Shown piece after piece: positions 1 through 64,000 of a DNA stretch of 64,000 nt. The translations under genes were made by a program, and so were the position numbers. The notes under the pieces were generated by a model, which saw only the letters and a program-made list of their open reading frames with translations, was not told the DNA's origin and did not search any database. This DNA is from Saccharospirillum sp. (GTDB lineage: Bacteria; Pseudomonadota; Gammaproteobacteria; Pseudomonadales; Natronospirillaceae). The number at the start of each line of letters is the position of its first letter. Positions within the stretch are counted from its first letter, which is position 1. Location: positions 620,001 through 684,000 of the forward strand of contig JAGYIL010000001.1 of assembly GCA_018402545.1 (NCBI GenBank), read 5' to 3'.

Positions 1-1817
1 CCAACCGAGGTTTTACTGGCACGCCCCTCCCACTGAGCCACATACGCTGCCAGTTCAGAGCGTTCGTCCGACCCCGGGCTCTCATCATTCTCAAGCACAG
101 CCAGCAACAGTCGCTGCCAGCGTTGCAGGAAGAGCGCACGGTCATCCAGTGCAATGTCCAGAAAATCCTGCTCGGTGAACTGTTCCCTCGCATATAGACC
201 TTTCTCGATTTGTTGCTGGCGTGCGCCCAGGGCGTAATCACTGCGACCAACCAGATCCAGCAACTCATCGGACACAATGCGGGCATTGGCGGTCCAGATT
301 CTGCCTTCTTCCGGGTTCACAATTTGCGGGAACTCAGACGGGCTTAAATAGCCGTTCCAGCCCAGCTCGCCCGACGACCAGTCGGCGGGTTCAGTCGGTG
401 AGATGCCCGCCTCGGTGAACCCGAAGCGGCGTGGCAGACGGCCCATGATGGTCCAGGCCTGGTTGCCGCGAACGTCAACCACATTCAGGTTTTGCCCGGG
501 AACCCCCGAGGTGGCCGCGACAGTCAGTGCATCGTACACCGTATCGGCGGTTTCCATCCGCGTCAGATCAAGGTTGGCGCCTTCCGGGTCATGGGCCACC
601 CAGCGCATGGCCAGCATATTACCGAAGTGATCGGTACCGATCACCGGCCCCCAGCGCGTTGACTTAACCGCCACGGTTACAGATTCACCGCCTTTTACCT
701 GAACGACCTCGTTGTCGACGGTAAAAGGCTGCCAGCCATCCGGCGTCAGATACTCCGACTCTTCTGCGTTGGTTTGCAGAATAATGGTGTCGTGAAAATC
801 GCCATTGGAATTGGTGAAACCCCAGGCAACATGCTCGTTGGAACCCACAACCATCGCTGGCGCTCCGGGCAAGGTCGCCCCGGTAATGCGGCGGTCTGCC
901 CCCGCGACGGTCCAGCTGGCCCGGTACCAGATATTGGGTACGCTGAGGCCCAGGTGCATGTCGTCAGCCACCATGCCCGCCCCATAGCCGGTTAGCTCAC
1001 CGGATACAGACCAGTTATTGGAACCAAGCTCTACAGTGTCCTGGTATTGCCAGGGCGACATATCATCCAGTTCGGCCAACTCCTGCGGAGCCTGTAACTC
1101 AGCCAGCGGTTGCTCCGGGAAAAACGGCGACCACTGATAGGCCTCGCCATGCACCGGCGAATCCCACTCGCCGCCGGCCGGAGTCAGGAACTCAAACCAA
1201 TCGGTCGGCAACAAATCTTCCATCACCGCCAGAGAGCGCTCGCGCTCATTCCATTGCGGCTGAAGATCCAGGTACATGCTGTACAGCGCGAGCATACTGT
1301 CGGCTGGTTGCCACTCGCGCGGCTGGGTTTGCAGCAAGCGATATTCAAACGGCGGGCTATCGAGCGCTGCGAGTCCAGCGTTAACACCGGCGGTATAGGC
1401 GTTCAAGCGCAATAACTCCGGACGCTTCAAAGCAGCAACGGCCCGTTCGCCCCGTTTACGAAACTGATGGACACGAATGCTCTGGTCGTAGCTCAGTGCC
1501 GCTTCACCAACCAGTTCAGAGAGTTCGCCGGCTGAATTGCGGCGCAACAGATCCATCTGGAAAAACCGTTCCTGGGCATGCAGCACCCCCAGTGCATAGG
1601 CGCTATCGGGGCGGTTCTGGGCATAAATCGTCGGAATGCCCTGGGCATCGCGTTCAATGCGCACCTCGGCATTCAACCCGGGCATCGGGTGAGACCCCTC
1701 AAGCGGCGCCAGGCTGCCATTCAATTGCCACCAAAGCCAGGCAACACCGCCGGCCACCAGGACCAACAGAAGTAATAGGGTCCTAAAAATCCATCGAATA
1801 GGGCGCGATACGGCCAT
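1..1817 (-). CDS. Penicillin acylase family protein (S45), 3' end outside window
   Basis: N-terminal nucleophile hydrolase of the penicillin amidase family, which cleaves amide bonds of small acylated substrates (penicillins, N-acyl-homoserine lactones or other N-acyl compounds); the true substrate cannot be read here. The reading frame is open from an ATG at 1817 to the window edge, about 605 codons. Residues 8-27 form a hydrophobic signal or anchor segment, so the enzyme should act in the periplasm. The self-processing site is visible as Gly-Ser-Asn-Asn-Trp with Ser266 as the predicted nucleophile that becomes the beta-chain N terminus; the alpha part holds a family-typical Gln-Glu-Arg-Phe-Phe-Gln-Met-Asp stretch near residues 83-90. 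The gene is divergent from parC, with a hairpin repeat between them. The C-terminal part lies beyond position 1. Confidence 0.9.
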   Translation of the reverse strand, partial: MAVSRPIRWIFRTLLLLLVLVAGGVAWLWWQLNGSLAPLEGSHPMPGLNAEVRIERDAQGIPTIYAQNRPDSAYALGVLHAQERFFQMDLLRRNSAGELSELVGEAALSYDQSIRVHQFRKRGERAVAALKRPELLRLNAYTAGVNAGLAALDSPPFEYRLLQTQPREWQPADSMLALYSMYLDLQPQWNERERSLAVMEDLLPTDWFEFLTPAGGEWDSPVHGEAYQWSPFFPEQPLAELQAPQELAELDDMSPWQYQDTVELGSNNWSVSGELTGYGAGMVADDMHLGLSVPNIWYRASWTVAGADRRITGATLPGAPAMVVGSNEHVAWGFTNSNGDFHDTIILQTNAEESEYLTPDGWQPFTVDNEVVQVKGGESVTVAVKSTRWGPVIGTDHFGNMLAMRWVAHDPEGANLDLTRMETADTVYDALTVAATSGVPGQNLNVVDVRGNQAWTIMGRLPRRFGFTEAGISPTEPADWSSGELGWNGYLSPSEFPQIVNPEEGRIWTANARIVSDELLDLVGRSDYALGARQQQIEKGLYAREQFTEQDFLDIALDDRALFLQRWQRLLLAVLENDESPGSDERSELAAYVAQWEGRASKTSV

Positions 1818-1832
1818 GCCTGTTTCCTTTTA

Positions 1833-2258
1833 TGAAAACGTTCAGTGTTATTTTTGTGGTCAGGCTTGGCACAAAGCCAAGTGACAGTCGCCGGGTCTAG
1901 CTGTCCGGGGGAGTCCGCATCAGGGATGATGCGGCCTAGGCCCGAGACGTCGGACCGCCATGGACAGGTTCATGCCGACCCCGGACAGCTAGACCCGGTG
2001 GCTGGCACGGCTCTTTGGCACTGTCGACAGAATAACCCGGCCTTTGATTTAGTTTGCCACAGAAACATGAGACCCCAAAGGCTCCGGTATCAGGTTATGC
2101 CGGTCAGTTGACAGCTCTGGGGTTTGATGGCGAACCCATGCCTGATTGTCATAAGCGGTTGAAATTGCGACACTTGCGCCAGAACTGACACCGGTCTGAT
2201 CCTACTGATCCCGGGGTGCCTCCCAGAACCGCGTACCCTGCTAAGGCGAACCCATCGA
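1833..2258. other. Intergenic region between acylase gene and parC
   Basis: This 440-bp divergent spacer carries hairpin element R1 and a small separate hairpin at about 1865-1880 (CTTGGC/GCCAAG). It must hold promoters for both flanking genes, but I see no convincing -35/-10 pair. No gene is supported here. Confidence 0.5.
1886..2005 (+). repeat. Long hairpin repeat R1 (copy-specific stem, conserved core)
   Basis: Perfect 20-bp inverted repeat: 1891-1910 pairs with 1979-1998. The enclosed core carries the elements shared by the five copies: AGTCCGCA, an inner hairpin (here GCATCA/TGATGC), CTAGGC, CCATGGA and GCCGACCCC. The outer stem sequence is unlike that of the other copies, yet fully self-complementary. 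There is no U-tract, so it is not a typical Rho-independent terminator. It lies between divergent genes. Confidence 0.85.
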
Positions 2259-4499
2259 ATGACTGAACAATCCGGCGAATACATCGAGCACCTGTCGCTC
2301 AGCCAGTTTAGCGAAAAGGCGTATCTGGATTATTCCATGTACGTCATCCTGGACCGGGCCTTGCCTCACCTGGGCGATGGCCTCAAGCCCGTACAGCGTC
2401 GCATCATCTATGCGATGAGTGAGCTGGGGCTGAAAAGCACCTCCAAATACAAGAAATCCGCCCGTACAGTGGGTGACGTGCTGGGTAAATACCACCCGCA
2501 CGGTGACAGCGCCTGTTATGAAGCCATGGTGCTGATGGCGCAATCGTTCTCCTACCGGTACCCGCTGGTCGATGGTCAGGGCAACTGGGGTGCGCCGGAC
2601 GACCCGAAATCCTTCGCCGCCATGCGCTATACCGAATCGAGACTGCATGCCCATGCCGGCCTGCTGCTCGACGAACTCGGTCAGGGTACCGTCGACTGGG
2701 TGCCCAACTTCGATGGCACCATGGAAGAGCCCTCAGTGTTGCCGGCACGCTTGCCGCACATCCTGCTCAATGGCACCACCGGTATTGCTGTTGGTATGGC
2801 AACGGATATACCGCCGCACAACATCCGCGAAGTCGCCGCTGCGTGCATTCACATGCTCGACGCCCCGGATGCCTCGCTGGCTGATGTGATGATGCACATC
2901 AAGGGGCCCGATTTCCCGACCGGCGGTGAACTGATCACCCCAACGGCCGACCTGCAAAAAATCTACGAAACCGGCCGGGGCACGGTAAAGGTTCGGGCCC
3001 GGTATGGCACTGAAGGTGGTGATATCGTCATCACCGAGCTGCCTTATCAGGTCTCCGGATCCAAAATACTGGAGCAGATCGCTCACCAGATGCAGGTCAA
3101 GAAACTGCCCATGGTGGTCGACCTGCGCGATGAATCCGACCACGAAAACCCCACGCGCCTGGTGATTGAACCGCGCAGTAACCGGGTCGATGTCGATGCC
3201 GTCATGAACCACCTGTTCGCGACGACGGATCTCGAGAAAACCATCCGCATCAACCTGAACATGATCGGTACCGATGGCCGGCCCCAGGTTAAATCCCTGA
3301 CGCATATTCTCACTGAATGGCTGACCTTCAGAACCACAACGGTTCGCCGTCGCCTGCAACACCGGCTCGATAAAGTCATCGCCAGGCTGCACATCCTCGA
3401 TGGCTTGCTGATCGCCTATCTGAACATTGATGAGGTCATCCACATCATTCGCACCGAAGACGAGCCCAAGCAAGTACTGATGAGCCGCTTCAAGTTGAGT
3501 GACGTTCAGGCTGAAGCCATTCTCGAATTGAAATTGCGGCAACTGGCCAAGCTGGAAGAGTTCAAGATTCGCGGTGAGCAGGATGAACTGGCCGCCGAAC
3601 GCGACAAGATCGAAAAAACCCTGGGCTCGGCAACGCGCATGCGCACCCTGATCAAGAAAGAGATCATGGCCGATGCCGATACCTTCGGCGATGACCGTCG
3701 CACACAACGGGTCCAGCGCGAAGAAGCCCAGGCGTTCAGCGAGACCGAAGTATTGCCTTCTGAACCGGTGACCGTCGTGCTGTCTCAAAAAGGCTGGATC
3801 CGGGCGGCCAAAGGGCATGACATCGATGGTGTGAACCTCAGCTACAAGGCGGGCGATGCGTTCGCCTTCAGCGCACCGGGCAAGAGCAATCAGCCCACCG
3901 TCTTGCTCGACTCGACCGGCCGGTCCTACACCCTGGCAACACATGCCTTGCCGTCCGCGCGCGGGCAGGGTGAACCCATTTCCGGTCGTGTCAGTCCGCC
4001 GCCGGGTGCAGAAATGCGCGGTTTGCTGATCGACGAACCGAACCAGCAATACCTGCTGGCGTCCGATGCCGGTTACGGGTTTATTGGCCGCTTTGAAGAC
4101 ATGGTCAGCAAGAACAAGGCGGGCAAGGCGGTATTGAGCCTGCCAAAAAACGCCCGGGTACTGGCCCCGGCCGTCGTGCATCAGCGGGAAACCGACTACC
4201 TGGCGGCCGTCAGCAACGAAGGGCGTCTGCTGGTGTTCCCGGTGCGCGATCTGCCGGAGCTGGCCAAAGGAAAGGGCAACAAGATTATCAACATTCCTGC
4301 CGCCCGGGCGGCTGAACATGAAGAATTCATGATTGGCGCTGTGGTACTGGGCAGCGACAACACCCTGGTCATCCACTCCGGCAAGCGCAAGCTGAAGCTC
4401 AAGGGCGCAGACCTTGAGCACTATCTGGGTGAGCGTGGGCGGCGGGGCAACAAGCTGCCTCGCGGATTCCAGAGTGTCGCCAGCATCGAGGTTGAATAG
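2259..4499 (+). CDS. parC: DNA topoisomerase IV subunit A
   Basis: Breakage-reunion subunit of topoisomerase IV, which with ParE decatenates daughter chromosomes. The 746 residues match ParC length. The catalytic tyrosine is Tyr124 in Ala-Met-Arg-Tyr-Thr-Glu, preceded by Arg123. The quinolone-determining region reads [12 protein letters not shown], with Ser84 and Glu88 at the positions of E. coli Ser80 and Glu84, the residues found in quinolone-sensitive enzymes. The C-terminal half forms the shorter, degenerate beta-pinwheel of ParC rather than the GyrA type. The start follows a CTAAGGCGAA Shine-Dalgarno-like stretch. parE is not adjacent, so the subunits are probably expressed from separate loci. 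Confidence 0.97.
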
Positions 4500-4567
4500 A
4501 GTGGCTGTGCGTGTCGCTTGGTGTATTTTCGTCTAGTCTTCAACACACGATATTCGGAGGCACGCGC

Positions 4568-4840
4568 ATGACCATAGACACTCAAATTGCCAATTATTAT
4601 GAAAAGCTGGTGATCGATGACTTGAAAGGCCGGTTGGAAGCCGATGGCAAATCGGAGAACGAACTGGCCGACATCGCCTGTGTGGCATTGAATCAGCTAC
4701 CGGCGCGCTATTACCGGTTTTCAGTGGACATGGCGTTCTATCTGTCGGTGCAGGAGCAGCACGCGATGGAAACCGAGGTCGAGAAGGCCGTGACACACGC
4801 ACTGGCCTTTGTATCCGGGCATCACCGCGATGACGAATAA
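4568..4840 (+). CDS. ComFB-like small protein
   Basis: A 90-residue acidic protein resembling the late-competence ComFB family: conserved Asn-Tyr-Glu-Lys-Leu-Val near residues 9-14, a central [11 protein letters not shown]-x-Arg-Tyr segment and a helical C terminus. Family members are small cytosolic proteins of unclear function; some cyanobacterial ones bind cyclic dinucleotides. I chose the ATG at 4568 because a GGAGG sits 7 bases upstream; an in-frame start at 4511 would add 19 unconserved residues and lacks such a site. Its end overlaps the start of glgP by 11 bases, which suggests translational coupling and a possible link to glycogen use, though this is inference. Confidence 0.75.
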
Positions 4841-7304
4841 ACCCAGCTCATCCCCGTTTACCGTTGAGTCCATGCAGGCCAGCATTGTTCATCACCTGCA
4901 TGTTACCCAGGGTACCTACGAAGAGAAAGCCAGCCCGCAAAGCTGGTGGAAAGCCACCGCGGGCGCCGTTAACGAAGCCGTGATGGCAGGCCTGACCGAT
5001 ACCCAGCGCACCCACTCCACCAAAGACACCCGGGCGGTAAATTACCTGTCCATGGAATTTCTGATGGGGCGGTTGCTGTCCAACAATCTGAATAACCTTC
5101 AGCTGTATGACATCGCCGACCAGGCACTGGCCAATCTGGGTCAGAAACTGTCGGATATTCTGGAAGAAGAGCCGGATATGGCGTTGGGCAATGGGGGCCT
5201 GGGCCGGCTGGCAGCCTGTTTTCTGGATTCACTCGCCACCTTGAATTACCCGGCTGTTGGCTATGGCATTCACTATGAGCACGGGTTGTTTGAGCAAAGT
5301 TTCAGTCAGGGCCGCCAAGTTGAGCGGCCGGATGACTGGCGTGAATACGGCAACCCCTGGGAAGTGTGCCGGCCGGAATCGGTTCAGGAAATCAAGCTCT
5401 ATGGTTTCGTGGAAACAGTGAGCGAAGGCGGGCGGGCCTACAAAGTCTGGCGACCGGCACGGACGGTCAAAGCCGTACCCTGGGACATTCCCATCGTCGG
5501 CTATAACGGAGCCAATGTGAACATTCTCCGGCTCTGGGAGAGCCGGGCAACTGACTATTTTGACTGGGATGTGTTCAACGCGGGCGGCTATGTGGATGCT
5601 CAGATAGAACAGGCCCAGGCAGAAACCATTTCCAAGGTGTTGTACCCCAACGACGAAACCGACGCCGGCAAGGAATTGCGGCTGATCCAGCAGTATTTTT
5701 TCAGCGCCGCGTCGCTGGCTGACATCATTCGCCGATACCAGCGAGCCCACGGTGACGACTGGTCTCAGTTCGCTGAGCGGGTGGCCGTGCAATTGAATGA
5801 TACCCACCCGGCGGTGGCTATTCCCGAACTGATGCGCGTGCTTATGGATGAAAAACGGCTGGGGTGGGATGCCGCCTGGGCCATCTGTCACCCGGTGTTC
5901 TCCTACACCAACCATACCCTCTTGCCGGAAGCACTGGAGACCTGGAGCCTGCCGCTGTTTGCCAAGGTGTTGCCGCGGCATCTGGAAATCATTTTTGAAA
6001 TCAACCACCGCTTCCTGAGTCAGGAAGTCGAGCGCCAGTGGCCGGGTGATGATGGCATGAAAGCCCGGTTGTCGATTATTGAAGAAGGGCATCAGCGTAG
6101 GGTGCGCATGGCGCACCTGTCGGTGGTGGGTTCACATACCGTCAACGGTGTCGCCGAGGTGCACTCGAATCTGGTGAAGTCCGACCTGTTTCCCGAATTC
6201 GATCAGCTCTGGCCCGATAAATTCACCAATGTGACCAACGGAGTAACGCCCCGGCGCTGGTTGAAGGCCTGCAACCCCCGGTTATCAGCCCTGATCGACC
6301 AACACATCGAGGCCGACTGGCCACGGCATCTGAGCAAACTTGAGCAACTGACGGCGCTGGCCGACGATGATCGTTTTCAAACCGAATTCATGGCGATCAA
6401 GCACCAGAACAAGGTCGATCTGGCGGCAGAGGTCAAGCAGTTAACCGGCATCGATATTGATCCGCACGCCCTCTTTGATGTGCAGATAAAGCGCCTGCAT
6501 GAGTACAAGCGACAGCATTTGAACCTGTTGCACATCCTGACGTTGTACCGTCGACTCCTTGAAGACCCGAATGCGATAACGGTACCGCGCGTGTTTTTGT
6601 TTGGGGCCAAGGCAGCACCGGCCTATGCATTGGCCAAAGACATTATTTATGGCATTAATTGCGCGGCGGAACGCATCAACAACGACGATCGCATTCAGGG
6701 CAAATTAAAGGTAGTGATGTTGCCCAACTACCGGGTCAGCCTGGCCGAGAAGATCATACCGGCCGCTGACCTGTCGGAGCAGATTTCAACCGCGGGCAAG
6801 GAAGCTTCCGGCACCGGCAATATGAAGCTGGCGCTGAACGGTGCCCTGACCATTGGTACGATGGATGGAGCGAACATCGAGATTGCCGAAGAGGCCGGGC
6901 GAGACAATATTTTTATTTTTGGGCTGTCGGTAGAGGAGGTTCGTCAACTCGACGAACGGGGTTATAACCCCTTTGACTGGTACCAGCAGGACGATGAGCT
7001 CAGGGCCGTGCTCGACTGGCTGGATAACGGCTATTTAACCCCGAATGACCCCGGCGCCCTGTCGTCCATCAAGCACAGCCTGTTGAAAGGCGGTGACCCC
7101 TACAAGGTACTGGCGGACTATCGCAGTTACTGCGACGCCCAGCAGCAGGTTGAGGCGCGTTATCAGAATACGAAAGCCTGGGCACGCAGCGCCATTATTA
7201 ACACCGCGACCATGGGCAAGTTCAACTCAGACCGCTCGATTGAAGATTACGTGCAGCGTATCTGGCACCTGAAGGCACACCCGCGCAGCCAGAGTTCTGG
7301 CTGA
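4830..7304 (+). CDS. glgP: Glycogen/maltodextrin phosphorylase
   Basis: PLP-dependent alpha-glucan phosphorylase (GT35) that releases glucose-1-phosphate from glycogen or maltodextrins in the cytosol. At 824 residues it has the usual family length. The pyridoxal phosphate lysine is Lys666 in Gly-Thr-Gly-Asn-Met-Lys, followed by the family signature [13 protein letters not shown]. The N-terminal Asn-Tyr-Leu-Ser-Met-Glu-Phe-Leu and Gly-Asn-Gly-Gly-Leu-Gly-Arg-Leu blocks are intact. The ATG at 4830 is preferred over an in-frame TTG at 4809 because translation would couple with the preceding small gene. No other glg genes are nearby. It is convergent with the orphan sugar-binding protein, only 12 bp away. 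Confidence 0.96.
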
Positions 7305-7316
7305 ACGGGTGTTGGT

Positions 7317-8585
7317 TTACTTGATGACGTACTGGCCATAGCGAATGGCCTTGGCCAGTTCGCGTGACGAGTCCGACGGTGAAATCGGGTTTACCGTCAG
7401 TTCGCCTATCTTCTCGTAAAAATAACCCTGAACGGTACCGGTGGTTGCCATGCCATGGGCAATGCTGGGCAGCAGGGAGTCATTGGCCGCCGCCGCAATG
7501 AATTCGTTCATCGATACCCGCGCACAGTCGTCGAAGGCGCTCATGCTCATGTCGGTGCGAGGAGGGATCGAGCCTTTGTTTTGATTGAAGGTGCGTTGGA
7601 ATGAATCGTCCATGATGTTACGCACCAGGTCATTCTGAGCCGACTGGTCGGCCTGGGTAGCCCCGCGCAGATCGAAAATGGCAAAACTGTCGATATTGAA
7701 CAGAAACTGATTCTGGGTGCCGGGCACCGGCGCGCAGACGTAATCGGTGTTGGCGACCTTGCCTTCTGCCGAGAACTCACCCTTGGCCCAGTCGCCCATA
7801 AACTGAAAGGCCGCCTCATCGTTAATGATCAGGCTGGTGGCCTGATTCCAGTCGCTAAGATCGTCCGACAGCGGCATGTGCTCGAGCAGCCGGTAGTAGC
7901 GATCGAACACCGCATCCATTGTGTCGCTGCGCATGGCCCGAAAATCATGGTCGACCAGCGCCGCCTGGTAAAATTCCGGACCACCAACGGACAAGGCAAC
8001 AGACTCAAACAGGGTGGCATGCTGCCAGTCCTGATGACCCTGGGCGATGACCCGATAGCCTGCCCCGGCGATCAGTTCGGCCGCCCGGTCAAATTCGGCC
8101 CAGGTGGTTGGAACCGCAACGCCCACTGAATCGAGAATGCGTTTGTTGGCCCACAGCCAGTTGGTGCGGTGCACGTTCACCGGTACCGCAACGTAGTCGC
8201 CATTGTATTGCATGGCAGCCGCGACCACCGGTGGCAGACGCTGATCCCACTGTTGCTCGTCCGCCAGATCGTTGATGTTGCTCAGAAAGCCCAGTCGGGC
8301 CCAGCGTTGAATATCCAGCCCCTTGATCTGGGCAGCCGTGGGTGGATTACCGCGCAGCACGCGATCCTGCAAGGTAGCCATGGCATTACCACCGCCACCG
8401 CCCTGCACAACGAAATCATCCCAGGTGTGGCCGTCTTCCTGCATCGCCTGCTGAAGAACCTGAACAGAACGGGCTTCGCCGCCGCTGGTCCAATAATGCA
8501 ATACTTCAACGGAACCTGCCTGAGATAAGCCAGGCAGCAGGCATAGCATGGCGCTGAACGCCATCGTGCGTTTGGATAGGGTCAT
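7317..8585 (-). CDS. Orphan carbohydrate ABC transporter substrate-binding protein
   Basis: Periplasmic solute-binding protein of the extracellular family 1 type, close to the glucose/mannose binders. A signal peptide covers residues 1-23 (Leu-Ser-Gln-Ala before Gly24). The mature protein opens with [15 protein letters not shown], nearly identical to the paralogue at 13943, and similarity continues along the whole 422 residues, for example the Met-Gly-Asp-Trp-Ala-Lys-Gly-Glu and Pro-Val-Asn-Val-His-Arg blocks. It has no permease or ATPase beside it, so it may feed the importer at 15487-18369. The ATG at 8585 is chosen because it begins the signal peptide and has GGAG upstream; an upstream extension to 8666 adds nonsense sequence. 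Confidence 0.9.
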
Positions 8586-8663
8586 TGCGTACTCCAGCGT
8601 GTTCTGTATTTTTATCGTTGTTGGCGCTCTCGGCTGAGTCAGGATACCTCGACAGGAGCTAGA

Positions 8664-8679
8664 CATAACGTAACAAACC
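8664..8679 (-). promoter_or_regulatory. Motif shared with the gts upstream region
   Basis: Read on the minus strand this is GGTTTGTTACGTTATG, about 80 bases upstream of the orphan binding-protein gene. A close match, GGTTTTGTTACGCTAGG, lies upstream of gtsA at 13688. The pair suggests a common regulator or promoter part; the factor is unknown. Confidence 0.4.
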
Positions 8680-8780
8680 GTATCAAAGGGTTCGTGGCAG
8701 TAGATAGGATGTCGATCACAAACGCGCTTGCCAGCGATTATTTGTTACACTTTGAGCCTCATTTAACGGCGAAGAGATTC

Positions 8781-9728
8781 ATGTCCCAGATTCTGCGTAT
8801 TGCAACCCGAAAGAGCCCCCTGGCCCTGTGGCAAGCGGAGTACGTCCGTTCTGCACTGACTCAGCTGCACCCGGAACTTCAGGTTGAGCTGGTCCAAATG
8901 GCCACCAAAGGTGACAAGATGCTGGATGTTCCGCTGGCCAAGGTGGGCGGAAAAGGCTTGTTCATTAAAGAGCTGGAAGTTGCCATTGCCGACGGTGATG
9001 CCGACATCGCGGTGCATTCAATGAAGGATGTGCCCATGGAGATGCCCGAGGGCTTTGAACTGGCTGTGATCTGCGAGCGTGAAGACCCAACGGACGCCTT
9101 TGTCTCCAACCAGTATGCTCACGTAAACGAGTTGCCGGAAGCGGCCATCGTCGGCACCTCCTCATTGCGCCGGCAGGCGCAATTGCTGGCTGCACGGCAG
9201 GATCTGCAGATTCGCTTCCTGCGCGGCAACGTTGGTACCCGCCTGGGCAAACTGGATGCCGGTGAATACGATGCCATCATTCTGGCGTCGGCAGGGTTGC
9301 GCCGGTTAAAGCTGGAAGATCGCATTCGCCACACCCTGGATACCAATCTGTGCTTGCCTGCCGTCGGGCAGGGTGCTGTCGGCATCGAGATCCGGGCGGG
9401 TGATGAAGCGACCCGCGCTCTGCTGGCTCCCCTGATGCACCCGCACACCCAAATCCGGGTGACCGCCGAACGCGCCATGAACCGTCGCCTGGAGGGCGGC
9501 TGTCAGGTACCCATCGCCGGGTTTTCCGTATTGGAAGGCGATACCCTGAGCATGGAGGCCCGGGTGGGCGAGGTAAATGGCGAGCGCTTGTTGAAAGCCC
9601 GGGGCAAGGTTTTACTGGAGGGCACAGCGACCGAGCAACTTGCGCAGGCCTCGGCACTGGGGCTCGACCTGGCCGAGCAGCTGCTGGACCAGGGGGCCGG
9701 TGCCATTCTGGCCAAACTGTCTGACTGA
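8781..9728 (+). CDS. hemC: Porphobilinogen deaminase (hydroxymethylbilane synthase)
   Basis: Condenses four porphobilinogen molecules into hydroxymethylbilane in haem, sirohaem and cobalamin synthesis. The 315-residue protein starts [17 protein letters not shown], the typical N terminus. The dipyrromethane cofactor is attached through Cys241 in Glu-Gly-Gly-Cys-Gln-Val-Pro. Catalytic Asp and the arginine-rich Ser-Ser-Leu-Arg-Arg block are present. An in-frame start at 8694 would add 29 unconserved residues, so ATG 8781 is used. The stop overlaps the hemD start by one base, making this the first gene of a hemCDXY operon. Confidence 0.96.
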
Positions 9729-10495
9729 TGCGCCTGTTGCTGGCCAAGGCCAGGTCTGACTGGGCTCGATGGCAGTCACAGCTGGCGCCCTATGCCGACT
9801 TGATGCTACACGACCCCTGGCGACTGACATTGCACCCGGAAACGCCGGAGCAGCGGTCGCTGTGGCTCAATCTCGATGAATATCAGGGGGTTATTTGTGT
9901 CAGCCCCACGGCAGCCAGCCAACTGACGGCTGCGCTTGATCATTATTGGCCGCAACCCCCACTCGGCGTTAACTGGTTGTGCAACGGCCCGGCCACGGCC
10001 AGGGTGCTGAGCCAGGGCGGGCTGGTGCCGCAATTCCCGGCGTCCGGCCACACAGCAGAAGAGGTGCTTGCTTTGCCCTCAACCCAGTCGGTTGCCCAGA
10101 GCAAGTGGCTTGTGGTGAAGGGGTCTGGCGGGCGTGATCTCTATCCGCAAGTACTGCGGGAGCGGGGCGCAGAAGTGCGGTCGATTGATGTGTATCACCG
10201 TGCATTGGACCCGGCGGTGCTGGAGGACATGGCCCGGCTGAGTGGCCAGGCAGATGCTGTTCTGGTCAGCTCTCAGCTGTTGGGCGATGCCTTGTGGGAC
10301 AGCCGGAACAGCAGCTGGCGCAGCTGGCAGGGCACCTGGTTACTGACTTCCCCGCGTTTGATGGCCTGGGCGCGGGAGCGGGGTATTGCACACTGCTTGC
10401 TGGCACCTGGCGCTTCGCCGGAGGCGGTTGCGCAATGTCTTTCCGGACGGGACGTGACGGCACGGCCCGGTTCACCTTACACTGATACCCAATAA
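9728..10495 (+). CDS. hemD: Uroporphyrinogen-III synthase
   Basis: Cyclises hydroxymethylbilane to uroporphyrinogen III with inversion of ring D. This family is poorly conserved, but position right after hemC, the 255-residue length, and the two-lobe pattern including Gly-Pro-Ala-Thr-Ala-Arg-Val-Leu and Val-Val-Lys-Gly-Ser-Gly-Gly-Arg-Asp-Leu support the call. The start codon shares one base with the hemC stop (TGATG), so translation is likely coupled. The C terminus carries the usual Pro-x-Leu-Met-Ala-Trp-Ala-Arg region. Call rests on context plus weak family motifs. Confidence 0.9.
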   Translation: MRLLLAKARSDWARWQSQLAPYADLMLHDPWRLTLHPETPEQRSLWLNLDEYQGVICVSPTAASQLTAALDHYWPQPPLGVNWLCNGPATARVLSQGGLVPQFPASGHTAEEVLALPSTQSVAQSKWLVVKGSGGRDLYPQVLRERGAEVRSIDVYHRALDPAVLEDMARLSGQADAVLVSSQLLGDALWDSRNSSWRSWQGTWLLTSPRLMAWARERGIAHCLLAPGASPEAVAQCLSGRDVTARPGSPYTDTQ

Positions 10496-10553
10496 TGGAA
10501 CCCGGAGCGCGGGCCTTGCCCGCCGCCCTGTGACAGCAAAGGCCGCACTGCCC

Positions 10554-11843
10554 ATGAATAAAGATACCGAGTCTGACAACACACCCGCACCGGATACCGA
10601 CAAGCCCGTTGTGGAACAGGCGGAACCCGCCGAAGGCACGCCGGCTGCAGCCGCGTCGACCAACAAGCCGGCACCCGCTGCATCCGATACCCCAGCCGAC
10701 CGTGCAGAAGCCGGGGCGTCCAATGCCTCGCCTGAAGCGCCCGAGCCGGAAAAGCCGGAGCCAAAACCTGCGTCGAAAGCCAAACCCACTGGCAATGCCG
10801 GTGCGCCTCCGCGTCGTCGGCGAGGCACGGCCGGTGGCGGATCGGGCCGGTCAAATCGCCTGCTGATTTCCCTGCTGGTTCTGGTACTCATGGTCGCTGG
10901 CCTGGCTTGGCTGGTGTATTGGGGCTGGCAGCAATACCGGGTACTGCAGCAGGAAGCCGACACCGTTGTCAGTTCATTGAGTGAGTTGCGCCAACAGGTA
11001 TCAAGTTTGAGTGTTCGACTTGAATCATCAGAAGAGGCGCGCGAGCGTCTGGCGCAACAGGTTCAGCAGGAGCAGCAGGCGCTCGAAGCCATGCTGATTG
11101 ATACCGCCCAGCGGCTCAGCCGGCGACAGGACCTGGAGGCCGATCGCTGGCCTTTGGAAGAAGCATTGACCCTGCTTCGCCTGGCAGAGCGGCGTCTGCA
11201 ACTCGATGGCGATGCCACCATCGCCATCAGCTTACTCAACGCGGCCGACCAGGTGCTGGCCGGGCTGACCGAAGCGGCCGTGTTGCCGGTGCGCCGCCAG
11301 ATTGCGTCAGACCGCCTTGCCCTGCAGTCGGTCGGCAGTGTCGACCTGAACGGCACCTACTTTCGGCTCGAAGCCATCAACGAGCGCATAGCCAGTCGCC
11401 AGTGGTCACCAGCCGAACGGCTGGAACCCCGTGAGCAAAGCAATGAGACAACGCTGAGCTGGCAAAGCTTCCGCGACAGCCTGAGCAGCCTGGTAACCGT
11501 CAGCCGACTGGACGTGCCTTATCAGGCACCGCCGTTATTGTCTGAGTTTGCCCAGTGGCAGCAACACAGCCTGCTGCTGACCGAGCAGGTGCAGTTGGCC
11601 TTGCTGGCGCGCAACCAGCCGCTCTACAACGAAGCCCTGGCCCAATTGCAGAGCCGCGTCGCGGTCATGTCGGCTGAACTGGAGCTCGACGCCATCGAAA
11701 CGGAACTGGATGCCCTGCAAGGCCTGACGCTGACGCCGGACTTTCCAGACATCCACGCCAGTGTGGAAGCGCTGGAGCAATACATGACCCGGGTCGAGGA
11801 AGAGTCAACTGAATCGGCTGGCGACGGGGAGGAAGACGCATGA
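10554..11843 (+). CDS. hemX: HemX-like membrane protein
   Basis: Member of the HemX family, annotated in some databases as uroporphyrinogen-III C-methyltransferase but without the SAM-binding fold; its biochemical role is unsettled. The first ~100 residues are a Pro/Ala/Glu/Lys-rich disordered cytosolic tail ending in a run of arginines. One transmembrane helix follows (Leu-Leu-Ile-Ser-Leu-Leu-Val-Leu-Val-Leu), then a long coiled-coil and helical periplasmic domain. I favour ATG 10554; an in-frame GTG at 10530 would add eight residues, and neither has a clear Shine-Dalgarno. Its last four bases overlap hemY. Confidence 0.88.
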   Translation: MNKDTESDNTPAPDTDKPVVEQAEPAEGTPAAAASTNKPAPAASDTPADRAEAGASNASPEAPEPEKPEPKPASKAKPTGNAGAPPRRRRGTAGGGSGRSNRLLISLLVLVLMVAGLAWLVYWGWQQYRVLQQEADTVVSSLSELRQQVSSLSVRLESSEEARERLAQQVQQEQQALEAMLIDTAQRLSRRQDLEADRWPLEEALTLLRLAERRLQLDGDATIAISLLNAADQVLAGLTEAAVLPVRRQIASDRLALQSVGSVDLNGTYFRLEAINERIASRQWSPAERLEPREQSNETTLSWQSFRDSLSSLVTVSRLDVPYQAPPLLSEFAQWQQHSLLLTEQVQLALLARNQPLYNEALAQLQSRVAVMSAELELDAIETELDALQGLTLTPDFPDIHASVEALEQYMTRVEEESTESAGDGEEDA

Positions 11844-12997
11844 GCCGGCTGTTGCTGAAAGTCCTGTTGTGGCTGGTGCTGATTCTGGCCGCCGGCCTGC
11901 TGGCCCACTTTATGGTGCGACACCCTGGCTATGTGATGATCGCCTGGGGTCAGTGGATGGTCGAAATCACCCTATGGAGCGCCCTGGGCCTGTTTCTCGT
12001 CTTGCTGCTGGTCAGTTGGCTGGCCATAAAGTTGCTGCGCGGCGTCAATCCGGTGCGACTCGCTCGCCAATACCGCGACCGGCGTGATCGTAAAACGGCC
12101 CGGGTCGCGACCGGACAGGCCGTTAATGCCTGGCTGGAAGGCGACCACCAGGCTGCACTGTCGGCATTGCACAAGGTGGTCAGTGCCGGTGGCTCGGAGC
12201 GTCTGCCGCGAGTGCTGACGCTCATTCCAGGGCAAGACAGTGGCGACTGGCCAGCCCGGGTCAGCCAGTTCAAACAGGCAGACCCGGATCTCGCCCTGGT
12301 CGCTGACGCTCTGACGGCCGAACGTCTGGTGCACTCCGGTGATTCAGCCGCCTTGCTGGCACTGTGGCAGCAACAGCCGGGGCTGCAGCGGGTGCGCTCC
12401 TTGCAGCCGGATTACTGGCGTGCACTGATGGATCAGGGGCAGGCCGAGGTCGCACTGCAGGCCGTGAACAAGGCACCGAATCTGAACCCGTCCGATCGCG
12501 AGCGGTGGCAGCAGCAAGTCGCCTTGCAACTGATTGAGCAGGGGTGCCAGACCTCTGTCGATGCTCTGACACCGTTAAAGACCCTGCCCAAGTCCATACG
12601 CCAGAAAGCGGATATAGTGGCCGCGGAATGCCGCTGCCTGCTGGTGCATGGCCAGGCTGAAAACGCCTTCAAGCGGCTGTCCAAAGCGCTGGAAAAAGCG
12701 CCCGCTCCAGTGCTGCTGCGCTGCCTGCTGGATCCGCGGTTGCCCGAAACCCGGGTACTGCCACTGGCCGAGCAACTGGAAAAGCGCCACGGTACCAATC
12801 CGGCCCTGATGCTGACACTCGGTCAGCTGTGTGAGGCTCAGGCCTTGTGGGGCAAGGCGGAAGATTATCTGGTCGAAGCCTGGCGGACCGATCCGAATCG
12901 CGATTCCGGCCTGGCTCTGGCCCGTTTTTTTGAACATCGCCAGCAAACTGATCGCGCCCTTGCGCAGTATCGCGAGCTGGCTCATCTGGGAGACTAG
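11840..12997 (+). CDS. hemY: HemY-like TPR membrane protein
   Basis: Gammaproteobacterial HemY (not protoporphyrinogen oxidase): two N-terminal transmembrane helices (about residues 5-25 and 40-62) followed by tetratricopeptide-like helical repeats to residue 385. It always travels with hemX in hemCDXY operons and is thought to assist late haem synthesis or membrane assembly of its enzymes, although this is not settled. The ATGA overlap with hemX (11840-11843) indicates translational coupling. Length and topology are normal. Confidence 0.9.
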   Translation: MSRLLLKVLLWLVLILAAGLLAHFMVRHPGYVMIAWGQWMVEITLWSALGLFLVLLLVSWLAIKLLRGVNPVRLARQYRDRRDRKTARVATGQAVNAWLEGDHQAALSALHKVVSAGGSERLPRVLTLIPGQDSGDWPARVSQFKQADPDLALVADALTAERLVHSGDSAALLALWQQQPGLQRVRSLQPDYWRALMDQGQAEVALQAVNKAPNLNPSDRERWQQQVALQLIEQGCQTSVDALTPLKTLPKSIRQKADIVAAECRCLLVHGQAENAFKRLSKALEKAPAPVLLRCLLDPRLPETRVLPLAEQLEKRHGTNPALMLTLGQLCEAQALWGKAEDYLVEAWRTDPNRDSGLALARFFEHRQQTDRALAQYRELAHLGD

Positions 12998-13000
12998 TAC

Positions 13001-13495
13001 TTGGCCGACACCTTAACACTGACACCGACGGGCGACCGTCGAACCCAATACGCCGAACTGTTGCCACAGCTTCAGGGCCTGGTGCAGGGCGAGCCGGACC
13101 GCACGGCAAACCTGGCCAATCTCGCCGCGGCCCTGCGCCAGACGTTCGGTTTTTTCTGGGTCGGTTTCTACCTGGTGAAAGACGATCAGCTGGTGCTGGG
13201 GCCTTTTCAGGGCGACATCGCCTGTACCCGCATTGAACACGGCCAGGGCGTCTGTGGCGCTGCCTGGGCCGAAGCAACCAGCCAGTGGGTGCCGGATGTC
13301 GATGCCTTTCCCGGTCACATTGCCTGCAGCAGTCTGTCGCGTTCTGAAGTTGTAGTGCCGGTAATGGTGGACGACGAAGTAGTGGCGGTATTGGACGTCG
13401 ACAGCGATCAACTGGATGCCTTTACCGAAGCCGACATAGAAGGTTTGCAGTCGGTTGCCGTGCTGTGCGCGCAGTTTTGGACTGAAACTCACTGA
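13001..13495 (+). CDS. msrC: Free methionine-(R)-sulfoxide reductase (GAF domain)
   Basis: Reduces free methionine-R-sulfoxide in the cytosol. The 164-residue protein is a single GAF domain with the three fRMsr cysteines at Cys75, Cys85 and Cys109, in Asp-Ile-Ala-Cys-Thr-Arg-Ile, Gly-Val-Cys-Gly-Ala-Ala and Gly-His-Ile-Ala-Cys-Ser, matching E. coli MsrC Cys84/94/118. The Leu-Val-Leu-Gly-Pro-Phe-Gln-Gly signature is intact. The start is TTG at 13001, three bases after the hemY stop, so it is probably the last gene of the hem operon. A hairpin follows at 13540. Confidence 0.92.
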   Translation: MADTLTLTPTGDRRTQYAELLPQLQGLVQGEPDRTANLANLAAALRQTFGFFWVGFYLVKDDQLVLGPFQGDIACTRIEHGQGVCGAAWAEATSQWVPDVDAFPGHIACSSLSRSEVVVPVMVDDEVVAVLDVDSDQLDAFTEADIEGLQSVAVLCAQFWTETH

Positions 13496-13520
13496 CCCCT
13501 TTTGTCTGAACAGACACTAA

Positions 13521-13538
13521 TGTAACAGCTTTGTTACA
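13521..13538. promoter_or_regulatory. Palindromic operator-like site TGTAACA-N4-TGTTACA
   Basis: Two perfect 7-bp arms, TGTAACA and TGTTACA, separated by GCTT. The symmetry fits a dimeric repressor site. It lies just before the terminator hairpin and 400 bp before gtsA, so it could instead be part of the 3' structure. Further GTAAC words downstream make an operator cluster plausible. Confidence 0.35.
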
Positions 13539-13539
13539 T

Positions 13540-13575
13540 ACACTGGCCCGCCTTTAGCGGGCCAGTGTTACTTTC
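13540..13575 (+). terminator. Terminator hairpin after msrC
   Basis: ACACTGGCCCGC (13540-13551) pairs with GCGGGCCAGTGT (13557-13568) around a short loop and is followed by TACTTTC. The 12-bp stem is strong but the U-tract is weak, so termination may be partial. Confidence 0.7.
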
Positions 13576-13687
13576 CCGCCAACCCATTTATTTTTCATTC
13601 TCACCATTCGGGCTTTCCTGGTGCGTGTTTGACTGGGTGTCACCTCTGGTAACAGAGGTAACACCTCTAGTTGCCAGACCGCTGTTA

Positions 13688-13704
13688 GGTTTTGTTACGC
13701 TAGG
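13688..13704 (+). promoter_or_regulatory. Motif shared with orphan binding-protein promoter
   Basis: GGTTTTGTTACGCTAGG, matching GGTTTGTTACGTTATG on the minus strand at 8664-8679 except for one inserted T and two substitutions. It lies 240 bases upstream of gtsA. Confidence 0.4.
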
Positions 13705-13942
13705 TTGCTGTTAGAGACGTTACTCGGACAACCGGGCTGACTAGAGTAAGGCTGTGGCAATCGTACTGTGCAAGTCGATCATCGATCGTTGCAGGTGCGA
13801 GTTCACAGCTTTGTTCATTGATTCACCGTTGAAATCGGGTGACCCCGATGTTTGACAGGGCTCCAGCCGAGACCTGCGCAACGATGGAATCATCAAAACT
13901 GAAGACAGTACGACCAAAACAACAAACAGAAGGACTGAGACC

Positions 13943-15193
13943 ATGATGTTCAAAAAATCTCTGATCGCGATGGCAATGGGCGGCACACTGGCCGTTTCAG
14001 CCCAGGCCGGCGAAGTTGAAGTATTGCACTGGTGGACTTCCGGTGGCGAAGCCCGCTCTATCGCGGTTCTGAAAGAAATGGTTGAAGACGCAGGTCACAC
14101 CTGGACTGACTTCGCGGTTGCCGGTGGTGGCGGTGAAAACGCTTATACCGTTCTGCGTTCACGCGCCGTATCGGGTAACCCGCCAGCGGCTGCACAGATC
14201 AAGGGTCTGGAAATTCAGGAATGGGGCGATCTCGGCTTCCTGGCCAGCCTTGATGACATTGCAGACGAAAACAACTGGGACGCCGTTCTGCCTTCTGTTG
14301 TCGCCGACGTCATGAAGCACGATGGTGACTACGTTGCTGCACCGGTTAACGTTCACCGCGTCAACTGGATGTGGGCCAACCCGGCTGTATTCGCCGATGC
14401 CGGCGTTGACATCCCGACTACCCTGGACGAACTGTGGGCCGCAGCTGAAGAACTGCAGGCAGCCGGTGTAACGCCGATTGCTCACGGTGGCCAGCCATGG
14501 CAGGACGCTACCACCTTCGAAAGCATCGTGCTAGCTGTTGGCGGCGCTGACTTCTTCAACGACGTCTTCGTTGAGATGGACCAGGCTGCACTCGAATCAG
14601 ACACCATGGTTGAAGCCTTCGAAGAGTTCCGCAAGGTGAACGACTACATCGACCGTGGTGCGCCGGGTCGTGACTGGAACGTGGCTACCTCCATGGTTAT
14701 CCGTGGTGAAGCGGCCATGCAGTTCATGGGCGACTGGGCGAAAGGTGAATTCACCGCCGCCAACATGACCCCGGGTGAAGATTACATCTGCGCGCCGTTC
14801 CCGGGCACCGCCGATGCCTTTACCTTCAACATCGACTCTCTGGCCATGTTCAAGCAGCGCACCGCCGCTAATGCAGAAGCCCAGTTGACGATGGCTGAAC
14901 TGGTACTGTCACCGAGCTTCCAGGAAACCTTCAACCTGAACAAGGGTTCCATCCCGGCTCGTACCGACCTCGACATGGGCAAGTTTGACGATTGCGCACT
15001 GGCCTCTATGGAAACCTTCAAGAGCACCGCAGCGTCTGGCGAAGGCCTGGTGCCTTCCATGGCCCATGGCATGTCAACGACCTCTACCATTCAGGGCGCT
15101 ATCTACGACACCGTCACCGAGTTTTTCAACTCTGACATGAGTGCCGAAGACGGAGCGACTCGTCTGGCTCGCGCAGTACGCGCTGCCCAGTAA
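13943..15193 (+). CDS. gtsA: Glucose-type ABC transporter substrate-binding protein
   Basis: Periplasmic binding protein that delivers a hexose, most likely glucose (possibly mannose), to the permeases encoded downstream. Signal peptide residues 1-22 (Val-Ser-Ala-Gln-Ala before Gly23) precede a mature N terminus [15 protein letters not shown], typical of GtsA-like binders. 416 residues. ATG ATG tandem start; the first has AAGGA upstream. Codon use is notably regular, as expected for a highly expressed gene. A strong hairpin after the stop and a 293-bp gap before gtsB suggest that the binder is made in excess over the permeases. Paralogous to 7317-8585. Confidence 0.92.
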   Translation: MMFKKSLIAMAMGGTLAVSAQAGEVEVLHWWTSGGEARSIAVLKEMVEDAGHTWTDFAVAGGGGENAYTVLRSRAVSGNPPAAAQIKGLEIQEWGDLGFLASLDDIADENNWDAVLPSVVADVMKHDGDYVAAPVNVHRVNWMWANPAVFADAGVDIPTTLDELWAAAEELQAAGVTPIAHGGQPWQDATTFESIVLAVGGADFFNDVFVEMDQAALESDTMVEAFEEFRKVNDYIDRGAPGRDWNVATSMVIRGEAAMQFMGDWAKGEFTAANMTPGEDYICAPFPGTADAFTFNIDSLAMFKQRTAANAEAQLTMAELVLSPSFQETFNLNKGSIPARTDLDMGKFDDCALASMETFKSTAASGEGLVPSMAHGMSTTSTIQGAIYDTVTEFFNSDMSAEDGATRLARAVRAAQ

Positions 15194-15203
15194 GGGCACG
15201 GCC

Positions 15204-15266
15204 TGGTCAGGACGGCGTTCCAGCCGTTCTGACCGACCTTTGGCCCGCGCCTCCGGGTAGCGGGCC
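15204..15266 (+). other. Two tandem hairpins between gtsA and gtsB
   Basis: GGTCAGGACGGC (15204-15215) pairs with GCCGTTCTGACC (15221-15232), and GGCCCGC/GCGGGCC arms lie at about 15242-15266. Neither has a U-tract. Such structures after binding-protein genes usually protect the upstream mRNA segment or attenuate the downstream permease genes; that role is inferred. Confidence 0.6.
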
Positions 15267-15486
15267 GATTCTGGCAAAACTCGAAATCACAGATACAGTT
15301 AATCTGCCTGACCTTAACTTTCTCCGGGAACAATAACGCCACAAGAGGCCCGGGTTGGTTTGTGGTGCCTGTCTCACAGGGTATCAGGCGACAAACAAAC
15401 GCAAGCAGACATTGAGGGAATCTCTTAATGGCCCAGTCTCACTGCTGAGCTATTCAGAGTCTCCTTACTGAACGGACGGAAAACCT

Positions 15487-16374
15487 ATGTTGGCATCACG
15501 CAAGAAGGGCATAGACTATTGGTTGCCGAAACTCGTTGTTTCGCCAACCCTGGTCATCGCTCTGGTGTTCTTTTATGGCTTTGTGCTGTGGACCACCTTC
15601 ATTTCCTTTACCAACTCCAGTTTCCTACCCAGTTACGAGCTGGTGGGGTTTGATCAGTACGTGCGGTTGTTCATGAACCCGCGCTGGTTGAATGCCATGT
15701 GGAACCTGGTGGTCTTTGGTGTGTTGTTTATTGGTATTTGCATGGTGGTCGGTCTGGTCATGGCCATCCTGCTAGACCAGAACATCCGGGCTGAAGGAGC
15801 CATACGCACCATTTACCTGTACCCCATGGCGTTGTCGTTCATTGTGACTGGTACGGTATGGAAGTGGTTGCTCAACCCCACGGTGGGGATTGAAAAATTT
15901 GTAATCAGTCTGGGTTGGGATAGTTTTGTTTTTGACTGGATTATCGACCCCGATATGGCGATCTACACGGTTGTGATTGCCGGTGTCTGGCAAGCCAGCG
16001 GCTTTGTGATGGCTATTTTTCTGGCTGGCTTGCGTGGTATTGATACATCGATCATCAAGGCAGCACAGCTCGATGGTGCTAATTTGTTCGCGGTCTATAC
16101 CCGTATCATTATTCCTTCAATGCGCCCGGTTTTCTTCTCAGCGTTTATCATGCTGGCCCACATCGCGATCAAGAGCTTTGACCTGGTCATCGCGTTAACC
16201 GGCGGTGGACCGGGTAATTCAACCGATGTACCTGCGATTTTTATGTATCAGTTTTCCTTCCAGCGCGGTCAACTGGGTATCGGCGCTGCATCGGCGGTAA
16301 TCATGCTGATGACGGTTCTGGCGATACTGGTTCCCTATTTGTACTCCGAACTGAGGACTCCGAAAAATGGCTAA
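15487..16374 (+). CDS. gtsB: Sugar ABC transporter permease (GtsB-like)
   Basis: Inner-membrane permease of the carbohydrate uptake type-1 family (MalF-like). 295 residues with six predicted transmembrane helices, the first at about 18-40. The cytoplasmic coupling loop reads Ala-Ala-Gln-Leu-Asp-Gly-Ala-Asn near residue 195, a normal EAA-type loop contacting the ATPase. Overlaps gtsC by 8 bases. The weak Shine-Dalgarno (GGACGGAAAACCT) fits lower expression than the binding protein. Confidence 0.93.
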   Translation: MLASRKKGIDYWLPKLVVSPTLVIALVFFYGFVLWTTFISFTNSSFLPSYELVGFDQYVRLFMNPRWLNAMWNLVVFGVLFIGICMVVGLVMAILLDQNIRAEGAIRTIYLYPMALSFIVTGTVWKWLLNPTVGIEKFVISLGWDSFVFDWIIDPDMAIYTVVIAGVWQASGFVMAIFLAGLRGIDTSIIKAAQLDGANLFAVYTRIIIPSMRPVFFSAFIMLAHIAIKSFDLVIALTGGGPGNSTDVPAIFMYQFSFQRGQLGIGAASAVIMLMTVLAILVPYLYSELRTPKNG

Positions 16375-17245
16375 GTCAAAGAATCCGAGTTATGCCAACA
16401 TCAATGCTCGGGCCGTCCTTTATGCGGTACTGATTATTGTGGCAGCCTATTATTTGCTACCACTGATCCTGATGATCGTGACCTCGTTTCGCTCTATGGA
16501 TGAAATACGAATGGGTCAGTTAATTGAGTGGCCCAAGACGTTTTCGTTCGACGCCTGGTCCATGGCCTGGAGTGAAGTGCAAATTGGCGCTCGCGAAGAA
16601 CGCGGTTTGCGGCCTTACTTCATTAATTCAATTCTAATGGTGATTCCATCGGTTGCGATCTCAACCATTCTGGGTGCCTTGAACGGTTATGTGCTGAGCT
16701 TCTGGAAATTCCGGGGCAGCGAGCTGTTTTTTGCTGCACTGCTGATTGGCTGTTTCCTGCCTTTTCAGGCGATTCTGTTGCCGCAATCGCAGTTACTTGG
16801 CTGGCTGGGTTTATCGGGCAGTCTGGTGGGTCTGATTCTGACGCACGTAGTCTACGGGGTGAGTTTTACCACGCTGTTCTTCCGCAACTATTACGTCAAT
16901 CTGCCGCACGAACTGGTTAAGGCGGCTAAGTTAGACGGTGCCGGATTCTGGGTCATTTTCTTTCGCATTATTCTGCCGTTGTCGGCACCGATTCTGGTGG
17001 TCACGGTTATCTGGCAGTTTACCCAGATCTGGAACGACTTCCTGTTTGGGGTGGTGTTCTCCGATCCGAGTTCCCAGCCGGTGACGGTGGGGTTGAACAA
17101 TATGGTGAACAGTTCAACCGGTGAGAAACAATACAACGTGGATATGGCCGGTGCCATCATCGCGGCACTGCCGACCATTGTGGTCTATGTAGTTGCCGGT
17201 AAATATTTTGTACGCGGTCTGACGGCCGGTTCTGTAAAAGGTTAA
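16367..17245 (+). CDS. gtsC: Sugar ABC transporter permease (GtsC-like)
   Basis: Second permease of the type-1 carbohydrate importer (MalG-like), 292 residues, six transmembrane helices. The EAA loop is Ala-Ala-Lys-Leu-Asp-Gly-Ala-Gly near residue 190. Starts inside the last codons of gtsB (8-base overlap), indicating coupled translation, and is followed 14 bases later by the ATPase gene. Confidence 0.93.
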   Translation: MAKSKNPSYANINARAVLYAVLIIVAAYYLLPLILMIVTSFRSMDEIRMGQLIEWPKTFSFDAWSMAWSEVQIGAREERGLRPYFINSILMVIPSVAISTILGALNGYVLSFWKFRGSELFFAALLIGCFLPFQAILLPQSQLLGWLGLSGSLVGLILTHVVYGVSFTTLFFRNYYVNLPHELVKAAKLDGAGFWVIFFRIILPLSAPILVVTVIWQFTQIWNDFLFGVVFSDPSSQPVTVGLNNMVNSSTGEKQYNVDMAGAIIAALPTIVVYVVAGKYFVRGLTAGSVKG

Positions 17246-17259
17246 CGGGAGTTCTGAAC

Positions 17260-18369
17260 ATGGCTGAGCTGAAAATTGACAACGTCTACAAAAGTTTTGG
17301 TGAAGAGCACATCCTCAAAGGCATCAGCCTGGATGTAACGGATGGTGAGTTCATCATTCTGGTCGGGCCATCCGGCTGCGGTAAATCGACACTGTTGAAT
17401 TGCATCGCCGGTCTGGAAGATGTCACCACCGGTGACATTCTGCTGGGTGACACCAACGTAACGTACGAAGCACCGAAAGACCGTGACATTGCCATGGTGT
17501 TTCAGAGTTACGCCTTGTATCCGAACATGAATGTGCGTAAGAACATCGCCTTCGGTCTGGAAATTCGCAAGATGCCCAAGGCTGAAATCGCCGAAGAAGT
17601 GGCGCGGGTTGCCAAGCTGTTGCAGATTGAGCCGTTGCTTGACCGCAAGCCGTCTCAGTTGTCTGGTGGTCAGCGCCAGCGTGTGGCGATGGGCCGGGCA
17701 CTGGCACGTCGCCCCAAGATCTATCTGTTTGACGAGCCACTGTCGAACCTGGATGCCAAGTTGCGCGTGGAAATGCGCACCGAAATGAAAAAGCTGCACC
17801 AGCGTCTGGGTACCACCATTGTGTACGTAACTCACGATCAGATCGAGGCGATGACGCTGGCCGACCGCATTGCGGTTATGAAAGGCGGTATCGTGCAGCA
17901 GTTCGGTACGCCGCAGGAAGTGTACGATGATCCGGCCAACATGTTTGTTGCCGGTTTCATGGGCTCACCGTCGATGAACTTCCTGCGCTGTGAAGTGACC
18001 AAACAGGAGAAAGACTACGCCGTCCAGATCGAATCTCAGGGTACGATCTTCCAGTTGCCGGTTGACCCGAAGCAGGCCGACCTGAGCAGTTATGTGGGCA
18101 AGACCGTAGTGCTGGGCATTCGCCCCGAGCAAATTACCCACGTGATGCCGCATCTGGTGGCCGAGCAGTACATTACCCAGGTACCGGTGAAGATCGAAGT
18201 CACCGAGCCAACCGGTGCCGATACCCTGATTCTGGCGCGGATTAACGACCAGGAATGTGAATGCCGGGTACACCCCCAGGAGGCCGGTAAAGTCGGTGAA
18301 TCGATGGAGCTGCTGTTCAATATGAGCAAAGCGGTGTTTTTTGACGAACAGACCGAGGCCCGGCTGTAA
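17260..18369 (+). CDS. gtsD: Sugar ABC transporter ATPase (MalK/UgpC/GtsD-like)
   Basis: Cytosolic ATPase powering the importer. Walker A Gly-Pro-Ser-Gly-Cys-Gly-Lys-Ser-Thr spans residues 36-44; the ABC signature Leu-Ser-Gly-Gly-Gln-Arg-Gln-Arg, Walker B Ile-Tyr-Leu-Phe-Asp-Glu-Pro and switch histidine in Val-Thr-His-Asp are all intact. The C-terminal third is the OB-type (TOBE) regulatory domain of MalK proteins. 369 residues. Good Shine-Dalgarno ACGGGAG. Last gene of the operon, followed by a classical terminator. Confidence 0.95.
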   Translation: MAELKIDNVYKSFGEEHILKGISLDVTDGEFIILVGPSGCGKSTLLNCIAGLEDVTTGDILLGDTNVTYEAPKDRDIAMVFQSYALYPNMNVRKNIAFGLEIRKMPKAEIAEEVARVAKLLQIEPLLDRKPSQLSGGQRQRVAMGRALARRPKIYLFDEPLSNLDAKLRVEMRTEMKKLHQRLGTTIVYVTHDQIEAMTLADRIAVMKGGIVQQFGTPQEVYDDPANMFVAGFMGSPSMNFLRCEVTKQEKDYAVQIESQGTIFQLPVDPKQADLSSYVGKTVVLGIRPEQITHVMPHLVAEQYITQVPVKIEVTEPTGADTLILARINDQECECRVHPQEAGKVGESMELLFNMSKAVFFDEQTEARL

Positions 18370-18403
18370 GTCATTTCGATCTAATCATGGTGAGTTCTCT
18401 TTG

Positions 18404-18427
18404 CGCAGCCTCCGGGCTGCGTTTTTT
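18404..18427 (+). terminator. Rho-independent terminator of the gts operon
   Basis: CGCAGCC (18404-18410) pairs with GGCTGCG (18415-18421) around a short loop and is followed directly by six Ts. Textbook intrinsic terminator. Confidence 0.9.
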
Positions 18428-18572
18428 GTGATGCACTTCTCGTTTTCCCACCTTTTCGCTGCCCGCCCTTACGTCTTTCTTCCCGGAAAGAATGAAAACG
18501 TTCCTTCCAGTTCGTCAAATCTGCGTTGACTGACTAAACTGGCAACAATCAGATTATAAAAGCCTGTCACTC

Positions 18573-21500
18573 ATGCCTTTGAAGGGAAAAACAGCACATT
18601 CCAGGGTCGGAAATGCCTCGGCCCGGCGCCTAGTAGATTCCTCCTCCTGGTTGAAACATGCACCACTGGTGCTGTATGAGGCGGAATCACGGGGTGAGCA
18701 GAAAGACCTCTGGGCTCTGAATTATGTGTGCGAGTCGATAGAACAATTGACGGGCTATCCGCCAGACGATTTTCTGGGTGAGAACCCCAGGCGTTATTTG
18801 TATCAGATGATTCACCCCAGCGATCGCCGGCGAGTGGGCGCCGAATACGACCGGTGTCGGGCCATGCTGTCGCCCATCTTCATGACCTATCGGATCAAAC
18901 ACCGGGAACAGGGTTACATTTGGGTCGAAGAGCGCACTAATTTTATCCGGCAGGACAGCGACCATATTGTCTGTCTGGGGTCTCTGGTGGATACCCACGC
19001 CCCTGTTCGTATTGAAAAACGCAATGCACAGATCGACAAGGTTTTGTCGCGGTTGAATGCCGACGTCGCTGTAGCCACCGGCCAGGATTTTATTGAGCAT
19101 CTGTGCCGGCGTCTGGCCCTGTTGCTCGATTGCCGCCAAGTGAGCCTTTTCCAGGTTAACGACAACCAGCACCTGGATTGTCTGGTTTCGATTCTGGACG
19201 GCCTGATGCAGCCGCGCTACAGCATGCGCCTTGCAGACAGTCTGCTGGCGCCGCTCGCCAGTCAGCCGCACCTGGTGGAAAGCCTTACCGCAGCAGATCG
19301 TCACAACTGGCCGATTCTCGATACCATGGTTCATCTCGAAGCCTTCCGGCTCGACAACCGGCGTGGACGCTGGGTGGGCATACTGGTCATCGACCATGAC
19401 GAACCACTGGAGGTCGATTCAACGCTGTTCCGGGTGCTCGAGCTCTATACCGAACGGGCCGTGACTGAAATAGAACGTCTTGGGCTTGAGGGGCAGTTGC
19501 AGGAAAGCGAGGCGCGCTATCGGGCGTTTTTCGAGACCGCTGTTCAGGCGTCAATGATCGTCGACCGGCAGGGCCGGGTGATCAACATCAACCGGGCGGC
19601 TGCCAGCCTGTTCGGGGTGCACGATGAACCGGATGCGTTGCAGTTGCCCTCCATCCTGCCGGATCATCAGCCCGAGGGTTACGAGACCTGGCCCGCCTTT
19701 CTGGCGTTTATCGAACAGGCCAGCGACGCGAAAGCGCGACAAAGTCAGTGGCAATTGCAAACGCTCGGCGGGTCACTTCGCACCATGGTGGTGCACTCAT
19801 TCAGAGTCAGCGGCAACCTGACCGAAGGGGTGATGCTCTCCTTCGATGACATCAGCGACCGGTTGAGTGCTGAAGCCTCGCTGCGTGAGCAACATCAGCT
19901 TATGAACCGTCGTCAGCAGCGCCTGCGGGGGCTGGTTGATGTTGCGACAAGGCTGGAACGCCAGAGCAGCATTCGCGATTTTCTGGTGTCCAGTTGCACC
20001 GCCCTGACTCAGAAAGTCGGCCTGTCCCAGGTTGCCTGCTACCAGCCGGACAGCGAGTTCTGGTATGCCAGCAGCCTCAGGCCAGAGCAGCGCACCCACT
20101 TTCAGGAGCACAGTAAACCCTTGCAGCAGGCGCTCGCCACCCGCCACATCAGCTGGGGCACCGACACCAGCCAGTGGTTTTACGTCCCGCTGGTGGTCGA
20201 CAACCAGGCCGTCGCGGGCCTGGCCATTCTCGGTGACGACCTGATTCTGAACGACCTCGACTTTCTGTCGATGCTGGCTCAAACCCTGAACCTGTCGTTC
20301 GATAACCTGATGCAGCGACAGAATCTGCGCAGCCAGGCCATGCACGATAGCCTGACCGGACTTGGAAATCGTTCCCAGTTACACCAGTGGATCAGCCAGA
20401 CACTCGGGCAACAACCGGATCAGAACGCGAGCCTGTTATTGTTCGACCTTAACCGCTTCAAGGAGATTAACGATACCCTGGGTCACCATTTTGGCGACCG
20501 CTTGTTGTGTGAAATCGGGCCACGCATTCAGCGTATGCTGGAATGGCGAACCAGCCACAACATCGCCCGGCTCGGTGGCGATGAATTCGCGGTGTTGCTG
20601 CCCGACATCAGCCAGCAGGAAGCCCTGGCCGTCGCCGAGCGCCTGGCCCTCTGCTTGCGTGAGCCCTACCGGATCGACGCCATGCAACTGCAGGTTGAGG
20701 CCAGCATCGGCCTGGCGCATTACCCCGACCAGGGGCAGGATGGCCACGAACTGCTGCGCTGCGCCGATGTGGCCATGTACGCGGCCAAAGCCAACAACGA
20801 GTCGGTGGTGGTGTTCGACTCCCACCTTGATGCTCATACCCCCCAGCGCATTGCGGTGTTGTCCGAGTTGGAGGTGGCCATTGGTGCGGGCCAGCTGTGG
20901 GTGGCCTACCAGCCAATCATCAGTGCGGTCACCGGTGGTGTCGCCGGCTTTGAAGGGCTGGTTCGCTGGCAGCACCCGGAACTGGGTGCACTGTCACCGG
21001 CTGAATTTATTCCGCTGGCGGAAATGGGGCAGGGCATTCGGCTGATTACCCGCTTTGTACTGGAGCAATGCCTGGCGCAAATTGTTCACTGGCGTCGCAA
21101 GCATCCGGAACGCTACGTGGCCGTAAACCTGTCATCGCGCGTGTTGCTCGACCAGGCACTGCCGGGGCAAATCGAGCAGTTGCTGGCGAAATACAAACTG
21201 CCTGGCTCGGCACTGGTGCTGGAGTTGACCGAAAGCACCCTGTTGTCGGATCCGGTAAGGGCCATCGCCATTATTAATCAGCTGGCTGATTTGGGTGTCG
21301 GGGTTGAGGTAGATGATTTCGGCACCGGTTATTCATCGCTGGCCTACCTGAAGTCACTGCCCATTCAGGCACTGAAAATCGACAAGAGCTTCATCGATGA
21401 TTTACTGGTGGACTCGCAAGACAGAGTCATCGTCGAGTCGACCATCACCATGGCTCATAATCTGGGCCTGAAAACCGTCGGCGAAGGGGTAGAAAATGAG

Positions 21501-21626
21501 GCCACCTTTCACGAACTGGTGCGCCTGGGTATAGATTCATTGCAGGGGTACTACTTTGCCAGGCCATTGGCCGCGGCAGACATGACCGAATGGCTCGACG
21601 ACTATCACCGCTCGCTGGAGTGGTGA
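18573..21626 (+). CDS. PAS/GAF/GGDEF/EAL cyclic-di-GMP protein
   Basis: Large soluble signalling protein of 1017 residues. Order of domains: PAS (about 25-130), GAF-like (150-300), PAS (about 318-430), GAF (460-590), GGDEF (600-755) and EAL (770-1010). The diguanylate cyclase motif is intact as Gly-Gly-Asp-Glu-Phe at 668-672, but no RxxD inhibitory site precedes it. The phosphodiesterase motif is Glu-Gly-Leu with the catalytic Glu794; downstream blocks Val-Asn-Leu-Ser, Glu-Leu-Thr-Glu-Ser, Asp-Asp-Phe-Gly-Thr-Gly-Tyr-Ser-Ser and Glu-Gly-Val-Glu are present. It could therefore both make and degrade c-di-GMP, probably with hydrolysis dominant. No membrane segment is visible, so it senses a cytosolic cue. 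Monocistronic. Confidence 0.93.
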   Translation: MPLKGKTAHSRVGNASARRLVDSSSWLKHAPLVLYEAESRGEQKDLWALNYVCESIEQLTGYPPDDFLGENPRRYLYQMIHPSDRRRVGAEYDRCRAMLSPIFMTYRIKHREQGYIWVEERTNFIRQDSDHIVCLGSLVDTHAPVRIEKRNAQIDKVLSRLNADVAVATGQDFIEHLCRRLALLLDCRQVSLFQVNDNQHLDCLVSILDGLMQPRYSMRLADSLLAPLASQPHLVESLTAADRHNWPILDTMVHLEAFRLDNRRGRWVGILVIDHDEPLEVDSTLFRVLELYTERAVTEIERLGLEGQLQESEARYRAFFETAVQASMIVDRQGRVININRAAASLFGVHDEPDALQLPSILPDHQPEGYETWPAFLAFIEQASDAKARQSQWQLQTLGGSLRTMVVHSFRVSGNLTEGVMLSFDDISDRLSAEASLREQHQLMNRRQQRLRGLVDVATRLERQSSIRDFLVSSCTALTQKVGLSQVACYQPDSEFWYASSLRPEQRTHFQEHSKPLQQALATRHISWGTDTSQWFYVPLVVDNQAVAGLAILGDDLILNDLDFLSMLAQTLNLSFDNLMQRQNLRSQAMHDSLTGLGNRSQLHQWISQTLGQQPDQNASLLLFDLNRFKEINDTLGHHFGDRLLCEIGPRIQRMLEWRTSHNIARLGGDEFAVLLPDISQQEALAVAERLALCLREPYRIDAMQLQVEASIGLAHYPDQGQDGHELLRCADVAMYAAKANNESVVVFDSHLDAHTPQRIAVLSELEVAIGAGQLWVAYQPIISAVTGGVAGFEGLVRWQHPELGALSPAEFIPLAEMGQGIRLITRFVLEQCLAQIVHWRRKHPERYVAVNLSSRVLLDQALPGQIEQLLAKYKLPGSALVLELTESTLLSDPVRAIAIINQLADLGVGVEVDDFGTGYSSLAYLKSLPIQALKIDKSFIDDLLVDSQDRVIVESTITMAHNLGLKTVGEGVENEATFHELVRLGIDSLQGYYFARPLAAADMTEWLDDYHRSLEW

Positions 21627-21651
21627 TAGTCTGCTTCGTTCGTTGGTTATG

Positions 21652-21748
21652 CTCCCCAAGGCCCTTCGACAAGCTCAGGGCGAACGGGGGTTATTCGCAA
21701 CCATCTTATACAATTCCGTTCGGGGTGAGCCTGTCGAACCCCCTTGGG
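21652..21748. repeat. REP-like doublet D1 (two inverted units)
   Basis: Unit A (21652-21688) has core CTTCGACAAGCTCAGGG with AGGGC/GCCCT arms; unit B (21716-21748) is inverted, with arms CGGGG/CCCCC around TGAGCCTGTCGAA. The two units share the loop but carry different, internally complementary stems. The doublet sits between convergent genes (the GGDEF/EAL gene and argH), where it could serve as a shared transcription or mRNA-end signal. Confidence 0.85.
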
Positions 21749-21774
21749 AAAAACACTGACCCAGTAATTTCACC

Positions 21775-23181
21775 TTAGGAACGTTTGTCCAGCAAGACCT
21801 CTGCCCGTGCGGCCGCTGCCCGCACCTGATTGGGCGCGGTGCCACCCAGGTGGTCGCGAGCTGCAACCGAGCCTTCCAGCGTCAGCACATCGAACACATC
21901 GGCGGTGATGGTGTCGCTGAACGGGGTCAGCTCGTCGAGCGTCATTTCACTCAGGTCTTTACCCTGAGCCAGGCCATAGGCCACGCTCTTGCCGACCACT
22001 TCGTGCGCATCGCGAAACGCCATACCTTTCTTCACCAGGTAATCCGCCAGGTCTGTCGCAGTACTGTACCCGCGCAGCGCCGCTGCTTTCATGACCGCAG
22101 GCTTGGCTTCGATGTAAGGCACCATGTCGGCGAAGGCACGCAGGCTGCCCGCCAGGGTATCGATGGTGTCGAACAGGGGTTCCTTGTCTTCCTGGTTGTC
22201 TTTGTTGTAGGCCAGTGGCTGGCTTTTCATCAGCGTCAGCAGACTCATCAGGTGGCCATAAACCCGGCCGGTTTTGCCGCGTACCAGTTCCGGTACATCG
22301 GGGTTCTTCTTCTGCGGCATAATGCTCGAGCCGGTACAGAACCGGTCTGGCAGGTTGATGAAATCGAACTGGGCCGAGGCCCACAACACCAGCTCTTCCG
22401 ACATGCGCGACAGGTGCATCATTGTCAGCGATGCCCAGTGCGTGAATTCGATGGCGAAGTCACGGTCCGAGACCGAATCGAGCGAGTTTTCGGAGGCGCG
22501 ATCGAAGCCCAGCAACTCGGCGGTGCGCTCACGGTTGATCGGAAAGGTGGTACCCGCCAGCGCGGCGGCACCGAGCGGCAGTATGTTTACCCGTTTGCGG
22601 CAATCCTGCAGGCGTTCGAAATCACGTTGCAGCATTTCATTCCAGGCCAGCAGGTGGTGGCCAAAGGTAACCGGCTGAGCCGTTTGCAAGTGGGTAAAGC
22701 CAGGCATGATGGTATCGGCTTCGTTTGCGGCCAGGGTGACCAGGCCGCGCTGCAACCGGGTCAGTTCGGCGCTCAGGCCATCGATGGCTTCGCGCAGGTA
22801 CAGCCGGATATCGGTTGCTACCTGGTCGTTCCGACTGCGACCGGTGTGCAGTTTCTTGCCAACCGGCCCGATCTTGGTGGTCAGGGCCGATTCGACGTTC
22901 ATGTGCACGTCTTCCAGCGCCACCGACCATACCTGCTGACCGGATTCAATGTCGGCCTGAACGGCCTTCAGCCCATTCACAATCTGTTCGCACTCGTCTG
23001 CGGTCAGCACTCCGACTTCAGACAGCATGGTCGCATGGGCAATAGAGCCCTGAATGTCATGTCGGTACAGACGCTGATCGAATTGAATGGAGGCGGTAAA
23101 TTCGGCCACAAACGCATCGGTTGCTTCGGCAAAACGGCCACCCCAGGCGGCATTGGTGCTTTGAGCGTGGTCATCAGACAT
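21775..23181 (-). CDS. argH: Argininosuccinate lyase
   Basis: Last step of arginine synthesis: splits argininosuccinate into arginine and fumarate. The superfamily signature [11 protein letters not shown] lies near residues 283-293. 468 residues with ATG 23181 as start (Met-Ser-Asp-Asp-His-Ala); an in-frame upstream extension to 23367 would overlap algZ and is not conserved. Divergent from algZ with 150 bp between, the arrangement known from Pseudomonas. Confidence 0.97.
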
Positions 23182-23332
23182 GATTACAGGGTTCCTTGTG
23201 CACAGTGAAGGGGCATTATATCGGCTTGACTGGCGTTGGCTATGGGTATTGGGGCCGGTTGCTTGATCCCCGGGCAAGCACGGGAGACACTGAGCTTCTC
23301 GTCTCAAGCAGATTAACAGGCAGGTTGCGTTC

Positions 23333-24448
23333 TTGAAGCCAGCAAAAAACCCCGCTTTCACCACCAATCAGCCTTCGCTGGTGCTGCCCGACCTGTGCAC
23401 TGCCACCTCGGTATTTTTTCTGGTGCTGGTCTCGGAGTTGCTGGTGCTCGTGTGGGTATTGCTGCAATCGGGCATCGACTGGATTCAACTGGGTGCCATG
23501 AGCCTGACGGTGCAGTGGATCGTGTTGCCCTCGGCAGCGCTGTTGTGCCGGTTGCGCCGCTGGCTGGCCCGCAGCCCGCTGTGGCTGGGGTGGCTGGTCG
23601 CGTTCTCAACGGTATCGGGGGTCGGTTTTGTGGTCAGCGTGGTTGGCAGTGTGGTAGTCCTGGGGGGCTGGGCCGCAATAGACCCGGTGATGGTGCTGCG
23701 CCACACCGCAGCGACGGCCATTATTGCGGCCTTGTTGCTGCGCTATTTTCAACTGCAGCAGGCGGTGGTGGATCGCTCTCGCGCTGAGCTCTCGGCCCGC
23801 ATTGAAGCGCTGCAAAACCGCATTCGTCCGCACTTTCTGTTCAATAGTCTGAATACCATTGCGGAGTTGATAGCGACCCGCCCCGAGGCGGCCGAACAGG
23901 CCATCGAAGATTTGTCCCGCCTGTTTCGGGCCAGCCTGAAAGAAGCCACCACGTTCTGGAGCCTTAGCGATGAGCTGGCGCTGGTCGATGGTTATCTTTC
24001 ACTGGAGCAGTGGCGTCTGGGTGACCGCCTGACCGTGGTATGGCAGACGCCGCGGCCGACAACGCGGTGGTCGGTTCCGGTGCTGATACTGCAGCCACTG
24101 ATTGAAAACGCTATTGTGCATGGCATAGCTCCGAGTGTTAGCGGTGGCCAGTTACTGATTCGCTGCCGGGAGAAAAACCGCCAACTGATTATTGAGATCG
24201 AAAATCCGCTGGTGCGGTCGCCGTCCGTCACGGAACCCAGCGCCGACCAGGGGGCGGAGCGACGCCGTACCCCCCGGGGAAATCAGGTTGCGCTGGAAAA
24301 CATTCGCCATCGTCTGGCAACCTTATATGGGGATGCCGCCAAATTGTATGCGGCGGCCGATGAGCGAACCTATCGGGTTCGTTTAACCTTGCCCGCCACC
24401 TTGCTGGCGCGCGGGAACTCGCACCTTAACAACAGGAGCAACCCTTGA
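23333..24448 (+). CDS. algZ: LytS/AlgZ-type sensor histidine kinase
   Basis: Membrane sensor with several N-terminal hydrophobic helices (about residues 20-135), then the His_kinase box [10 protein letters not shown] with His167, and an HATPase domain whose [10 protein letters not shown] block is intact. 371 residues, starting at TTG 23333. Homologous to AlgZ/FimS, which with AlgR controls alginate and type IV pili in Pseudomonas; the regulon here is unknown and no alginate genes are in the window. Translationally coupled with algR (overlap at 24445-24448). Confidence 0.9.
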
Positions 24449-25185
24449 AAGTCATGATCGTAGACGATGAGCCGCTGGCCCGGGAGCGCCTGCTCAGGCT
24501 ATTGCAGTCGGAAGACAGCGTGACGCAGTGCGTCACCGCCGCCAATGGTCAGGAGGCCTTGCGCCGGCAAACGGATGACCCGGCCGATCTGGTGTTGCTC
24601 GACATTCGCATGCCCGGGCTCAGTGGGCTGGAGCTGGCGGCACAATGGTCGCAGCAGCCGAACCCCCCGGCCATTGTCTTCTGTACCGCCTACGATGATT
24701 ACGCCCTCGAAGCGTTTCAGGTTCAGGCTGTTTCCTACCTGATGAAGCCGGTAAAGGCGGCCGACCTGCATCAGGTGTTGGCCCAGGCCAGTCAGTTGAA
24801 CCGGGCACAACTGACCGCCCTGAGCGGCGCGGATATCGGCCCGGTGATTGCCTTGCAAACCGGTCGCGGAAAAGAGCGTATCCCGCTGAACGATGTGTTT
24901 TGTTTCCGTGCCGACCAGAAGTACGTTGTCGCCCAGTGCCGTCAGGGTGAGCGGTTGTGCGATTACAGCCTGAAACAGCTCGAAGAACGCTTCCCCGACT
25001 ATCTGGTGCGGGTACACCGGACGACCCTGGTCCCCAAAAGCCGGCTGGAAAAGCTGTCTCGGGATGCCCAGGGCGGTATTTGGCTGAACGTACGCGGGCT
25101 GGACGAACCGGTCACTGTGAGCCGACGTTTTGCGCGTGAGCTGCGGCCTCTGTTCAATGATTCAACGGACTGGTCGGATGCCTAG
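24445..25185 (+). CDS. algR: LytTR-family response regulator
   Basis: Receiver domain at residues 1-120 with phospho-acceptor Asp53 (Leu-Leu-Asp-Ile-Arg-Met-Pro), acidic pair Asp7-Asp8 and Lys in Tyr-Leu-Met-Lys-Pro, then a LytTR DNA-binding domain at about 140-240. 246 residues. The start is probably TTG 24445, with AGGAG six bases upstream and overlap with the algZ stop; ATG 24454 is the alternative. Partner of AlgZ. In Pseudomonas hemC follows directly; here hemC lies 16 kb to the left instead. Confidence 0.92.
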   Translation: MKVMIVDDEPLARERLLRLLQSEDSVTQCVTAANGQEALRRQTDDPADLVLLDIRMPGLSGLELAAQWSQQPNPPAIVFCTAYDDYALEAFQVQAVSYLMKPVKAADLHQVLAQASQLNRAQLTALSGADIGPVIALQTGRGKERIPLNDVFCFRADQKYVVAQCRQGERLCDYSLKQLEERFPDYLVRVHRTTLVPKSRLEKLSRDAQGGIWLNVRGLDEPVTVSRRFARELRPLFNDSTDWSDA

Positions 25186-25219
25186 CGGCTGCACTAGGTA
25201 ACGCTTTGTGCGATTTTGT

Positions 25220-25247
25220 TTGCGAAACACCCAAATTGGTTTATAAA
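25220..25247 (+). promoter_or_regulatory. Putative sigma-70 promoter of sutA
   Basis: TTGCGA (25220-25225) and TATAAA (25242-25247) with a 16-base spacer, about 100 bases upstream of the sutA start. It lies in the short gap after algR and would give sutA a structured leader. Confidence 0.5.
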
Positions 25248-25271
25248 AGAACGGTGTGTGATTTTGGGAGT

Positions 25272-25316
25272 CGTTGCCGCGAGGCGTCATTAAACGATGC
25301 CTTAACGACGGCAACG
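25272..25316 (+). other. Structured leader hairpin upstream of sutA
   Basis: Outer arms CGTTGCCG (25272-25279) and CGGCAACG (25309-25316) pair perfectly and enclose a second imperfect stem GGCGTC/GATGCC. No U-tract follows, so it looks like an mRNA leader structure rather than a terminator, although it could be the 3' end signal of algR. Confidence 0.5.
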
Positions 25317-25347
25317 CCTGCCAAACCGTACGAAAAGGGGACGCAAG

Positions 25348-25557
25348 GTGAGTGAAAAAAACAAGCCGGGCAAGTTGGTGCCGGAACAAACAGATGCCGA
25401 ACGCCAGCTGGCCGACCGGGAAGCTCTGCGGTCGCAAATGGCCAGTGAAGTCGAAGCCTTTTTAAAGGCGGGCGGCAAGGTAGAGCAGGTCGAACGTGGG
25501 AAGCGAGCAGACCCGCCGCGCAAGCCCGAGAGCCAGTATGGCAGTCGCCCGATTTAA
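25348..25557 (+). CDS. sutA: SutA-like RNA polymerase-binding regulator (short form)
   Basis: A 69-residue highly charged protein ending Ala-Asp-Pro-Pro-Arg-Lys-Pro-Glu-Ser-Gln-Tyr-Gly-Ser-Arg-Pro-Ile, almost the C terminus of Pseudomonas SutA, which binds RNA polymerase and adjusts transcription during slow growth. The central helix (Arg-Glu-Ala-Leu-Arg-Ser-Gln-Met to Leu-Lys-Ala-Gly-Gly-Lys-Val) is also conserved. The acidic N-terminal tail of the Pseudomonas protein (about 105 residues in total) is mostly missing, with only about 20 residues before the helix. Start is GTG 25348 with AAGGGG upstream. Monocistronic. Confidence 0.82.
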   Translation: MSEKNKPGKLVPEQTDAERQLADREALRSQMASEVEAFLKAGGKVEQVERGKRADPPRKPESQYGSRPI

Positions 25558-26198
25558 AGAGGCCACTCCGGCGCCGTCCGGAGTAGACACCCGGTAGAGT
25601 TCAAGTGCCAGCGAGCGCCTGGATGAACCTCCCTGGTCCGTAGGGTAGTGGCCAGTTAACGGTTCAGGAAAACGCATCAGCCACTACCGGGGTGGACGGC
25701 AATTCCTCTCGCGCCTCACCATGCGCTACCGATCGACACCGGTGAACACAGTGTTTCAAAAAAAACATCAATGAAATCGAATTACCAAAACAGCCCCGGA
25801 CACCGGGTAATCTTGTAACTTAACAACATTTGGCCAGACCTGGCTGACAAAACCCTGCTACATCGTGACACCCGAAAACCGGGTTGATTGCCCGCTTATT
25901 GATCATTCTTCCATTCAATTTCTGCATCAATGCTCAATCAATGTACATAAAGTCCCGGTTCGCGCGCCATAGCGACGCAGTGGCTGAGGGCTACAAGGGG
26001 CATATCAAAAGCTGACCGGATGGGCTGGATGTCGTTTTCTTTCAGCAAAATATGTCATCGTGTCGCTTGTCAGAAAATTATTGACGAAATAGCGTTTCTT
26101 GCCAGTGTCGCCGGGCAGTACACTCCCTGCAACTATCAACACATACCTACTATAACTATCCGCTGGACAATCCCCCCCCATTAAGGAGATAACCGCTA
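25558..26198. other. Long intergenic region between sutA and pckA
   Basis: This 641-bp gap contains a hairpin at 25565-25584 (ACTCCGG/TCCGGAGT), likely ending the sutA transcript, and a widely spaced perfect 9-bp inverted repeat, GGTAGTGGC at 25644-25652 and GCCACTACC at 25680-25688. The last 150 bases are A+T-richer and should hold the pckA promoter, but I see no convincing pair of boxes. No gene or known RNA family is recognised. Confidence 0.5.
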
Positions 26199-27740
26199 AT
26201 GGCCGCTTTTTCCCCTAACGCCCACGTGGACCTGAGCACCCCGCTGTTGCTGGAGTTTGCTGTCCGCCGCGAAGAAGGTGAGTTTGCCAGTAACGGGGCC
26301 TTTGTCGCCCGAACCGGTGAGCGTACCGGCCGCTCTCCGAAAGACCGCTTTATCGTCAAAGAAGCTGGCAGCCAGGATGAAATCGAATGGGGAGCAGTAA
26401 ACCGCGCCTTTGATTCAGGCCGGTTTGATGCCCTGTGGCAACGCGTCAGCGACCACCTGGCCGATCGTGAACATTTCGTCGGTCACCTGGAAGTCGGTTC
26501 AGCCGCAAAGCACAGTGTGCCAATTAGAGTAACCACCGAGCTGGCCTGGCATCAGGTGTTTGCCAGAAACCTCTTCATTGTGGCCGATGAGTGGAACGCT
26601 CAGAACAAAGACAGCTGGCAGGTATTGAACGTCCCCAGCTTTGTCTGCAACCCCGAGCGTGATGGCACGGCCAGTGACTCTGCCTGCATCATTAACTTCG
26701 AACAGCGCAAAGTGCTGATCGCCGGTTTGTACTATGCCGGTGAAATGAAGAAAGCCATGTTCTCAGTGCAAAATTTCTTGCTGCCCGCTCAGGATGTGCT
26801 GCCGATGCACTGCTCGGCCAACGTCGGTGACGATGGCAAGACTACCCTGTTCTTTGGCTTGTCCGGCACCGGTAAAACCACCCTCAGCGCCGACCCGGAA
26901 CGCTTCCTGATCGGCGATGACGAACATGGCTGGGGACCGGGTGTAGTGTTCAACATTGAAGGCGGCTGCTATGCCAAGTGCATCGACCTGACCGAGAAAA
27001 ACGAACCGTTGATCTGGAAGGCCATTCGTTTCGGTACCATTCTGGAAAACGTGGTGCTCGACGCTCAGCGCGCGCCCGATTACACCGACGACAGCCTGAC
27101 CCAGAACTCCCGCGCTGCCTACCCGCTGGAGCACATAGAAAAACGTCAGCTAAGCAACCAGGGCGATGAACCCAATGCCGTGGTGTTCCTGACCTGCGAT
27201 CTGAACGGCGTATTGCCGCCCGTGTCCAAACTGAGCAAAGAAGCGGCTGCCTACCACTTTCTCAGTGGCTATACGGCCCTGGTCGGTTCAACCGAAATGG
27301 GGGCAGGCAAGGGCATCAAGACCACCTTCTCCACTTGCTTTGGTGCGCCTTTCTTCCCGCGCCCGGCCGGTGTTTACGCCGAGCTGCTGATGAAACGGGT
27401 TGAATCGGCCGGTACCGATGTCTACCTGGTGAATACGGGCTGGACAGGTGGTGCCTACGGCGAAGGCAAGCGGTTCAGCATTCCGGTCACCCGGGCGGTG
27501 ATCACGGCGATCACCAATGGTGAACTGGCCAATGTTGAGACCCGGCATATCGATGGCCTGAACCTCGACGTTCCTGTGGCTGTCCCCGGTGTTGATGACG
27601 AACTGCTGGTTCCGCGCAATACCTGGGCTGACCCGGCCGCCTACGATGCCAAGGCCGCTGCGTTGATTGAAGAGTTCAAGCAGAACTTTGCCAAGTATGA
27701 CGTCTCCGACGCCATTAAAGCCGCAGGCCCCCAAGGCTGA
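26199..27740 (+). CDS. pckA: Phosphoenolpyruvate carboxykinase (ATP)
   Basis: Converts oxaloacetate and ATP to phosphoenolpyruvate for gluconeogenesis. 513 residues. The P-loop Gly-Leu-Ser-Gly-Thr-Gly-Lys-Thr-Thr lies at about 220-228 with Lys226; the following Leu-Ile-Gly-Asp-Asp-Glu-His-Gly-Trp holds the metal-binding aspartates, and the N-terminal Arg-Thr-Gly-Arg-Ser-Pro-Lys-Asp block is intact. AAGGAG precedes the start. Monocistronic, with a strong terminator. The long upstream region is consistent with carbon-source regulation, although no operator can be named. Confidence 0.96.
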
Positions 27741-27765
27741 CACCTTGCAAGAACCTTTCCCCTGA

Positions 27766-27808
27766 TACACCCCGGGCCTGCTACAGACCCGGGGTGTATG
27801 TCTTTTTA
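27766..27808 (+). terminator. Rho-independent terminator of pckA
   Basis: TACACCCCGGG (27766-27776) pairs with CCCGGGGTGTA (27788-27798), followed by TGTCTTTTT. Strong 11-bp stem with a U-tract. Confidence 0.88.
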
Positions 27809-27940
27809 GGCGTCGCGCCAAACACCCTTATTGCCAACGCGGATACATCGAACCGGTCTGCCCGGGTTCGGTCGTGCGTATTACGGTAGACATCGACTGG
27901 AAAAATCCTGATTGTGGAGCGATACTGTAGGCTGTTGTTA

Positions 27941-27963
27941 TTTATGTGATATAATAGGATAAA
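27941..27963. promoter_or_regulatory. AT-rich operator-like site O1 upstream of the FadR-type regulator
   Basis: TTTAT and ATAAA flank a GATATAATA core, giving a roughly symmetric 23-bp site about 75 bases before the regulator gene. It shares the TATTATA/TATAATA core with sites O2-O4 at the other promoters of the pentose locus, as expected for autoregulation; the core may also supply the -10 element. Confidence 0.45.
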
Positions 27964-28035
27964 TGTCTGGGCCTCGATGCCTGTCCACCGATGATCGACC
28001 CGGTAACCGATCTGGGCTAAAGAAGAGTTTAGTGC

Positions 28036-28755
28036 ATGGCCGTTCTAGAGCGAAATCTTAGTCTTTCCCAACGCATGACCCAGGAATTGGGCCGGTCGAT
28101 TGTCTGTGGTGAGTTCAACGCCAATGAAAGCCTGCCCAGCGAAGCGGTGCTGTGTGAAAGCTTTGGTGTCAGCCGCACAGCAGTGCGTGAAGCGGTAAAA
28201 ATGCTGTCGGCCAAGGGCCTGATCTCCAGCCGCCAGCGTCAGGGTATTCGCATCCTGCCGGAAGAAGAATGGAATATTCTGGATTCTGATCTGTTGCGCT
28301 GGTCGCTTGAAAGTAACCCTTCGATGCGGGTGCTGAAAGAATTCCTGCAAATGCGCATCGCCATCGAGCCAGCCGCTGCAGCGCTGGCGGCCCAGAACGC
28401 TCGTCCGGAGCGACTCGCGGCGATCCGTGAAGCATTGGAGCGGATGGACCAGGCTAAATCTGGCAGCCCGGAACAGGCCCTCGAAGCCGATATCGATTTT
28501 CACATCAGCATTCTCTACGCCAGCGAAAACCGCTTTTTCATTCGCATGCGCGACTTCACCCGCACAGCATTGAACGTCAGTATCCGCCATACCAATGTAA
28601 TCAAAAGCAACCCGCGCGGCGTGGTGCAGGATCACTCACTGGTCTATGACGCCATTGCCGCGGGCGATGCAGAACTGGCCAAGCAGCGCATGTTTCTGCT
28701 GATCGACGAGGCCCTCAGCTTTATTGAGCAGGAACTGGAGAAGTCGGTTAACTGA
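28036..28755 (+). CDS. FadR-family (GntR) transcriptional regulator
   Basis: 239-residue regulator: winged-helix GntR domain at about 10-75 (Pro-Ser-Glu-Ala-Val-Leu-Cys-Glu-Ser-Phe-Gly-Val-Ser-Arg-Thr-Ala-Val-Arg-Glu-Ala) and a C-terminal FCD ligand domain with metal-type residues in Asp-Ile-Asp-Phe-His, His-Thr-Asn and Asp-His-Ser. FCD regulators of this type sense sugar acids or related carboxylates. It is transcribed next to araD1, so it most likely represses the pentose locus until a pathway intermediate appears. FadR-type repressors bind short palindromes of the GTATTATAATAC kind, and such a sequence is found at 28952. Confidence 0.88.
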   Translation: MAVLERNLSLSQRMTQELGRSIVCGEFNANESLPSEAVLCESFGVSRTAVREAVKMLSAKGLISSRQRQGIRILPEEEWNILDSDLLRWSLESNPSMRVLKEFLQMRIAIEPAAAALAAQNARPERLAAIREALERMDQAKSGSPEQALEADIDFHISILYASENRFFIRMRDFTRTALNVSIRHTNVIKSNPRGVVQDHSLVYDAIAAGDAELAKQRMFLLIDEALSFIEQELEKSVN

Positions 28756-28946
28756 TCTCAGTTACGACTCGCTATCCTCAGGTATTTTTTCGGTTTCCTT
28801 TCTTCAGTTTCATCTCACTTACGTCCACGAGTTCCCCCGCCTCTTCACCTGTATTAGCGTCACTTCAATTTGTCTTTTATTAACGCCTCCCGACTTGAAC
28901 TCAGTAGAGCCAGTTGACAGCGAATACGAGACACTCTACTGTTTCA

Positions 28947-28973
28947 TTATGGTATTATAATACAAATAAGGCT
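28947..28973. promoter_or_regulatory. Operator-like site O2 upstream of araD1
   Basis: Contains the perfect 12-bp palindrome GTATTATAATAC (28952-28963) and continues into TACAAATAAGGCT, a 13-base word repeated exactly at the dehydratase promoter on the other strand (35523-35535). It lies about 75 bases before araD1 and is the best operator candidate of the locus. Confidence 0.55.
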
Positions 28974-29045
28974 GAATAAGATCTAACACTCCAGTTCTGC
29001 TGCGACTGCCAGACCCAGAGAATAAAATAAAAAAAGGTAACTAAG

Positions 29046-30041
29046 ATGAGACTGATCCAGTTTTTGACTTCCGATAACAAGCCCGCCCTCGGTCGGGTAC
29101 TTTCTGAATCTGAAATCCAGGTAGTGGGCACCGTGGGCACGCTGTATGAATTGGCGCAGCGTGCACTTGCAGAGTCTACCCAACTGACCGAGCTGGTTGA
29201 GCAACTGGCCACGAAAGAACGGGTTGATTATGACCAGCTAGAAAATGAGCAGCGGTTGCTCGCGCCTTTTGCCCATCCGGACCCGGCGCATCTGTTCGTA
29301 ACGGGCACAGGCCTGACCCACCTGGGCAGCGCCGACACCCGCGCCAACATGCACGCCAAAACCAGCGGCAAGGCCGAGTCTGAACTGACTGACAGCATGA
29401 AAATGTTTCAGCAGGGTGTTGAGGGTGGCAAGCCGGAACACGGAAAAGTCGGTGCCCAGCCCGAATGGTTCTACAAAGGGAATGGCAACATCGTTGCAGC
29501 ACCAGGCAAGCCTCTGCCGTCGCCAGACTTTGCACTCGATGCCGGCGAAGAACCGGAAATTGCCGGTTGTTATATTAACGACGATAAAGGCCAGCCGTGG
29601 CGCATTGGCTTCGCCCTCGGCAATGAATTTTCCGACCACAAAACCGAACGCCAAAACTATTTGCTGCTGGCGCATTCGAAACTCAGGCCCTGCTCGGTCG
29701 GCCCGGAGATTCTGATTGGGGAATTGCCCGCTGAAGTGCGTGGGCACTCACGCATCGTGCGTAACGGCGAAGTGATGTGGGAAAAGCCTTTCCTGAGCGG
29801 CGAAAGCAACATGAGCCACAGCCTCGCCAACCTGGAACACCACCACTTCAAATACAGCCTGTTCCGCCAACCGGGTGATGCCCATGTGCATTTCTATGGT
29901 ACGGCCACACTGAGTTTTGCCGATGGTATCGAAACCCGAGAAGGGGATGTGTTCGAAATATCAGCCGAAGGCTTTGGCCGCGCACTGCGCAACTCAATCG
30001 CCATTGCAAAACCGGCTGGTGAGCCTGTAAAAGTACTGTAA
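29046..30041 (+). CDS. araD1: AraD1/GguC-family 2-keto-3-deoxy-pentonate dehydratase
   Basis: 331-residue enzyme of the fumarylacetoacetate-hydrolase fold that dehydrates 2-keto-3-deoxy-L-arabonate (or the D-xylonate equivalent) to alpha-ketoglutarate semialdehyde. The N terminus Met-Arg-Leu-Ile-Gln-Phe and the metal-site region with Glu-Pro-Glu-Ile-Ala-Gly-Cys-Tyr and Gly-Asn-Glu-Phe-Ser-Asp-His follow the AraD1/GguC pattern. In Agrobacterium GguC travels with the GguA/GguB importer, as here. It is transcribed separately from the other pathway genes, which run on the opposite strand. Whether L-arabinose or D-xylose is the true substrate cannot be told from sequence alone. Confidence 0.87.
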   Translation: MRLIQFLTSDNKPALGRVLSESEIQVVGTVGTLYELAQRALAESTQLTELVEQLATKERVDYDQLENEQRLLAPFAHPDPAHLFVTGTGLTHLGSADTRANMHAKTSGKAESELTDSMKMFQQGVEGGKPEHGKVGAQPEWFYKGNGNIVAAPGKPLPSPDFALDAGEEPEIAGCYINDDKGQPWRIGFALGNEFSDHKTERQNYLLLAHSKLRPCSVGPEILIGELPAEVRGHSRIVRNGEVMWEKPFLSGESNMSHSLANLEHHHFKYSLFRQPGDAHVHFYGTATLSFADGIETREGDVFEISAEGFGRALRNSIAIAKPAGEPVKVL

Positions 30042-30407
30042 CGCGACCATAAAAAAGCCCCCGACTGCGGGGGCGAAGGTCGAGGTCGACGCTAAACTGA
30101 TTAATAGATAAATTTTTCAAAGAAACTCAATTTCATTCGACTTGCCAATAGTGCAAAACCCATCTTTTGTAACTCATATTTTTGAGAGAGCAGAATGTAA
30201 GCGACGGGTGCCGGTGTTACCTCTGCGGGGGAGTCCGCAGCAGGGACTAAAACGCCAGGAGCGTTTTAGCATGAGCGAAGCGAGCCCGGAGGGTGAATCC
30301 CACGGATGGGATTCATATCCTGCGGTCTAGGCTCCATGGACGGATTCACGCCGACCCCGCAGAGGTAACACCGGTATCCGGCGCGGGCCAGGGCCTCCCA
30401 GCAATAG
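30042..30407. other. Intergenic region between araD1 and lactonase gene
   Basis: The 366 bp between these convergent genes hold a GCCCCCG/CGGGGGC hairpin at 30057-30074, with an A-run before it that would act as a U-tract only for minus-strand transcripts, and hairpin element R2. No gene is supported. Confidence 0.6.
30201..30384 (+). repeat. Long hairpin repeat R2 (with nested insertions)
   Basis: The 20-bp arms 30211-30230 and 30355-30374 are perfectly complementary. The core has the shared AGTCCGCAGCA, CTGCGGTCTAGGC, CCATGGA and ACGCCGACCCC words but is longer than the other copies, because two extra hairpins are inserted: CTAAAACGC/GCGTTTTAG (30247-30269) and GTGAATCC/GGATTCA-type arms around 30293-30316. 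Lies between convergent genes. Confidence 0.85.
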
Positions 30408-31316
30408 TTACTCAGTTTGTAGCTTGGGTAATCTTGCTTCATCTGGCGTGCATTCCGCCAGGCCTCGATAAGGTGTTGCATACGCCAGCACATGTCCGGC
30501 CATGGGTTCGGCTTTTCGCTGTTGTTCTGTCATGCCTTCGGTAGCTGAGGTCACGAACAGAATATCCAGGTTGGGTCCACCAAAGGCAACACAGGTCGGT
30601 TGGGAGACCGGTAAATCGTGCAGGGCAGCTAGCTCGCCCTCAGGACTAAACCTGGCTATGCCACTGCCGCCAAAGAGCGCGCACATCAAGTGACCGCTGG
30701 CGTCGATGGCAGCGCCATCCGGCTTGCCGCGTGGAACTTCGGCGAACAGTTTCGCGCCACTGGGTTCACCGCGTTCCGGGTCAAAGTCGAAGGTTCGAAT
30801 CTGACCGGTCGGCGTATCGGCGTGGTACATGCGTTTGCCATCCGGGCTCCAGCATAGTGCGTTGGGGATGGTCAGATCGTGAAATACTGAGTGAACACCT
30901 GCTTCGTCCAGTCGATAGAGCGTGCCAGTAGGCTCGCGGTCACCATGGTCCCGCATTGTGCCCGACCAGAAACGACCCTGCCGGTCGACACGGCCATCGT
31001 TGAACCGGTTGCCGGGCTTACCGGCTTCCGGCCGGGCGATCCAGGTCAGTTCATCGGTTTCGGGCTGATACAGCGCAAAACCGGAGGCAAAACTGGCCAG
31101 CAATCGAACGGGCTCGGTTGAGAGAATGCCAAAAGCCGTCAGCCGATCCGGTGTTTGCCAGTGTTTTAGCGACCGGCTCTGCCAGTCAAATCGGTAGAGC
31201 CGGCTGTTCTGAATGTCGGTCCACCACAGGCTGTTACTTTGGGCGTGCCATTGCACGCCCTCACCCAGGGTGTTGGCAACATCAATCGAGAACAGAAACT
31301 CAAGCGAGTCTGTCAT
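30408..31316 (-). CDS. SMP-30/gluconolactonase-family sugar lactonase
   Basis: 302-residue six-bladed propeller enzyme that opens the pentonolactone ring (L-arabino-1,4-lactone or D-xylonolactone), step two of the pathway. Visible metal-site blocks: Gly-Glu-Gly-Val-Gln-Trp near residue 18, Asn-Arg-Phe-Asn-Asp-Gly around 100, Ile-Pro-Asn-Ala-Leu-Cys-Trp-Ser-Pro-Asp around 150 and Pro-Asp-Gly-Ala-Ala-Ile-Asp near 200. Cytosolic, no signal peptide. Last gene of the minus-strand operon, 12 bases after the aldehyde dehydrogenase, and preceded by GGAGG. Confidence 0.88.
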   Translation of the reverse strand: MTDSLEFLFSIDVANTLGEGVQWHAQSNSLWWTDIQNSRLYRFDWQSRSLKHWQTPDRLTAFGILSTEPVRLLASFASGFALYQPETDELTWIARPEAGKPGNRFNDGRVDRQGRFWSGTMRDHGDREPTGTLYRLDEAGVHSVFHDLTIPNALCWSPDGKRMYHADTPTGQIRTFDFDPERGEPSGAKLFAEVPRGKPDGAAIDASGHLMCALFGGSGIARFSPEGELAALHDLPVSQPTCVAFGGPNLDILFVTSATEGMTEQQRKAEPMAGHVLAYATPYRGLAECTPDEARLPKLQTE

Positions 31317-31328
31317 ATCGGTTACCTC

Positions 31329-32921
31329 CTAGATCGAACCATCTTTCCACTCGCCGTTAACCAGCCGTCTCAGACCCCAGGGGTTGTCATCACGCAGCGC
31401 AGGCGGCAGCAAACTTTGCGGGCTGTTCTGGTAGCAGACCGGGCGAATGAAACGATCGATGGCGGCGGTACCGACTGAGGTAAAGCGGCTGTCGGTAGCG
31501 GCCGGGAAGGGGCCGCCGTGCATCATGGCGTCGGTCACTTCCACGCCGGTCGGGAAGTTGTTGAACACCACCCGGCCAACCCGCTGTTCCAGCAGGCGGA
31601 CCAGTTCTTTGGCATCGGCCAGTTCCGCTTCGGTGCCGTGCAGCGTGCCGGTCAGCTGACCGGCCAGGTGGCTGACAACCTCATTGAGTTCATCGGCATT
31701 ACGGCATTCAACAACCAGGGAGCAGGGGCCGAACACTTCTTCCTGCAACGCCGGGTTGGTGATGAAATCTTTGGCGCTGACCGCATAGAGGTAAGCCTGG
31801 CCACAGAAACCGGTGTCACCATCCTGCGCTCTACCGGCAGAAACCTGGCGCACACCGGGTTGTTCGGCCAACTTGGCGGCACCTGAGGCATAGCCTTCGG
31901 CCACGGCCTGGTTCAACATCACACCGGCTGGTTTGTCGGCCAGAGCAGCGCCGGTCGCTTCCATGAAGTCGTTCAGTTCAGGCCCGGCAATGCCGAGTAC
32001 CAGGCCGGGGTTCACACAGAACTGGCCGGTGCCCAGGGTCAGCGAACCCACGAAGCCTTCGGCAATGTCGGCGGCCGACTTTTTGAGAACTTCTGGTAAA
32101 ACGACCAGTGGGTTAATGCTGCCCATTTCGCCGAAGAACGGAATCGGGTCGGGGCGATTGCTGGCCAGTTTGAACAGGGCCGAACCACCGCGGAAAGAGC
32201 CGGTAAAGCCGACCGCTTTTACCTCGGGTGCCGTCACCAGGTTACTGCCTATTTCATTGCGTTCACCGGCCAGAAAGCTGATGACTCCCGCCGGCATTTC
32301 GCATTTTTCTACAGCCCGGGCCAGTGCCTGAGCGACCAGTTCGCCAGTGCCGGCGTGCGAGTTGTGGCTTTTCACAATCACCGGGCAACCGGCTGCCAGC
32401 GCCGAAGCGGTATCACCACCGGCGGCCGAGAAGGCCAGTGGAAAGTTGGACGAACCGAATACAACCACCGGGCCAAGCGGGTGCTTGCAAAAGCGAATGT
32501 CCGGGCGCGGCATGGGCTGGCGGTCGGGCAGGGCGGTATCGATGCGGGCGTCGAGGTAATCACCTTTAATAATGTGCTTGGCGAACATGCGTAGCTGGCC
32601 GCAGGTACGACCGCGTTCGCCTTCGGCGCGGGCACGGGGGTAACCGGTTTCGGCCGAAACACGGTCGAGCAGTTCATCACCGAGCGCCATGATTTCATCG
32701 GCGCAGGTTTCCAGAAATCGGCTGCGCTCTTGCGGGCTGGTCGCTGCGTAAAGCGGTGCCGCCGCTGCGGCTACAGCGGTGGTTGTTCTCAGTTGCTCTT
32801 CGCTGGCGAAGCTCATTTCCGGTGCCAGTTTTTCACCCGTGGCCGGGTTGATGGCCTGGTAGCGGCCACTGGTTCCGGTTTGCCATTGTCCGCCGATCAG
32901 TTGCTTGCCTGTAACGCTCAT
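31329..32921 (-). CDS. Alpha-ketoglutarate semialdehyde dehydrogenase (NADP+ aldehyde dehydrogenase)
   Basis: 530-residue aldehyde dehydrogenase that oxidises 2,5-dioxopentanoate to alpha-ketoglutarate, the last step before the TCA cycle. Catalytic Cys302 sits in Gly-Thr-Gly-Gln-Phe-Cys-Val-Asn-Pro and general base Glu265 in Phe-Phe-Gly-Glu-Met-Gly-Ser-Ile-Asn-Pro, the form typical of this semialdehyde dehydrogenase group. The cofactor-site Phe-Gly-Ser-Ser-Asn-Phe-Pro-Leu-Ala-Phe is present. ATG 32921 is preferred because AAAAGG precedes it at a good distance; an in-frame GTG at 32930 lacks this. The gap to the upstream SDR gene is 40 bases. Confidence 0.92.
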   Translation of the reverse strand: MSVTGKQLIGGQWQTGTSGRYQAINPATGEKLAPEMSFASEEQLRTTTAVAAAAAPLYAATSPQERSRFLETCADEIMALGDELLDRVSAETGYPRARAEGERGRTCGQLRMFAKHIIKGDYLDARIDTALPDRQPMPRPDIRFCKHPLGPVVVFGSSNFPLAFSAAGGDTASALAAGCPVIVKSHNSHAGTGELVAQALARAVEKCEMPAGVISFLAGERNEIGSNLVTAPEVKAVGFTGSFRGGSALFKLASNRPDPIPFFGEMGSINPLVVLPEVLKKSAADIAEGFVGSLTLGTGQFCVNPGLVLGIAGPELNDFMEATGAALADKPAGVMLNQAVAEGYASGAAKLAEQPGVRQVSAGRAQDGDTGFCGQAYLYAVSAKDFITNPALQEEVFGPCSLVVECRNADELNEVVSHLAGQLTGTLHGTEAELADAKELVRLLEQRVGRVVFNNFPTGVEVTDAMMHGGPFPAATDSRFTSVGTAAIDRFIRPVCYQNSPQSLLPPALRDDNPWGLRRLVNGEWKDGSI

Positions 32922-32961
32922 GCGAATCACCTTTTAATTTTGTATTGAATGTCGAGGTGGC

Positions 32962-33732
32962 TCAGATCCAGCCGCCGTCTACGATGAAGTCCTGTGCGGT
33001 GCACATATAGCTGTCGTCCGAAGCCAGAAACAGCGCCATGGCGCAAATGTGCTCTGGCATCAGGGCCCCCTTAATGCATTGGCTCTGGTCAATCACCTTC
33101 TTGGTGTCTTCATTGACCCAGTTGTTGAGCTGGCGTTCAGTCATCACCCAGCCCGGGGTCAGGGTGTTCACCCGAATCCGGTCCGGGCCCATGTCGCGTG
33201 CCAGGCCCCGGGTCAGACCTAGTACGGCGGCCTTGGAGGTGGTGTAGCCGGTCATGTTGCCCTGGCATTCGTGCCAGCTCATCGAACCGAAATTGATGAT
33301 GGAACCGCCGCCCAATCCCTTCATGTGCTCATACACGGCCTGGGCTGCGAAAAACTGAGGCCTCAGGTTGATGTTGATGCGTTCGTTCCAGTAGTCGGGT
33401 GTGACGTCGCGGAAGTCGTGACGGGTATCCTGAGCGGCGTTATTGACCAGCACGCCAATGGGCCCGAACCGGTCGCGCACTTCGCTGATGATCGCCCGCA
33501 GGCGTTCAACATCGACCAGATCGCAGGAATAGAAGTGCGCGCTTTCACGACCCAGCTCGCCATTGACCCGGTCAGCCAATTCGCGGGACTCCTCCTCCAG
33601 AATATCGACAAACACCACCGTCGCTTGCTGGTGGCAAAAGGCTTCCACGAGGCTGGCACCAATGCCGGAACCACCGCCGGTTATGAAGACCACCTTGCCC
33701 GCCAGGCTGGGGTATGTATTGCTCAGGTTCAT
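32962..33732 (-). CDS. SDR-family pentose (D-xylose/L-arabinose) 1-dehydrogenase
   Basis: 256-residue short-chain dehydrogenase, first step of the pathway, converting the aldopentose to its lactone with NAD(P)+. Cofactor motif Thr-Gly-Gly-Gly-Ser-Gly-Ile-Gly at 18-25; catalytic Ser150, Tyr163 and Lys167. The N terminus Tyr-Pro-Ser-Leu-x-Gly-Lys, the Asn-Phe-Gly-Ser-x-Ser-Trp-His block and the ending Val-Asp-Gly-Gly-Trp resemble Caulobacter XylB, a D-xylose dehydrogenase, so D-xylose is a real possibility. GGGAGA precedes the start; 21 bases separate it from the dehydratase gene. Confidence 0.88.
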   Translation of the reverse strand: MNLSNTYPSLAGKVVFITGGGSGIGASLVEAFCHQQATVVFVDILEEESRELADRVNGELGRESAHFYSCDLVDVERLRAIISEVRDRFGPIGVLVNNAAQDTRHDFRDVTPDYWNERININLRPQFFAAQAVYEHMKGLGGGSIINFGSMSWHECQGNMTGYTTSKAAVLGLTRGLARDMGPDRIRVNTLTPGWVMTERQLNNWVNEDTKKVIDQSQCIKGALMPEHICAMALFLASDDSYMCTAQDFIVDGGWI

Positions 33733-33753
33733 ATTGTCTCCCGTTAAACCGGA

Positions 33754-35517
33754 TCAGTGTGAATGGCGCGGCACGGCAGCGCCGCGGCAGCCCACCAGAA
33801 AATCGAAGTCGCAGCCTTCGTCGGCTTGCAACACGCGGTCGCGGTACAGTTCCTGGTAGCCGCCGGTACGGGCAATCACCTGGTCTGATTTCAGAGCGGC
33901 CAATCGGTTGCTCAGCTCGGCATCGGATACTTCCAGTTCGAGCACGCCGTTTTCAGCATCGAGCCGGATCATGTCGCCATCCTGCACCGCCGCCAGCGGA
34001 CCCATGTCCATGGCTTCGGGGGCAACGTGCAGTACCACGGTGCCGAAGGCAGTACCGCTCATGCGCGCATCGGAAATACGTACCATGTCGGTGATGCCTT
34101 TTTTCAGCAACTTCGGGGGCAGACCCATATTGCCGACTTCCGCCATGCCCGGATAGCCTTTTGGCCCGCAGTTTTTCAGCACCATGACGCAGGTTTCATC
34201 GATGTCCAGATCCGGGTCGTCGATGCGTGCCTTGTAGTGATCGATGTTCTCGAACACTACGGCCCGGCCGCGATGGTTCATCAAGGTTGGCGTAGCAGCG
34301 GAGGGTTTCAAAACAGCGCCACGCGGTGCCAGGTTGCCACGCAACACGCAGATGCCGCCATTGCTGACCAGGGGTTTGTCGAACGGCAAAATCACTTCGT
34401 CGTTATGGCAGGGGGCTTCGCGGTTGTTTTCCCACAGCGTTTTGCCGTTAACGGTCAGGGCATCCCGGTTCAGCAGATCGTGCTCGCCGAGTTGGCGCAA
34501 TACCGCGGGCAGGCCACCGGCGTAATAGAATTCTTCCATCAGATACTTTCCGGAAGGTTGCAGGTTGACCATGGTCGGGACACCCCGGCCATGGTTCCAG
34601 TCTTCCAGATCGAGATCCACACCGATACGGCCGGCGATGGCCTTGAGGTGAATCACCGCATTGGTGGAGCCGCCGATTGCCGCGTTGGTGCGAATGGCAT
34701 TGATGAAGGCATCCCGCGTCAGAACTTTCGACAGCCGCAGGTCTTCATGCACCATTTCCACGGCGCGCATGCCAGACATGTGTGCCAGCACATAGCGGCG
34801 CGAATCCACAGCGGGAATAGCGGCGTTGTGCGGCAGGCTGGTACCCAATGATTCCGCCATACAGGCCATGGTGGAGGCGGTACCCATGGTGTTGCAGGTG
34901 CCAGCCGAACGGGACATGCCAGCTTCGGCATCGAGAAATTCATGCAGGCTGATCTTGCCTGCCTTGTACTCTTCATGCAGGCGCCAGACCAGGGTGCCGG
35001 AGCCCACGTCCTGGCCCTGGTGCTTGCCGTTCAGCATCGGCCCGCCGGTGACGACGATGGTCGGCAGGTCGCAACTGGCGGCCCCCATCAGCAGGGCTGG
35101 TGTCGTTTTATCGCAACCGACCAGCAGCACTACGCCATCGATCGGGTTGCCGCGAATCGCCTCTTCGGTGTCCATGGATGCCAGGTTACGGGTCAGCATG
35201 GCCGTGGGGCGCAGGTTGGATTCGCCATTGGAGAACACCGGGAACTCGACCGGAATGCCGCCCGCCTCGCGGATGCCGTTCTTAACGCGCTCGGCGATGG
35301 TGCGAAAGTGGGCGTTGCAGGGTGTCAGCTCCGACCAGGTGTTGCAGATGCCGATGACCGGCTTGCCTTCAAAGTGGTGGTCGGGAATGCCCTGGTTTTT
35401 CATCCAGCTGCGGTACATGAAGCCGTTCTTGTCACGTGTTCCGAACCATTCTGCTGACCGCAGTCGGGTTCCGCCCGTATCGCTGTTTTTCTTGTCATTA
35501 TCGTTACGACGAGTCAT
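33754..35517 (-). CDS. IlvD/Edd-family pentonate dehydratase
   Basis: 587-residue iron-sulfur dehydratase converting L-arabonate or D-xylonate to its 2-keto-3-deoxy acid. The three cluster cysteines are Cys58 (Gly-Ile-Cys-Asn-Thr-Trp-Ser-Glu), Cys135 (Val-Gly-Cys-Asp-Lys-Thr-Thr-Pro) and Cys208 (Gly-Thr-Cys-Asn-Thr-Met-Gly), as expected for a [2Fe-2S] sugar-acid dehydratase. The protein is closer to the pentonate branch than to IlvD by its N terminus (Arg-Ser-Ala-Glu-Trp-Phe). First gene of the four-gene catabolic operon; its promoter region overlaps operator-like site O3. AAGG lies just before the start. Confidence 0.92.
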   Translation of the reverse strand: MTRRNDNDKKNSDTGGTRLRSAEWFGTRDKNGFMYRSWMKNQGIPDHHFEGKPVIGICNTWSELTPCNAHFRTIAERVKNGIREAGGIPVEFPVFSNGESNLRPTAMLTRNLASMDTEEAIRGNPIDGVVLLVGCDKTTPALLMGAASCDLPTIVVTGGPMLNGKHQGQDVGSGTLVWRLHEEYKAGKISLHEFLDAEAGMSRSAGTCNTMGTASTMACMAESLGTSLPHNAAIPAVDSRRYVLAHMSGMRAVEMVHEDLRLSKVLTRDAFINAIRTNAAIGGSTNAVIHLKAIAGRIGVDLDLEDWNHGRGVPTMVNLQPSGKYLMEEFYYAGGLPAVLRQLGEHDLLNRDALTVNGKTLWENNREAPCHNDEVILPFDKPLVSNGGICVLRGNLAPRGAVLKPSAATPTLMNHRGRAVVFENIDHYKARIDDPDLDIDETCVMVLKNCGPKGYPGMAEVGNMGLPPKLLKKGITDMVRISDARMSGTAFGTVVLHVAPEAMDMGPLAAVQDGDMIRLDAENGVLELEVSDAELSNRLAALKSDQVIARTGGYQELYRDRVLQADEGCDFDFLVGCRGAAVPRHSH

Positions 35518-35522
35518 CAGGA

Positions 35523-35557
35523 AGCCTTATTTGTAATATATTAATATAATAGTCTAA
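35523..35557. promoter_or_regulatory. Operator-like site O3 at the dehydratase operon promoter
   Basis: Highly A+T-rich (TAATATATTAATATAATA core) and read on the minus strand ends in TACAAATAAGGCT, identical over 13 bases to site O2. It directly precedes the dehydratase start and overlaps its Shine-Dalgarno. It could serve both as -10 region and as repressor site. Confidence 0.5.
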
Positions 35558-35605
35558 TTAACCGGGTTCACTGTCAACCCGTGTCACTCGCGAATAGCCC
35601 TGAAG

Positions 35606-35621
35606 GGCCGGCTAACCGGCC
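35606..35621 (-). other. GC-rich hairpin at the permease stop codon
   Basis: GGCCGG/CCGGCC arms around CTAA include the permease stop codon. There is no U-tract on the minus strand; it may mark the mRNA end or reduce read-through into the dehydratase operon. Confidence 0.4.
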
Positions 35622-36817
35622 TTGTTCTTGTTGTAAACATCGAAAATAACCGCCGCGAGTAGAACCAGACCCTTAATCACCTGCTGCCAGTCGATGCCAA
35701 CCCCCATGATCGACATGCCGTTGTTCATCACACCCATGATCAGTGCGCCAATAACCGCGCCGATGATCTTGCCCGAGCCACCGCGCATCGAAGCGCCACC
35801 GATAAACACCGCCGCAATAACGTCGAGCTCGAAGGCCAGCCCTGCTTTGGGGGTGGCCATGTTCAGCCGGGCGGCGAACACCATGCCGGCCAGCGCCGCG
35901 AGCATGCCCATATTGGCAAAGGTCAGAAAGGTGAGGCGCTGGGTATTAATGCCCGAGAGCATGGCCGCTTTCTCGTTACCACCGATGGCGTAAATCCGGC
36001 GACCAAAGGTCGTGCGCTGGGTGACAAAGGTGTAAACCGAAATCAGCAGCGCCATCAGAATCAAAACATTGGGTGCCCCTTTATAGGTAGACAGCAAATA
36101 AGTGATGTACAGAATGGCCAGGGTGATCAGGGCGTTGCGTGCCACGAAGAACAGCACCGGTTCCAGTGTTGAACCGTAGCTTGCCTGTTTCTGGCGAGTG
36201 CGAAGGTTGAAATAGACGAGTAAGGTCGCTGTCGCAGTACCCAGCAGCATTGACGTCACATGAAAATCGCTCGAGGGAAACAGGTCGGGCAGAAAGCCGG
36301 TGCTCAGCTTCTGAAACTGGTCCGGGAAGGGCCCAACCGATTGCCCGTTCAGCAGCCACAACGTCAGCCCCTTGAACACCAGCATGCCAGCCAGGGTGAC
36401 GATAAACGCAGGTATGCGATAGTAGGCGACCCAGTAGCCCTGGGCAGCGCCAATCAGGGTGCCGACCATCAGACAGACAATAAAGGTTACCGGGTAGCTG
36501 ATGTCGTAGTTGACCATCATTACCGCCGCCAGGGCGCCGATAAACCCGAGTACCGAACCCACTGACAGATCGATGTGACCACAGACAATCACCATCAGCA
36601 TGCCCAGCGCCATAATGATGATGTAGCTGTTCTGCAGAAAGAGGTTGGTCAGGTTGATCGGCTTCATCAGAATGCCGTCGGTCAGAAATTGAAACAGCCC
36701 CATAATCACGACCAGGGCAATGAGAATGCCGTATTCGCGCAGATGGGTTTTGAAAAAGCCGCCCATGGATGCGGTATTGGCTTGGGGTTTATCGACTGAC
36801 GTAGCTTGTGTCGACAT
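35612..36817 (-). CDS. gguB: Pentose ABC transporter permease (GguB/XylH-like)
   Basis: 401-residue inner-membrane permease of the ribose/xylose (CUT2) type with about ten transmembrane helices. The family hallmark Gly-His-Ile-Asp-Leu-Ser-Val-Gly-Ser-Val lies near residue 86 and Gly-Gly-Ala-Ser-Met-Arg-Gly-Gly-Ser-Gly near 330. Starts two bases after the ATPase stop, so the two are translated together. Substrate assignment to pentoses comes from the neighbouring catabolic genes. Confidence 0.92.
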   Translation of the reverse strand: MSTQATSVDKPQANTASMGGFFKTHLREYGILIALVVIMGLFQFLTDGILMKPINLTNLFLQNSYIIIMALGMLMVIVCGHIDLSVGSVLGFIGALAAVMMVNYDISYPVTFIVCLMVGTLIGAAQGYWVAYYRIPAFIVTLAGMLVFKGLTLWLLNGQSVGPFPDQFQKLSTGFLPDLFPSSDFHVTSMLLGTATATLLVYFNLRTRQKQASYGSTLEPVLFFVARNALITLAILYITYLLSTYKGAPNVLILMALLISVYTFVTQRTTFGRRIYAIGGNEKAAMLSGINTQRLTFLTFANMGMLAALAGMVFAARLNMATPKAGLAFELDVIAAVFIGGASMRGGSGKIIGAVIGALIMGVMNNGMSIMGVGIDWQQVIKGLVLLAAVIFDVYNKNKAG

Positions 36818-36819
36818 TG

Positions 36820-38349
36820 TTATTGTCTCCCGGATTGAATAATCATGGTCATGATCGCTTCTTGCGACGCGTCTGCCTTTGGCATCTCGCCCACCAGTTC
36901 CCCTTCGTTCATCACGTATATCCGGTCGCTGATTCCAAGCAGTTCCGGCATTTCAGAAGAGATGACAATGATGGCTTTGTTCTGGGCAGCCAGATCGTTA
37001 ATGATGCTGTAAATTTCATACTTGGCACCGACGTCGATGCCGCGTGTCGGTTCATCGAGAATCAGCACATCGGGGTCGGTGAACAACCACTTCGACAACA
37101 CCACTTTTTGCTGGTTGCCACCGGAAAGATTCACGGTTTTCTGATTCACGTTGGGGCTTTTGATGTTGATTTTCCGGCGGTACTCTTCCGCTACGGCCTG
37201 TTCATGGTTGTCATCCATCACAAAGCCTTTGCTCACACCGCCGAGGTTGGCCATCGAAATGTTGTGTGAGATTGTGTCGTCCAGCACCAGGCCATAGGTT
37301 TTGCGATCTTCCGTGGCGTAGGCCAGGCCACAGTTAACCGCCTTTTGCACGGTGCCAAGATCGACTTCTCTTCCGTGCAGGCAGGCTTGTCCGGATATTT
37401 TCTGGCCATAGGTTCGGCCGAAAATGCTCATTGCCAGTTCGGTGCGGCCAGAGCCCATCAACCCGGCGATGCCGACAATTTCACCGGCTCGAACATCAAG
37501 GCTGACGTTTTTAATCATCTGCCGGTCGGCTTGCTGTGGGTGGTAGACGTTCCAGTTGCGAATGGTGAAGATCACCTCACCGATGTCGGGGGTTCGCGGC
37601 GGGAAACGGTCCGACAGATCGCGACCGACCATATCGGCGACGATGCGGTTTTCACTGATCGGCTCTTTCGAGCAATCGAGTCGGCTGACGGCCGCGCCAT
37701 CGCGAATCACGGTGACGGTATCGGCTACTTTTCGAATCTCATTGAGCTTGTGGGAAATCAGAATGGAGGTAATGCCATGGCGTTTGAACTCGAGCAATAG
37801 ATCGAGCAAGGCGTCACTTTCTTTTTCATTCAGGCTGGCAGTGGGTTCGTCAAGTATCAGCAGTTTGACGTCTTTCGACAGTGCCTTGGCGATCTCCACC
37901 AACTGCTGCTTGCCCACCCCGATATTACTAACCAGGGTGCCGGGTGGTTCGCTTAGGCCCACTTTGGCCAGCAGGCCTTCGGTTTGGGAAAAGGTTCTTG
38001 GCCAGTCAATAATGCCGTTGGCGGTTTGTTCGTTACCGAGATAAATGTTTTCGGCAATCGACAGCAGCGGCACCAATGCCAGCTCCTGGTGAATAATAAT
38101 GATGCCGAGCGCTTCGCTGTCAGAAATGTTTTTAAATTCGCGCTTTTCGCCCTGAAACAGAATGTCGCCGTCGTAAGTGCCGTGCGGATAAACACCGCTT
38201 ACGACTTTCATCAGCGTCGATTTACCGGCGCCGTTCTCGCCAACCAAGGCGTGAATCTCGCCATCCCTGACCTGAATGCTGACGCCGTCCAACGCCTTCA
38301 CACCCGGAAAGGTCTTGGTGATGTGGCGCATTTCGAGGATGGTATCCAC
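36820..38349 (-). CDS. gguA: Pentose ABC transporter ATPase, duplicated cassette (GguA/XylG-like)
   Basis: 509-residue tandem ATPase of the CUT2 family. First cassette: Walker A Gly-Glu-Asn-Gly-Ala-Gly-Lys-Ser-Thr near residue 40 and Leu-Leu-Ile-Leu-Asp-Glu-Pro-Thr. Second cassette: degenerate Walker A (Gly-Leu-Met-Gly-Ser-Gly-Arg-Thr-Glu), signature Leu-Ser-Gly-Gly-Asn-Gln-Gln-Lys and Asp-Glu-Pro-Thr-Arg-Gly-Ile-Asp, the usual asymmetry of this family. The GTG at 38349 has GAGGG six bases upstream and is preferred over an in-frame start at 38412. Confidence 0.92.
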
Positions 38350-38398
38350 AGAGTGCCCTCGTCGTAACTGCGTTAATCGAAAACAGACGCGACCCACA

Positions 38399-38448
38399 GT
38401 GACCCGGCACAAAAGGCCAGGTCACCGCGGCAAGGCTCACGCCTTGCC
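38399..38448 (-). other. Tandem hairpins between binding-protein and ATPase genes
   Basis: GGCAAGGC/GCCTTGCC with a TCAC loop (38429-38448) and a second GTGACC/GGTCAC stem (38399-38425). They follow the binding-protein gene in transcription direction and probably protect its mRNA or attenuate the downstream genes. Confidence 0.6.
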
Positions 38449-38476
38449 AGGTGCGTCGTTAGTCGGGAAAGCCCGC

Positions 38477-39535
38477 TTAGCGGATGTCGTCCATGTCGTA
38501 ATAACCGCTGTCGATCAGAACGCTTTCCCAGTTGGAAGCATCCACACTGACGGGTTTCAGCAGGTAGGAAGGCACCACTTTAATGCCGTTGTCGTAGGTT
38601 GAGGTGTCGTTGATTTCCGGGTCGCTGCCCTCGAACAGAGAGTCGACCATGCCAACGGTCACTCGGGCCAGTTCGCGGGTGTCTTTAAACACCGTCATGG
38701 TTTGCTCACCGGCAAGAATGGATTTTACCGACGGGACTTCAGCATCCTGTCCGGAAATAATCGGCATTGGCAGATCATCAGATCCATAACCCACGCCTTT
38801 CAGCGAAGAGATGATGCCAATGCTCAGGCCATCGTACGGAGACAGCACCGCATCGACTTCTTCATCGGAGTAGTAGGCGCTCAGCAGGTTATCCATACGG
38901 GCCTGGGCGACCGAACCATCCCAGCGCAGGGTAGAGACGGTGTCCATGCCAGTTTGGCCACTTTGCACAACGAGCTGACCGTTATCGATGTAAGGCTGCA
39001 GAACCGACATGGCACCGTTGTAGAAGAAGTAAGCGTTGTTATCGTCCGGTGAACCACCGAACAGTTCTATGTTGAAGGGGCCGTCGCCGTTTTCCAGACC
39101 GAGGGCTTGTTCGATGTAGCCCGCCTGCAGCACACCGACCTGAAAGTTATCGAAGGTGGCGTAATAGTCGACATGTTCGGAGCCCCGAATCAGTCGGTCG
39201 TAGGCCACTACTTCAATGCCCATGCTGGCTGCCTGGTCGAGCGCAGACGAGAGCGTGGTGCCATCAATAGAGGCAATTACCAGAACGTCCACACCTTTCA
39301 CGATCATGTTTTCGATCTGTGACAGCTGGGTAGGAATATCGTCTTCGGCGTATTGCAGTTCAGTGTCGTAACCGGCTTCTTCAAACTGCGCCACCATGCT
39401 TTCGCCATCGGAAATCCAGCGAGCCGACGACTTGGTGGGCATGGAAATGCCAACCGTTTCAGCAATGGCGATACCAGAGAAAGCAATTGAACAGGACATG
39501 ACTGCGGCCGCGAGCGCGGTGGTAGGGTTTTTCAT
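38477..39535 (-). CDS. chvE: ChvE/XylF-like sugar-binding protein
   Basis: 352-residue periplasmic binding protein of the ribose/xylose type (type 4 family). Signal peptide 1-25 ends Ile-Ala-Ile-Ala before Glu26. The mature start [13 protein letters not shown] and the later Gly-Gln-Asp-Ala-Glu and Asn-Asp-Thr-Ser-Thr-Tyr-Asp-Asn-Gly blocks match ChvE-type multiple-sugar binders of arabinose, xylose, galactose and fucose. First gene of the transporter operon, with operator-like site O4 about 150 bases upstream. Confidence 0.9.
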
Positions 39536-39690
39536 TGTTGTCTCCCTGGGCGATGGGTGGGGTCGGTCGAGTGCCGGTCCGTTCCTCAGCGCCTGGTTTA
39601 TTGTTGTTTGAGTAAGCTAATCAGATTGGTAAGGGCCGTCTGTTTGCTGAAACCGCTCGCAGACCAGGTGCTTACCAACCACCAGCTAGC

Positions 39691-39717
39691 TTGATATGTA
39701 ATATAATATAATAAGAT
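39691..39717. promoter_or_regulatory. Operator-like site O4 upstream of the transporter operon
   Basis: TATGTAATATAATATAATAAG. Read on the minus strand it aligns with O3 (TTATTATATTATATTACA against CTATTATATTAATATATTACA), placing the importer under the same putative control as the catabolic genes. Confidence 0.5.
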
Positions 39718-39743
39718 GAAAGGCGCAAACCACAGAAGCATTA

Positions 39744-39969
39744 CCGTTCGCCCTGAGCGTGTCGAAGGGTCTCGGGTATCAAGGCCAACCACTGGTTAAA
39801 CTCGCTCCCCAAGGGGGTTCGACAAGCTCACCCCGAACGGAATTCACGAGGGTGGTTGATTCACACCAAACCCGTTCGCCCTGAGCCTGTCGAAGGGCCT
39901 TGGGGAGCATGACCAGCCTCCGGTTAAACCTCATCCCCAAGGGGGTTCGACAAGCTCACCCCGAACGGA
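39744..39969. repeat. REP-like cluster D2 (four alternating units)
   Basis: Units at 39744-39776, 39806-39841, 39871-39907 and 39934-39969 alternate in orientation. The first and third carry GCCCT/AGGGC arms, the second and fourth GGGG/CCCC arms, all around the loop TTCGACA(A/G)GCTCA or its complement. A decayed fifth unit is visible at about 40000-40030. The cluster separates the divergent chvE-like gene and thiL. Confidence 0.87.
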
Positions 39970-40072
39970 AGATGCTTTAGGCTCCATTGGGCTACCCCCA
40001 TTTTCCTTGGACCTGTCGAAGAGCCCCAGGCTGCAGCTTGCCTTTCCCCGGCCGCAACGCCACACTCCCGCC

Positions 40073-41017
40073 ATGAACGAATTCGAGCTCATAGAGCATT
40101 ATTTTGGCGGCTGGCGCGGTGCCCATCCTGATCTGATACTGGGGCAGGGTGACGACTGCCTGATCTGGCACCCGCGCCGGGCAACGGTGATGTCGATTGA
40201 TACCGCCGTCGCCGGCCGGCACTTTCCCGAAACGGCTACCGGCGCCCAGGCCGCCCAGCGAGCCTTTCTGCCCGCGCTCAGCGACCTGGCTGCCATGGGC
40301 GCCGAACCGGCGTTCTTTACCCTCGCCCTCACCTTGCCTAGCCCGATTGACCACACCTGGCTCGAAGCATTCGCCGGTCGTTTGCGTGAACTCAGCGAGC
40401 ACTATGGCCTGGTGCTGGCCGGGGGCGACACTACCTCGGGCCCGGCCCGGGTGATCAGCCTGCAAATGCACGGCCTGGTCGATGCACCGTTGCAGCGCAG
40501 TGGCGTACAACCGAACGATGACCTCTGGGTCTCGGGTTTTCCCGGGCGTGCGGCTGCCGCCTTGCCAGCGGTGCTCAACCCGGCCCGGGCCTCGGCGCCC
40601 GACGACTGGCTGGCGGCCTACTGGGCACCCGAACCACGCCTTGAACTGGGGCAGCGGTTAATCGGCCTGGCCAGCGCGGCCATAGATGTGTCGGATGGCC
40701 TGGCGGCCGACTGCGGGCACCTGGCCAAAGCCAGTGGCCTGACCCTGGTGATCGATACCGACACACTGCCGCAAGCCCCCAGTTTCAGTGGCTACCCCGA
40801 AGAAGAGGTGTTGTCGTGGATACTGAGCGGGGGCGACGACTACGAACTGGCCTTTACCGCCGCCCCCGGTCAGCGCGACGCCATTGTGGCCCTGGCTGCA
40901 ACGCTCAATTTGCCGCTCACCCGAATCGGCCAGGCACAGACAGGCGACGGCCAGGCGCTGATTCGGCATAATGGCGAGGCTCACGGCCTGAGTGAGACAG
41001 GCTTTCAACACTTCTGA
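40073..41017 (+). CDS. thiL: Thiamine-monophosphate kinase
   Basis: Phosphorylates thiamine monophosphate to thiamine pyrophosphate. 314 residues from ATG 40073; the N terminus Asn-Glu-Phe-Glu-Leu-Ile-Glu-His-Tyr-Phe is the family standard, so the longer frame from 40007, which begins inside the decayed REP unit, is rejected. Metal-binding Gly-Gln-Gly-Asp-Asp-Cys, Ser-Ile-Asp-Thr, Ser-Asp-Leu-Ala-Ala-Met-Gly and Gly-Gly-Asp-Thr-Thr motifs are intact, as is Asp-Val-Ser-Asp-Gly-Leu. Followed 30 bases later by pgpA, as in many gammaproteobacteria; the usual upstream nusB/ribH are not here. Confidence 0.93.
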   Translation: MNEFELIEHYFGGWRGAHPDLILGQGDDCLIWHPRRATVMSIDTAVAGRHFPETATGAQAAQRAFLPALSDLAAMGAEPAFFTLALTLPSPIDHTWLEAFAGRLRELSEHYGLVLAGGDTTSGPARVISLQMHGLVDAPLQRSGVQPNDDLWVSGFPGRAAAALPAVLNPARASAPDDWLAAYWAPEPRLELGQRLIGLASAAIDVSDGLAADCGHLAKASGLTLVIDTDTLPQAPSFSGYPEEEVLSWILSGGDDYELAFTAAPGQRDAIVALAATLNLPLTRIGQAQTGDGQALIRHNGEAHGLSETGFQHF

Positions 41018-41046
41018 CCCGACCGCTTATCAACAGGATGTAACGG

Positions 41047-41526
41047 ATGATTGAACCGAGTGCCCGCCGCTGGCATAACCACTGGACTCATTTTCTAGCC
41101 TTCGGCCTGGGCAGTGGCGCCGCGCCCAAAGCGCCCGGCACCTTCGGCACCCTGGCGGCCATTCCCTTGTTCCTGCTGCTCTCACTGCTGCCGCTCTGGC
41201 TCTACCTGTTTGTGGTGGTGGCGTCGTTCATTCTGGGCTGTTACCTCTGCGACCGTGTATCCCGAGACATGGGCGTGCACGACCACGGCGGCATCGTCTG
41301 GGATGAGTTTGTAGGCTTCTGGATCACCATGATCGCCGTGCCGGTCAGCCTATGGACGGTCGTGCTGGGGTTCATCCTGTTCCGGATATTCGACATCATC
41401 AAACCCTGGCCCATCGGCTGGCTAGACCGGCGCGTTGAAGGCGGGCTGGGCATCATGATAGATGACGTCATTGCAGGTATTTTTGCAGGCGTGATATTGC
41501 ATTTGCTGATGTGGGTGGTTTTGTAA
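41047..41526 (+). CDS. pgpA: Phosphatidylglycerophosphatase A
   Basis: Dephosphorylates phosphatidylglycerol phosphate in the inner membrane. 159 residues with four hydrophobic helices. The signature Gly-Ser-Gly-Ala-Ala-Pro-Lys-Ala-Pro-Gly-Thr-Phe-Gly-Thr lies at 23-36 and the catalytic Asp-Glu pair in Val-Trp-Asp-Glu-Phe-Val-Gly near residue 84. ACAGGATG precedes the start. Co-transcribed with thiL. Confidence 0.94.
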   Translation: MIEPSARRWHNHWTHFLAFGLGSGAAPKAPGTFGTLAAIPLFLLLSLLPLWLYLFVVVASFILGCYLCDRVSRDMGVHDHGGIVWDEFVGFWITMIAVPVSLWTVVLGFILFRIFDIIKPWPIGWLDRRVEGGLGIMIDDVIAGIFAGVILHLLMWVVL

Positions 41527-41554
41527 AAAGCGAAGAGTTGCCACTGGAGACCAG

Positions 41555-41682
41555 CGTTGGATGACGGGTATGCCTCTGAGGGGTAGTCCGCAGCATGGAT
41601 CGGTCCGACGCCTCGGCTGCGGCCTAGGCTCCATGGACGGATCTACGCCGACCCCTCAGAGGTATACCCGTTAGCCGACGCG
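41555..41682 (+). repeat. Long hairpin repeat R3
   Basis: Arms 41564-41584 and 41651-41671 pair over 21 bp with one G-T wobble, and the pairing continues imperfectly outward. Core words AGTCCGCAGCATGGAT, GCTGCGGCCTAGGC, CCATGGACGGAT and TACGCCGACCCC are present, plus an extra GGTCCGACGCCTCGG insertion. Lies between the convergent genes pgpA and ptsP. Confidence 0.85.
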
Positions 41683-41695
41683 AACCACAGCCACC

Positions 41696-43954
41696 TTACT
41701 GAATGAGAGCACCGAGCCCAAGTTCGCGGATATGGGCGTTGATCATGTCTCGCAGGTCTTGCTCGGTGCGGCAGTTTTGGGCGCGGTCGAGCAGGCTGAC
41801 GCAGTCGCTCATGTGCAGATAGCGGATTAGCCATTTGATGCGGGGCAGGTGGAAGGCCGAGAGGCTCAGGGTGCGAACACCCATGCCCAGCAGGAGTACC
41901 ACCGCGACCGGGTCGGTCGCCATTTCCCCGCAGATGCTCACTGGCAAATTCAGCCGCTTGCACTCGCGCACCAGTCCGCGCAGGGCGCTGATCACCGCCG
42001 GGTGCAGGTGGCTGTAGAGAGACGCTACCTTGGGGTTGTTGCGGTCGACCGCCAGCAGATACTGGGTGAGGTCGTTGGAGCCGATGGATACGAAATCGAT
42101 GGTGTCGCGCAGGCGTGGCAACAGCCAGAGCACGGCGGGCACTTCCACCATAATGCCGACCGGCGGTTTGCTGACCGGGTAGCCCTCTTCCTTCAACTGA
42201 GCGACGGCCTCATCGACAATGGCATGGAACCGCTCCAGCTCGTCTTCACGACTGAGCATCGGGATCATCAGTTGCAGGTTGTCGTTATCGACGTTCGCGA
42301 TCAGCATGGCGCGAATCTGGTCGAGCAGAATGTTGCGGTAATCGAGCGTGAAGCGCACACCGCGCCAGCCGAGAAACGGGTTCTGCTCCTTGATCGGGAA
42401 ATAGGGCAGGGCCTTGTCGCCGCCAATGTCGAGGGTGCGCATCACCACCGGCTTGGGTGAATAGGCGCTGAGCACGCCCCGGTAAATGCGCACCTGTTCT
42501 TCCTCGGTCGGGAAGGTATTGTGCGCCATGAACGGAATTTCCGAGCGATACAGGCCGATGCCTTCTGCGCCTCGTTCCAGACCCGGCGTAATGTCGGCCA
42601 GCAGACCGGTGTTGGTGTACAACCGAACCCGTTGCCCGTCTTTGCTCTCTGCCGGCAGGCTCTTCAAATGCGACAAGTCCGCCTGCAGGGCTTTTTCCTG
42701 CCGCGCCATGCGCTGAAATTCGTTCAGCAACACTACCGGCGGGTGGCCGATGACCAGGCCACGGTAACCATCGATGATGATTTCGGTTTTATCGAGGCTG
42801 CTCAGGTCTTCATCGCCAATGCCCACCACGGCGGGAATACCCAGCGCATTGGCCAGCACGGCCGTGTGCGACAACGCCGAGCCTTCCAGGCTGACAATGC
42901 CGACCAGCTTATCGTGATCGATGCGGGTAAAGTGCGAGATGTTGATCTCGCGGCCCACCAGAATCACCGGGTTTTCCGGCTGCATGCGCTCATTGAGTTC
43001 TTCGTGCAAATGCCGGTAAACCCGCACCCCCAACACCCGCAAATCTTCCGCCCGGGCTTTCAGGTAGGGGTCGTCCATGGCTTCGAATACGGCAATCTGG
43101 CTGAGCATGGCCCGTTTAAGTGCGGTGCTGGCGCTGACACCCAGCTGAATTTCTTCGGCAATGGCCTGTTTCAGTTCCGGGCTTTGCAGCAACAATTTAT
43201 AGACGTCGAGCAGTGAATTCAGAGTGTCGTTGCTGTTGCTGCCGAGCTGGTCGAGGCCGGTATCGAGTTCATCCCGGGTGTCGGCCATGGCTTCGGCAAT
43301 GCGTTGCTGTTCAAATTCAATGCTGGTGCCGTCGCGCTCGGGAATGTCGTCGAGGCGCACATCGTCTTTCACCAGCCAGGCGGTCGCTATCTGAATGCCG
43401 GGGGCGCCTTTAATGCCCTGAAAACGCAATACCGAAACGTGATCGTCCGTCACCGCCGGGCGAGTGGCTTTTTTCAGGTTGCCGGCAAGGCTGCCCGCCA
43501 TGTGCGCGGCCATGGTGATCAGAAAGGCTTCTTCTTCCTCGGTAAAACGCCGGGTCTCCTGCACCTGCACCACCAGCACGCCGAGCGTCTGGCCCAGGTG
43601 AATGATGGGTACCCCCAGAAAGCCCTGAAAGTCCTCTTCACCGGTCTGTTCGAAATAGCGAAAGCGCGGGTGGTGTTCGGCGTTATCGAGGTTCAGCGGG
43701 TGCTGGCGCTGGGCAATGGTGCCCACCAGGCCCTGGCCGGGCGCCATGCGCGTGGTGCCGATAGACTCTTCCGACAAACCCAGCGTGGCCGTCAATACCA
43801 GTTCACCCTGCTCATCCATCACATAGAGGCTGCACACGTCCACCTTCAGGGCCGTGCGAATGCGCTCCACGATCAGACGCATCAGCGATGCGCTGTCCGG
43901 CGCCTGGGCGGCGGAGATCAGGATGCGTTTGGCGGTAATCAGCGGGTTGAGCAT
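41696..43954 (-). CDS. ptsP: PEP-protein phosphotransferase of the nitrogen PTS (PtsP)
   Basis: Enzyme I of the regulatory nitrogen phosphotransfer chain: takes phosphate from phosphoenolpyruvate and passes it to NPr. 752 residues: GAF domain at about 1-150, then PEP-utiliser N-terminal and phosphohistidine domains with active His363 in Gly-Ser-Ala-Leu-Ser-His-Thr-Ala-Val-Leu, and the C-terminal TIM barrel with Gly-Ser-Asn-Asp-Leu-Thr-Gln-Tyr and Cys-Gly-Glu-Met-Ala active-site blocks. The GAF domain of such proteins senses nitrogen status. Monocistronic here; the rppH gene that often precedes ptsP is absent. Confidence 0.95.
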   Translation of the reverse strand: MLNPLITAKRILISAAQAPDSASLMRLIVERIRTALKVDVCSLYVMDEQGELVLTATLGLSEESIGTTRMAPGQGLVGTIAQRQHPLNLDNAEHHPRFRYFEQTGEEDFQGFLGVPIIHLGQTLGVLVVQVQETRRFTEEEEAFLITMAAHMAGSLAGNLKKATRPAVTDDHVSVLRFQGIKGAPGIQIATAWLVKDDVRLDDIPERDGTSIEFEQQRIAEAMADTRDELDTGLDQLGSNSNDTLNSLLDVYKLLLQSPELKQAIAEEIQLGVSASTALKRAMLSQIAVFEAMDDPYLKARAEDLRVLGVRVYRHLHEELNERMQPENPVILVGREINISHFTRIDHDKLVGIVSLEGSALSHTAVLANALGIPAVVGIGDEDLSSLDKTEIIIDGYRGLVIGHPPVVLLNEFQRMARQEKALQADLSHLKSLPAESKDGQRVRLYTNTGLLADITPGLERGAEGIGLYRSEIPFMAHNTFPTEEEQVRIYRGVLSAYSPKPVVMRTLDIGGDKALPYFPIKEQNPFLGWRGVRFTLDYRNILLDQIRAMLIANVDNDNLQLMIPMLSREDELERFHAIVDEAVAQLKEEGYPVSKPPVGIMVEVPAVLWLLPRLRDTIDFVSIGSNDLTQYLLAVDRNNPKVASLYSHLHPAVISALRGLVRECKRLNLPVSICGEMATDPVAVVLLLGMGVRTLSLSAFHLPRIKWLIRYLHMSDCVSLLDRAQNCRTEQDLRDMINAHIRELGLGALIQ

Positions 43955-44371
43955 GGATGTCCTGTGGCCAAGCGGTCAATCGGAAAGTGAGTCATAGCGC
44001 TATTGTCGCTGGTTTTTGGGTTGAGCACCACTGGTCCTTGGTGGCACCCGGGTGTGGGCGACTGATCATTTCATGCACTTTGATGAACACTATCAGTCGC
44101 TTCACAACAGGCTCTGGCGCTAAGGTTTAATCACCTGATTAATGACTCAGGTTTCAGAGTTTGCTTTGGCATATCGGTAATGGTCCGCGCCGGATGCCTG
44201 GGATGCCTCTGTGGGGTCGGCGTAGATCTGTCCATGGCGGTCCGACGTCTCGGGCCTAGACCGCAGCATCCATGCTGCGGACTACCCCACAGAGGCACCC
44301 CAGGCACCCGCCGCTGGTCTTCCGTGCAAACACTGGCACTTGAGTCTTACCCTTTACCAAGGAGAACCACA
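43955..44371. other. Intergenic region between ptsP and the RND exporter gene
   Basis: 417 bp between divergent genes. The first 220 bp show no clear signal beyond scattered short inverted repeats; hairpin R4 occupies 44187-44316, and an AAGGAG ribosome-binding site precedes the exporter start. Confidence 0.6.
44187..44316 (-). repeat. Long hairpin repeat R4
   Basis: Arms 44195-44216 and 44285-44306 pair over 22 bp with one wobble. Orientation is opposite to R1-R3. Read on the minus strand the core gives AGTCCGCAGCATGGATGCTG, CGGTCTAGGC, CGAGACGTCGGACCG, CCATGGACAG and TACGCCGACCCC; the CGAGACGTCGGACCG part is shared with R1. It lies between divergent genes. Confidence 0.85.
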
Positions 44372-46825
44372 ATGCAATCAACCCGCCTGGCTAACTGGCT
44401 GGAACGCTACACCGACTGGGTTATGCGACACCCCTGGCCGGTGCTGGCCAGCCTGTTGCTGTTTATGGTGGCGCTTGGCAGTCAGTTGCCGCATTTGCAA
44501 ATCGATACCGATCTTGAGCATTTTATCGATGAAAGCAAACCTGCGCGCCAGGCCTATAACGCCGTTAAGGAAACCTATGGCCGCAACGACGTTATCGTGG
44601 TCGGTATTGAAGCCGCCGATGTGCTCAGCGATGAGAGCCTGACCCGGCTGGCCGACCTTCACCGGCGCATTGAACAGCAAGTGCCCTGGGTGCGGCGGGT
44701 CGACAGCTTGCTGAACGCCCCTTATCAGGAAGGCACGGCCGATAGCCTGAATGTCGATGACCTGGTGCCAGAACCGGTAGGCACGCTGAGCCGGGCCACC
44801 ATTGAAGACCGTATTGCCGCGACGCCCGCACTGGAAGGGCTGGTGGTCAACGCCGACCGCACCTTCACCACCTTGGTGATTGAACCCTATACCTACGACT
44901 TTGACCCCCAGGCGGTAACCGACGACGCGGCCGCGTTCGACGATGCCTTTGGTGACGCCTTTGCGACGACCCCATCTGCAGAAACACCCGCACCCGTAGG
45001 GGAAGGCGATACCTTTCTGCCCATCGAGAAAATGTTCGAGTTGATTACCGCGCTCGAAGCCGAAATGGCCGCGACCGAAGGGCTGGATGCCGTGCTGGCC
45101 GGTATGCCGGTGATTAACCAGCAACTGGAAGCCACTATGAAGAGCGAGATGCAGACCTTCATCGGCCTTACCATCGCGCTGATCATCACGGTGCTGATTG
45201 TGTTTTTCCGGCGCGTTTCGGCGGTGGTGATTCCGCTTTCAGCGGTGCTGCTGGCCATTCTGGCAACCTTCGCGAGCCTGTCGCTGGCCGGTCAGACGGT
45301 GCAGATGCCGCTGATTCTGGTGCCGTCTTTTCTGCTCGCCATTACCGTGGGCGATGCCATTCATGTGCTGACGCATTTTTTCCGGGCCTACAACACCGGG
45401 CAAGACCGCCACGCCGCCATGCGCCTGGCGATTCGCCGCACGGCCTTGCCCATGCTGCTGACCTCACTGACCACCGCGGCCGGGCTCGCGACGCTGGCCA
45501 GTGGTGATCTGATCCCCATTGCCAACCTCGGCCTGTTTGCGGCGTTGGGGGTTATGTTGGCCTTTGCGCTGACGGTGTTGCTGATGCCGGCGTTGATGTC
45601 GCTCTGGCCATTGTCGGCACCACGAACGGTACGGGCTTCTGTATCTGAGCAAGCCAACGGACACGGCCCGGTGCAAGCGGTTCTGCGCTGGTTCGCAGGC
45701 TTGAGCCTGCGCCGTGGTGCCTGGCTAGCGGGTGTGTGGCTGTTGGCAGTGGCGATTGCGCTAACGCTGGCGGTGCAACTGCGGTTTTCGTTCGACCCCC
45801 TGAACTGGATGCCGGCATCGCTACCGATCCGCGCCGCGACCGACACCATCGATGCGAAGTTGAGCGGCACCATAAATATGGATGTCATCATCGATACCGG
45901 TGAAGAAAACGGACTGAAAAATCCGCAGATGCTGCAGCGGCTGGATGAGGTGCTGACGCAACTTCAGGCAGGCCGCCCCGGCGGCGTCAGCATCGGGCAC
46001 GTCAATTCCCTGCTCGACATCATTAAAGGCACCCACCAGGCCCTGAACAGTGGCGATGCCGATTATTACGCCATTCCCGATTCGACCAGTTTGCTCGCCG
46101 AAGAACTGGTGCTGTTCGAGAACAGCGGTGCCGATGAACTGAGCCGCCTGGTCAGCCCCGATTACCGCGAAATGAAGATCACGCTGATCATGCCCTGGGC
46201 CGACATTCTGCAATACCAGGGCTTTATTGACGTGACGGAACAAACCCTCAGCCAGGCACTGACGCCCTGGGCTGAAGTGCGAGTAGCGGGCTTGCTGCCG
46301 CTGCTCAGCGATACGCTCGATGAAGTCATCACCACCACCGCCTGGAGCTATGGCCTGGCCGCCATTGCCATCACGCTGATGATGATGGCCCTGCTGCGTT
46401 CGGTTGGGTTGGGCGCGGTGGCCATGCTACCCAACCTGGCGCCCATTCTGGTGGTGATGGGGCTGATGAAAGTGCTCGGCATTCCGTTGGACCTGTTCAC
46501 CATGCTGGTCGCGACCGTCGCCATTGGCATTACCGTCGATAACACCGTGCACTTTGCTCACCACTTCCGCACTGCCTTTGCTGAAACCGGCGATGCAGAA
46601 CAGGCCGTCGACATCGCTTTTGAAAATGCAGGCCCCGCCTTGCTGACCACGGCCGTGGTGTTAACTGTCGGGTTTTACGTGTTTTTGTTCAGTGATGTAT
46701 CGAGCATTTTCCATTTTGGGTTGCTCAGCGGAACCGCCTTTCTGCTCGCTGCACTATCGAATTTCACGCTTACACCAGTGCTGCTGCGCTGGTATGCCCC
46801 ACGCCTGAAACAGGAGACTAACTGA
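44372..46825 (+). CDS. RND-superfamily (MMPL-type) exporter
   Basis: 817-residue inner-membrane transporter with the RND layout: transmembrane helix 1 at about 18-38, a large periplasmic domain (about 40-265), a helix bundle, a second periplasmic domain (about 465-645) and a final bundle. The fold resembles HpnN/MMPL-type exporters of hydrophobic lipids rather than HAE-type drug pumps, and no membrane-fusion protein is present. ATG 44372 has AAGGAG seven bases upstream; an earlier in-frame start lies inside hairpin R4. The first periplasmic domain contains Asp-Asp-Ala-Phe-Gly-Asp-Ala-Phe (190-197), which recurs in the barrel protein two genes on. Overlaps the next gene by one base. Confidence 0.88.
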   Translation: MQSTRLANWLERYTDWVMRHPWPVLASLLLFMVALGSQLPHLQIDTDLEHFIDESKPARQAYNAVKETYGRNDVIVVGIEAADVLSDESLTRLADLHRRIEQQVPWVRRVDSLLNAPYQEGTADSLNVDDLVPEPVGTLSRATIEDRIAATPALEGLVVNADRTFTTLVIEPYTYDFDPQAVTDDAAAFDDAFGDAFATTPSAETPAPVGEGDTFLPIEKMFELITALEAEMAATEGLDAVLAGMPVINQQLEATMKSEMQTFIGLTIALIITVLIVFFRRVSAVVIPLSAVLLAILATFASLSLAGQTVQMPLILVPSFLLAITVGDAIHVLTHFFRAYNTGQDRHAAMRLAIRRTALPMLLTSLTTAAGLATLASGDLIPIANLGLFAALGVMLAFALTVLLMPALMSLWPLSAPRTVRASVSEQANGHGPVQAVLRWFAGLSLRRGAWLAGVWLLAVAIALTLAVQLRFSFDPLNWMPASLPIRAATDTIDAKLSGTINMDVIIDTGEENGLKNPQMLQRLDEVLTQLQAGRPGGVSIGHVNSLLDIIKGTHQALNSGDADYYAIPDSTSLLAEELVLFENSGADELSRLVSPDYREMKITLIMPWADILQYQGFIDVTEQTLSQALTPWAEVRVAGLLPLLSDTLDEVITTTAWSYGLAAIAITLMMMALLRSVGLGAVAMLPNLAPILVVMGLMKVLGIPLDLFTMLVATVAIGITVDNTVHFAHHFRTAFAETGDAEQAVDIAFENAGPALLTTAVVLTVGFYVFLFSDVSSIFHFGLLSGTAFLLAALSNFTLTPVLLRWYAPRLKQETN

Positions 46826-47646
46826 TGAGATTCTTCACCCAAGCACCCCCGAACCTGACCGCAGGCATCGCCATTCTTATTGCCATGCTGGTGCTGGCCT
46901 GCAACACCGCCCAGGCTGAAACCGGCCGCGAGATTATGGAGCAGGTCGACGCCCAACCGTCGCCCGAACTGATGGCATCCGACATGGCGATGACCCTCAT
47001 CGACCGCAACGGCAACCAGCGCGTGCGCCGCCTGCGTTCGCTCAGCCGAACCTTTGACGACAGTGAACGCAGCCTGCTGTTTTTTCTGGAACCTTCCGAT
47101 GTGCGCGGCACCGGTTTTCTGGTGCACGATTACGACGACCCGCAACGCAATGACGACCAGTGGCTCTTCCTGCCCAGCATGAATAAATCGAAACGCATTG
47201 CCGGCAGCGACCAGAGCAGCAGCTTCATGGGGTCCGATTTATCCTATGCCGATATGTCATCGCGCAATCTCGATGAATGGACCTACGAACTGCTGGGTGA
47301 AGAGCGGGTAGGGGAGGAACCCGTTTGGCGGGTACGTGCAACCGCCGCCAACCAGAGCGTGGTCGACCGCACCGGCTATACCGAATCGGTCGTGTATGTT
47401 CAGCAAAGCAATCATCAGGTCATCCGCGCCATTCACACGCTTGAACAAGCCAATGAACGCAAACTGATGAACCTCCCCGAATGGGAGCAACGCGATGGCT
47501 TCTGGTTGCCGCTGGTGATGCAGGTGGTCAGCCAGGAAGGTGGCCAGACGGTGCACCGCACCCAACTGACGTTCAGCAACATCAGCCTGAACCCCGAGGT
47601 TTCTGCGTCTGAATTTACCGTTCAGCGCCTGGAGCAGGGCTTATGA
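46825..47646 (+). CDS. LolA-like outer-membrane lipoprotein-sorting protein
   Basis: 273-residue exported protein; signal peptide about 1-31 (Thr-Ala-Gln-Ala before Glu). The body matches the LolA-like family found beside MMPL-type exporters: Arg-Arg-Leu-Arg-Ser-Leu-Ser-Arg-Thr-Phe, Phe-Leu-Glu-Pro-Ser-Asp-Val-Arg-Gly-Thr-Gly-Phe and Trp-Leu-Phe-Leu-Pro-Ser-Met. It should form an open hydrophobic beta-shell that carries a lipid-like cargo across the periplasm between the exporter and the outer membrane. Coupled at both ends (one-base and four-base overlaps). The exact cargo is unknown. Confidence 0.87.
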   Translation: MRFFTQAPPNLTAGIAILIAMLVLACNTAQAETGREIMEQVDAQPSPELMASDMAMTLIDRNGNQRVRRLRSLSRTFDDSERSLLFFLEPSDVRGTGFLVHDYDDPQRNDDQWLFLPSMNKSKRIAGSDQSSSFMGSDLSYADMSSRNLDEWTYELLGEERVGEEPVWRVRATAANQSVVDRTGYTESVVYVQQSNHQVIRAIHTLEQANERKLMNLPEWEQRDGFWLPLVMQVVSQEGGQTVHRTQLTFSNISLNPEVSASEFTVQRLEQGL

Positions 47647-49007
47647 AACCCAGCGTTTGGCTGCCCGTTCTGGCCGCTCTGTGCGCCAGCGTTGCAGCAG
47701 AAGATGACCCCTTCGGCGATGCCTTCGACAGCGGTTTCAGCGAGGTTGAAACCGCCGACCCAGCCTCAAACAGCGAGCTGTATATCGCCAACCGCCTGAT
47801 CCACCGGGGCCAGTGGGCCACGGCACACAGCGCCCCGGCACCGGGCGCAACCGATCATCGCGGCCTGGCGAGCCTGGTAACGGCCTGGAACCCCCGGCTG
47901 GAATGGCGGCCCTCCGAGCGGTTAAACATTCTGGTGGATGCCGAACTGAGCCAGGATTGGGTGTTCGAGCTGAGATCAGACGCAGACTGGAAAACCCCCT
48001 ACCGCGACCAGCGCGAGACCCAATTTGAACTCAATGAAGCCCGGATCGCCTACACAACGCCAGGCTGGGTGCTCACCAGCGGCCGGCAAGTGCTGACCTG
48101 GGGCTTCAACGATGTGCTGTCGATACTGGAGCCGGTGAACCCGCCACAACTTTCACAACCCGGCTTGTACGATGCCGATGAAGCCCGGCTCTCGCGCTGG
48201 CTGACCGAGGCCCGCTATTACCTGGGCGACTGGACCTTACAGGGCGTTATCGCCCACGAAACCCGCACAGCGGAACTGCCGGTATATGGCAGTGACTATT
48301 ACCCGGCCACGGCCGAAACCGATGACCAAACCCCAGACCAGGGCTGGGAAGACCCGGGCGCCCACTCCGGCGGCATTCGCCTGAGCGGCTTGTGGCTCAA
48401 TGCGGATATCGCAGCGTTTATCTGGCGCGGTTACAACCCCTCGGGCCATCTGGAATTCAGGCCCGGCGGCATCGAACGCCACTACGAACGCCTAACCACC
48501 CTCGGTGCCGGGCTGAGCCTGCCCGTGGGGCCAGCCATCCTGAAAGCCGAGCTGGCCGCCGAAGACGGCCTGGCCTGGGCACCGGTTAACGGCAACTCGC
48601 CGCAAACGCATGACCCGGTGCGCACCACCGAGCGGTTGGGCTGGGCCCTGGGCAGCGACCTGACGCTACCCGCGAACAGCCGGCTGGTGCTGGAACTCAG
48701 CACAAGGTATCTTCCGGACTATCAACCCGGCATGGCGGCCACTTTGGGCGAAGAATTCAGCCACCGCTGGGCCGTTGGCGTTGAACACAGCACCGCCCGC
48801 GAACGGCTGACGCTGACCACGGCCATATTGGGCTTTGGCCTGACCGACAACAACGGACAAGCCATTCGACTCGGCGCCGACTGGACCATCAACGACCAGT
48901 GGCGCTCCGAACTGGGCTGGGTAAGCTATCGCAGCGGCGACGCACCCGCCCTACAAGCCGCCGAAGACAACGACCGACTGTTCTGGCAAGTAGAGTGGCT
49001 GTTTTAG
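47643..49007 (+). CDS. Outer-membrane beta-barrel protein of the exporter cluster
   Basis: 454-residue exported protein, signal peptide 1-19 (Ser-Val-Ala-Ala before Glu20), then amphipathic beta-strands ending in a C-terminal aromatic strand (Trp-Gln-Val-Glu-Trp-Leu-Phe), typical of BAM-inserted barrels. It resembles the DUF1302-type proteins that accompany such RND exporters, though it is shorter than classical members. The mature N terminus is Glu-Asp-Asp-Pro-Phe-Gly-Asp-Ala-Phe, matching the periplasmic Asp-Asp-Ala-Phe-Gly-Asp-Ala-Phe of the exporter. Starts within the last codons of the preceding gene. Probably the outer-membrane exit of this export route; the substrate is unknown. Confidence 0.75.
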   Translation: MKPSVWLPVLAALCASVAAEDDPFGDAFDSGFSEVETADPASNSELYIANRLIHRGQWATAHSAPAPGATDHRGLASLVTAWNPRLEWRPSERLNILVDAELSQDWVFELRSDADWKTPYRDQRETQFELNEARIAYTTPGWVLTSGRQVLTWGFNDVLSILEPVNPPQLSQPGLYDADEARLSRWLTEARYYLGDWTLQGVIAHETRTAELPVYGSDYYPATAETDDQTPDQGWEDPGAHSGGIRLSGLWLNADIAAFIWRGYNPSGHLEFRPGGIERHYERLTTLGAGLSLPVGPAILKAELAAEDGLAWAPVNGNSPQTHDPVRTTERLGWALGSDLTLPANSRLVLELSTRYLPDYQPGMAATLGEEFSHRWAVGVEHSTARERLTLTTAILGFGLTDNNGQAIRLGADWTINDQWRSELGWVSYRSGDAPALQAAEDNDRLFWQVEWLF

Positions 49008-49048
49008 TTCAAGGTCGGAGTTTGGTCTCACAGTATTGCCATGAGTCC

Positions 49049-49161
49049 GTATCAGTCACCGGGTGCGTCTTTCCGGGGTCGGCGTGAACCCATCCATGGG
49101 GCCTAGACCGCAGCATCCTTGCTGCGGACTTCCCCGGAAAGACACACCCGGCACCTGATAC
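49049..49161 (-). repeat. Long hairpin repeat R5
   Basis: Inner arms 49059-49078 and 49132-49151 pair over 20 bp with one wobble; outer arms GTATCAG (49049-49055) and CTGATAC (49155-49161) also pair. Same orientation as R4. Minus-strand core: AGTCCGCAGCAAGGATGCTG, CGGTCTAGGC, CCATGGATGGGTTCACGCC. This is the most compact copy. Lies between the barrel gene and the TetR gene. Confidence 0.85.
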
Positions 49162-49237
49162 TCAGTCTTTCGTTTCTTCCAACACGTGTTAAGTAACAAC
49201 CCCGTGACCAGTCAGTTGCCTAATAAAGGGAAGCGTT

Positions 49238-49843
49238 ATGCAAGAACCACAACCCAGCCCGGGATCAGACACCGCTCACCACCGGTTGCTGGAAGCCGGC
49301 AGGCACCTGTTTTTGCATCAGGATTATCAGCGCGTATCGATTCGGCGCATCGCCGACCGCGCCGGCGTAAATTCCGCGATGATCGCCTATTATTTTGGCG
49401 ACAAAAGCGGGCTGTACCGCGCGGTATTGCTCAGTTATCTGAACCCGGTTAAAGCCTATGTGCTGGAAAACATAAAACGGTTTCCCGAGATGTCGTTTGG
49501 GGATCTGTTTCGCTACTTTTACCGCTACGCGCCCCGCGAGCTGATTCATATGGTCGTCAAAAGTGCCCTCTACGCGCCAGACTCACAACGCCAATGGCTG
49601 ATCGACACCATTCTTCGCCCCCTCATTCAGCAGGTAGAGCAACAGCTCGACCACTCCCTGCCCAAAGGCCGGATACACCGGCCCGAGCAGGCCAGGCTGG
49701 TGCTGCAAAGCCTGCTGATCGCCCCGTTGTTGCTGCAACCAGTGCTCGAATCGGTCAGTCGTAAACCGATGGACGACGCCTATTTCGATGAACTGGGCGA
49801 CTTCATTGGTACGATTCTCGACCGGGCTTTTCGGGAACCTTAA
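49238..49843 (+). CDS. TetR-family transcriptional regulator
   Basis: 201 residues. Helix-turn-helix at about 30-60 (Ile-Arg-Arg-Ile-Ala-Asp-Arg-Ala-Gly-Val-Asn-Ser-Ala-Met-Ile-Ala-Tyr-Tyr-Phe-Gly-Asp-Lys), then a helical ligand domain. AAGGGAAG precedes the start. It lies directly after the exporter cluster on the same strand and is probably its local repressor, sensing the exported or a related hydrophobic compound; hairpin R5 separates them. No clear operator palindrome is seen upstream of the exporter. Confidence 0.87.
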   Translation: MQEPQPSPGSDTAHHRLLEAGRHLFLHQDYQRVSIRRIADRAGVNSAMIAYYFGDKSGLYRAVLLSYLNPVKAYVLENIKRFPEMSFGDLFRYFYRYAPRELIHMVVKSALYAPDSQRQWLIDTILRPLIQQVEQQLDHSLPKGRIHRPEQARLVLQSLLIAPLLLQPVLESVSRKPMDDAYFDELGDFIGTILDRAFREP

Positions 49844-49937
49844 CGCACTGACCTTAAAAGAGACGCCCCCACCTCCTGACTACCGAGACGATAAAAATCG
49901 CCTTACACTGGGGCAAACCCCACCGGAGTGCCCGACC

Positions 49938-50339
49938 ATGCCTGATATCACCGTTTCTCTCACCCGAGCCGGCACCACCGCCAGCGAAGCCCGCATTCGC
50001 GATCACCATATTGTTATGGACCGCCCCACCGAAAAAGGCGGAGAAAACGCCGGCCCCATGGGCGGCGAAGCCCTGCTGGCGGCGCTCGGCGGGTGTTTCA
50101 TGTCTAACCTGGTGGCCGCTGCCCAGGCTCGGGACGTTGAGCTCGGCGACATCGACGTCAGCATCACCGGCACCCTGGCCGGCACGCCCCCGGTGTATGA
50201 AAGCATCGCGATGACGGTAACCGGCGCTGCCAGCGTCGACAGCCTGCCCAAGCTGGTGACCATGGCCGAGCGCGGCTGCATTGTGGCGAATACCCTGAAA
50301 GCAGGGCTGACCCTAACGGTAGAGACCCGCCAAAGCTAA
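49938..50339 (+). CDS. OsmC-family peroxiredoxin-like protein
   Basis: 133-residue OsmC/Ohr-family protein with the two expected cysteines, Cys53 (Leu-Gly-Gly-Cys-Phe-Met-Ser-Asn) and Cys114 (Glu-Arg-Gly-Cys-Ile-Val-Ala-Asn). Family members reduce organic hydroperoxides in the cytosol. ATG 49938 with GGAG upstream is used; the longer frame from 49788 overlaps the TetR gene. The spacing of 94 bases after the TetR gene allows co-transcription but does not prove it. Confidence 0.9.
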   Translation: MPDITVSLTRAGTTASEARIRDHHIVMDRPTEKGGENAGPMGGEALLAALGGCFMSNLVAAAQARDVELGDIDVSITGTLAGTPPVYESIAMTVTGAASVDSLPKLVTMAERGCIVANTLKAGLTLTVETRQS

Positions 50340-50504
50340 ACCTTCGAACGGGTTTCTGGCGCGGAATGACTCGCCAGGCGTCAGAAGCCCGTTGTAACGG
50401 CCCCTCAGCGACACCAAAGCACACCATATTTGAGACCTCAAACAACGTTTGGTCTGTTATAAAAAGGGATAATGATCCGTTAACAGACTGAAGGGAGCTG
50501 GCGA

Positions 50505-53102
50505 GTGTCCAGGTATAACAGGAAGAACATAAGCCCGTTGCGGGCCTTTTTTTTGATCACATTAATCAGTGGTGTATTGGCGGGCTGTAATAGCAATAGC
50601 GAGCAGTTCAGCGATTCTGACGACTCGAACGCCGATTCCCAAACCACCGACCCGGTTTCATCCACCGATGGTGACACCACCGAAGACCCGTCGGACGACA
50701 CACCCGAAACCTCAGACCCCCTCCCGCCGCAGCTAGCCGACCAGACGCTGGTGCTTCAATACCAGGCCAGCATAGCGGGCACCATTACCTTCAGCGGAAG
50801 CGACGACCCCGAAAGCGATCCGCAACTGAGCATCATCTCTGACCCGACCCGGGGAACCCTTGAGTTGGTGGACCCAGCCACCGGCCAATTCGAATACGAG
50901 CCGGTTGACTCCGATGCCTGGGCAGGCGACAGCTTCACCGTGCAGGTAGACGACGTGGGGCTTCAATCTCAGGTGCGCACCATAACGCTCGAATTTACCG
51001 ATGAGACCGTGCCAACCCTGACGCTCATGCCTGGGAATGCCGCTGAGAATGTCAGCGTGGAAACCCGGTTAAGTGCCCAATCGGATGTTCCTATTGACCC
51101 GGCTACCCTCAGCTACACAGACAACGGCATCTGCGACGGCAGCGTACAAATCAGCAGCGATAACTTCGCCAGCTGCCACGGCATAGCCAGTCACAGCATT
51201 GAAGCGGGTAATCGCCTTGAGTTCACCCTGGCCACCTCGCTGGACGCCAATGCCGACTACAGTTGGCGCTTAACAGACGCCGTAACCTCCGTTTTTGGCA
51301 CCCCAATAGCAGAAGATACCTCCACCTTTACCACTGTGGGACAGACGCTGTTCATCTCTGAAGTGGGCGCTTCCCCCTATGTGAACATCATGCGATGGTT
51401 TGAACTCTATAACGCCGGTTCTACCCCTCTGAACCTGGCCGATTATGAGCTGCGCAGCCCCGGTGTCGATGTTGTAAACGGTTGGGCCACTGTGGATAGC
51501 CGTACCTTTGCGTTCCCCAATGTGCAAATTGCCCCGGGCCAGTACCTGGTGGTGCGGGCGCAAAGCAGTTATTCGAATTCAGAGGCGGAAGACACCGCCC
51601 AGGTTATCCACCTCGACGACGAACAATGGCGCCCCCATTGGAACGGCAACGGCTTTCTGGAAATTAACCGCCTGAGCGATGGCGCAACCATCGACTACGT
51701 CAGCTTCGGGTCTGCTCCCAGCCCCAGTGAAGCAGACGCCTGGACGGGCAGTTCCGTGGCAGCCCTGCCTACAGCAGGCGACAGCTTTGGCCAGAGCATC
51801 GGCCGCGATGCCTTTCTGACCGACACCGACTCGGCCGCAGACTGGACTCCTTACAGCTGGGCGACAGTCGGCGGGCCTAACGACGTATGCGGCACGGAAG
51901 ACCTTGACCAGGATGGCATTCCCGATTGCAACGAACAGCCCGGCAGCACCTTTGCCGGCATGCCGCTCTATGAGTGGGGCGCCCGGGCCGGCAGGGCCGA
52001 TATCTTTCTGGAAGTCGATTACGTCGACTCGACCGACGACGGTAACCTGCCATTCGACGAAGGGGTTCAGCCGCGCCGCGAAGCCCTGCAGAAAGTCATC
52101 GATGCCTTTGCCGCGAAAAACATTGCCGTGCACATCGACGCGGGCGACCTGTTCGACGAAAGCCCCGGCCTAAACCCGGCCAATTTCGATCTGGGCGGCG
52201 GGCAGGAAGTACCCTATGCACTGAGCATCGACTTCAGCCCAACGGGCAGCCAGGCGAGCTTCTTTGACTACAAGGCCGCCTATTTCGACTACAAACGGCT
52301 GCCGATCTTTCATTACGTTCTATTCAGTACCTCGCGCAACGCCGACGGGTCTGCCGGTTCATCCGGTATTGCCGAAGTGATCGGCAACGACCTCATCGTC
52401 TCGCTAGGAAGCTGGGGCCTCGACAGCACAACACAGGCCAGAACCAACGCGCTGATCAACTTTCAGGCCAGCACCCTGATGCACGAGCTGGGGCATAACC
52501 TCAGCCTGCTTCACGGCGGTGACGACAACGCAAACGCCAAACCCAACTACCTGAGTATTATGAATTACCTGTACCAGCTGAATGGCCTGCCGGAGATTGG
52601 CAACAACGAAGGCGACCGGTATTTCAGCGACTACAGGCCTGCCGGCGGTTGCGAAGGCCAGTTGGTCGATGGCCCCTACGGCGACCCGGCAAACTTCCGG
52701 ATGGACTTTTCCGATGGCAGCTCCGTTGACCTCGACCCGGCCAACCTGGATGAAACCCTGGGCCTTGGCCGCCCGGGCTCAGGCCCGGTCGACTATAACT
52801 GCAACGGCGACGACACCGAGACGAACGTGAACGCCTCTACCACCTTCAGCGACATTCTGGCCACCGGCGCAACGACCATGACCGACCACGACGACTGGAG
52901 TAGCCTGGTGATCGATTTTGGGGGCTACAACGAATGGAACAACTACGGTGCCAGCCTGCAAAGAACCACCAGCCAGCGCCAGACCAACGCCATTCTCAGG
53001 TTTGTGGGGCCAGACAACACCGACCGCCGCCCCTACATAGCCGAGCCAAGCCCACCGGCTGAACTGCTCGAACGAATCCGCTCCCACAAGGTGGCACCAT
53101 GA
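50505..53102 (+). CDS. Secreted metzincin-type metalloprotease lipoprotein with lamin-tail domain
   Basis: 865-residue lipoprotein: lipobox Leu-Ala-Gly-Cys with Cys28 as lipidation site, then an acidic Ser/Asp/Thr-rich linker (29-75). Next come a cadherin-like repeat (about 75-165), an Ig-like domain (about 167-265) and a lamin-tail domain (about 275-400, Phe-Ile-Ser-Glu-Val to Phe-Glu-Leu-Tyr-Asn-Ala-Gly). The catalytic zinc motif is His-Glu-Leu-Gly-His-Asn-Leu-Ser-Leu-Leu-His, with His660, Glu661, His664 and His670, followed by a Met-turn-like Ser-Ile-Met-Asn-Tyr. That pattern defines a metzincin peptidase. GTG start with AAGGGAG upstream. Low-complexity acidic regions suit a marine surface protein. 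Coupled with the next small gene. Confidence 0.82.
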   Translation: MSRYNRKNISPLRAFFLITLISGVLAGCNSNSEQFSDSDDSNADSQTTDPVSSTDGDTTEDPSDDTPETSDPLPPQLADQTLVLQYQASIAGTITFSGSDDPESDPQLSIISDPTRGTLELVDPATGQFEYEPVDSDAWAGDSFTVQVDDVGLQSQVRTITLEFTDETVPTLTLMPGNAAENVSVETRLSAQSDVPIDPATLSYTDNGICDGSVQISSDNFASCHGIASHSIEAGNRLEFTLATSLDANADYSWRLTDAVTSVFGTPIAEDTSTFTTVGQTLFISEVGASPYVNIMRWFELYNAGSTPLNLADYELRSPGVDVVNGWATVDSRTFAFPNVQIAPGQYLVVRAQSSYSNSEAEDTAQVIHLDDEQWRPHWNGNGFLEINRLSDGATIDYVSFGSAPSPSEADAWTGSSVAALPTAGDSFGQSIGRDAFLTDTDSAADWTPYSWATVGGPNDVCGTEDLDQDGIPDCNEQPGSTFAGMPLYEWGARAGRADIFLEVDYVDSTDDGNLPFDEGVQPRREALQKVIDAFAAKNIAVHIDAGDLFDESPGLNPANFDLGGGQEVPYALSIDFSPTGSQASFFDYKAAYFDYKRLPIFHYVLFSTSRNADGSAGSSGIAEVIGNDLIVSLGSWGLDSTTQARTNALINFQASTLMHELGHNLSLLHGGDDNANAKPNYLSIMNYLYQLNGLPEIGNNEGDRYFSDYRPAGGCEGQLVDGPYGDPANFRMDFSDGSSVDLDPANLDETLGLGRPGSGPVDYNCNGDDTETNVNASTTFSDILATGATTMTDHDDWSSLVIDFGGYNEWNNYGASLQRTTSQRQTNAILRFVGPDNTDRRPYIAEPSPPAELLERIRSHKVAP

Positions 53103-53695
53103 AACCGGCTCTCGCGTTGGGCGGCGCACTCTTGTGCGCCACCCTGGCCTCGGCTGAATCGTGGCCTGCGGCCAACATCAACCTAACCACCGGCCCCACT
53201 GAAACCGGCGTAGCCATCTCCATCAGCAAAGAGGGCCTGCACCTGGGCCAGACCAGCCTGGAACCCTGGCCTTTTGAGGCCCCTAGCTGCACAAACTGCA
53301 CCCTCACCCTGGAACGAGACTTCAGCCCGGTAGGGCCAGACCGAACCCTGCAACTGACCGCCCCGGGCGCAGCCAGCCCCACCTGGTTCTTCGCAGAACG
53401 CCTGCGGCTGCCCGCCAGCTTGCCCGGCAACGCCACACTGAGAGCCCAGCCCGGCAGCCCCGGCCTAAGGCTGGAAGCAGAGGGCGAACAGGCAACGTTG
53501 ACCGCAGGAGAGGCCGTTTCACTGAACAACTGCCATTACCACCTAATCTGGCACAGCCAGCCAACAACGCCTGCTAACCCAACCGCGGAACCGGCGCCAG
53601 CCCAGCAATCCGGTGGCGTAGCACCCGTGCCCCAGCAAACCGTCATCGCGGAAGACCCAACTCGCCTGATTCAAATACAGGGCCAGTGTAGTTAG
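53099..53695 (+). CDS. Small exported protein of unknown function
   Basis: 198 residues, not recognised. A signal peptide covers about 1-19 (Ala-Thr-Leu-Ala-Ser-Ala before Glu). The mature part contains a Cys-Thr-Asn-Cys pair and a later Asn-Asn-Cys-His-Tyr-His, so disulfides or metal binding are possible, then a Pro/Ala/Gln-rich low-complexity tail and a final Gln-Gly-Gln-Cys-Ser. Its ATG overlaps the metalloprotease stop by four bases, so the two are made together; it may be a periplasmic inhibitor, chaperone or substrate of that enzyme, which is speculation. Confidence 0.7.
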   Translation: MKPALALGGALLCATLASAESWPAANINLTTGPTETGVAISISKEGLHLGQTSLEPWPFEAPSCTNCTLTLERDFSPVGPDRTLQLTAPGAASPTWFFAERLRLPASLPGNATLRAQPGSPGLRLEAEGEQATLTAGEAVSLNNCHYHLIWHSQPTTPANPTAEPAPAQQSGGVAPVPQQTVIAEDPTRLIQIQGQCS

Positions 53696-53749
53696 CCAAA
53701 GCACCGCCCGGGGGTTCCAGTAAAACCCCAAGAGAATCAATAGCCTGGG

Positions 53750-53777
53750 TAGACTTGGCGCCTCTGGACGGTATAAT
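53750..53777 (+). promoter_or_regulatory. Promoter of tRNA-Ile2
   Basis: Consensus -10 TATAAT at 53772-53777 with a weak -35 TAGACT at 53750-53755 (16-base spacer), followed about 40 bases later by the tRNA. A GC-rich discriminator (GCGGGC) follows the -10, typical of stable-RNA promoters. Confidence 0.6.
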
Positions 53778-53816
53778 GCGGGCTCTGTTCGAACACACCG
53801 CCCGGTGCGTTCAGCG

Positions 53817-53893
53817 GGGCCCTTAGCTCAGTTGGTTAGAGCATCCGACTCATAATCGGCAGGTCCTGGGTTCAAGTCCCGGAGGGCCCACCA
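53817..53893 (+). tRNA. tRNA-Ile2 with CAU anticodon (lysidine type)
   Basis: 77-nt cloverleaf including encoded CCA: acceptor GGGCCCT/AGGGCCC, D arm GCTC/GAGC, anticodon loop CTCATAA, T arm CTGGG/CCCGG with a TTCAAGT loop. Anticodon CAT is at 53851-53853. The acceptor stem has C4-G69 and C5-G68, the pairs that TilS recognises in tRNA-Ile2, whereas elongator tRNA-Met has U-A/A-U there. It should therefore read AUA after lysidine modification. U27-C43 is mismatched. Assignment against tRNA-Met rests on these base pairs. Confidence 0.85.
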
Positions 53894-54000
53894 TTTAGTT
53901 TATTCCCCCGTGCATTTGTGTCGTTGCGACCATAACTTGTCCGTTTTGGGCAACTTAACAGTAGCAATTCGAGTTAATTTGTCCGCCGTACTGCATAGGC

Positions 54001-55005
54001 TCACCAGCTCTCGTTCTTAATCATATCGATAAACCTCTGCCGTGTTTCAGCATCAGTGCGCCGGAAATGCTCGAAGCTAATGTTCTCTTCACCGCCACCC
54101 CAGTTTTGCGGTAGGCGTACCCCCCAGAGTGGTGCGGTTTCATTTGGCAGCATGGCGTAGCGTACATCGCCAATAACATCGGTTTGTTCAGGGTGCCAGA
54201 CCAGGTATCCGTTGGCAAAGCGGTGGAAGCGTTCTATGTCACGGTAGAGGCGGCCGTTGGTGTCCAGCTGCGCAAAGGCTTGCTCGTAGTTCAGAGCAGG
54301 GATGCGGTTGCCGGGTATGATGTCTGTTTCCAGGCCAACCCTTATGGCGTTGATGTAATAGTAGCCCTCATGCTCGTAAAGGGTTCGCCAGAGTACAACG
54401 TTGCCTAATGTTGGTTTAATCACCAGTCGCCCTGGCTGATGCCCTTGCTCGGCGGCTATTTCCAGAGCCTGAGTACGAACGCGGTCTTGCTGAAACCCGC
54501 CAAAGGCGAGGTAGCCAAGCAGCAGGGCGATGCCTACTCCCGCAGCCAATGAGCGCTTGCGAGTGAAGGCGAAAACGAAGCCGACCAATAGAATAAGCGT
54601 TGCAATGGGGTCTACTACCGAAATCAGGTTCCAGGCGACTGAGTCATCGGAGAAGGGCCCGAACAGGTGGGTACCGTAGCTGGTGAAGGCATCTAGCAGC
54701 GCATGGGTCGCATAACCGGCTGTGGCAAATAGAAGCAGTTCCCGAAAGCCGCACTTGCGGCGTAAAACCGGCCATAACAAGAGGGCGGCAAACAGCCCGC
54801 CTATAGGTATGAACAGGAGCCAGTGTGTCAGCGACCGGTGCACTTCAAGGTTCAGCAGCGGGTCGTTACTGGAACGCACCAGAATATCCACATCCGCCAG
54901 AATGCCGCCCACAAAACCGGCCAGGCTTGCAAGGCGAAGGTGGTCTTTTCGGGCAAGTGTCTGTGCCAGGCTGGCACCTAGCAGGCCGTGTGTCAGAATG
55001 TCCAA
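54001..55005 (-). CDS. Metal-dependent hydrolase-like membrane protein (YdjM/DUF457 type)
   Basis: 334-residue inner-membrane protein: Met-Asp-Ile-Leu-Thr-His-Gly-Leu-Leu-Gly-Ala at the N terminus and Gly-Gly-Ile-Leu-Ala-Asp-Val-Asp-Ile at about 33-41, with His-Arg-Ser-Leu-Thr-His at 56-61 and His-Ala-Leu-Leu-Asp near 102. These His/Asp pairs are the hallmark of the DUF457 family, predicted phospholipase-like metal enzymes; the actual reaction is unknown. Four to five transmembrane helices occupy the first 170 residues, and the C-terminal half is probably periplasmic. The start lies next to the MITE-like element. Confidence 0.85.
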   Translation of the reverse strand: MDILTHGLLGASLAQTLARKDHLRLASLAGFVGGILADVDILVRSSNDPLLNLEVHRSLTHWLLFIPIGGLFAALLLWPVLRRKCGFRELLLFATAGYATHALLDAFTSYGTHLFGPFSDDSVAWNLISVVDPIATLILLVGFVFAFTRKRSLAAGVGIALLLGYLAFGGFQQDRVRTQALEIAAEQGHQPGRLVIKPTLGNVVLWRTLYEHEGYYYINAIRVGLETDIIPGNRIPALNYEQAFAQLDTNGRLYRDIERFHRFANGYLVWHPEQTDVIGDVRYAMLPNETAPLWGVRLPQNWGGGEENISFEHFRRTDAETRQRFIDMIKNESW

Positions 55006-55415
55006 AGGTGAGAATGCCTTGCGCAGCGGGTTATGGCTGAGAAGCCTTAAGGAGCCTCTGAATAACTCCCCCTGGGCTCTGGCTTATCCGAGGGACGTTG
55101 CCTCAAGGCGGACTCATGCAGGAATGTCTAGACCTTTCAAATGAGTCTAACGAAGTGGCAGCGTTCCTCGGAAAGTCGGAATGCCGCACCACCCGTAGGG
55201 CGCGGCTAAAACGTCCTGCCCCGGCGTTGCACTTCTTGACAAGGGCTACGGCCATTGCGCTGCGAAGTGCGCCTTGTGGCAGAACGTTTTAGCTCGCGCA
55301 GAGCCCTGGGGGAGTTGTTCAGAGGCTCCTTAAGATAGTCACCCGTAACGATAACCTCTATGATATTTTTCAGGTAGCGAATCTCCTCTTTGAAACCAGT
55401 TAAGGGAACAGAGCC
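55006..55415. other. Intergenic region filled mainly by a MITE-like element
   Basis: 410 bp between divergent genes; 55047-55333 is the inverted-repeat element. The remaining 80 bp before cytochrome b561 contain a plausible AAGGGA ribosome-binding site and no clear promoter. No gene is supported. Confidence 0.6.
55047..55333. mobile_element. 287-bp MITE-like element with nested inverted repeats
   Basis: Terminal inverted repeats of about 35 bp: left TTAAGGAGCCTCTGAATAAC..., right ...GTTCAGAGGCTCCTTAA, differing at two positions in 35. TTAA at both ends may be a target duplication or part of the repeat. Inside, a second inverted pair, GCTAAAACGT and ACGTTTTAGC, flanks the right half. No open frame of note is inside, so it is non-autonomous; the terminal GGAGCCTCTGAA suggests a parent IS, possibly of IS5 type, which is not in the window. 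Confidence 0.8.
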
Positions 55416-55955
55416 ATGCCCCACATCCAAAAATACCCACTAGCCTGGCGACTACTGCACTGGCTAATGGCGCTGATGGTCTTCGCGTTGATTCCCATCG
55501 GCATCATCATGGCCGAGCGTGCGGCAGCCGAGATCTGGGGTGCCTTAACGAACACCTTGTACAACTGGCACAAGGCAATCGGCTTTAGTGTTCTATTGCT
55601 GATGGTGTTGCGGATTGTGATGAAGGTTTGGCTTCAGGGCCCGCCGTATCCCGATACGTTGCCCCGCAAGCTGCAACTGGCGGCCAAGAGCTTGCACCAT
55701 TTGCTTTATGTTTTGCTGGTGCTGACGCCCTTGTTTGGCTGGGCAGGTGTTACGGCGTTTCCGGCGTTGATTACCGTGGGGGGTTATCACTTGCCTGCCA
55801 TGCCGTTTGTGCCGGTGGATGAAGCGCTGGCCGGTCGGTTGTTTGCGATACACGGCGCCCTGGCGATGACGTTGGGCGTGTTGATCATCGGCCACATTGG
55901 GGCGGCGATGAAGCATATGGTTCAGAAAGACGGAATATTTCGGCGCATGCTCTAA
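55416..55955 (+). CDS. Cytochrome b561
   Basis: 179-residue dihaem inner-membrane cytochrome with four transmembrane helices. Candidate haem ligands: His15 (Leu-Leu-His-Trp), His52 (Asn-Trp-His-Lys-Ala-Ile-Gly), the pair in Leu-His-His-Leu-Leu-Tyr near 92, and His in Ile-His-Gly-Ala-Leu-Ala-Met with Gly-His-Ile-Gly at the end. Family members pass electrons from ubiquinol, some of them to superoxide. AAGGGA precedes the start. Convergent with opgH. Confidence 0.92.
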   Translation: MPHIQKYPLAWRLLHWLMALMVFALIPIGIIMAERAAAEIWGALTNTLYNWHKAIGFSVLLLMVLRIVMKVWLQGPPYPDTLPRKLQLAAKSLHHLLYVLLVLTPLFGWAGVTAFPALITVGGYHLPAMPFVPVDEALAGRLFAIHGALAMTLGVLIIGHIGAAMKHMVQKDGIFRRML

Positions 55956-55970
55956 GGCCCGAGAGGTTTG

Positions 55971-57857
55971 TTACTGGGCCTGGATTGTCGCCGAATAGGT
56001 GGCCAGAAAATCTTGCCGGCGTTGCATGATGCCGGGTGGGGTTGCCTCTTCAGGTATGCCCAGCAGGCCCCATTTAGCCAGCCAGCGGCCGACTGTTTTG
56101 CTGCCACTCAGGGCAGAAAGCGGTATCGCCAGAATCAGCCCGATGACGGTGGGTAGCATCCAGTACAGCAGCGTCGACGATAACCACAGCAGTAGCGCCA
56201 GAACCAACAACCCAAGTGCGGTTTGCACGCCATGGCTGGCCAGTAAGGGCCGCCAGATTACACCACTCCCTTGCCGCCGCTGGGCGGACCAGCCTGAATC
56301 TTGCCCCCGGGCAATTTCCCAGAGGTGGCGGCTGTGCACCAGCATAAAAATGGGGGCGTGCAGTACCGAGAACAGCAGTTCCAGCAGGGCGCTCACGAAA
56401 AACCTCAGTCGGCTGGTGCCTCCGCGTCGTACTTTGCTCAGTAAGCCGCCCAGCAGCCCAAGCAGCTTGGGTAGCAGGAGCAGGGCCATGGTGAACACGA
56501 ACAGCCCGACCATGCGGGCTGAATCGAACAGGGGTAGCAGGCCGCCGGCTAAGCCCTGGCTTTCTTGCAGCGCAAAGCGGGTGCTCAGCACTAAGCCAAC
56601 CGTCACCATGGCCAGCCAGAGCAGGGAGGTCAGGTAATTCATAACGCCCATTATCATGTGCGCCCGGCTTGGCCAGCGCAGGCCGCGGGTGGGCAGTACG
56701 GCTAGGTGTTGCACATTGCCTTGGGCCCAGCGCCGGTCGCGTATGGCGGCGTCGAGCAGGGTGGGTGGGCATTCCTCCCAGGAGCCTACCAGGTCGGGCA
56801 GCATTCTTACCGACCAGCCGGCGCGCCGAATTAGCGCGGCTTCTACAAAATCGTGTGAGCGTATTTCGCCGCCGAAGGGGCGCGGGCCGGGCAGCTCGGG
56901 CAAACCGGCGGCCGCCGCGAATGCGCGAATGCGGATAATGGCGTTGTGGCCCCAGTAGTTGCCGCTGTCGCCCTGCCAGGCGCTCAGGCCTCGGGCGAAC
57001 ACCGGGCCGTAGGCCACGCCCGCAAACTGCTGCAGCCGGGCAAAGAGGGTTTCGCCGCCGTATTGGCGGGGTAGGGTTTGCAGAATGCCGGTTTGGGGGT
57101 CGGCATCCATTTCCCGCACCAGAGTGGCCAGGGTGTCACCGGCGATCAGGCTGTCGGCATCGAGCACCACCATGTAGTCGTAACTGCGGCCCCAGCGGTT
57201 GATGAAGTCGCGAATATTGCCGGCTTTGCGTTCGGTGTTCTGGGTGCGGCGGCGGTACCAGACCGGCAGGGTCTCGCCCAGGCGGTCGCGCAGGCACTGC
57301 ACGGCGATGGTTTCGGCGGCAATGATGTCGGGGTTGGTGCTGTCTGAAAGTATGAACAGCTCGAAATGCGGGTTCAGGTTCAGGCGCCCCAGTTCTTCGC
57401 CCATGGCGGCCAGAGCGGCGCAGGCGCTGGCGGCCTCTTCGTTGTAAACGGGCATCAGCAGTACGGTTTTGCCCTGCAAGGCGGCATTGGACTTGGCTAG
57501 GAGTTGCTGTTTTCCGGCTTGGGTGCGGTTGAAGAACAGCCCGGCCAGGGCGGCGGTGGCCGAAAGTGAAATCCAGCCGAAGGTCAGGGTGAACAGGCTC
57601 AGCAGCATCCACAGCAAAGCCGTTACCCAAAAGTCGCCGGGGCCGGTTGCCATCATCGCTTCGGCGAGCGGCAGCGTCAGATACATCTGGCAGCTGGCGG
57701 CCACAGTCAGCGCCAGGCTGCCGCCGAAGGTAAAGTAACGGGCCAGCCAGGGGCTAGGCGTTTGGCCGGCTGCGTGCGTGGCCGGGCGCTGTGAAAGCCG
57801 CTGGGTGGGCATGGCCAGGGGCGATGCCGGTGGTGTTAGCGAGAGCGTTGCTTTCAT
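55971..57857 (-). CDS. opgH: Glucans biosynthesis glucosyltransferase H
   Basis: Inner-membrane GT2 enzyme making the beta-1,2-glucan backbone of osmoregulated periplasmic glucans from UDP-glucose. 628 residues; conserved catalytic motifs Val-Val-Leu-Asp-Ala-Asp-Ser near 220 and Arg-Arg-Trp-Ala-Gln-Gly-Asn near 390, with multiple transmembrane helices at both ends. Shorter than the 847-residue E. coli enzyme, which has an extended cytosolic N terminus; here this part is reduced. ATG 57857 overlaps the opgG stop by four bases (ATGA) and is chosen over the GTG at 57866. Second gene of opgGH. Confidence 0.93.
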   Translation of the reverse strand: MKATLSLTPPASPLAMPTQRLSQRPATHAAGQTPSPWLARYFTFGGSLALTVAASCQMYLTLPLAEAMMATGPGDFWVTALLWMLLSLFTLTFGWISLSATAALAGLFFNRTQAGKQQLLAKSNAALQGKTVLLMPVYNEEAASACAALAAMGEELGRLNLNPHFELFILSDSTNPDIIAAETIAVQCLRDRLGETLPVWYRRRTQNTERKAGNIRDFINRWGRSYDYMVVLDADSLIAGDTLATLVREMDADPQTGILQTLPRQYGGETLFARLQQFAGVAYGPVFARGLSAWQGDSGNYWGHNAIIRIRAFAAAAGLPELPGPRPFGGEIRSHDFVEAALIRRAGWSVRMLPDLVGSWEECPPTLLDAAIRDRRWAQGNVQHLAVLPTRGLRWPSRAHMIMGVMNYLTSLLWLAMVTVGLVLSTRFALQESQGLAGGLLPLFDSARMVGLFVFTMALLLLPKLLGLLGGLLSKVRRGGTSRLRFFVSALLELLFSVLHAPIFMLVHSRHLWEIARGQDSGWSAQRRQGSGVIWRPLLASHGVQTALGLLVLALLLWLSSTLLYWMLPTVIGLILAIPLSALSGSKTVGRWLAKWGLLGIPEEATPPGIMQRRQDFLATYSATIQAQ

Positions 57858-59413
57858 CGCGTCCACCGGTAGAGCCAGGTTTCACCCCAGGGCTCGCCGT
57901 CTACTTCAAGCGCAACGCGCAGTTCGGCCAGGTCGGCTTCGCCTGGGTCGAGTTTTACATAGGCCTGGTAATGGCCGGTGGCTTCCACCAGGGTGCCGCT
58001 CACATTGGTGATCTCGCCGGCACTGGTGCTGGCATTGATGCGCACAGCACCGGGGTTCTCGGCCAGGTTCGGCAGTGCTTGCCCGCCGCTGTAATCAATC
58101 ACAAAAACACGCTCATCGCTGCCGAGCGCCGTGCCAGAGGCAGTGTTCATAACACGCCCCTGTTCCGGTGCGAATGGCGAGCCGGTGCCCCAGTGCAGGC
58201 GGTATTGGTAGCGGTATTCCTGGCCGGTTTTGAAGCCGTCGGCCGGTTGCCAGTAGGCGACAATATTGTCGTGGTATTCACTGTCGGTCGGAATTTCCAG
58301 CATTTCGACGTGGCCTTCGCCCCAATCACCCAGCGGTTCCACCCAGAGTGAAGGCCGTTTGTCGTAACGGGCTTCGTTGTCGTTGAACTGTTCGAAGGCT
58401 TGCCGGCGCTGCAGCAGGCCAAAGCCGGCGGGCGTGGACGAGTCTTCGGTTTCAAAGGAAGAAACCTGCCAGTGCGCGGGGTTGGCGAGCGGTCGCCAGA
58501 TTTGCTCGCCATTGGCCTGCAGAATCTGCAGGCCGTCGGAATCGTGTACGGCGTTGCGGAAGTCATCGAACCGGGCGCGGTTGGTGGTGTTGAACATGAA
58601 CATGGAGGTCAGCGGGGCAATGCCAACGCGCGGTCTGTCCCGGCGCGGGTAGAGGCTGGCATCGACGTCGATTACTGTCTGGTCGCCGGGTGTTACGGTA
58701 AAGCGGTAGGCACCGGTGACCGAGGGGCTGTCGAGCAGGGCGTGGATAATCACGTCGCCGTCATTCGCGGCGGGCCGTTCAATCCAGAAATCGGAAAAAT
58801 GCGGAAATTCCTCGTCGCCCTCGCCTACGGTGTTCACCGCCAGGCCGCGTGCTGAAAGGCCGTAGAATTGGTTCTTACCCACGGCCCGAAAGTAGCTGGC
58901 GCCCAGGAACACCAGGAATTCTTCGTACCGTTCGGCGGTGTTAATGGGGTGGTGAACCCGAAAGCCGGCATAGCCGTCGGCGGTCAAGGCATCGGTATCA
59001 ACCGGGCTATCATGGTAGTTGAACAGGTCAGTATCGAAAGCCAGGCGGCGGGCCACGCCGTTTTTCACCAGGTGAATGCCAACCGGCAGAGTATGCAGGA
59101 AGCCGGGGTGAAACAGCTGCAGCTGAAAAGGTCGGGGTTCGTTGCCCCACACGGCGGCGTTCGGGTCAAACACGATGCGCCGGTAATCGTCGTAACTCAG
59201 GGCGCGCAGCGCGTTGTCGTCGGCCAGGGTGTCGGGTGCAAAGGGCTCGGAAGCCAGCTCACGGGCGTGGCCCTGAAGCCAGCGGTAGCTGAACGGCAAC
59301 GGGTCAGACGCGAACGTCGGCTGTGCAATGAGCGGCTGGCTGAACGGCAGGCAGGCCATCAATAGCAGGGCTGCCAATGGCCAATAACCGGGCCAGGCAC
59401 TTCTAGATAACAT
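57854..59413 (-). CDS. opgG: Periplasmic glucans biosynthesis protein G
   Basis: Periplasmic protein needed to build or branch osmoregulated glucans. 519 residues; signal peptide about 1-30 ending Leu-Ile-Ala before Gln. The hydrophobic part also contains Leu-Met-Ala-Cys, a lipobox-like sequence, so lipidation is possible. The mature domain has the usual Pro-Leu-Pro-Phe-Ser-Tyr, Asp-Tyr-Arg-Arg-Ile-Val-Phe-Asp-Pro and Phe-Arg-Val-His-His-Pro-Ile-Asn blocks. ATG 59413 has AGGAAAG upstream; an earlier in-frame start at 59551 is not conserved. Promoter presumably between 59414 and 59611. Confidence 0.93.
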   Translation of the reverse strand: MLSRSAWPGYWPLAALLLMACLPFSQPLIAQPTFASDPLPFSYRWLQGHARELASEPFAPDTLADDNALRALSYDDYRRIVFDPNAAVWGNEPRPFQLQLFHPGFLHTLPVGIHLVKNGVARRLAFDTDLFNYHDSPVDTDALTADGYAGFRVHHPINTAERYEEFLVFLGASYFRAVGKNQFYGLSARGLAVNTVGEGDEEFPHFSDFWIERPAANDGDVIIHALLDSPSVTGAYRFTVTPGDQTVIDVDASLYPRRDRPRVGIAPLTSMFMFNTTNRARFDDFRNAVHDSDGLQILQANGEQIWRPLANPAHWQVSSFETEDSSTPAGFGLLQRRQAFEQFNDNEARYDKRPSLWVEPLGDWGEGHVEMLEIPTDSEYHDNIVAYWQPADGFKTGQEYRYQYRLHWGTGSPFAPEQGRVMNTASGTALGSDERVFVIDYSGGQALPNLAENPGAVRINASTSAGEITNVSGTLVEATGHYQAYVKLDPGEADLAELRVALEVDGEPWGETWLYRWTR

Positions 59414-59611
59414 GGTGTCTTTCCTGTCCGTTAGCGGATCGGGCGCGATGAGTGTGCATGCCAAAAGGGTACGGGGCCAGCCGGAGGGTGGATCAGCCCG
59501 GCCGTCACCACTGGTCCCATCGCGCTCTCGGGTCGTATACTCCGGGCACACCTCATTCAGGTTCAGGTATTATGATCATTAACCGCCCGCTTCGCATTAC
59601 CCGGAAGGCTT

Positions 59612-60430
59612 ATGCCGGGTTCCACTGAACCATTCACCAGTATGCCGGGCGCCAGTGTGCCATCGCAATTGCATCGCGAGTTGGTGCACATTGCCTTGCT
59701 GGGCACTGGTCTGTTGCTGGCCGGCGCACTGGTTTTATGGATTATTGAAGGGCCGGTCACAGGGGTACGCTGGTTAGCAGGCGGTCTGGCTGGCTGGGCG
59801 TTTGTGCTGTGGCAGTGTCATACACGGCTTCATTTGAACGTCAGCACCATCGATAACCGCTTGTTCACCCGGCTGGGTATGGCCAACCGCATTACGTTGC
59901 TGCGCGGTTTGTTATTTGGCGCGACGGCCGGGTTTCTGGCAATGCTACCGCTTCAGGCTCACGCCGGGTGGCTTTACGTGCCGGCCGTACTTTATACCGT
60001 GGCGGCTGCGCTGGATGGGCTCGATGGCTATGTGGCCCGGCGCCAGCAGCAGACTACGCGGCTGGGTACCGAGCTCGATACCGCATTGGATGCCTTTGGC
60101 TTGCTCATCGCGCCTCTGTTCGCCGTCTTTACCGGCAAGCTTCCGGTTATTTATTTGCTGGTCAGTGCGGCCTATTACCTGTTTCAGTGGGGCATTCGCT
60201 GGCGCCGGCAACGCGGTCAGCCGGTGTATGCGCTGCCCCCGAGCCAGGTGCGGCGATATCTGGCAGGGGCGCAAATGGTGCTGGTTGCGCTGGCCTTGTG
60301 GCCTCCCCTGCCGGGGGCGGGTACCCAATGGTTTGGTATTGCCCTGATGATCCCGCTGCTAATTGGCTTTTGCCGCGACTGGCTGCACGTCAGCGGTCGG
60401 CTTGGCGCTCGCCGGGAGCCTGCTGCATGA
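59612..60430 (+). CDS. CDP-alcohol phosphatidyltransferase family protein
   Basis: 272-residue inner-membrane enzyme transferring a phosphatidyl group from a CDP-alcohol to an acceptor alcohol. The full catalytic motif is present: Asp135, Asp138-Gly139, Ala142-Arg143, Gly152, Asp156 and Asp160. Six hydrophobic helices. It is not PgsA, Pss or Pcs by its long N terminus (about 75 residues before the motif region) and context, so the acceptor is unknown. ATGA overlap with the following LPG-synthase-like gene implies that both act on the same membrane product. The start codon choice is provisional; a later ATG at 59642 is possible. Confidence 0.85.
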   Translation: MPGSTEPFTSMPGASVPSQLHRELVHIALLGTGLLLAGALVLWIIEGPVTGVRWLAGGLAGWAFVLWQCHTRLHLNVSTIDNRLFTRLGMANRITLLRGLLFGATAGFLAMLPLQAHAGWLYVPAVLYTVAAALDGLDGYVARRQQQTTRLGTELDTALDAFGLLIAPLFAVFTGKLPVIYLLVSAAYYLFQWGIRWRRQRGQPVYALPPSQVRRYLAGAQMVLVALALWPPLPGAGTQWFGIALMIPLLIGFCRDWLHVSGRLGARREPAA

Positions 60431-61461
60431 CGCAACGCCGTGGCCTAAGCCGATGGAACCTCACCACCCTGGTGCTCTGGCTGCTAGCGCTCGCGCTGGC
60501 AGGCTGGACGCTCAGGCAACTGCCGCTGAACAGCATTGCCGCCCAACTGGGGCAGCTCACCTGGCACAACTGGCTGCTGTGGACGCTGGTCAACGGTGCC
60601 ATTCTGTATGTGGCGGTAAAACGCTGGCAACTGCTGGGGCAGGCATTGCAGGCGCCGCTGTCGCTGGCCAGCCTGTTTCGGATGCGCCAGGCGGGCAGTG
60701 CGGTCAGTTTTCTGACCCCCGGTCCGCATTTTGGTGGCGAGCCGTTGCAGTTGTTCTGGTTGAAGCGCTTCTTCGGCCAGCCCCTGCACCGCGCCGTAGC
60801 GATGCTGGGGCTGGACCGCTTTGTGGAAACCAGTACCAATATCGCCGTTTTGCTTGCGGGCGTGCTAATGCTGCTGGGAATGGCCATGGTGCCGCTGGAT
60901 GAAGGCCTTCAGGTCTCGGCCATACTGGGCGGGGTGCTGGTGGCCTTGGTATTGGCTGCGGCGCTGGTGGTGCGCCACCCGTTGTGGCTGGCCAATCGCT
61001 TTCGCCCGTTGGTTCAACGCTGGCGTGGTGGTTCGGGAGACGACGATGCGAATCAGGAGAGCGGCTGGCAGGCGCTGGTGCGGTTGATGCAGGGCGCGCT
61101 GGCATTGCATCGCGGGCGCCTCTGGGTCGCGTTGCTGTTGTCGTTGCTGGGGTGGGCGGCGTTGGTGCTGGAGTTGTGGCTGCTGTTGCGCTTTCTCGGC
61201 CTCTCGCCATCGCCGACCGATTTACTGACCATTATGGTGGGCATGCGGCTGGCCATGTTGCTGCCGGTGCCGGGGGGCATTGGCACCATCGAGGCCTCTC
61301 TGTTGTGGTCGTTCCAGTTGTTGGGGCTGCCGGTCAGCGCGGCCCTGGGGCTGATTGCGCTGACCCGGCTGCGCGATGCGCTGGTGTTGCTGGTGGGCCT
61401 GGGGTGTTTGTGGAGCTTTCACCGGCCCCGGCTGCCCGGCAACGCCGTATCAGCCGAATGA
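60427..61461 (+). CDS. Lysylphosphatidylglycerol synthase-like/flippase membrane protein (UPF0104)
   Basis: 344-residue polytopic protein of the LPG_synthase_TM family: about eight transmembrane helices, Arg-Met-Arg-Gln-Ala-Gly-Ser-Ala-Val-Ser-Phe-Leu-Thr-Pro-Gly-Pro-His-Phe-Gly-Gly near 85-104 and Pro-Val-Pro-Gly-Gly-Ile-Gly-Thr-Ile-Glu-Ala-Ser near 275-286. Only the membrane part of MprF is present, without the lysyl-transfer domain, so a flippase role for an unusual lipid is more likely than lysylation. ATG 60427 overlaps the preceding stop by four bases; the frame remains open upstream to 59968, but that part is a shadow of the other gene. Its end overlaps the convergent PTPS gene by 12 bases. 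Confidence 0.85.
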   Translation: MTQRRGLSRWNLTTLVLWLLALALAGWTLRQLPLNSIAAQLGQLTWHNWLLWTLVNGAILYVAVKRWQLLGQALQAPLSLASLFRMRQAGSAVSFLTPGPHFGGEPLQLFWLKRFFGQPLHRAVAMLGLDRFVETSTNIAVLLAGVLMLLGMAMVPLDEGLQVSAILGGVLVALVLAAALVVRHPLWLANRFRPLVQRWRGGSGDDDANQESGWQALVRLMQGALALHRGRLWVALLLSLLGWAALVLELWLLLRFLGLSPSPTDLLTIMVGMRLAMLLPVPGGIGTIEASLLWSFQLLGLPVSAALGLIALTRLRDALVLLVGLGCLWSFHRPRLPGNAVSAE

Positions 61462-61836
61462 TTGCCGGTAGGCGGCCCAGCAGAGGTCGTTTTCCCAGAG
61501 TTTGACTGTAAGAGTGCCGGCGCCGGGCGGGGTAATGTCGGCCAGCAGGTGCTCGCTGAGAATGCGGCTGAAATGCTCCAGGCTCGGGTTCAGCCCCGCG
61601 AACTCCGGTTTGTCGTTCAGCATGCTGTCGCGGTAATAGCCCACCACCTTGTTAAGGGCGGCTTCGATTTCTACGATATCGACTAGGTAGCCATGCTCGT
61701 TGAGTGTTTCACTCTCGATCCGCACTTCGAGCACATAGTGGTGGGCGTGGGGGCTGTTCTCGGCGCCCCAGTCCCCTCCGATCAGATAATGGTTGGCGAT
61801 AAAATCCTGGGTAACGGCGACGGTATACATAGGCAT
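61450..61836 (-). CDS. 6-pyruvoyltetrahydropterin synthase-family protein (Cys-to-Glu variant)
   Basis: 128-residue PTPS/QueD-family protein. Zinc ligands His16 (Ala-Asn-His-Tyr-Leu), His30 and His32 (Pro-His-Ala-His-His-Tyr) are intact. The catalytic cysteine four residues before the first His of the H-x-H pair is replaced by Glu26 (Glu-Asn-Ser-Pro-His). That Glu form is known from PTPS-III proteins, which act on dihydroneopterin triphosphate in folate synthesis rather than in queuosine synthesis. A catalytic Asp and His in the C-terminal half remain (Ser-Leu-Glu-His). Fourth gene of the minus-strand operon, 9 bases after the dehydrogenase. Whether it makes folate, queuosine or another pterin is unresolved. 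Confidence 0.85.
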   Translation of the reverse strand: MPMYTVAVTQDFIANHYLIGGDWGAENSPHAHHYVLEVRIESETLNEHGYLVDIVEIEAALNKVVGYYRDSMLNDKPEFAGLNPSLEHFSRILSEHLLADITPPGAGTLTVKLWENDLCWAAYRQSFG

Positions 61837-61845
61837 CCTGTTCGG

Positions 61846-62898
61846 TTAGTGAGCGGAATAATCAAACAGCGGCTGCACCATGCCGGCCTGGGCGTCGTGC
61901 AGTTGCTGGTAAAGGGTGCCGGCTTCGCGCAATGGCACCCGGTGGGTGATCAGCCGGGTGGGGTCGATGCGGCGAATCATCTCCCAGGCTACGTCGAAGC
62001 GGCGTTGTTTGCTCCAGCGGCCGCCAAGGGCCGGGGCCAGGGTGCTGACCTGGCTGGTGATCAGTTGCAGGCGGTTACGGTGCGCCTCGCCGCCCAGATC
62101 GACCGATACCGGCTTGTTGCCATACCAACTGCCGATCACGATGCGGCTGGCATAGCCACTCAGGCCAATGGCCAGGTTCAGGGCATCGGGGTGCCCGCTG
62201 ATCTCGTAGATCAAATCGGCATCGGCCAGGTCGGGTTGCTGGCTCGGGGTGGCGTCTTGCGGGCTGAATACGGCCTGCACGCCCAGGTGGCGAGCCAGGG
62301 CCTGGCGGTTGGGCTGGCCTTCAATGGCTTTCAACGAGGCCAATGGGTATTGGGAAAGCACGCCCGATAACAGCAAACCCACAACGCCCTGGCCGAGCAC
62401 CACGACCCGCTCGCCCAGCATCGGCTGGCCATCCTGCACCAGGTTAACGGCGGTTTCCATGTTGGGCAGAAAGACGGCGGCCTCGGCGGAAATGTCGTCC
62501 GGTACGGGCATGAGCTGGTCCGGGCGGGCATTGAAATGGCTGGCGTGGGGCTGGAAGGAAAACACGGTTTTCCCCAGCCAGGCCGGGTCGACATCAGCGC
62601 CGGTTTGTTGCACTTCACCGACGCAGGCGTAGCCGTATTGTACTGGATACTGGGAGTGGGAGGTGCCCTGCAGGGATTCGAGCGAGCTGTCGAGTGCCAT
62701 CGAATCTGGCAGTTGCCCGCGGTAAAGCAGTAATTCAGAGCCGGGGCTGACTGCCGAGTAGAGGGCTCGCACCTGAACTTCGTCGGCCGCGGGTGGTGCC
62801 AGGGGTACGTTGCGCACTTCTACCTGAAAGGGCGCGGTAAACCAGAGCTGAGAGGCTGTTATGGTCCCCTGGCGGGCGAGGCTTTCGGAATTTGTCAT
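61846..62898 (-). CDS. Zinc-type MDR alcohol dehydrogenase-like protein
   Basis: 350-residue medium-chain dehydrogenase with a complete Rossmann motif (Gly-Gln-Gly-Val-Val-Gly near residue 170). The usual catalytic zinc Cys in Cys-Gly-x-Asp is replaced by Pro52 within Ser-Pro-Gly-Ser-Glu, a form seen in BchC-like and related MDR proteins. The structural zinc cysteines are also missing. It may therefore act as a reductase or dehydrogenase without catalytic zinc. Its start overlaps the reductase stop by four bases. Substrate unknown; context suggests a pterin- or flavin-like intermediate. Confidence 0.85.
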   Translation of the reverse strand: MTNSESLARQGTITASQLWFTAPFQVEVRNVPLAPPAADEVQVRALYSAVSPGSELLLYRGQLPDSMALDSSLESLQGTSHSQYPVQYGYACVGEVQQTGADVDPAWLGKTVFSFQPHASHFNARPDQLMPVPDDISAEAAVFLPNMETAVNLVQDGQPMLGERVVVLGQGVVGLLLSGVLSQYPLASLKAIEGQPNRQALARHLGVQAVFSPQDATPSQQPDLADADLIYEISGHPDALNLAIGLSGYASRIVIGSWYGNKPVSVDLGGEAHRNRLQLITSQVSTLAPALGGRWSKQRRFDVAWEMIRRIDPTRLITHRVPLREAGTLYQQLHDAQAGMVQPLFDYSAH

Positions 62899-63638
62899 AA
62901 CTCGGGTCCGGGTTTGGCTTCATCCTGGTAGCGTAGCCGACCCCAGACAATCAGTTCGTTGCCCAATTGCCGGCTGTGCAGGGCGTCGATGTGAGGGAAG
63001 GGCATGCGGTCGGCATCGCCCAGCTGGCCCACGGCGTTGTAACCGCCCACAAACACCGGGGCGACGGTCAGTATTACGGCGTCGGCCAGGCCGGTCCGTA
63101 GGAAGGCGGTAATCACCGAGGCGCCGCCCTCAACCATTAAGCTGCGAATGCCGCGTTCGTGCAAGACGGCCATGGCTTCATGCAGGTTAACGTGCCCGTC
63201 GGCATCGCCGGGCACTACGATCAGTTCGCAGTCATCTCGATCGGCCGCCGCTTCGGGGGTGGTCAGCACCCAGCAGCCGTGCTCAGCGCTCTGGCACAGC
63301 TTGCAGGTCGGCGGCATGCGCAACTGGCTGTCGAGTACGATGGGTTGCGGGTCTTTACCGGTCCATTTGCGCACATTGAGGCGGGGGTTGTCGGCCAGCA
63401 CGGTGCCAATGCCGACCAGAATGCCATCGTGCAGGCTGCGCAGCTGGTGTGTCATCTGCATGCTGGCATCGCTGCTCAGTGCCATGGTTTCGCCGGGGGC
63501 GGTGGTGATGCTGCCATCCCAGCTCTGAGCGTAGCTGAGCGTCACGTGAGGGCGCCTGCGGCTGGCACCGGCGGGTGAATCCTGTGCGGCTTTCTGTTCA
63601 GCCAGTAGCCAGTTTTCAATGTCCTGATTCAGCGTCAT
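62895..63638 (-). CDS. RibD C-terminal-type pyrimidine reductase (deaminase domain absent)
   Basis: 247-residue reductase of the RibD_C/DHFR-like fold. [10 protein letters not shown] near 35-44, [15 protein letters not shown] near 71-85 and Val-Glu-Gly-Gly-Ala-Ser-Val near 168 match the NADPH-dependent reductase of riboflavin synthesis. No deaminase domain is attached, unlike bifunctional RibD. It overlaps GTP cyclohydrolase II upstream and the dehydrogenase downstream by four bases each, so it belongs to a dedicated operon. Product is probably a reduced ribosylaminopyrimidine. Confidence 0.87.
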
Positions 63639-64000
63639 GAGCTCACAGATTTGATGACCGGTTTGATCGGCAGAAAATGATCCATACGCTGCGCCTTGGT
63701 GAGCAAGTACCCGGCGTTATCGGTGTTGGCCGCAACGGCCAGCGATACCCGTTCCGAAACAGTAATGCCTTCGGCTTCCAGCGCACTGATCTTGGCCGGG
63801 TTGTTGGTGATCAGCCGTACTGAATCGACCCCCAGGTCTTCCAGTATAAGCGCGGCCAGCGAATAGTCGCGTTCGTCGGCTTCGTGCCCCAGCATTAAAT
63901 TGGCGTCCACGGTGTCGTACCCCTGGTCTTGCAAATTATAGGCTCGCAACTTGTCGAGCAGCCCGATTCCGCGGCCTTCCTGACGCATGTATAACACAAC
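63635..64000 (-). CDS. ribA: GTP cyclohydrolase II (5' end outside window)
   Basis: The last 121 codons of a RibA-type enzyme that opens GTP to 2,5-diamino-6-ribosylamino-pyrimidinone phosphate, formate and pyrophosphate. Arg-Gln-Glu-Gly-Arg-Gly-Ile-Gly-Leu, Asp-Thr-Val-Asp-Ala-Asn, Glu-Arg-Asp-Tyr-Ser and Leu-Ile-Thr-Asn-Asn-Pro are the family blocks; the zinc-binding cysteines lie upstream and are not visible. Overlaps the reductase by four bases. Because the operon continues with a reductase, a dehydrogenase and a PTPS enzyme rather than ribB/ribE/ribH, this copy may serve a special pathway instead of, or besides, riboflavin synthesis. Confidence 0.9.

Follow-up and report, generated by a model that had tools for sequence, protein, structure and literature searches.

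A predicted lamin-tail surface protease of Saccharospirillum and its overlapping partner gene

The window analysed here, a 64,000-nucleotide stretch of a Saccharospirillum sp. contig, encodes a predicted lipoprotein that joins cadherin-like, Ig-like (Big_5) and lamin tail (LTD) domains and a calcium-type motif to a metzincin-like protease domain. Its stop codon overlaps the start of a smaller downstream gene, which was overlooked in an earlier sequence-only reading and is the more informative feature of the locus. Sequence comparison places the window protein in a conserved family of LTD proteases; what is new is the partner coupled to it. Judged by analogy with described systems, the pair is best read as a protease at the cell surface and a dedicated protein that inhibits or escorts it, in the manner of Mep72/BamI or AprA/AprI. 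From the sequence data it is probable that the partner acts on the protease in some way; whether the two genes form a module of an outer-membrane-type lipoprotein protease and a dedicated small regulator is close to an even call.

Domain organisation and the metzincin signature

The protease ORF lies on the forward strand at 50505–53102 and is listed as encoding 865 residues from a GTG start, with a Shine-Dalgarno-like AAGGGAG at 50491–50497 as a plausible ribosome site. A candidate attenuator, formed by a hairpin and U-run close to the gene start (50533–50545), was discarded, being no more stable in its context than shuffled sequences (z 0.07). A signal peptide with the lipobox LAGC (50505–50588) is recognised by loose pattern and from the sequence, and lipidation is predicted at Cys28, in agreement with the sequence-only reading of the ORF as a lipoprotein. 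It is followed by a Ser/Asp/Thr-rich, disordered linker (50589–50714) with pLDDT below 50 over most of its length. The cadherin-like domain that had also been proposed corresponds to residues 71–166 (50715–51002) and is borne out by the fold, with the AlphaFold model of this segment matching P-cadherin 4zmx (Z 9.3, rmsd 2.8, 95 residues aligned), though not by Pfam, whose cadherin families gave no match to the window protease at E ≤ 10. Across the family, Cadherin_4 and Cadherin_5 match 17 and 16, respectively, of 51 proteins scanned with Pfam, window included. The proposed Ig-like domain is recovered at residues 166–277 (51000–51335) as Big_5 (PF13205; 29.9 bits against a gathering score of 23.6), and this domain of the model superposes on SbsC 2ra1 (Z 11.8, rmsd 2.5, 97 aligned).

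The lamin tail domain spans residues 280–368 (51342–51608) in Pfam (PF00932; E 2e-9, 38.2 bits against a gathering score of 34.3), and an LTD family profile made from residues 279–450 matches residues 280–450, so the profiles speak for, rather than against, a lamin tail inside the lipoprotein as originally claimed. Between the LTD and the protease lies DLDQDGIPDC (residues 466–475; 51900–51929), an acidic motif of the calcium type DxDxDG that may form a calcium site. D466, D468, D470 and D474 are kept in 59/59 aligned family proteins; conservation of this motif and of the first protease strand is partly the product of selection, because the two scan patterns that yielded the family loci sit at these places. 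The metzincin-like protease domain, delimited by profiles and by the AlphaFold model, covers residues 498–805 approximately (51996–52919).

The zinc ligands and catalytic glutamate of the metzincins (HExxHx5H) are present as HELGHNLSLLH at residues 660–670 (52482–52514), and a Met-turn, SIMNY, follows the third histidine at residues 684–688 (52554–52568). The metzincin site first read from the sequence stands in these elements and departs from the signature HExxHxxGxxH in one, the glycine, which is Ser667. H660, E661, H664, H670 and M686 are retained in all 59 aligned family proteins, the window included, an invariance that is partly by construction because the rows were picked by a motif filter. 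Position 667 is Gly in 54/59, Ser in three (the window, L052 and L056) and another residue in two; since Ser667 replaces a glycine that most of the family has, the window copy is termed metzincin-like. Curated Pfam metzincin profiles stay below cut-off on the window protease, among them Reprolysin_3 (E 0.0055; 17.7 against 22.4 bits), Reprolysin_5 (14.3 against 27 bits) and Peptidase_M10 (11.9 against 24 bits), and the match to the NCBIfam Mep72 model is confined to the surroundings of the zinc motif and scores 10.7 bits, with the cut-off at 645. When the profile of the 59 family proteins was compared with the PDB, snake-venom, serralysin and matrix metalloproteases were matched with a best E of 0.00026, in no region other than that of the zinc motif, along with weak matches for the Ig/cadherin part.

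The full-length AlphaFold model has a mean pLDDT of 84.4 and a pTM of 0.78; ten-residue block means over residues 71–810 lie between 70 and 98 and mostly exceed 88, and the protease domain is mostly above 90. The predicted catalytic helix (residues 644–665) and the Met-turn region fall inside this confidently modelled domain, and at the level of model confidence nothing speaks against a putative zinc site. A fold search with the whole model returned Ig and cadherin chains in every place among the matches listed. We consider it very probable that the window protein is a zinc protease of the metzincin type.

A conserved protease family

A scan of the contig collection with the single protein gave no relatives of the window protease, and an alignment-based scan gave 72 loci. 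These are mostly from Gammaproteobacteria (Pseudoalteromonas, Shewanella, Vibrio, Ferrimonas, Psychromonas, Kangiellaceae and others), with further loci from Burkholderiales, spirochaetes, Riflebacteria, Campylobacteraceae, Myxococcales and Acidobacteriota and, weakly, archaea. The window genome (G000) contains one match to the protease at E ≤ 1. Within the host's family the protease is present in 5 of 22 genomes, and in the order sample 9 of 293 genomes have a match, two of them over about 35 motif residues only; both counts include the host's own genome. The 59-row alignment omits duplicates (L007, L039, L040 and those from repeated searches), L036 from a second Vibrio penaeicida strain, loci lacking the zinc-motif pattern and cut ORFs; removal of eight near-copies leaves the 51-row set. 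A wider motif check of the 27 weaker of the 72 loci found the zinc motif in 23, with L020, L065, L073 and L075 lacking it; L020 ends at a contig end.

The combination of domains had been called unusual, a view that does not hold across relatives: the family profile detects the LTD in 47/59 aligned proteins, window included, and Pfam LTD matches 39/51. In the 47 LTD-type proteins the constant unit runs from the LTD through the calcium-type motif to the protease. The N-terminal Ig/cadherin part is variable and does not occur in L004 (genome G018), a relative of the same genus with 624 aa; this protein has the same sequence as its counterpart in Saccharospirillum sp. MSK14-1 (L007). A lipobox is found by loose pattern in 45/59 family proteases, a count in which four look false (AANC, L059–L062) and several further sequences are truncated or of uncertain start. 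Nine proteases of the set carry Asp at position +2, which in E. coli lipoproteins specifies inner-membrane retention.

The partner gene and its linkage to the protease

The partner gene (53099–53695, forward strand) starts inside the protease stop codon through an ATGA overlap (53099–53102), an arrangement that suggests co-transcription, and encodes a 198-residue protein that profiles and modelling predict to be secreted and all beta. A CxxC motif (Cys64 and Cys67; 53288–53299) is invariant in the 30 aligned partners and missing from two divergent ones, L041 and L043. The loose pattern finds no lipobox in the window partner; it finds one in 24/30 family members, and several others look lipoprotein-like by eye. 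A chance ORF was rejected as an explanation on the basis of three homologues in the host's family, which overlap or abut the protease as in the window and have the cysteines in common.

From these searches the partner appears to have no convincing known family in Pfam, NCBIfam or PHROGs. The best Pfam and NCBIfam matches of the 30 partners (E 0.0029 and E 0.0041, each in a single protein) are taken as chance, as is an NCBIfam helicase model matched by 3/30 (best E 0.0056), and the best PHROGs match for the four partners scanned (E 0.012) was set aside as lying in the signal-peptide stretch, residues 1–20. A PDB sequence match to carbonic anhydrase (E 0.0021) is judged to be chance because nothing else supports the relation. 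Pfam includes the AprI-type serralysin inhibitor family; 0/30 partners match a Pfam inhibitor family at E ≤ 1, and no inhibitor is found among the 12 PDB sequences matched by the partner profile at E ≤ 10, so no relation to AprI-type inhibitors was found by either route. The all-beta model (mean pLDDT 77.8, pTM 0.67) gave no Foldseek match at E ≤ 0.001 among the matches listed, and its best VIA match is to an unrelated protein (Z 5.2, rmsd 7.5, 120 aligned). Neither an inhibitor-like fold nor TIMP is among the fold matches listed for it, beyond which other folds may exist.

A profile built from four Saccharospirillaceae partners recognised 22 further loci (E 1e-12 to 0.008), counted outside its own members and duplicate loci, and in 22/22 the matched gene begins at the protease stop, directly downstream. 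The 30-member profile, searched against 2310 ORFs, finds an adjacent partner in 31/75 loci, of which 30 are profile members by construction and one, L017, is a non-member. A reversed-sequence control of the partner profile gave four matches (E 6e-5 to 0.017), all to reversed partner ORFs, and weak matches were therefore accepted only when positioned beside a protease. Of the 31 adjacent partners, 30 begin within −32 to +3 bases of the protease stop; in L003 the start lies at −59 if the first possible start is used, or at +4 from an inner ATG. Two Burkholderiales loci have the divergent partners without CxxC, L043 being recognised by the four-member profile (E 5e-5) and unmatched by the 30-member one, and L041 being recognised by eye. 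With these two added to 30 found by profile, the partner is adjacent in 32 of the 47 LTD-type proteins, unlinked in three and not found in 12 (L005, L033, L034, L037, L038, L044, L045, L047, L048, L049, L056 and L066); L005, from Salinibius, belongs to the same family as the window organism and is an LTD-type protease with no partner detected. In the rows without a detected LTD, one of which (L046) is truncated, 0/12 have a partner. A tandem duplicate of the partner is found in Shewanella corallii (L013).

Co-occurrence was also counted in whole genomes. Among 39 genomes reached via the loci, G000 included, the partner is matched at E ≤ 0.01 in 24, and two of the 39 have a second copy, in tandem in S. 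corallii and separate in Psychromonas (L115). The sole weak match of the 24 is that of G337 (E 0.007), a Pseudoalteromonas genome whose protease match is of another type. In 108 Pseudoalteromonas genomes an LTD-type protease is found in 27 (G337 would be a 28th protease match and lies outside this count) and the partner in 33, with one partner match in each; 27 have both, 75 neither, six the partner alone and none the protease without the partner, counts that rest on the best candidates per genome (up to 31 and up to 8), so that an absence here is not proof. Fisher's test gives 5e-20 for the co-occurrence, a value inflated by relatedness and uncorrected for descent. By coordinates, 22/27 pairs are adjacent, and 5/27 are on different contigs (G306, G313, G316, G379 and G400). 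On the protease tree, three of the five unlinked proteases (L012, L021 and L024) form one clade beside the linked L010/L027, with a joint-branch support of 100/98; because the three unlinked proteases nest among linked ones, linkage was probably lost and the partner kept afterwards. Speaking against strict dependence are the six genomes with the partner alone and the 12 LTD-type proteins for which no partner was detected. Pairwise identities across 29 loci have a median of 18% for the partner and 54% for the protease core, which marks the partner as fast-evolving; partner and core identities are correlated (0.91), for which common descent alone could suffice.

Possible roles of the partner and of the lamin tail

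That the partner evolves fast, is tightly coupled to the protease and was probably retained where the link was lost would fit a dedicated binding protein. By analogy, its main role would be that of an inhibitor or restraint of the protease, a proposal that we hold at just under even. The protease would be exported by Sec and lipidated at Cys28, with the flexible linker and the two Ig/cadherin-type domains holding it away from the membrane; the LTD and the calcium-type motif would act as a neck carrying the zinc protease head, which the LTD probably places at a surface or at a substrate. In the sequence-only reading the putative targets were host, prey or environmental protein. The partner, translated from the protease message through the stop/start overlap and likewise exported, would bind the protease and either keep it inactive or protect the cell until the place of work is reached. 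Counting against this reading are Ser667, the window partner's lack of the lipobox that most others have, the two partners without CxxC, the partner-only genomes (6 of 33 in Pseudoalteromonas), the 12 of 47 LTD-type proteins with no partner detected, the lack of an inhibitor-like fold among the Foldseek and VIA matches listed, the nine proteases with Asp at +2, and the fact that inhibition is left open for the precedent BamI.

A close parallel is Mep72/BamI of Pseudomonas aeruginosa, where a small partner is encoded next to a metzincin-type protease and co-transcribed with it; BamI binds Mep72 and relieves its toxicity in E. coli, and the authors leave open whether it inhibits Mep72 (PMC4334185). 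The P. aeruginosa pair differs in that bamI precedes mep72 and BamI, compared here by description only, is predicted to be partly unfolded; Mep72 is secreted and has carbohydrate-binding domains, with no LTD in the description given (PMC4334185). AprA/AprI is likewise a zinc protease with a dedicated periplasmic inhibitor, as recounted in PMC4334185 and PMC8235301, but AprA is a serralysin-type alkaline protease with a dedicated type I secretion system (PMC4334185).

The partner might instead be a protease-specific chaperone or foldase that serves folding or export without inhibition, a possibility we rate as distinctly less probable than restraint. The model for it is CpaB of Acinetobacter, which is tethered to the membrane, has its gene immediately after that of its cognate metallopeptidase CpaA and is described as needed for type II secretion of CpaA (PMC4713064). 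With 24/30 members lipoprotein-like by loose pattern, most partners would be membrane-tethered as well, and the host genome encodes GspD above cut-off. CpaB, compared by description, is however given a transmembrane anchor and an SRPBCC-type domain (PMC4713064), whereas partners of the window type are modelled as all beta and are usually predicted lipoproteins, and the window partner itself has no lipobox.

An unlikely alternative is that the two genes are merely co-transcribed and that the partner has a separate, unrelated envelope function. Six Pseudoalteromonas genomes with a partner and no detected protease would fit this, as would the extra Psychromonas copy (L115) distant from the protease; against it, all 27 protease-bearing Pseudoalteromonas genomes have the partner, five of them unlinked, and linked partners sit directly downstream of the protease.

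Still a little less probable by our estimate is that the partner is a substrate or effector, cleaved and released by the protease as Mtz does with Tim in Listeria. There a lipoprotein gene comes directly after the metzincin gene, and the study points to Mtz as taking part in the cleavage of Tim from the cell; the locus differs in being Gram-positive and phage-derived, with Tim resembling TIMP by Phyre2 (PMC8235301). Most partners have a lipobox, as such release would call for, but that of the window has none and therefore no lipid anchor from which the protease could release it. The improbable idea that the window domain is weakened or dead through Ser at the signature glycine, the protein now serving adhesion, can draw on the rarity of non-glycine residues there (Ser in 3/59, another in 2/59) and meets the retention of the zinc ligands, catalytic Glu and Met-turn and the adjacent partner of L052, which likewise has Ser.

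Within the preferred reading of a dedicated regulator, a more specific version would make the LTD protease and CxxC partner an undescribed protease-regulator class in which the CxxC / P-x-G loop acts as a thiol switch on the catalytic zinc. The loop is nearly invariant; we regard the switch as a long shot. If it were true, a surface protease would be held off until the oxidising exterior closes the CxxC disulfide.

For the lamin tail itself, no link of the window LTD to eukaryotes or nuclear lamins is called for, LTDs being known in several kinds of secreted bacterial hydrolase, where their role is described as open (PMC6085458). ExeM-type nucleases are such secreted hydrolases with an LTD of unsettled role; they differ from the window protein in being nucleases instead of proteases and in having the LTD N-terminal, and ExeM without its LTD degrades DNA more slowly in vitro and is almost wild-type on plates (PMC6085458). 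Another LTD nuclease is described in PMC8289736, and PMC7457808, as far as that source goes, merely lists an LTD protein. In the papers searched, drawn mostly from outside the subscription literature, a lamin tail and a metzincin were found together in none. The window genome encodes a second LTD protein (L134, G000:C1 near 1.195 Mb), its LTD identified by Pfam, and the rest of its sequence looks by eye like that of an ExeM-type nuclease. Both proteins would fit a general role in which LTDs keep secreted hydrolases close to a surface or substrate. Mans et al. (2004) reportedly proposed a role of this holding kind for hydrolases.

Members of the conserved set described here have an LTD as the constant neck of a predicted surface protease, and most come with a second dedicated protein. 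The partner family, with no convincing Pfam or NCBIfam match, can now be described as a family, and the conserved LTD-protease/partner set would allow tests, in non-pathogenic bacteria, of what the LTD does and of how a metzincin-like protease at the surface is controlled.

Elements in and near the gene pair

A terminator-like hairpin with a run of eight T lies at window positions 50533-50545, within the part of the protease gene that encodes the signal peptide, and its stability when folded in context was not above that of shuffled sequences. A tRNA-Met (CAT) gene is located at 53817-53893, a short distance after the partner gene.

Solitary and duplicated partner genes

In three loci of the Pseudoalteromonas flavipulchra/P. 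peptidolytica group (L110, L111 and L112), the partner is solitary, being encoded apart from the protease and near a gene identified by eye as TonB-receptor-like. Shewanella corallii (L114) carries a second partner copy in tandem, which, as judged by eye, has a signal peptide without a lipobox, a feature shared with the window partner.

Protease relatives and a second lamin-tail domain protein

Seven proteases (L055 and L057-L062), from Colwellia, Aliikangiella, Kangiellaceae and one Pseudoalteromonas, form a branch of their own with lengths of 1054-1124 aa; no lamin-tail domain (LTD) was detected in these proteins and no partner was detected for them. The second LTD protein of the genome holding the window (L134, 158-2719; G000:C1 near 1.195 Mb) appears, from inspection of its sequence by eye, to be a secreted nuclease resembling ExeM. 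Salinibius halmophilus (G020 C23) contains an additional LTD-protease copy in tandem (L006/L088), loci in which the partner profile built from four Saccharospirillaceae copies found no match. The open frame of this second copy is ended by a stop immediately after the zinc motif HELGHNLGLRHGD, and the copy looks like a decaying paralogue.
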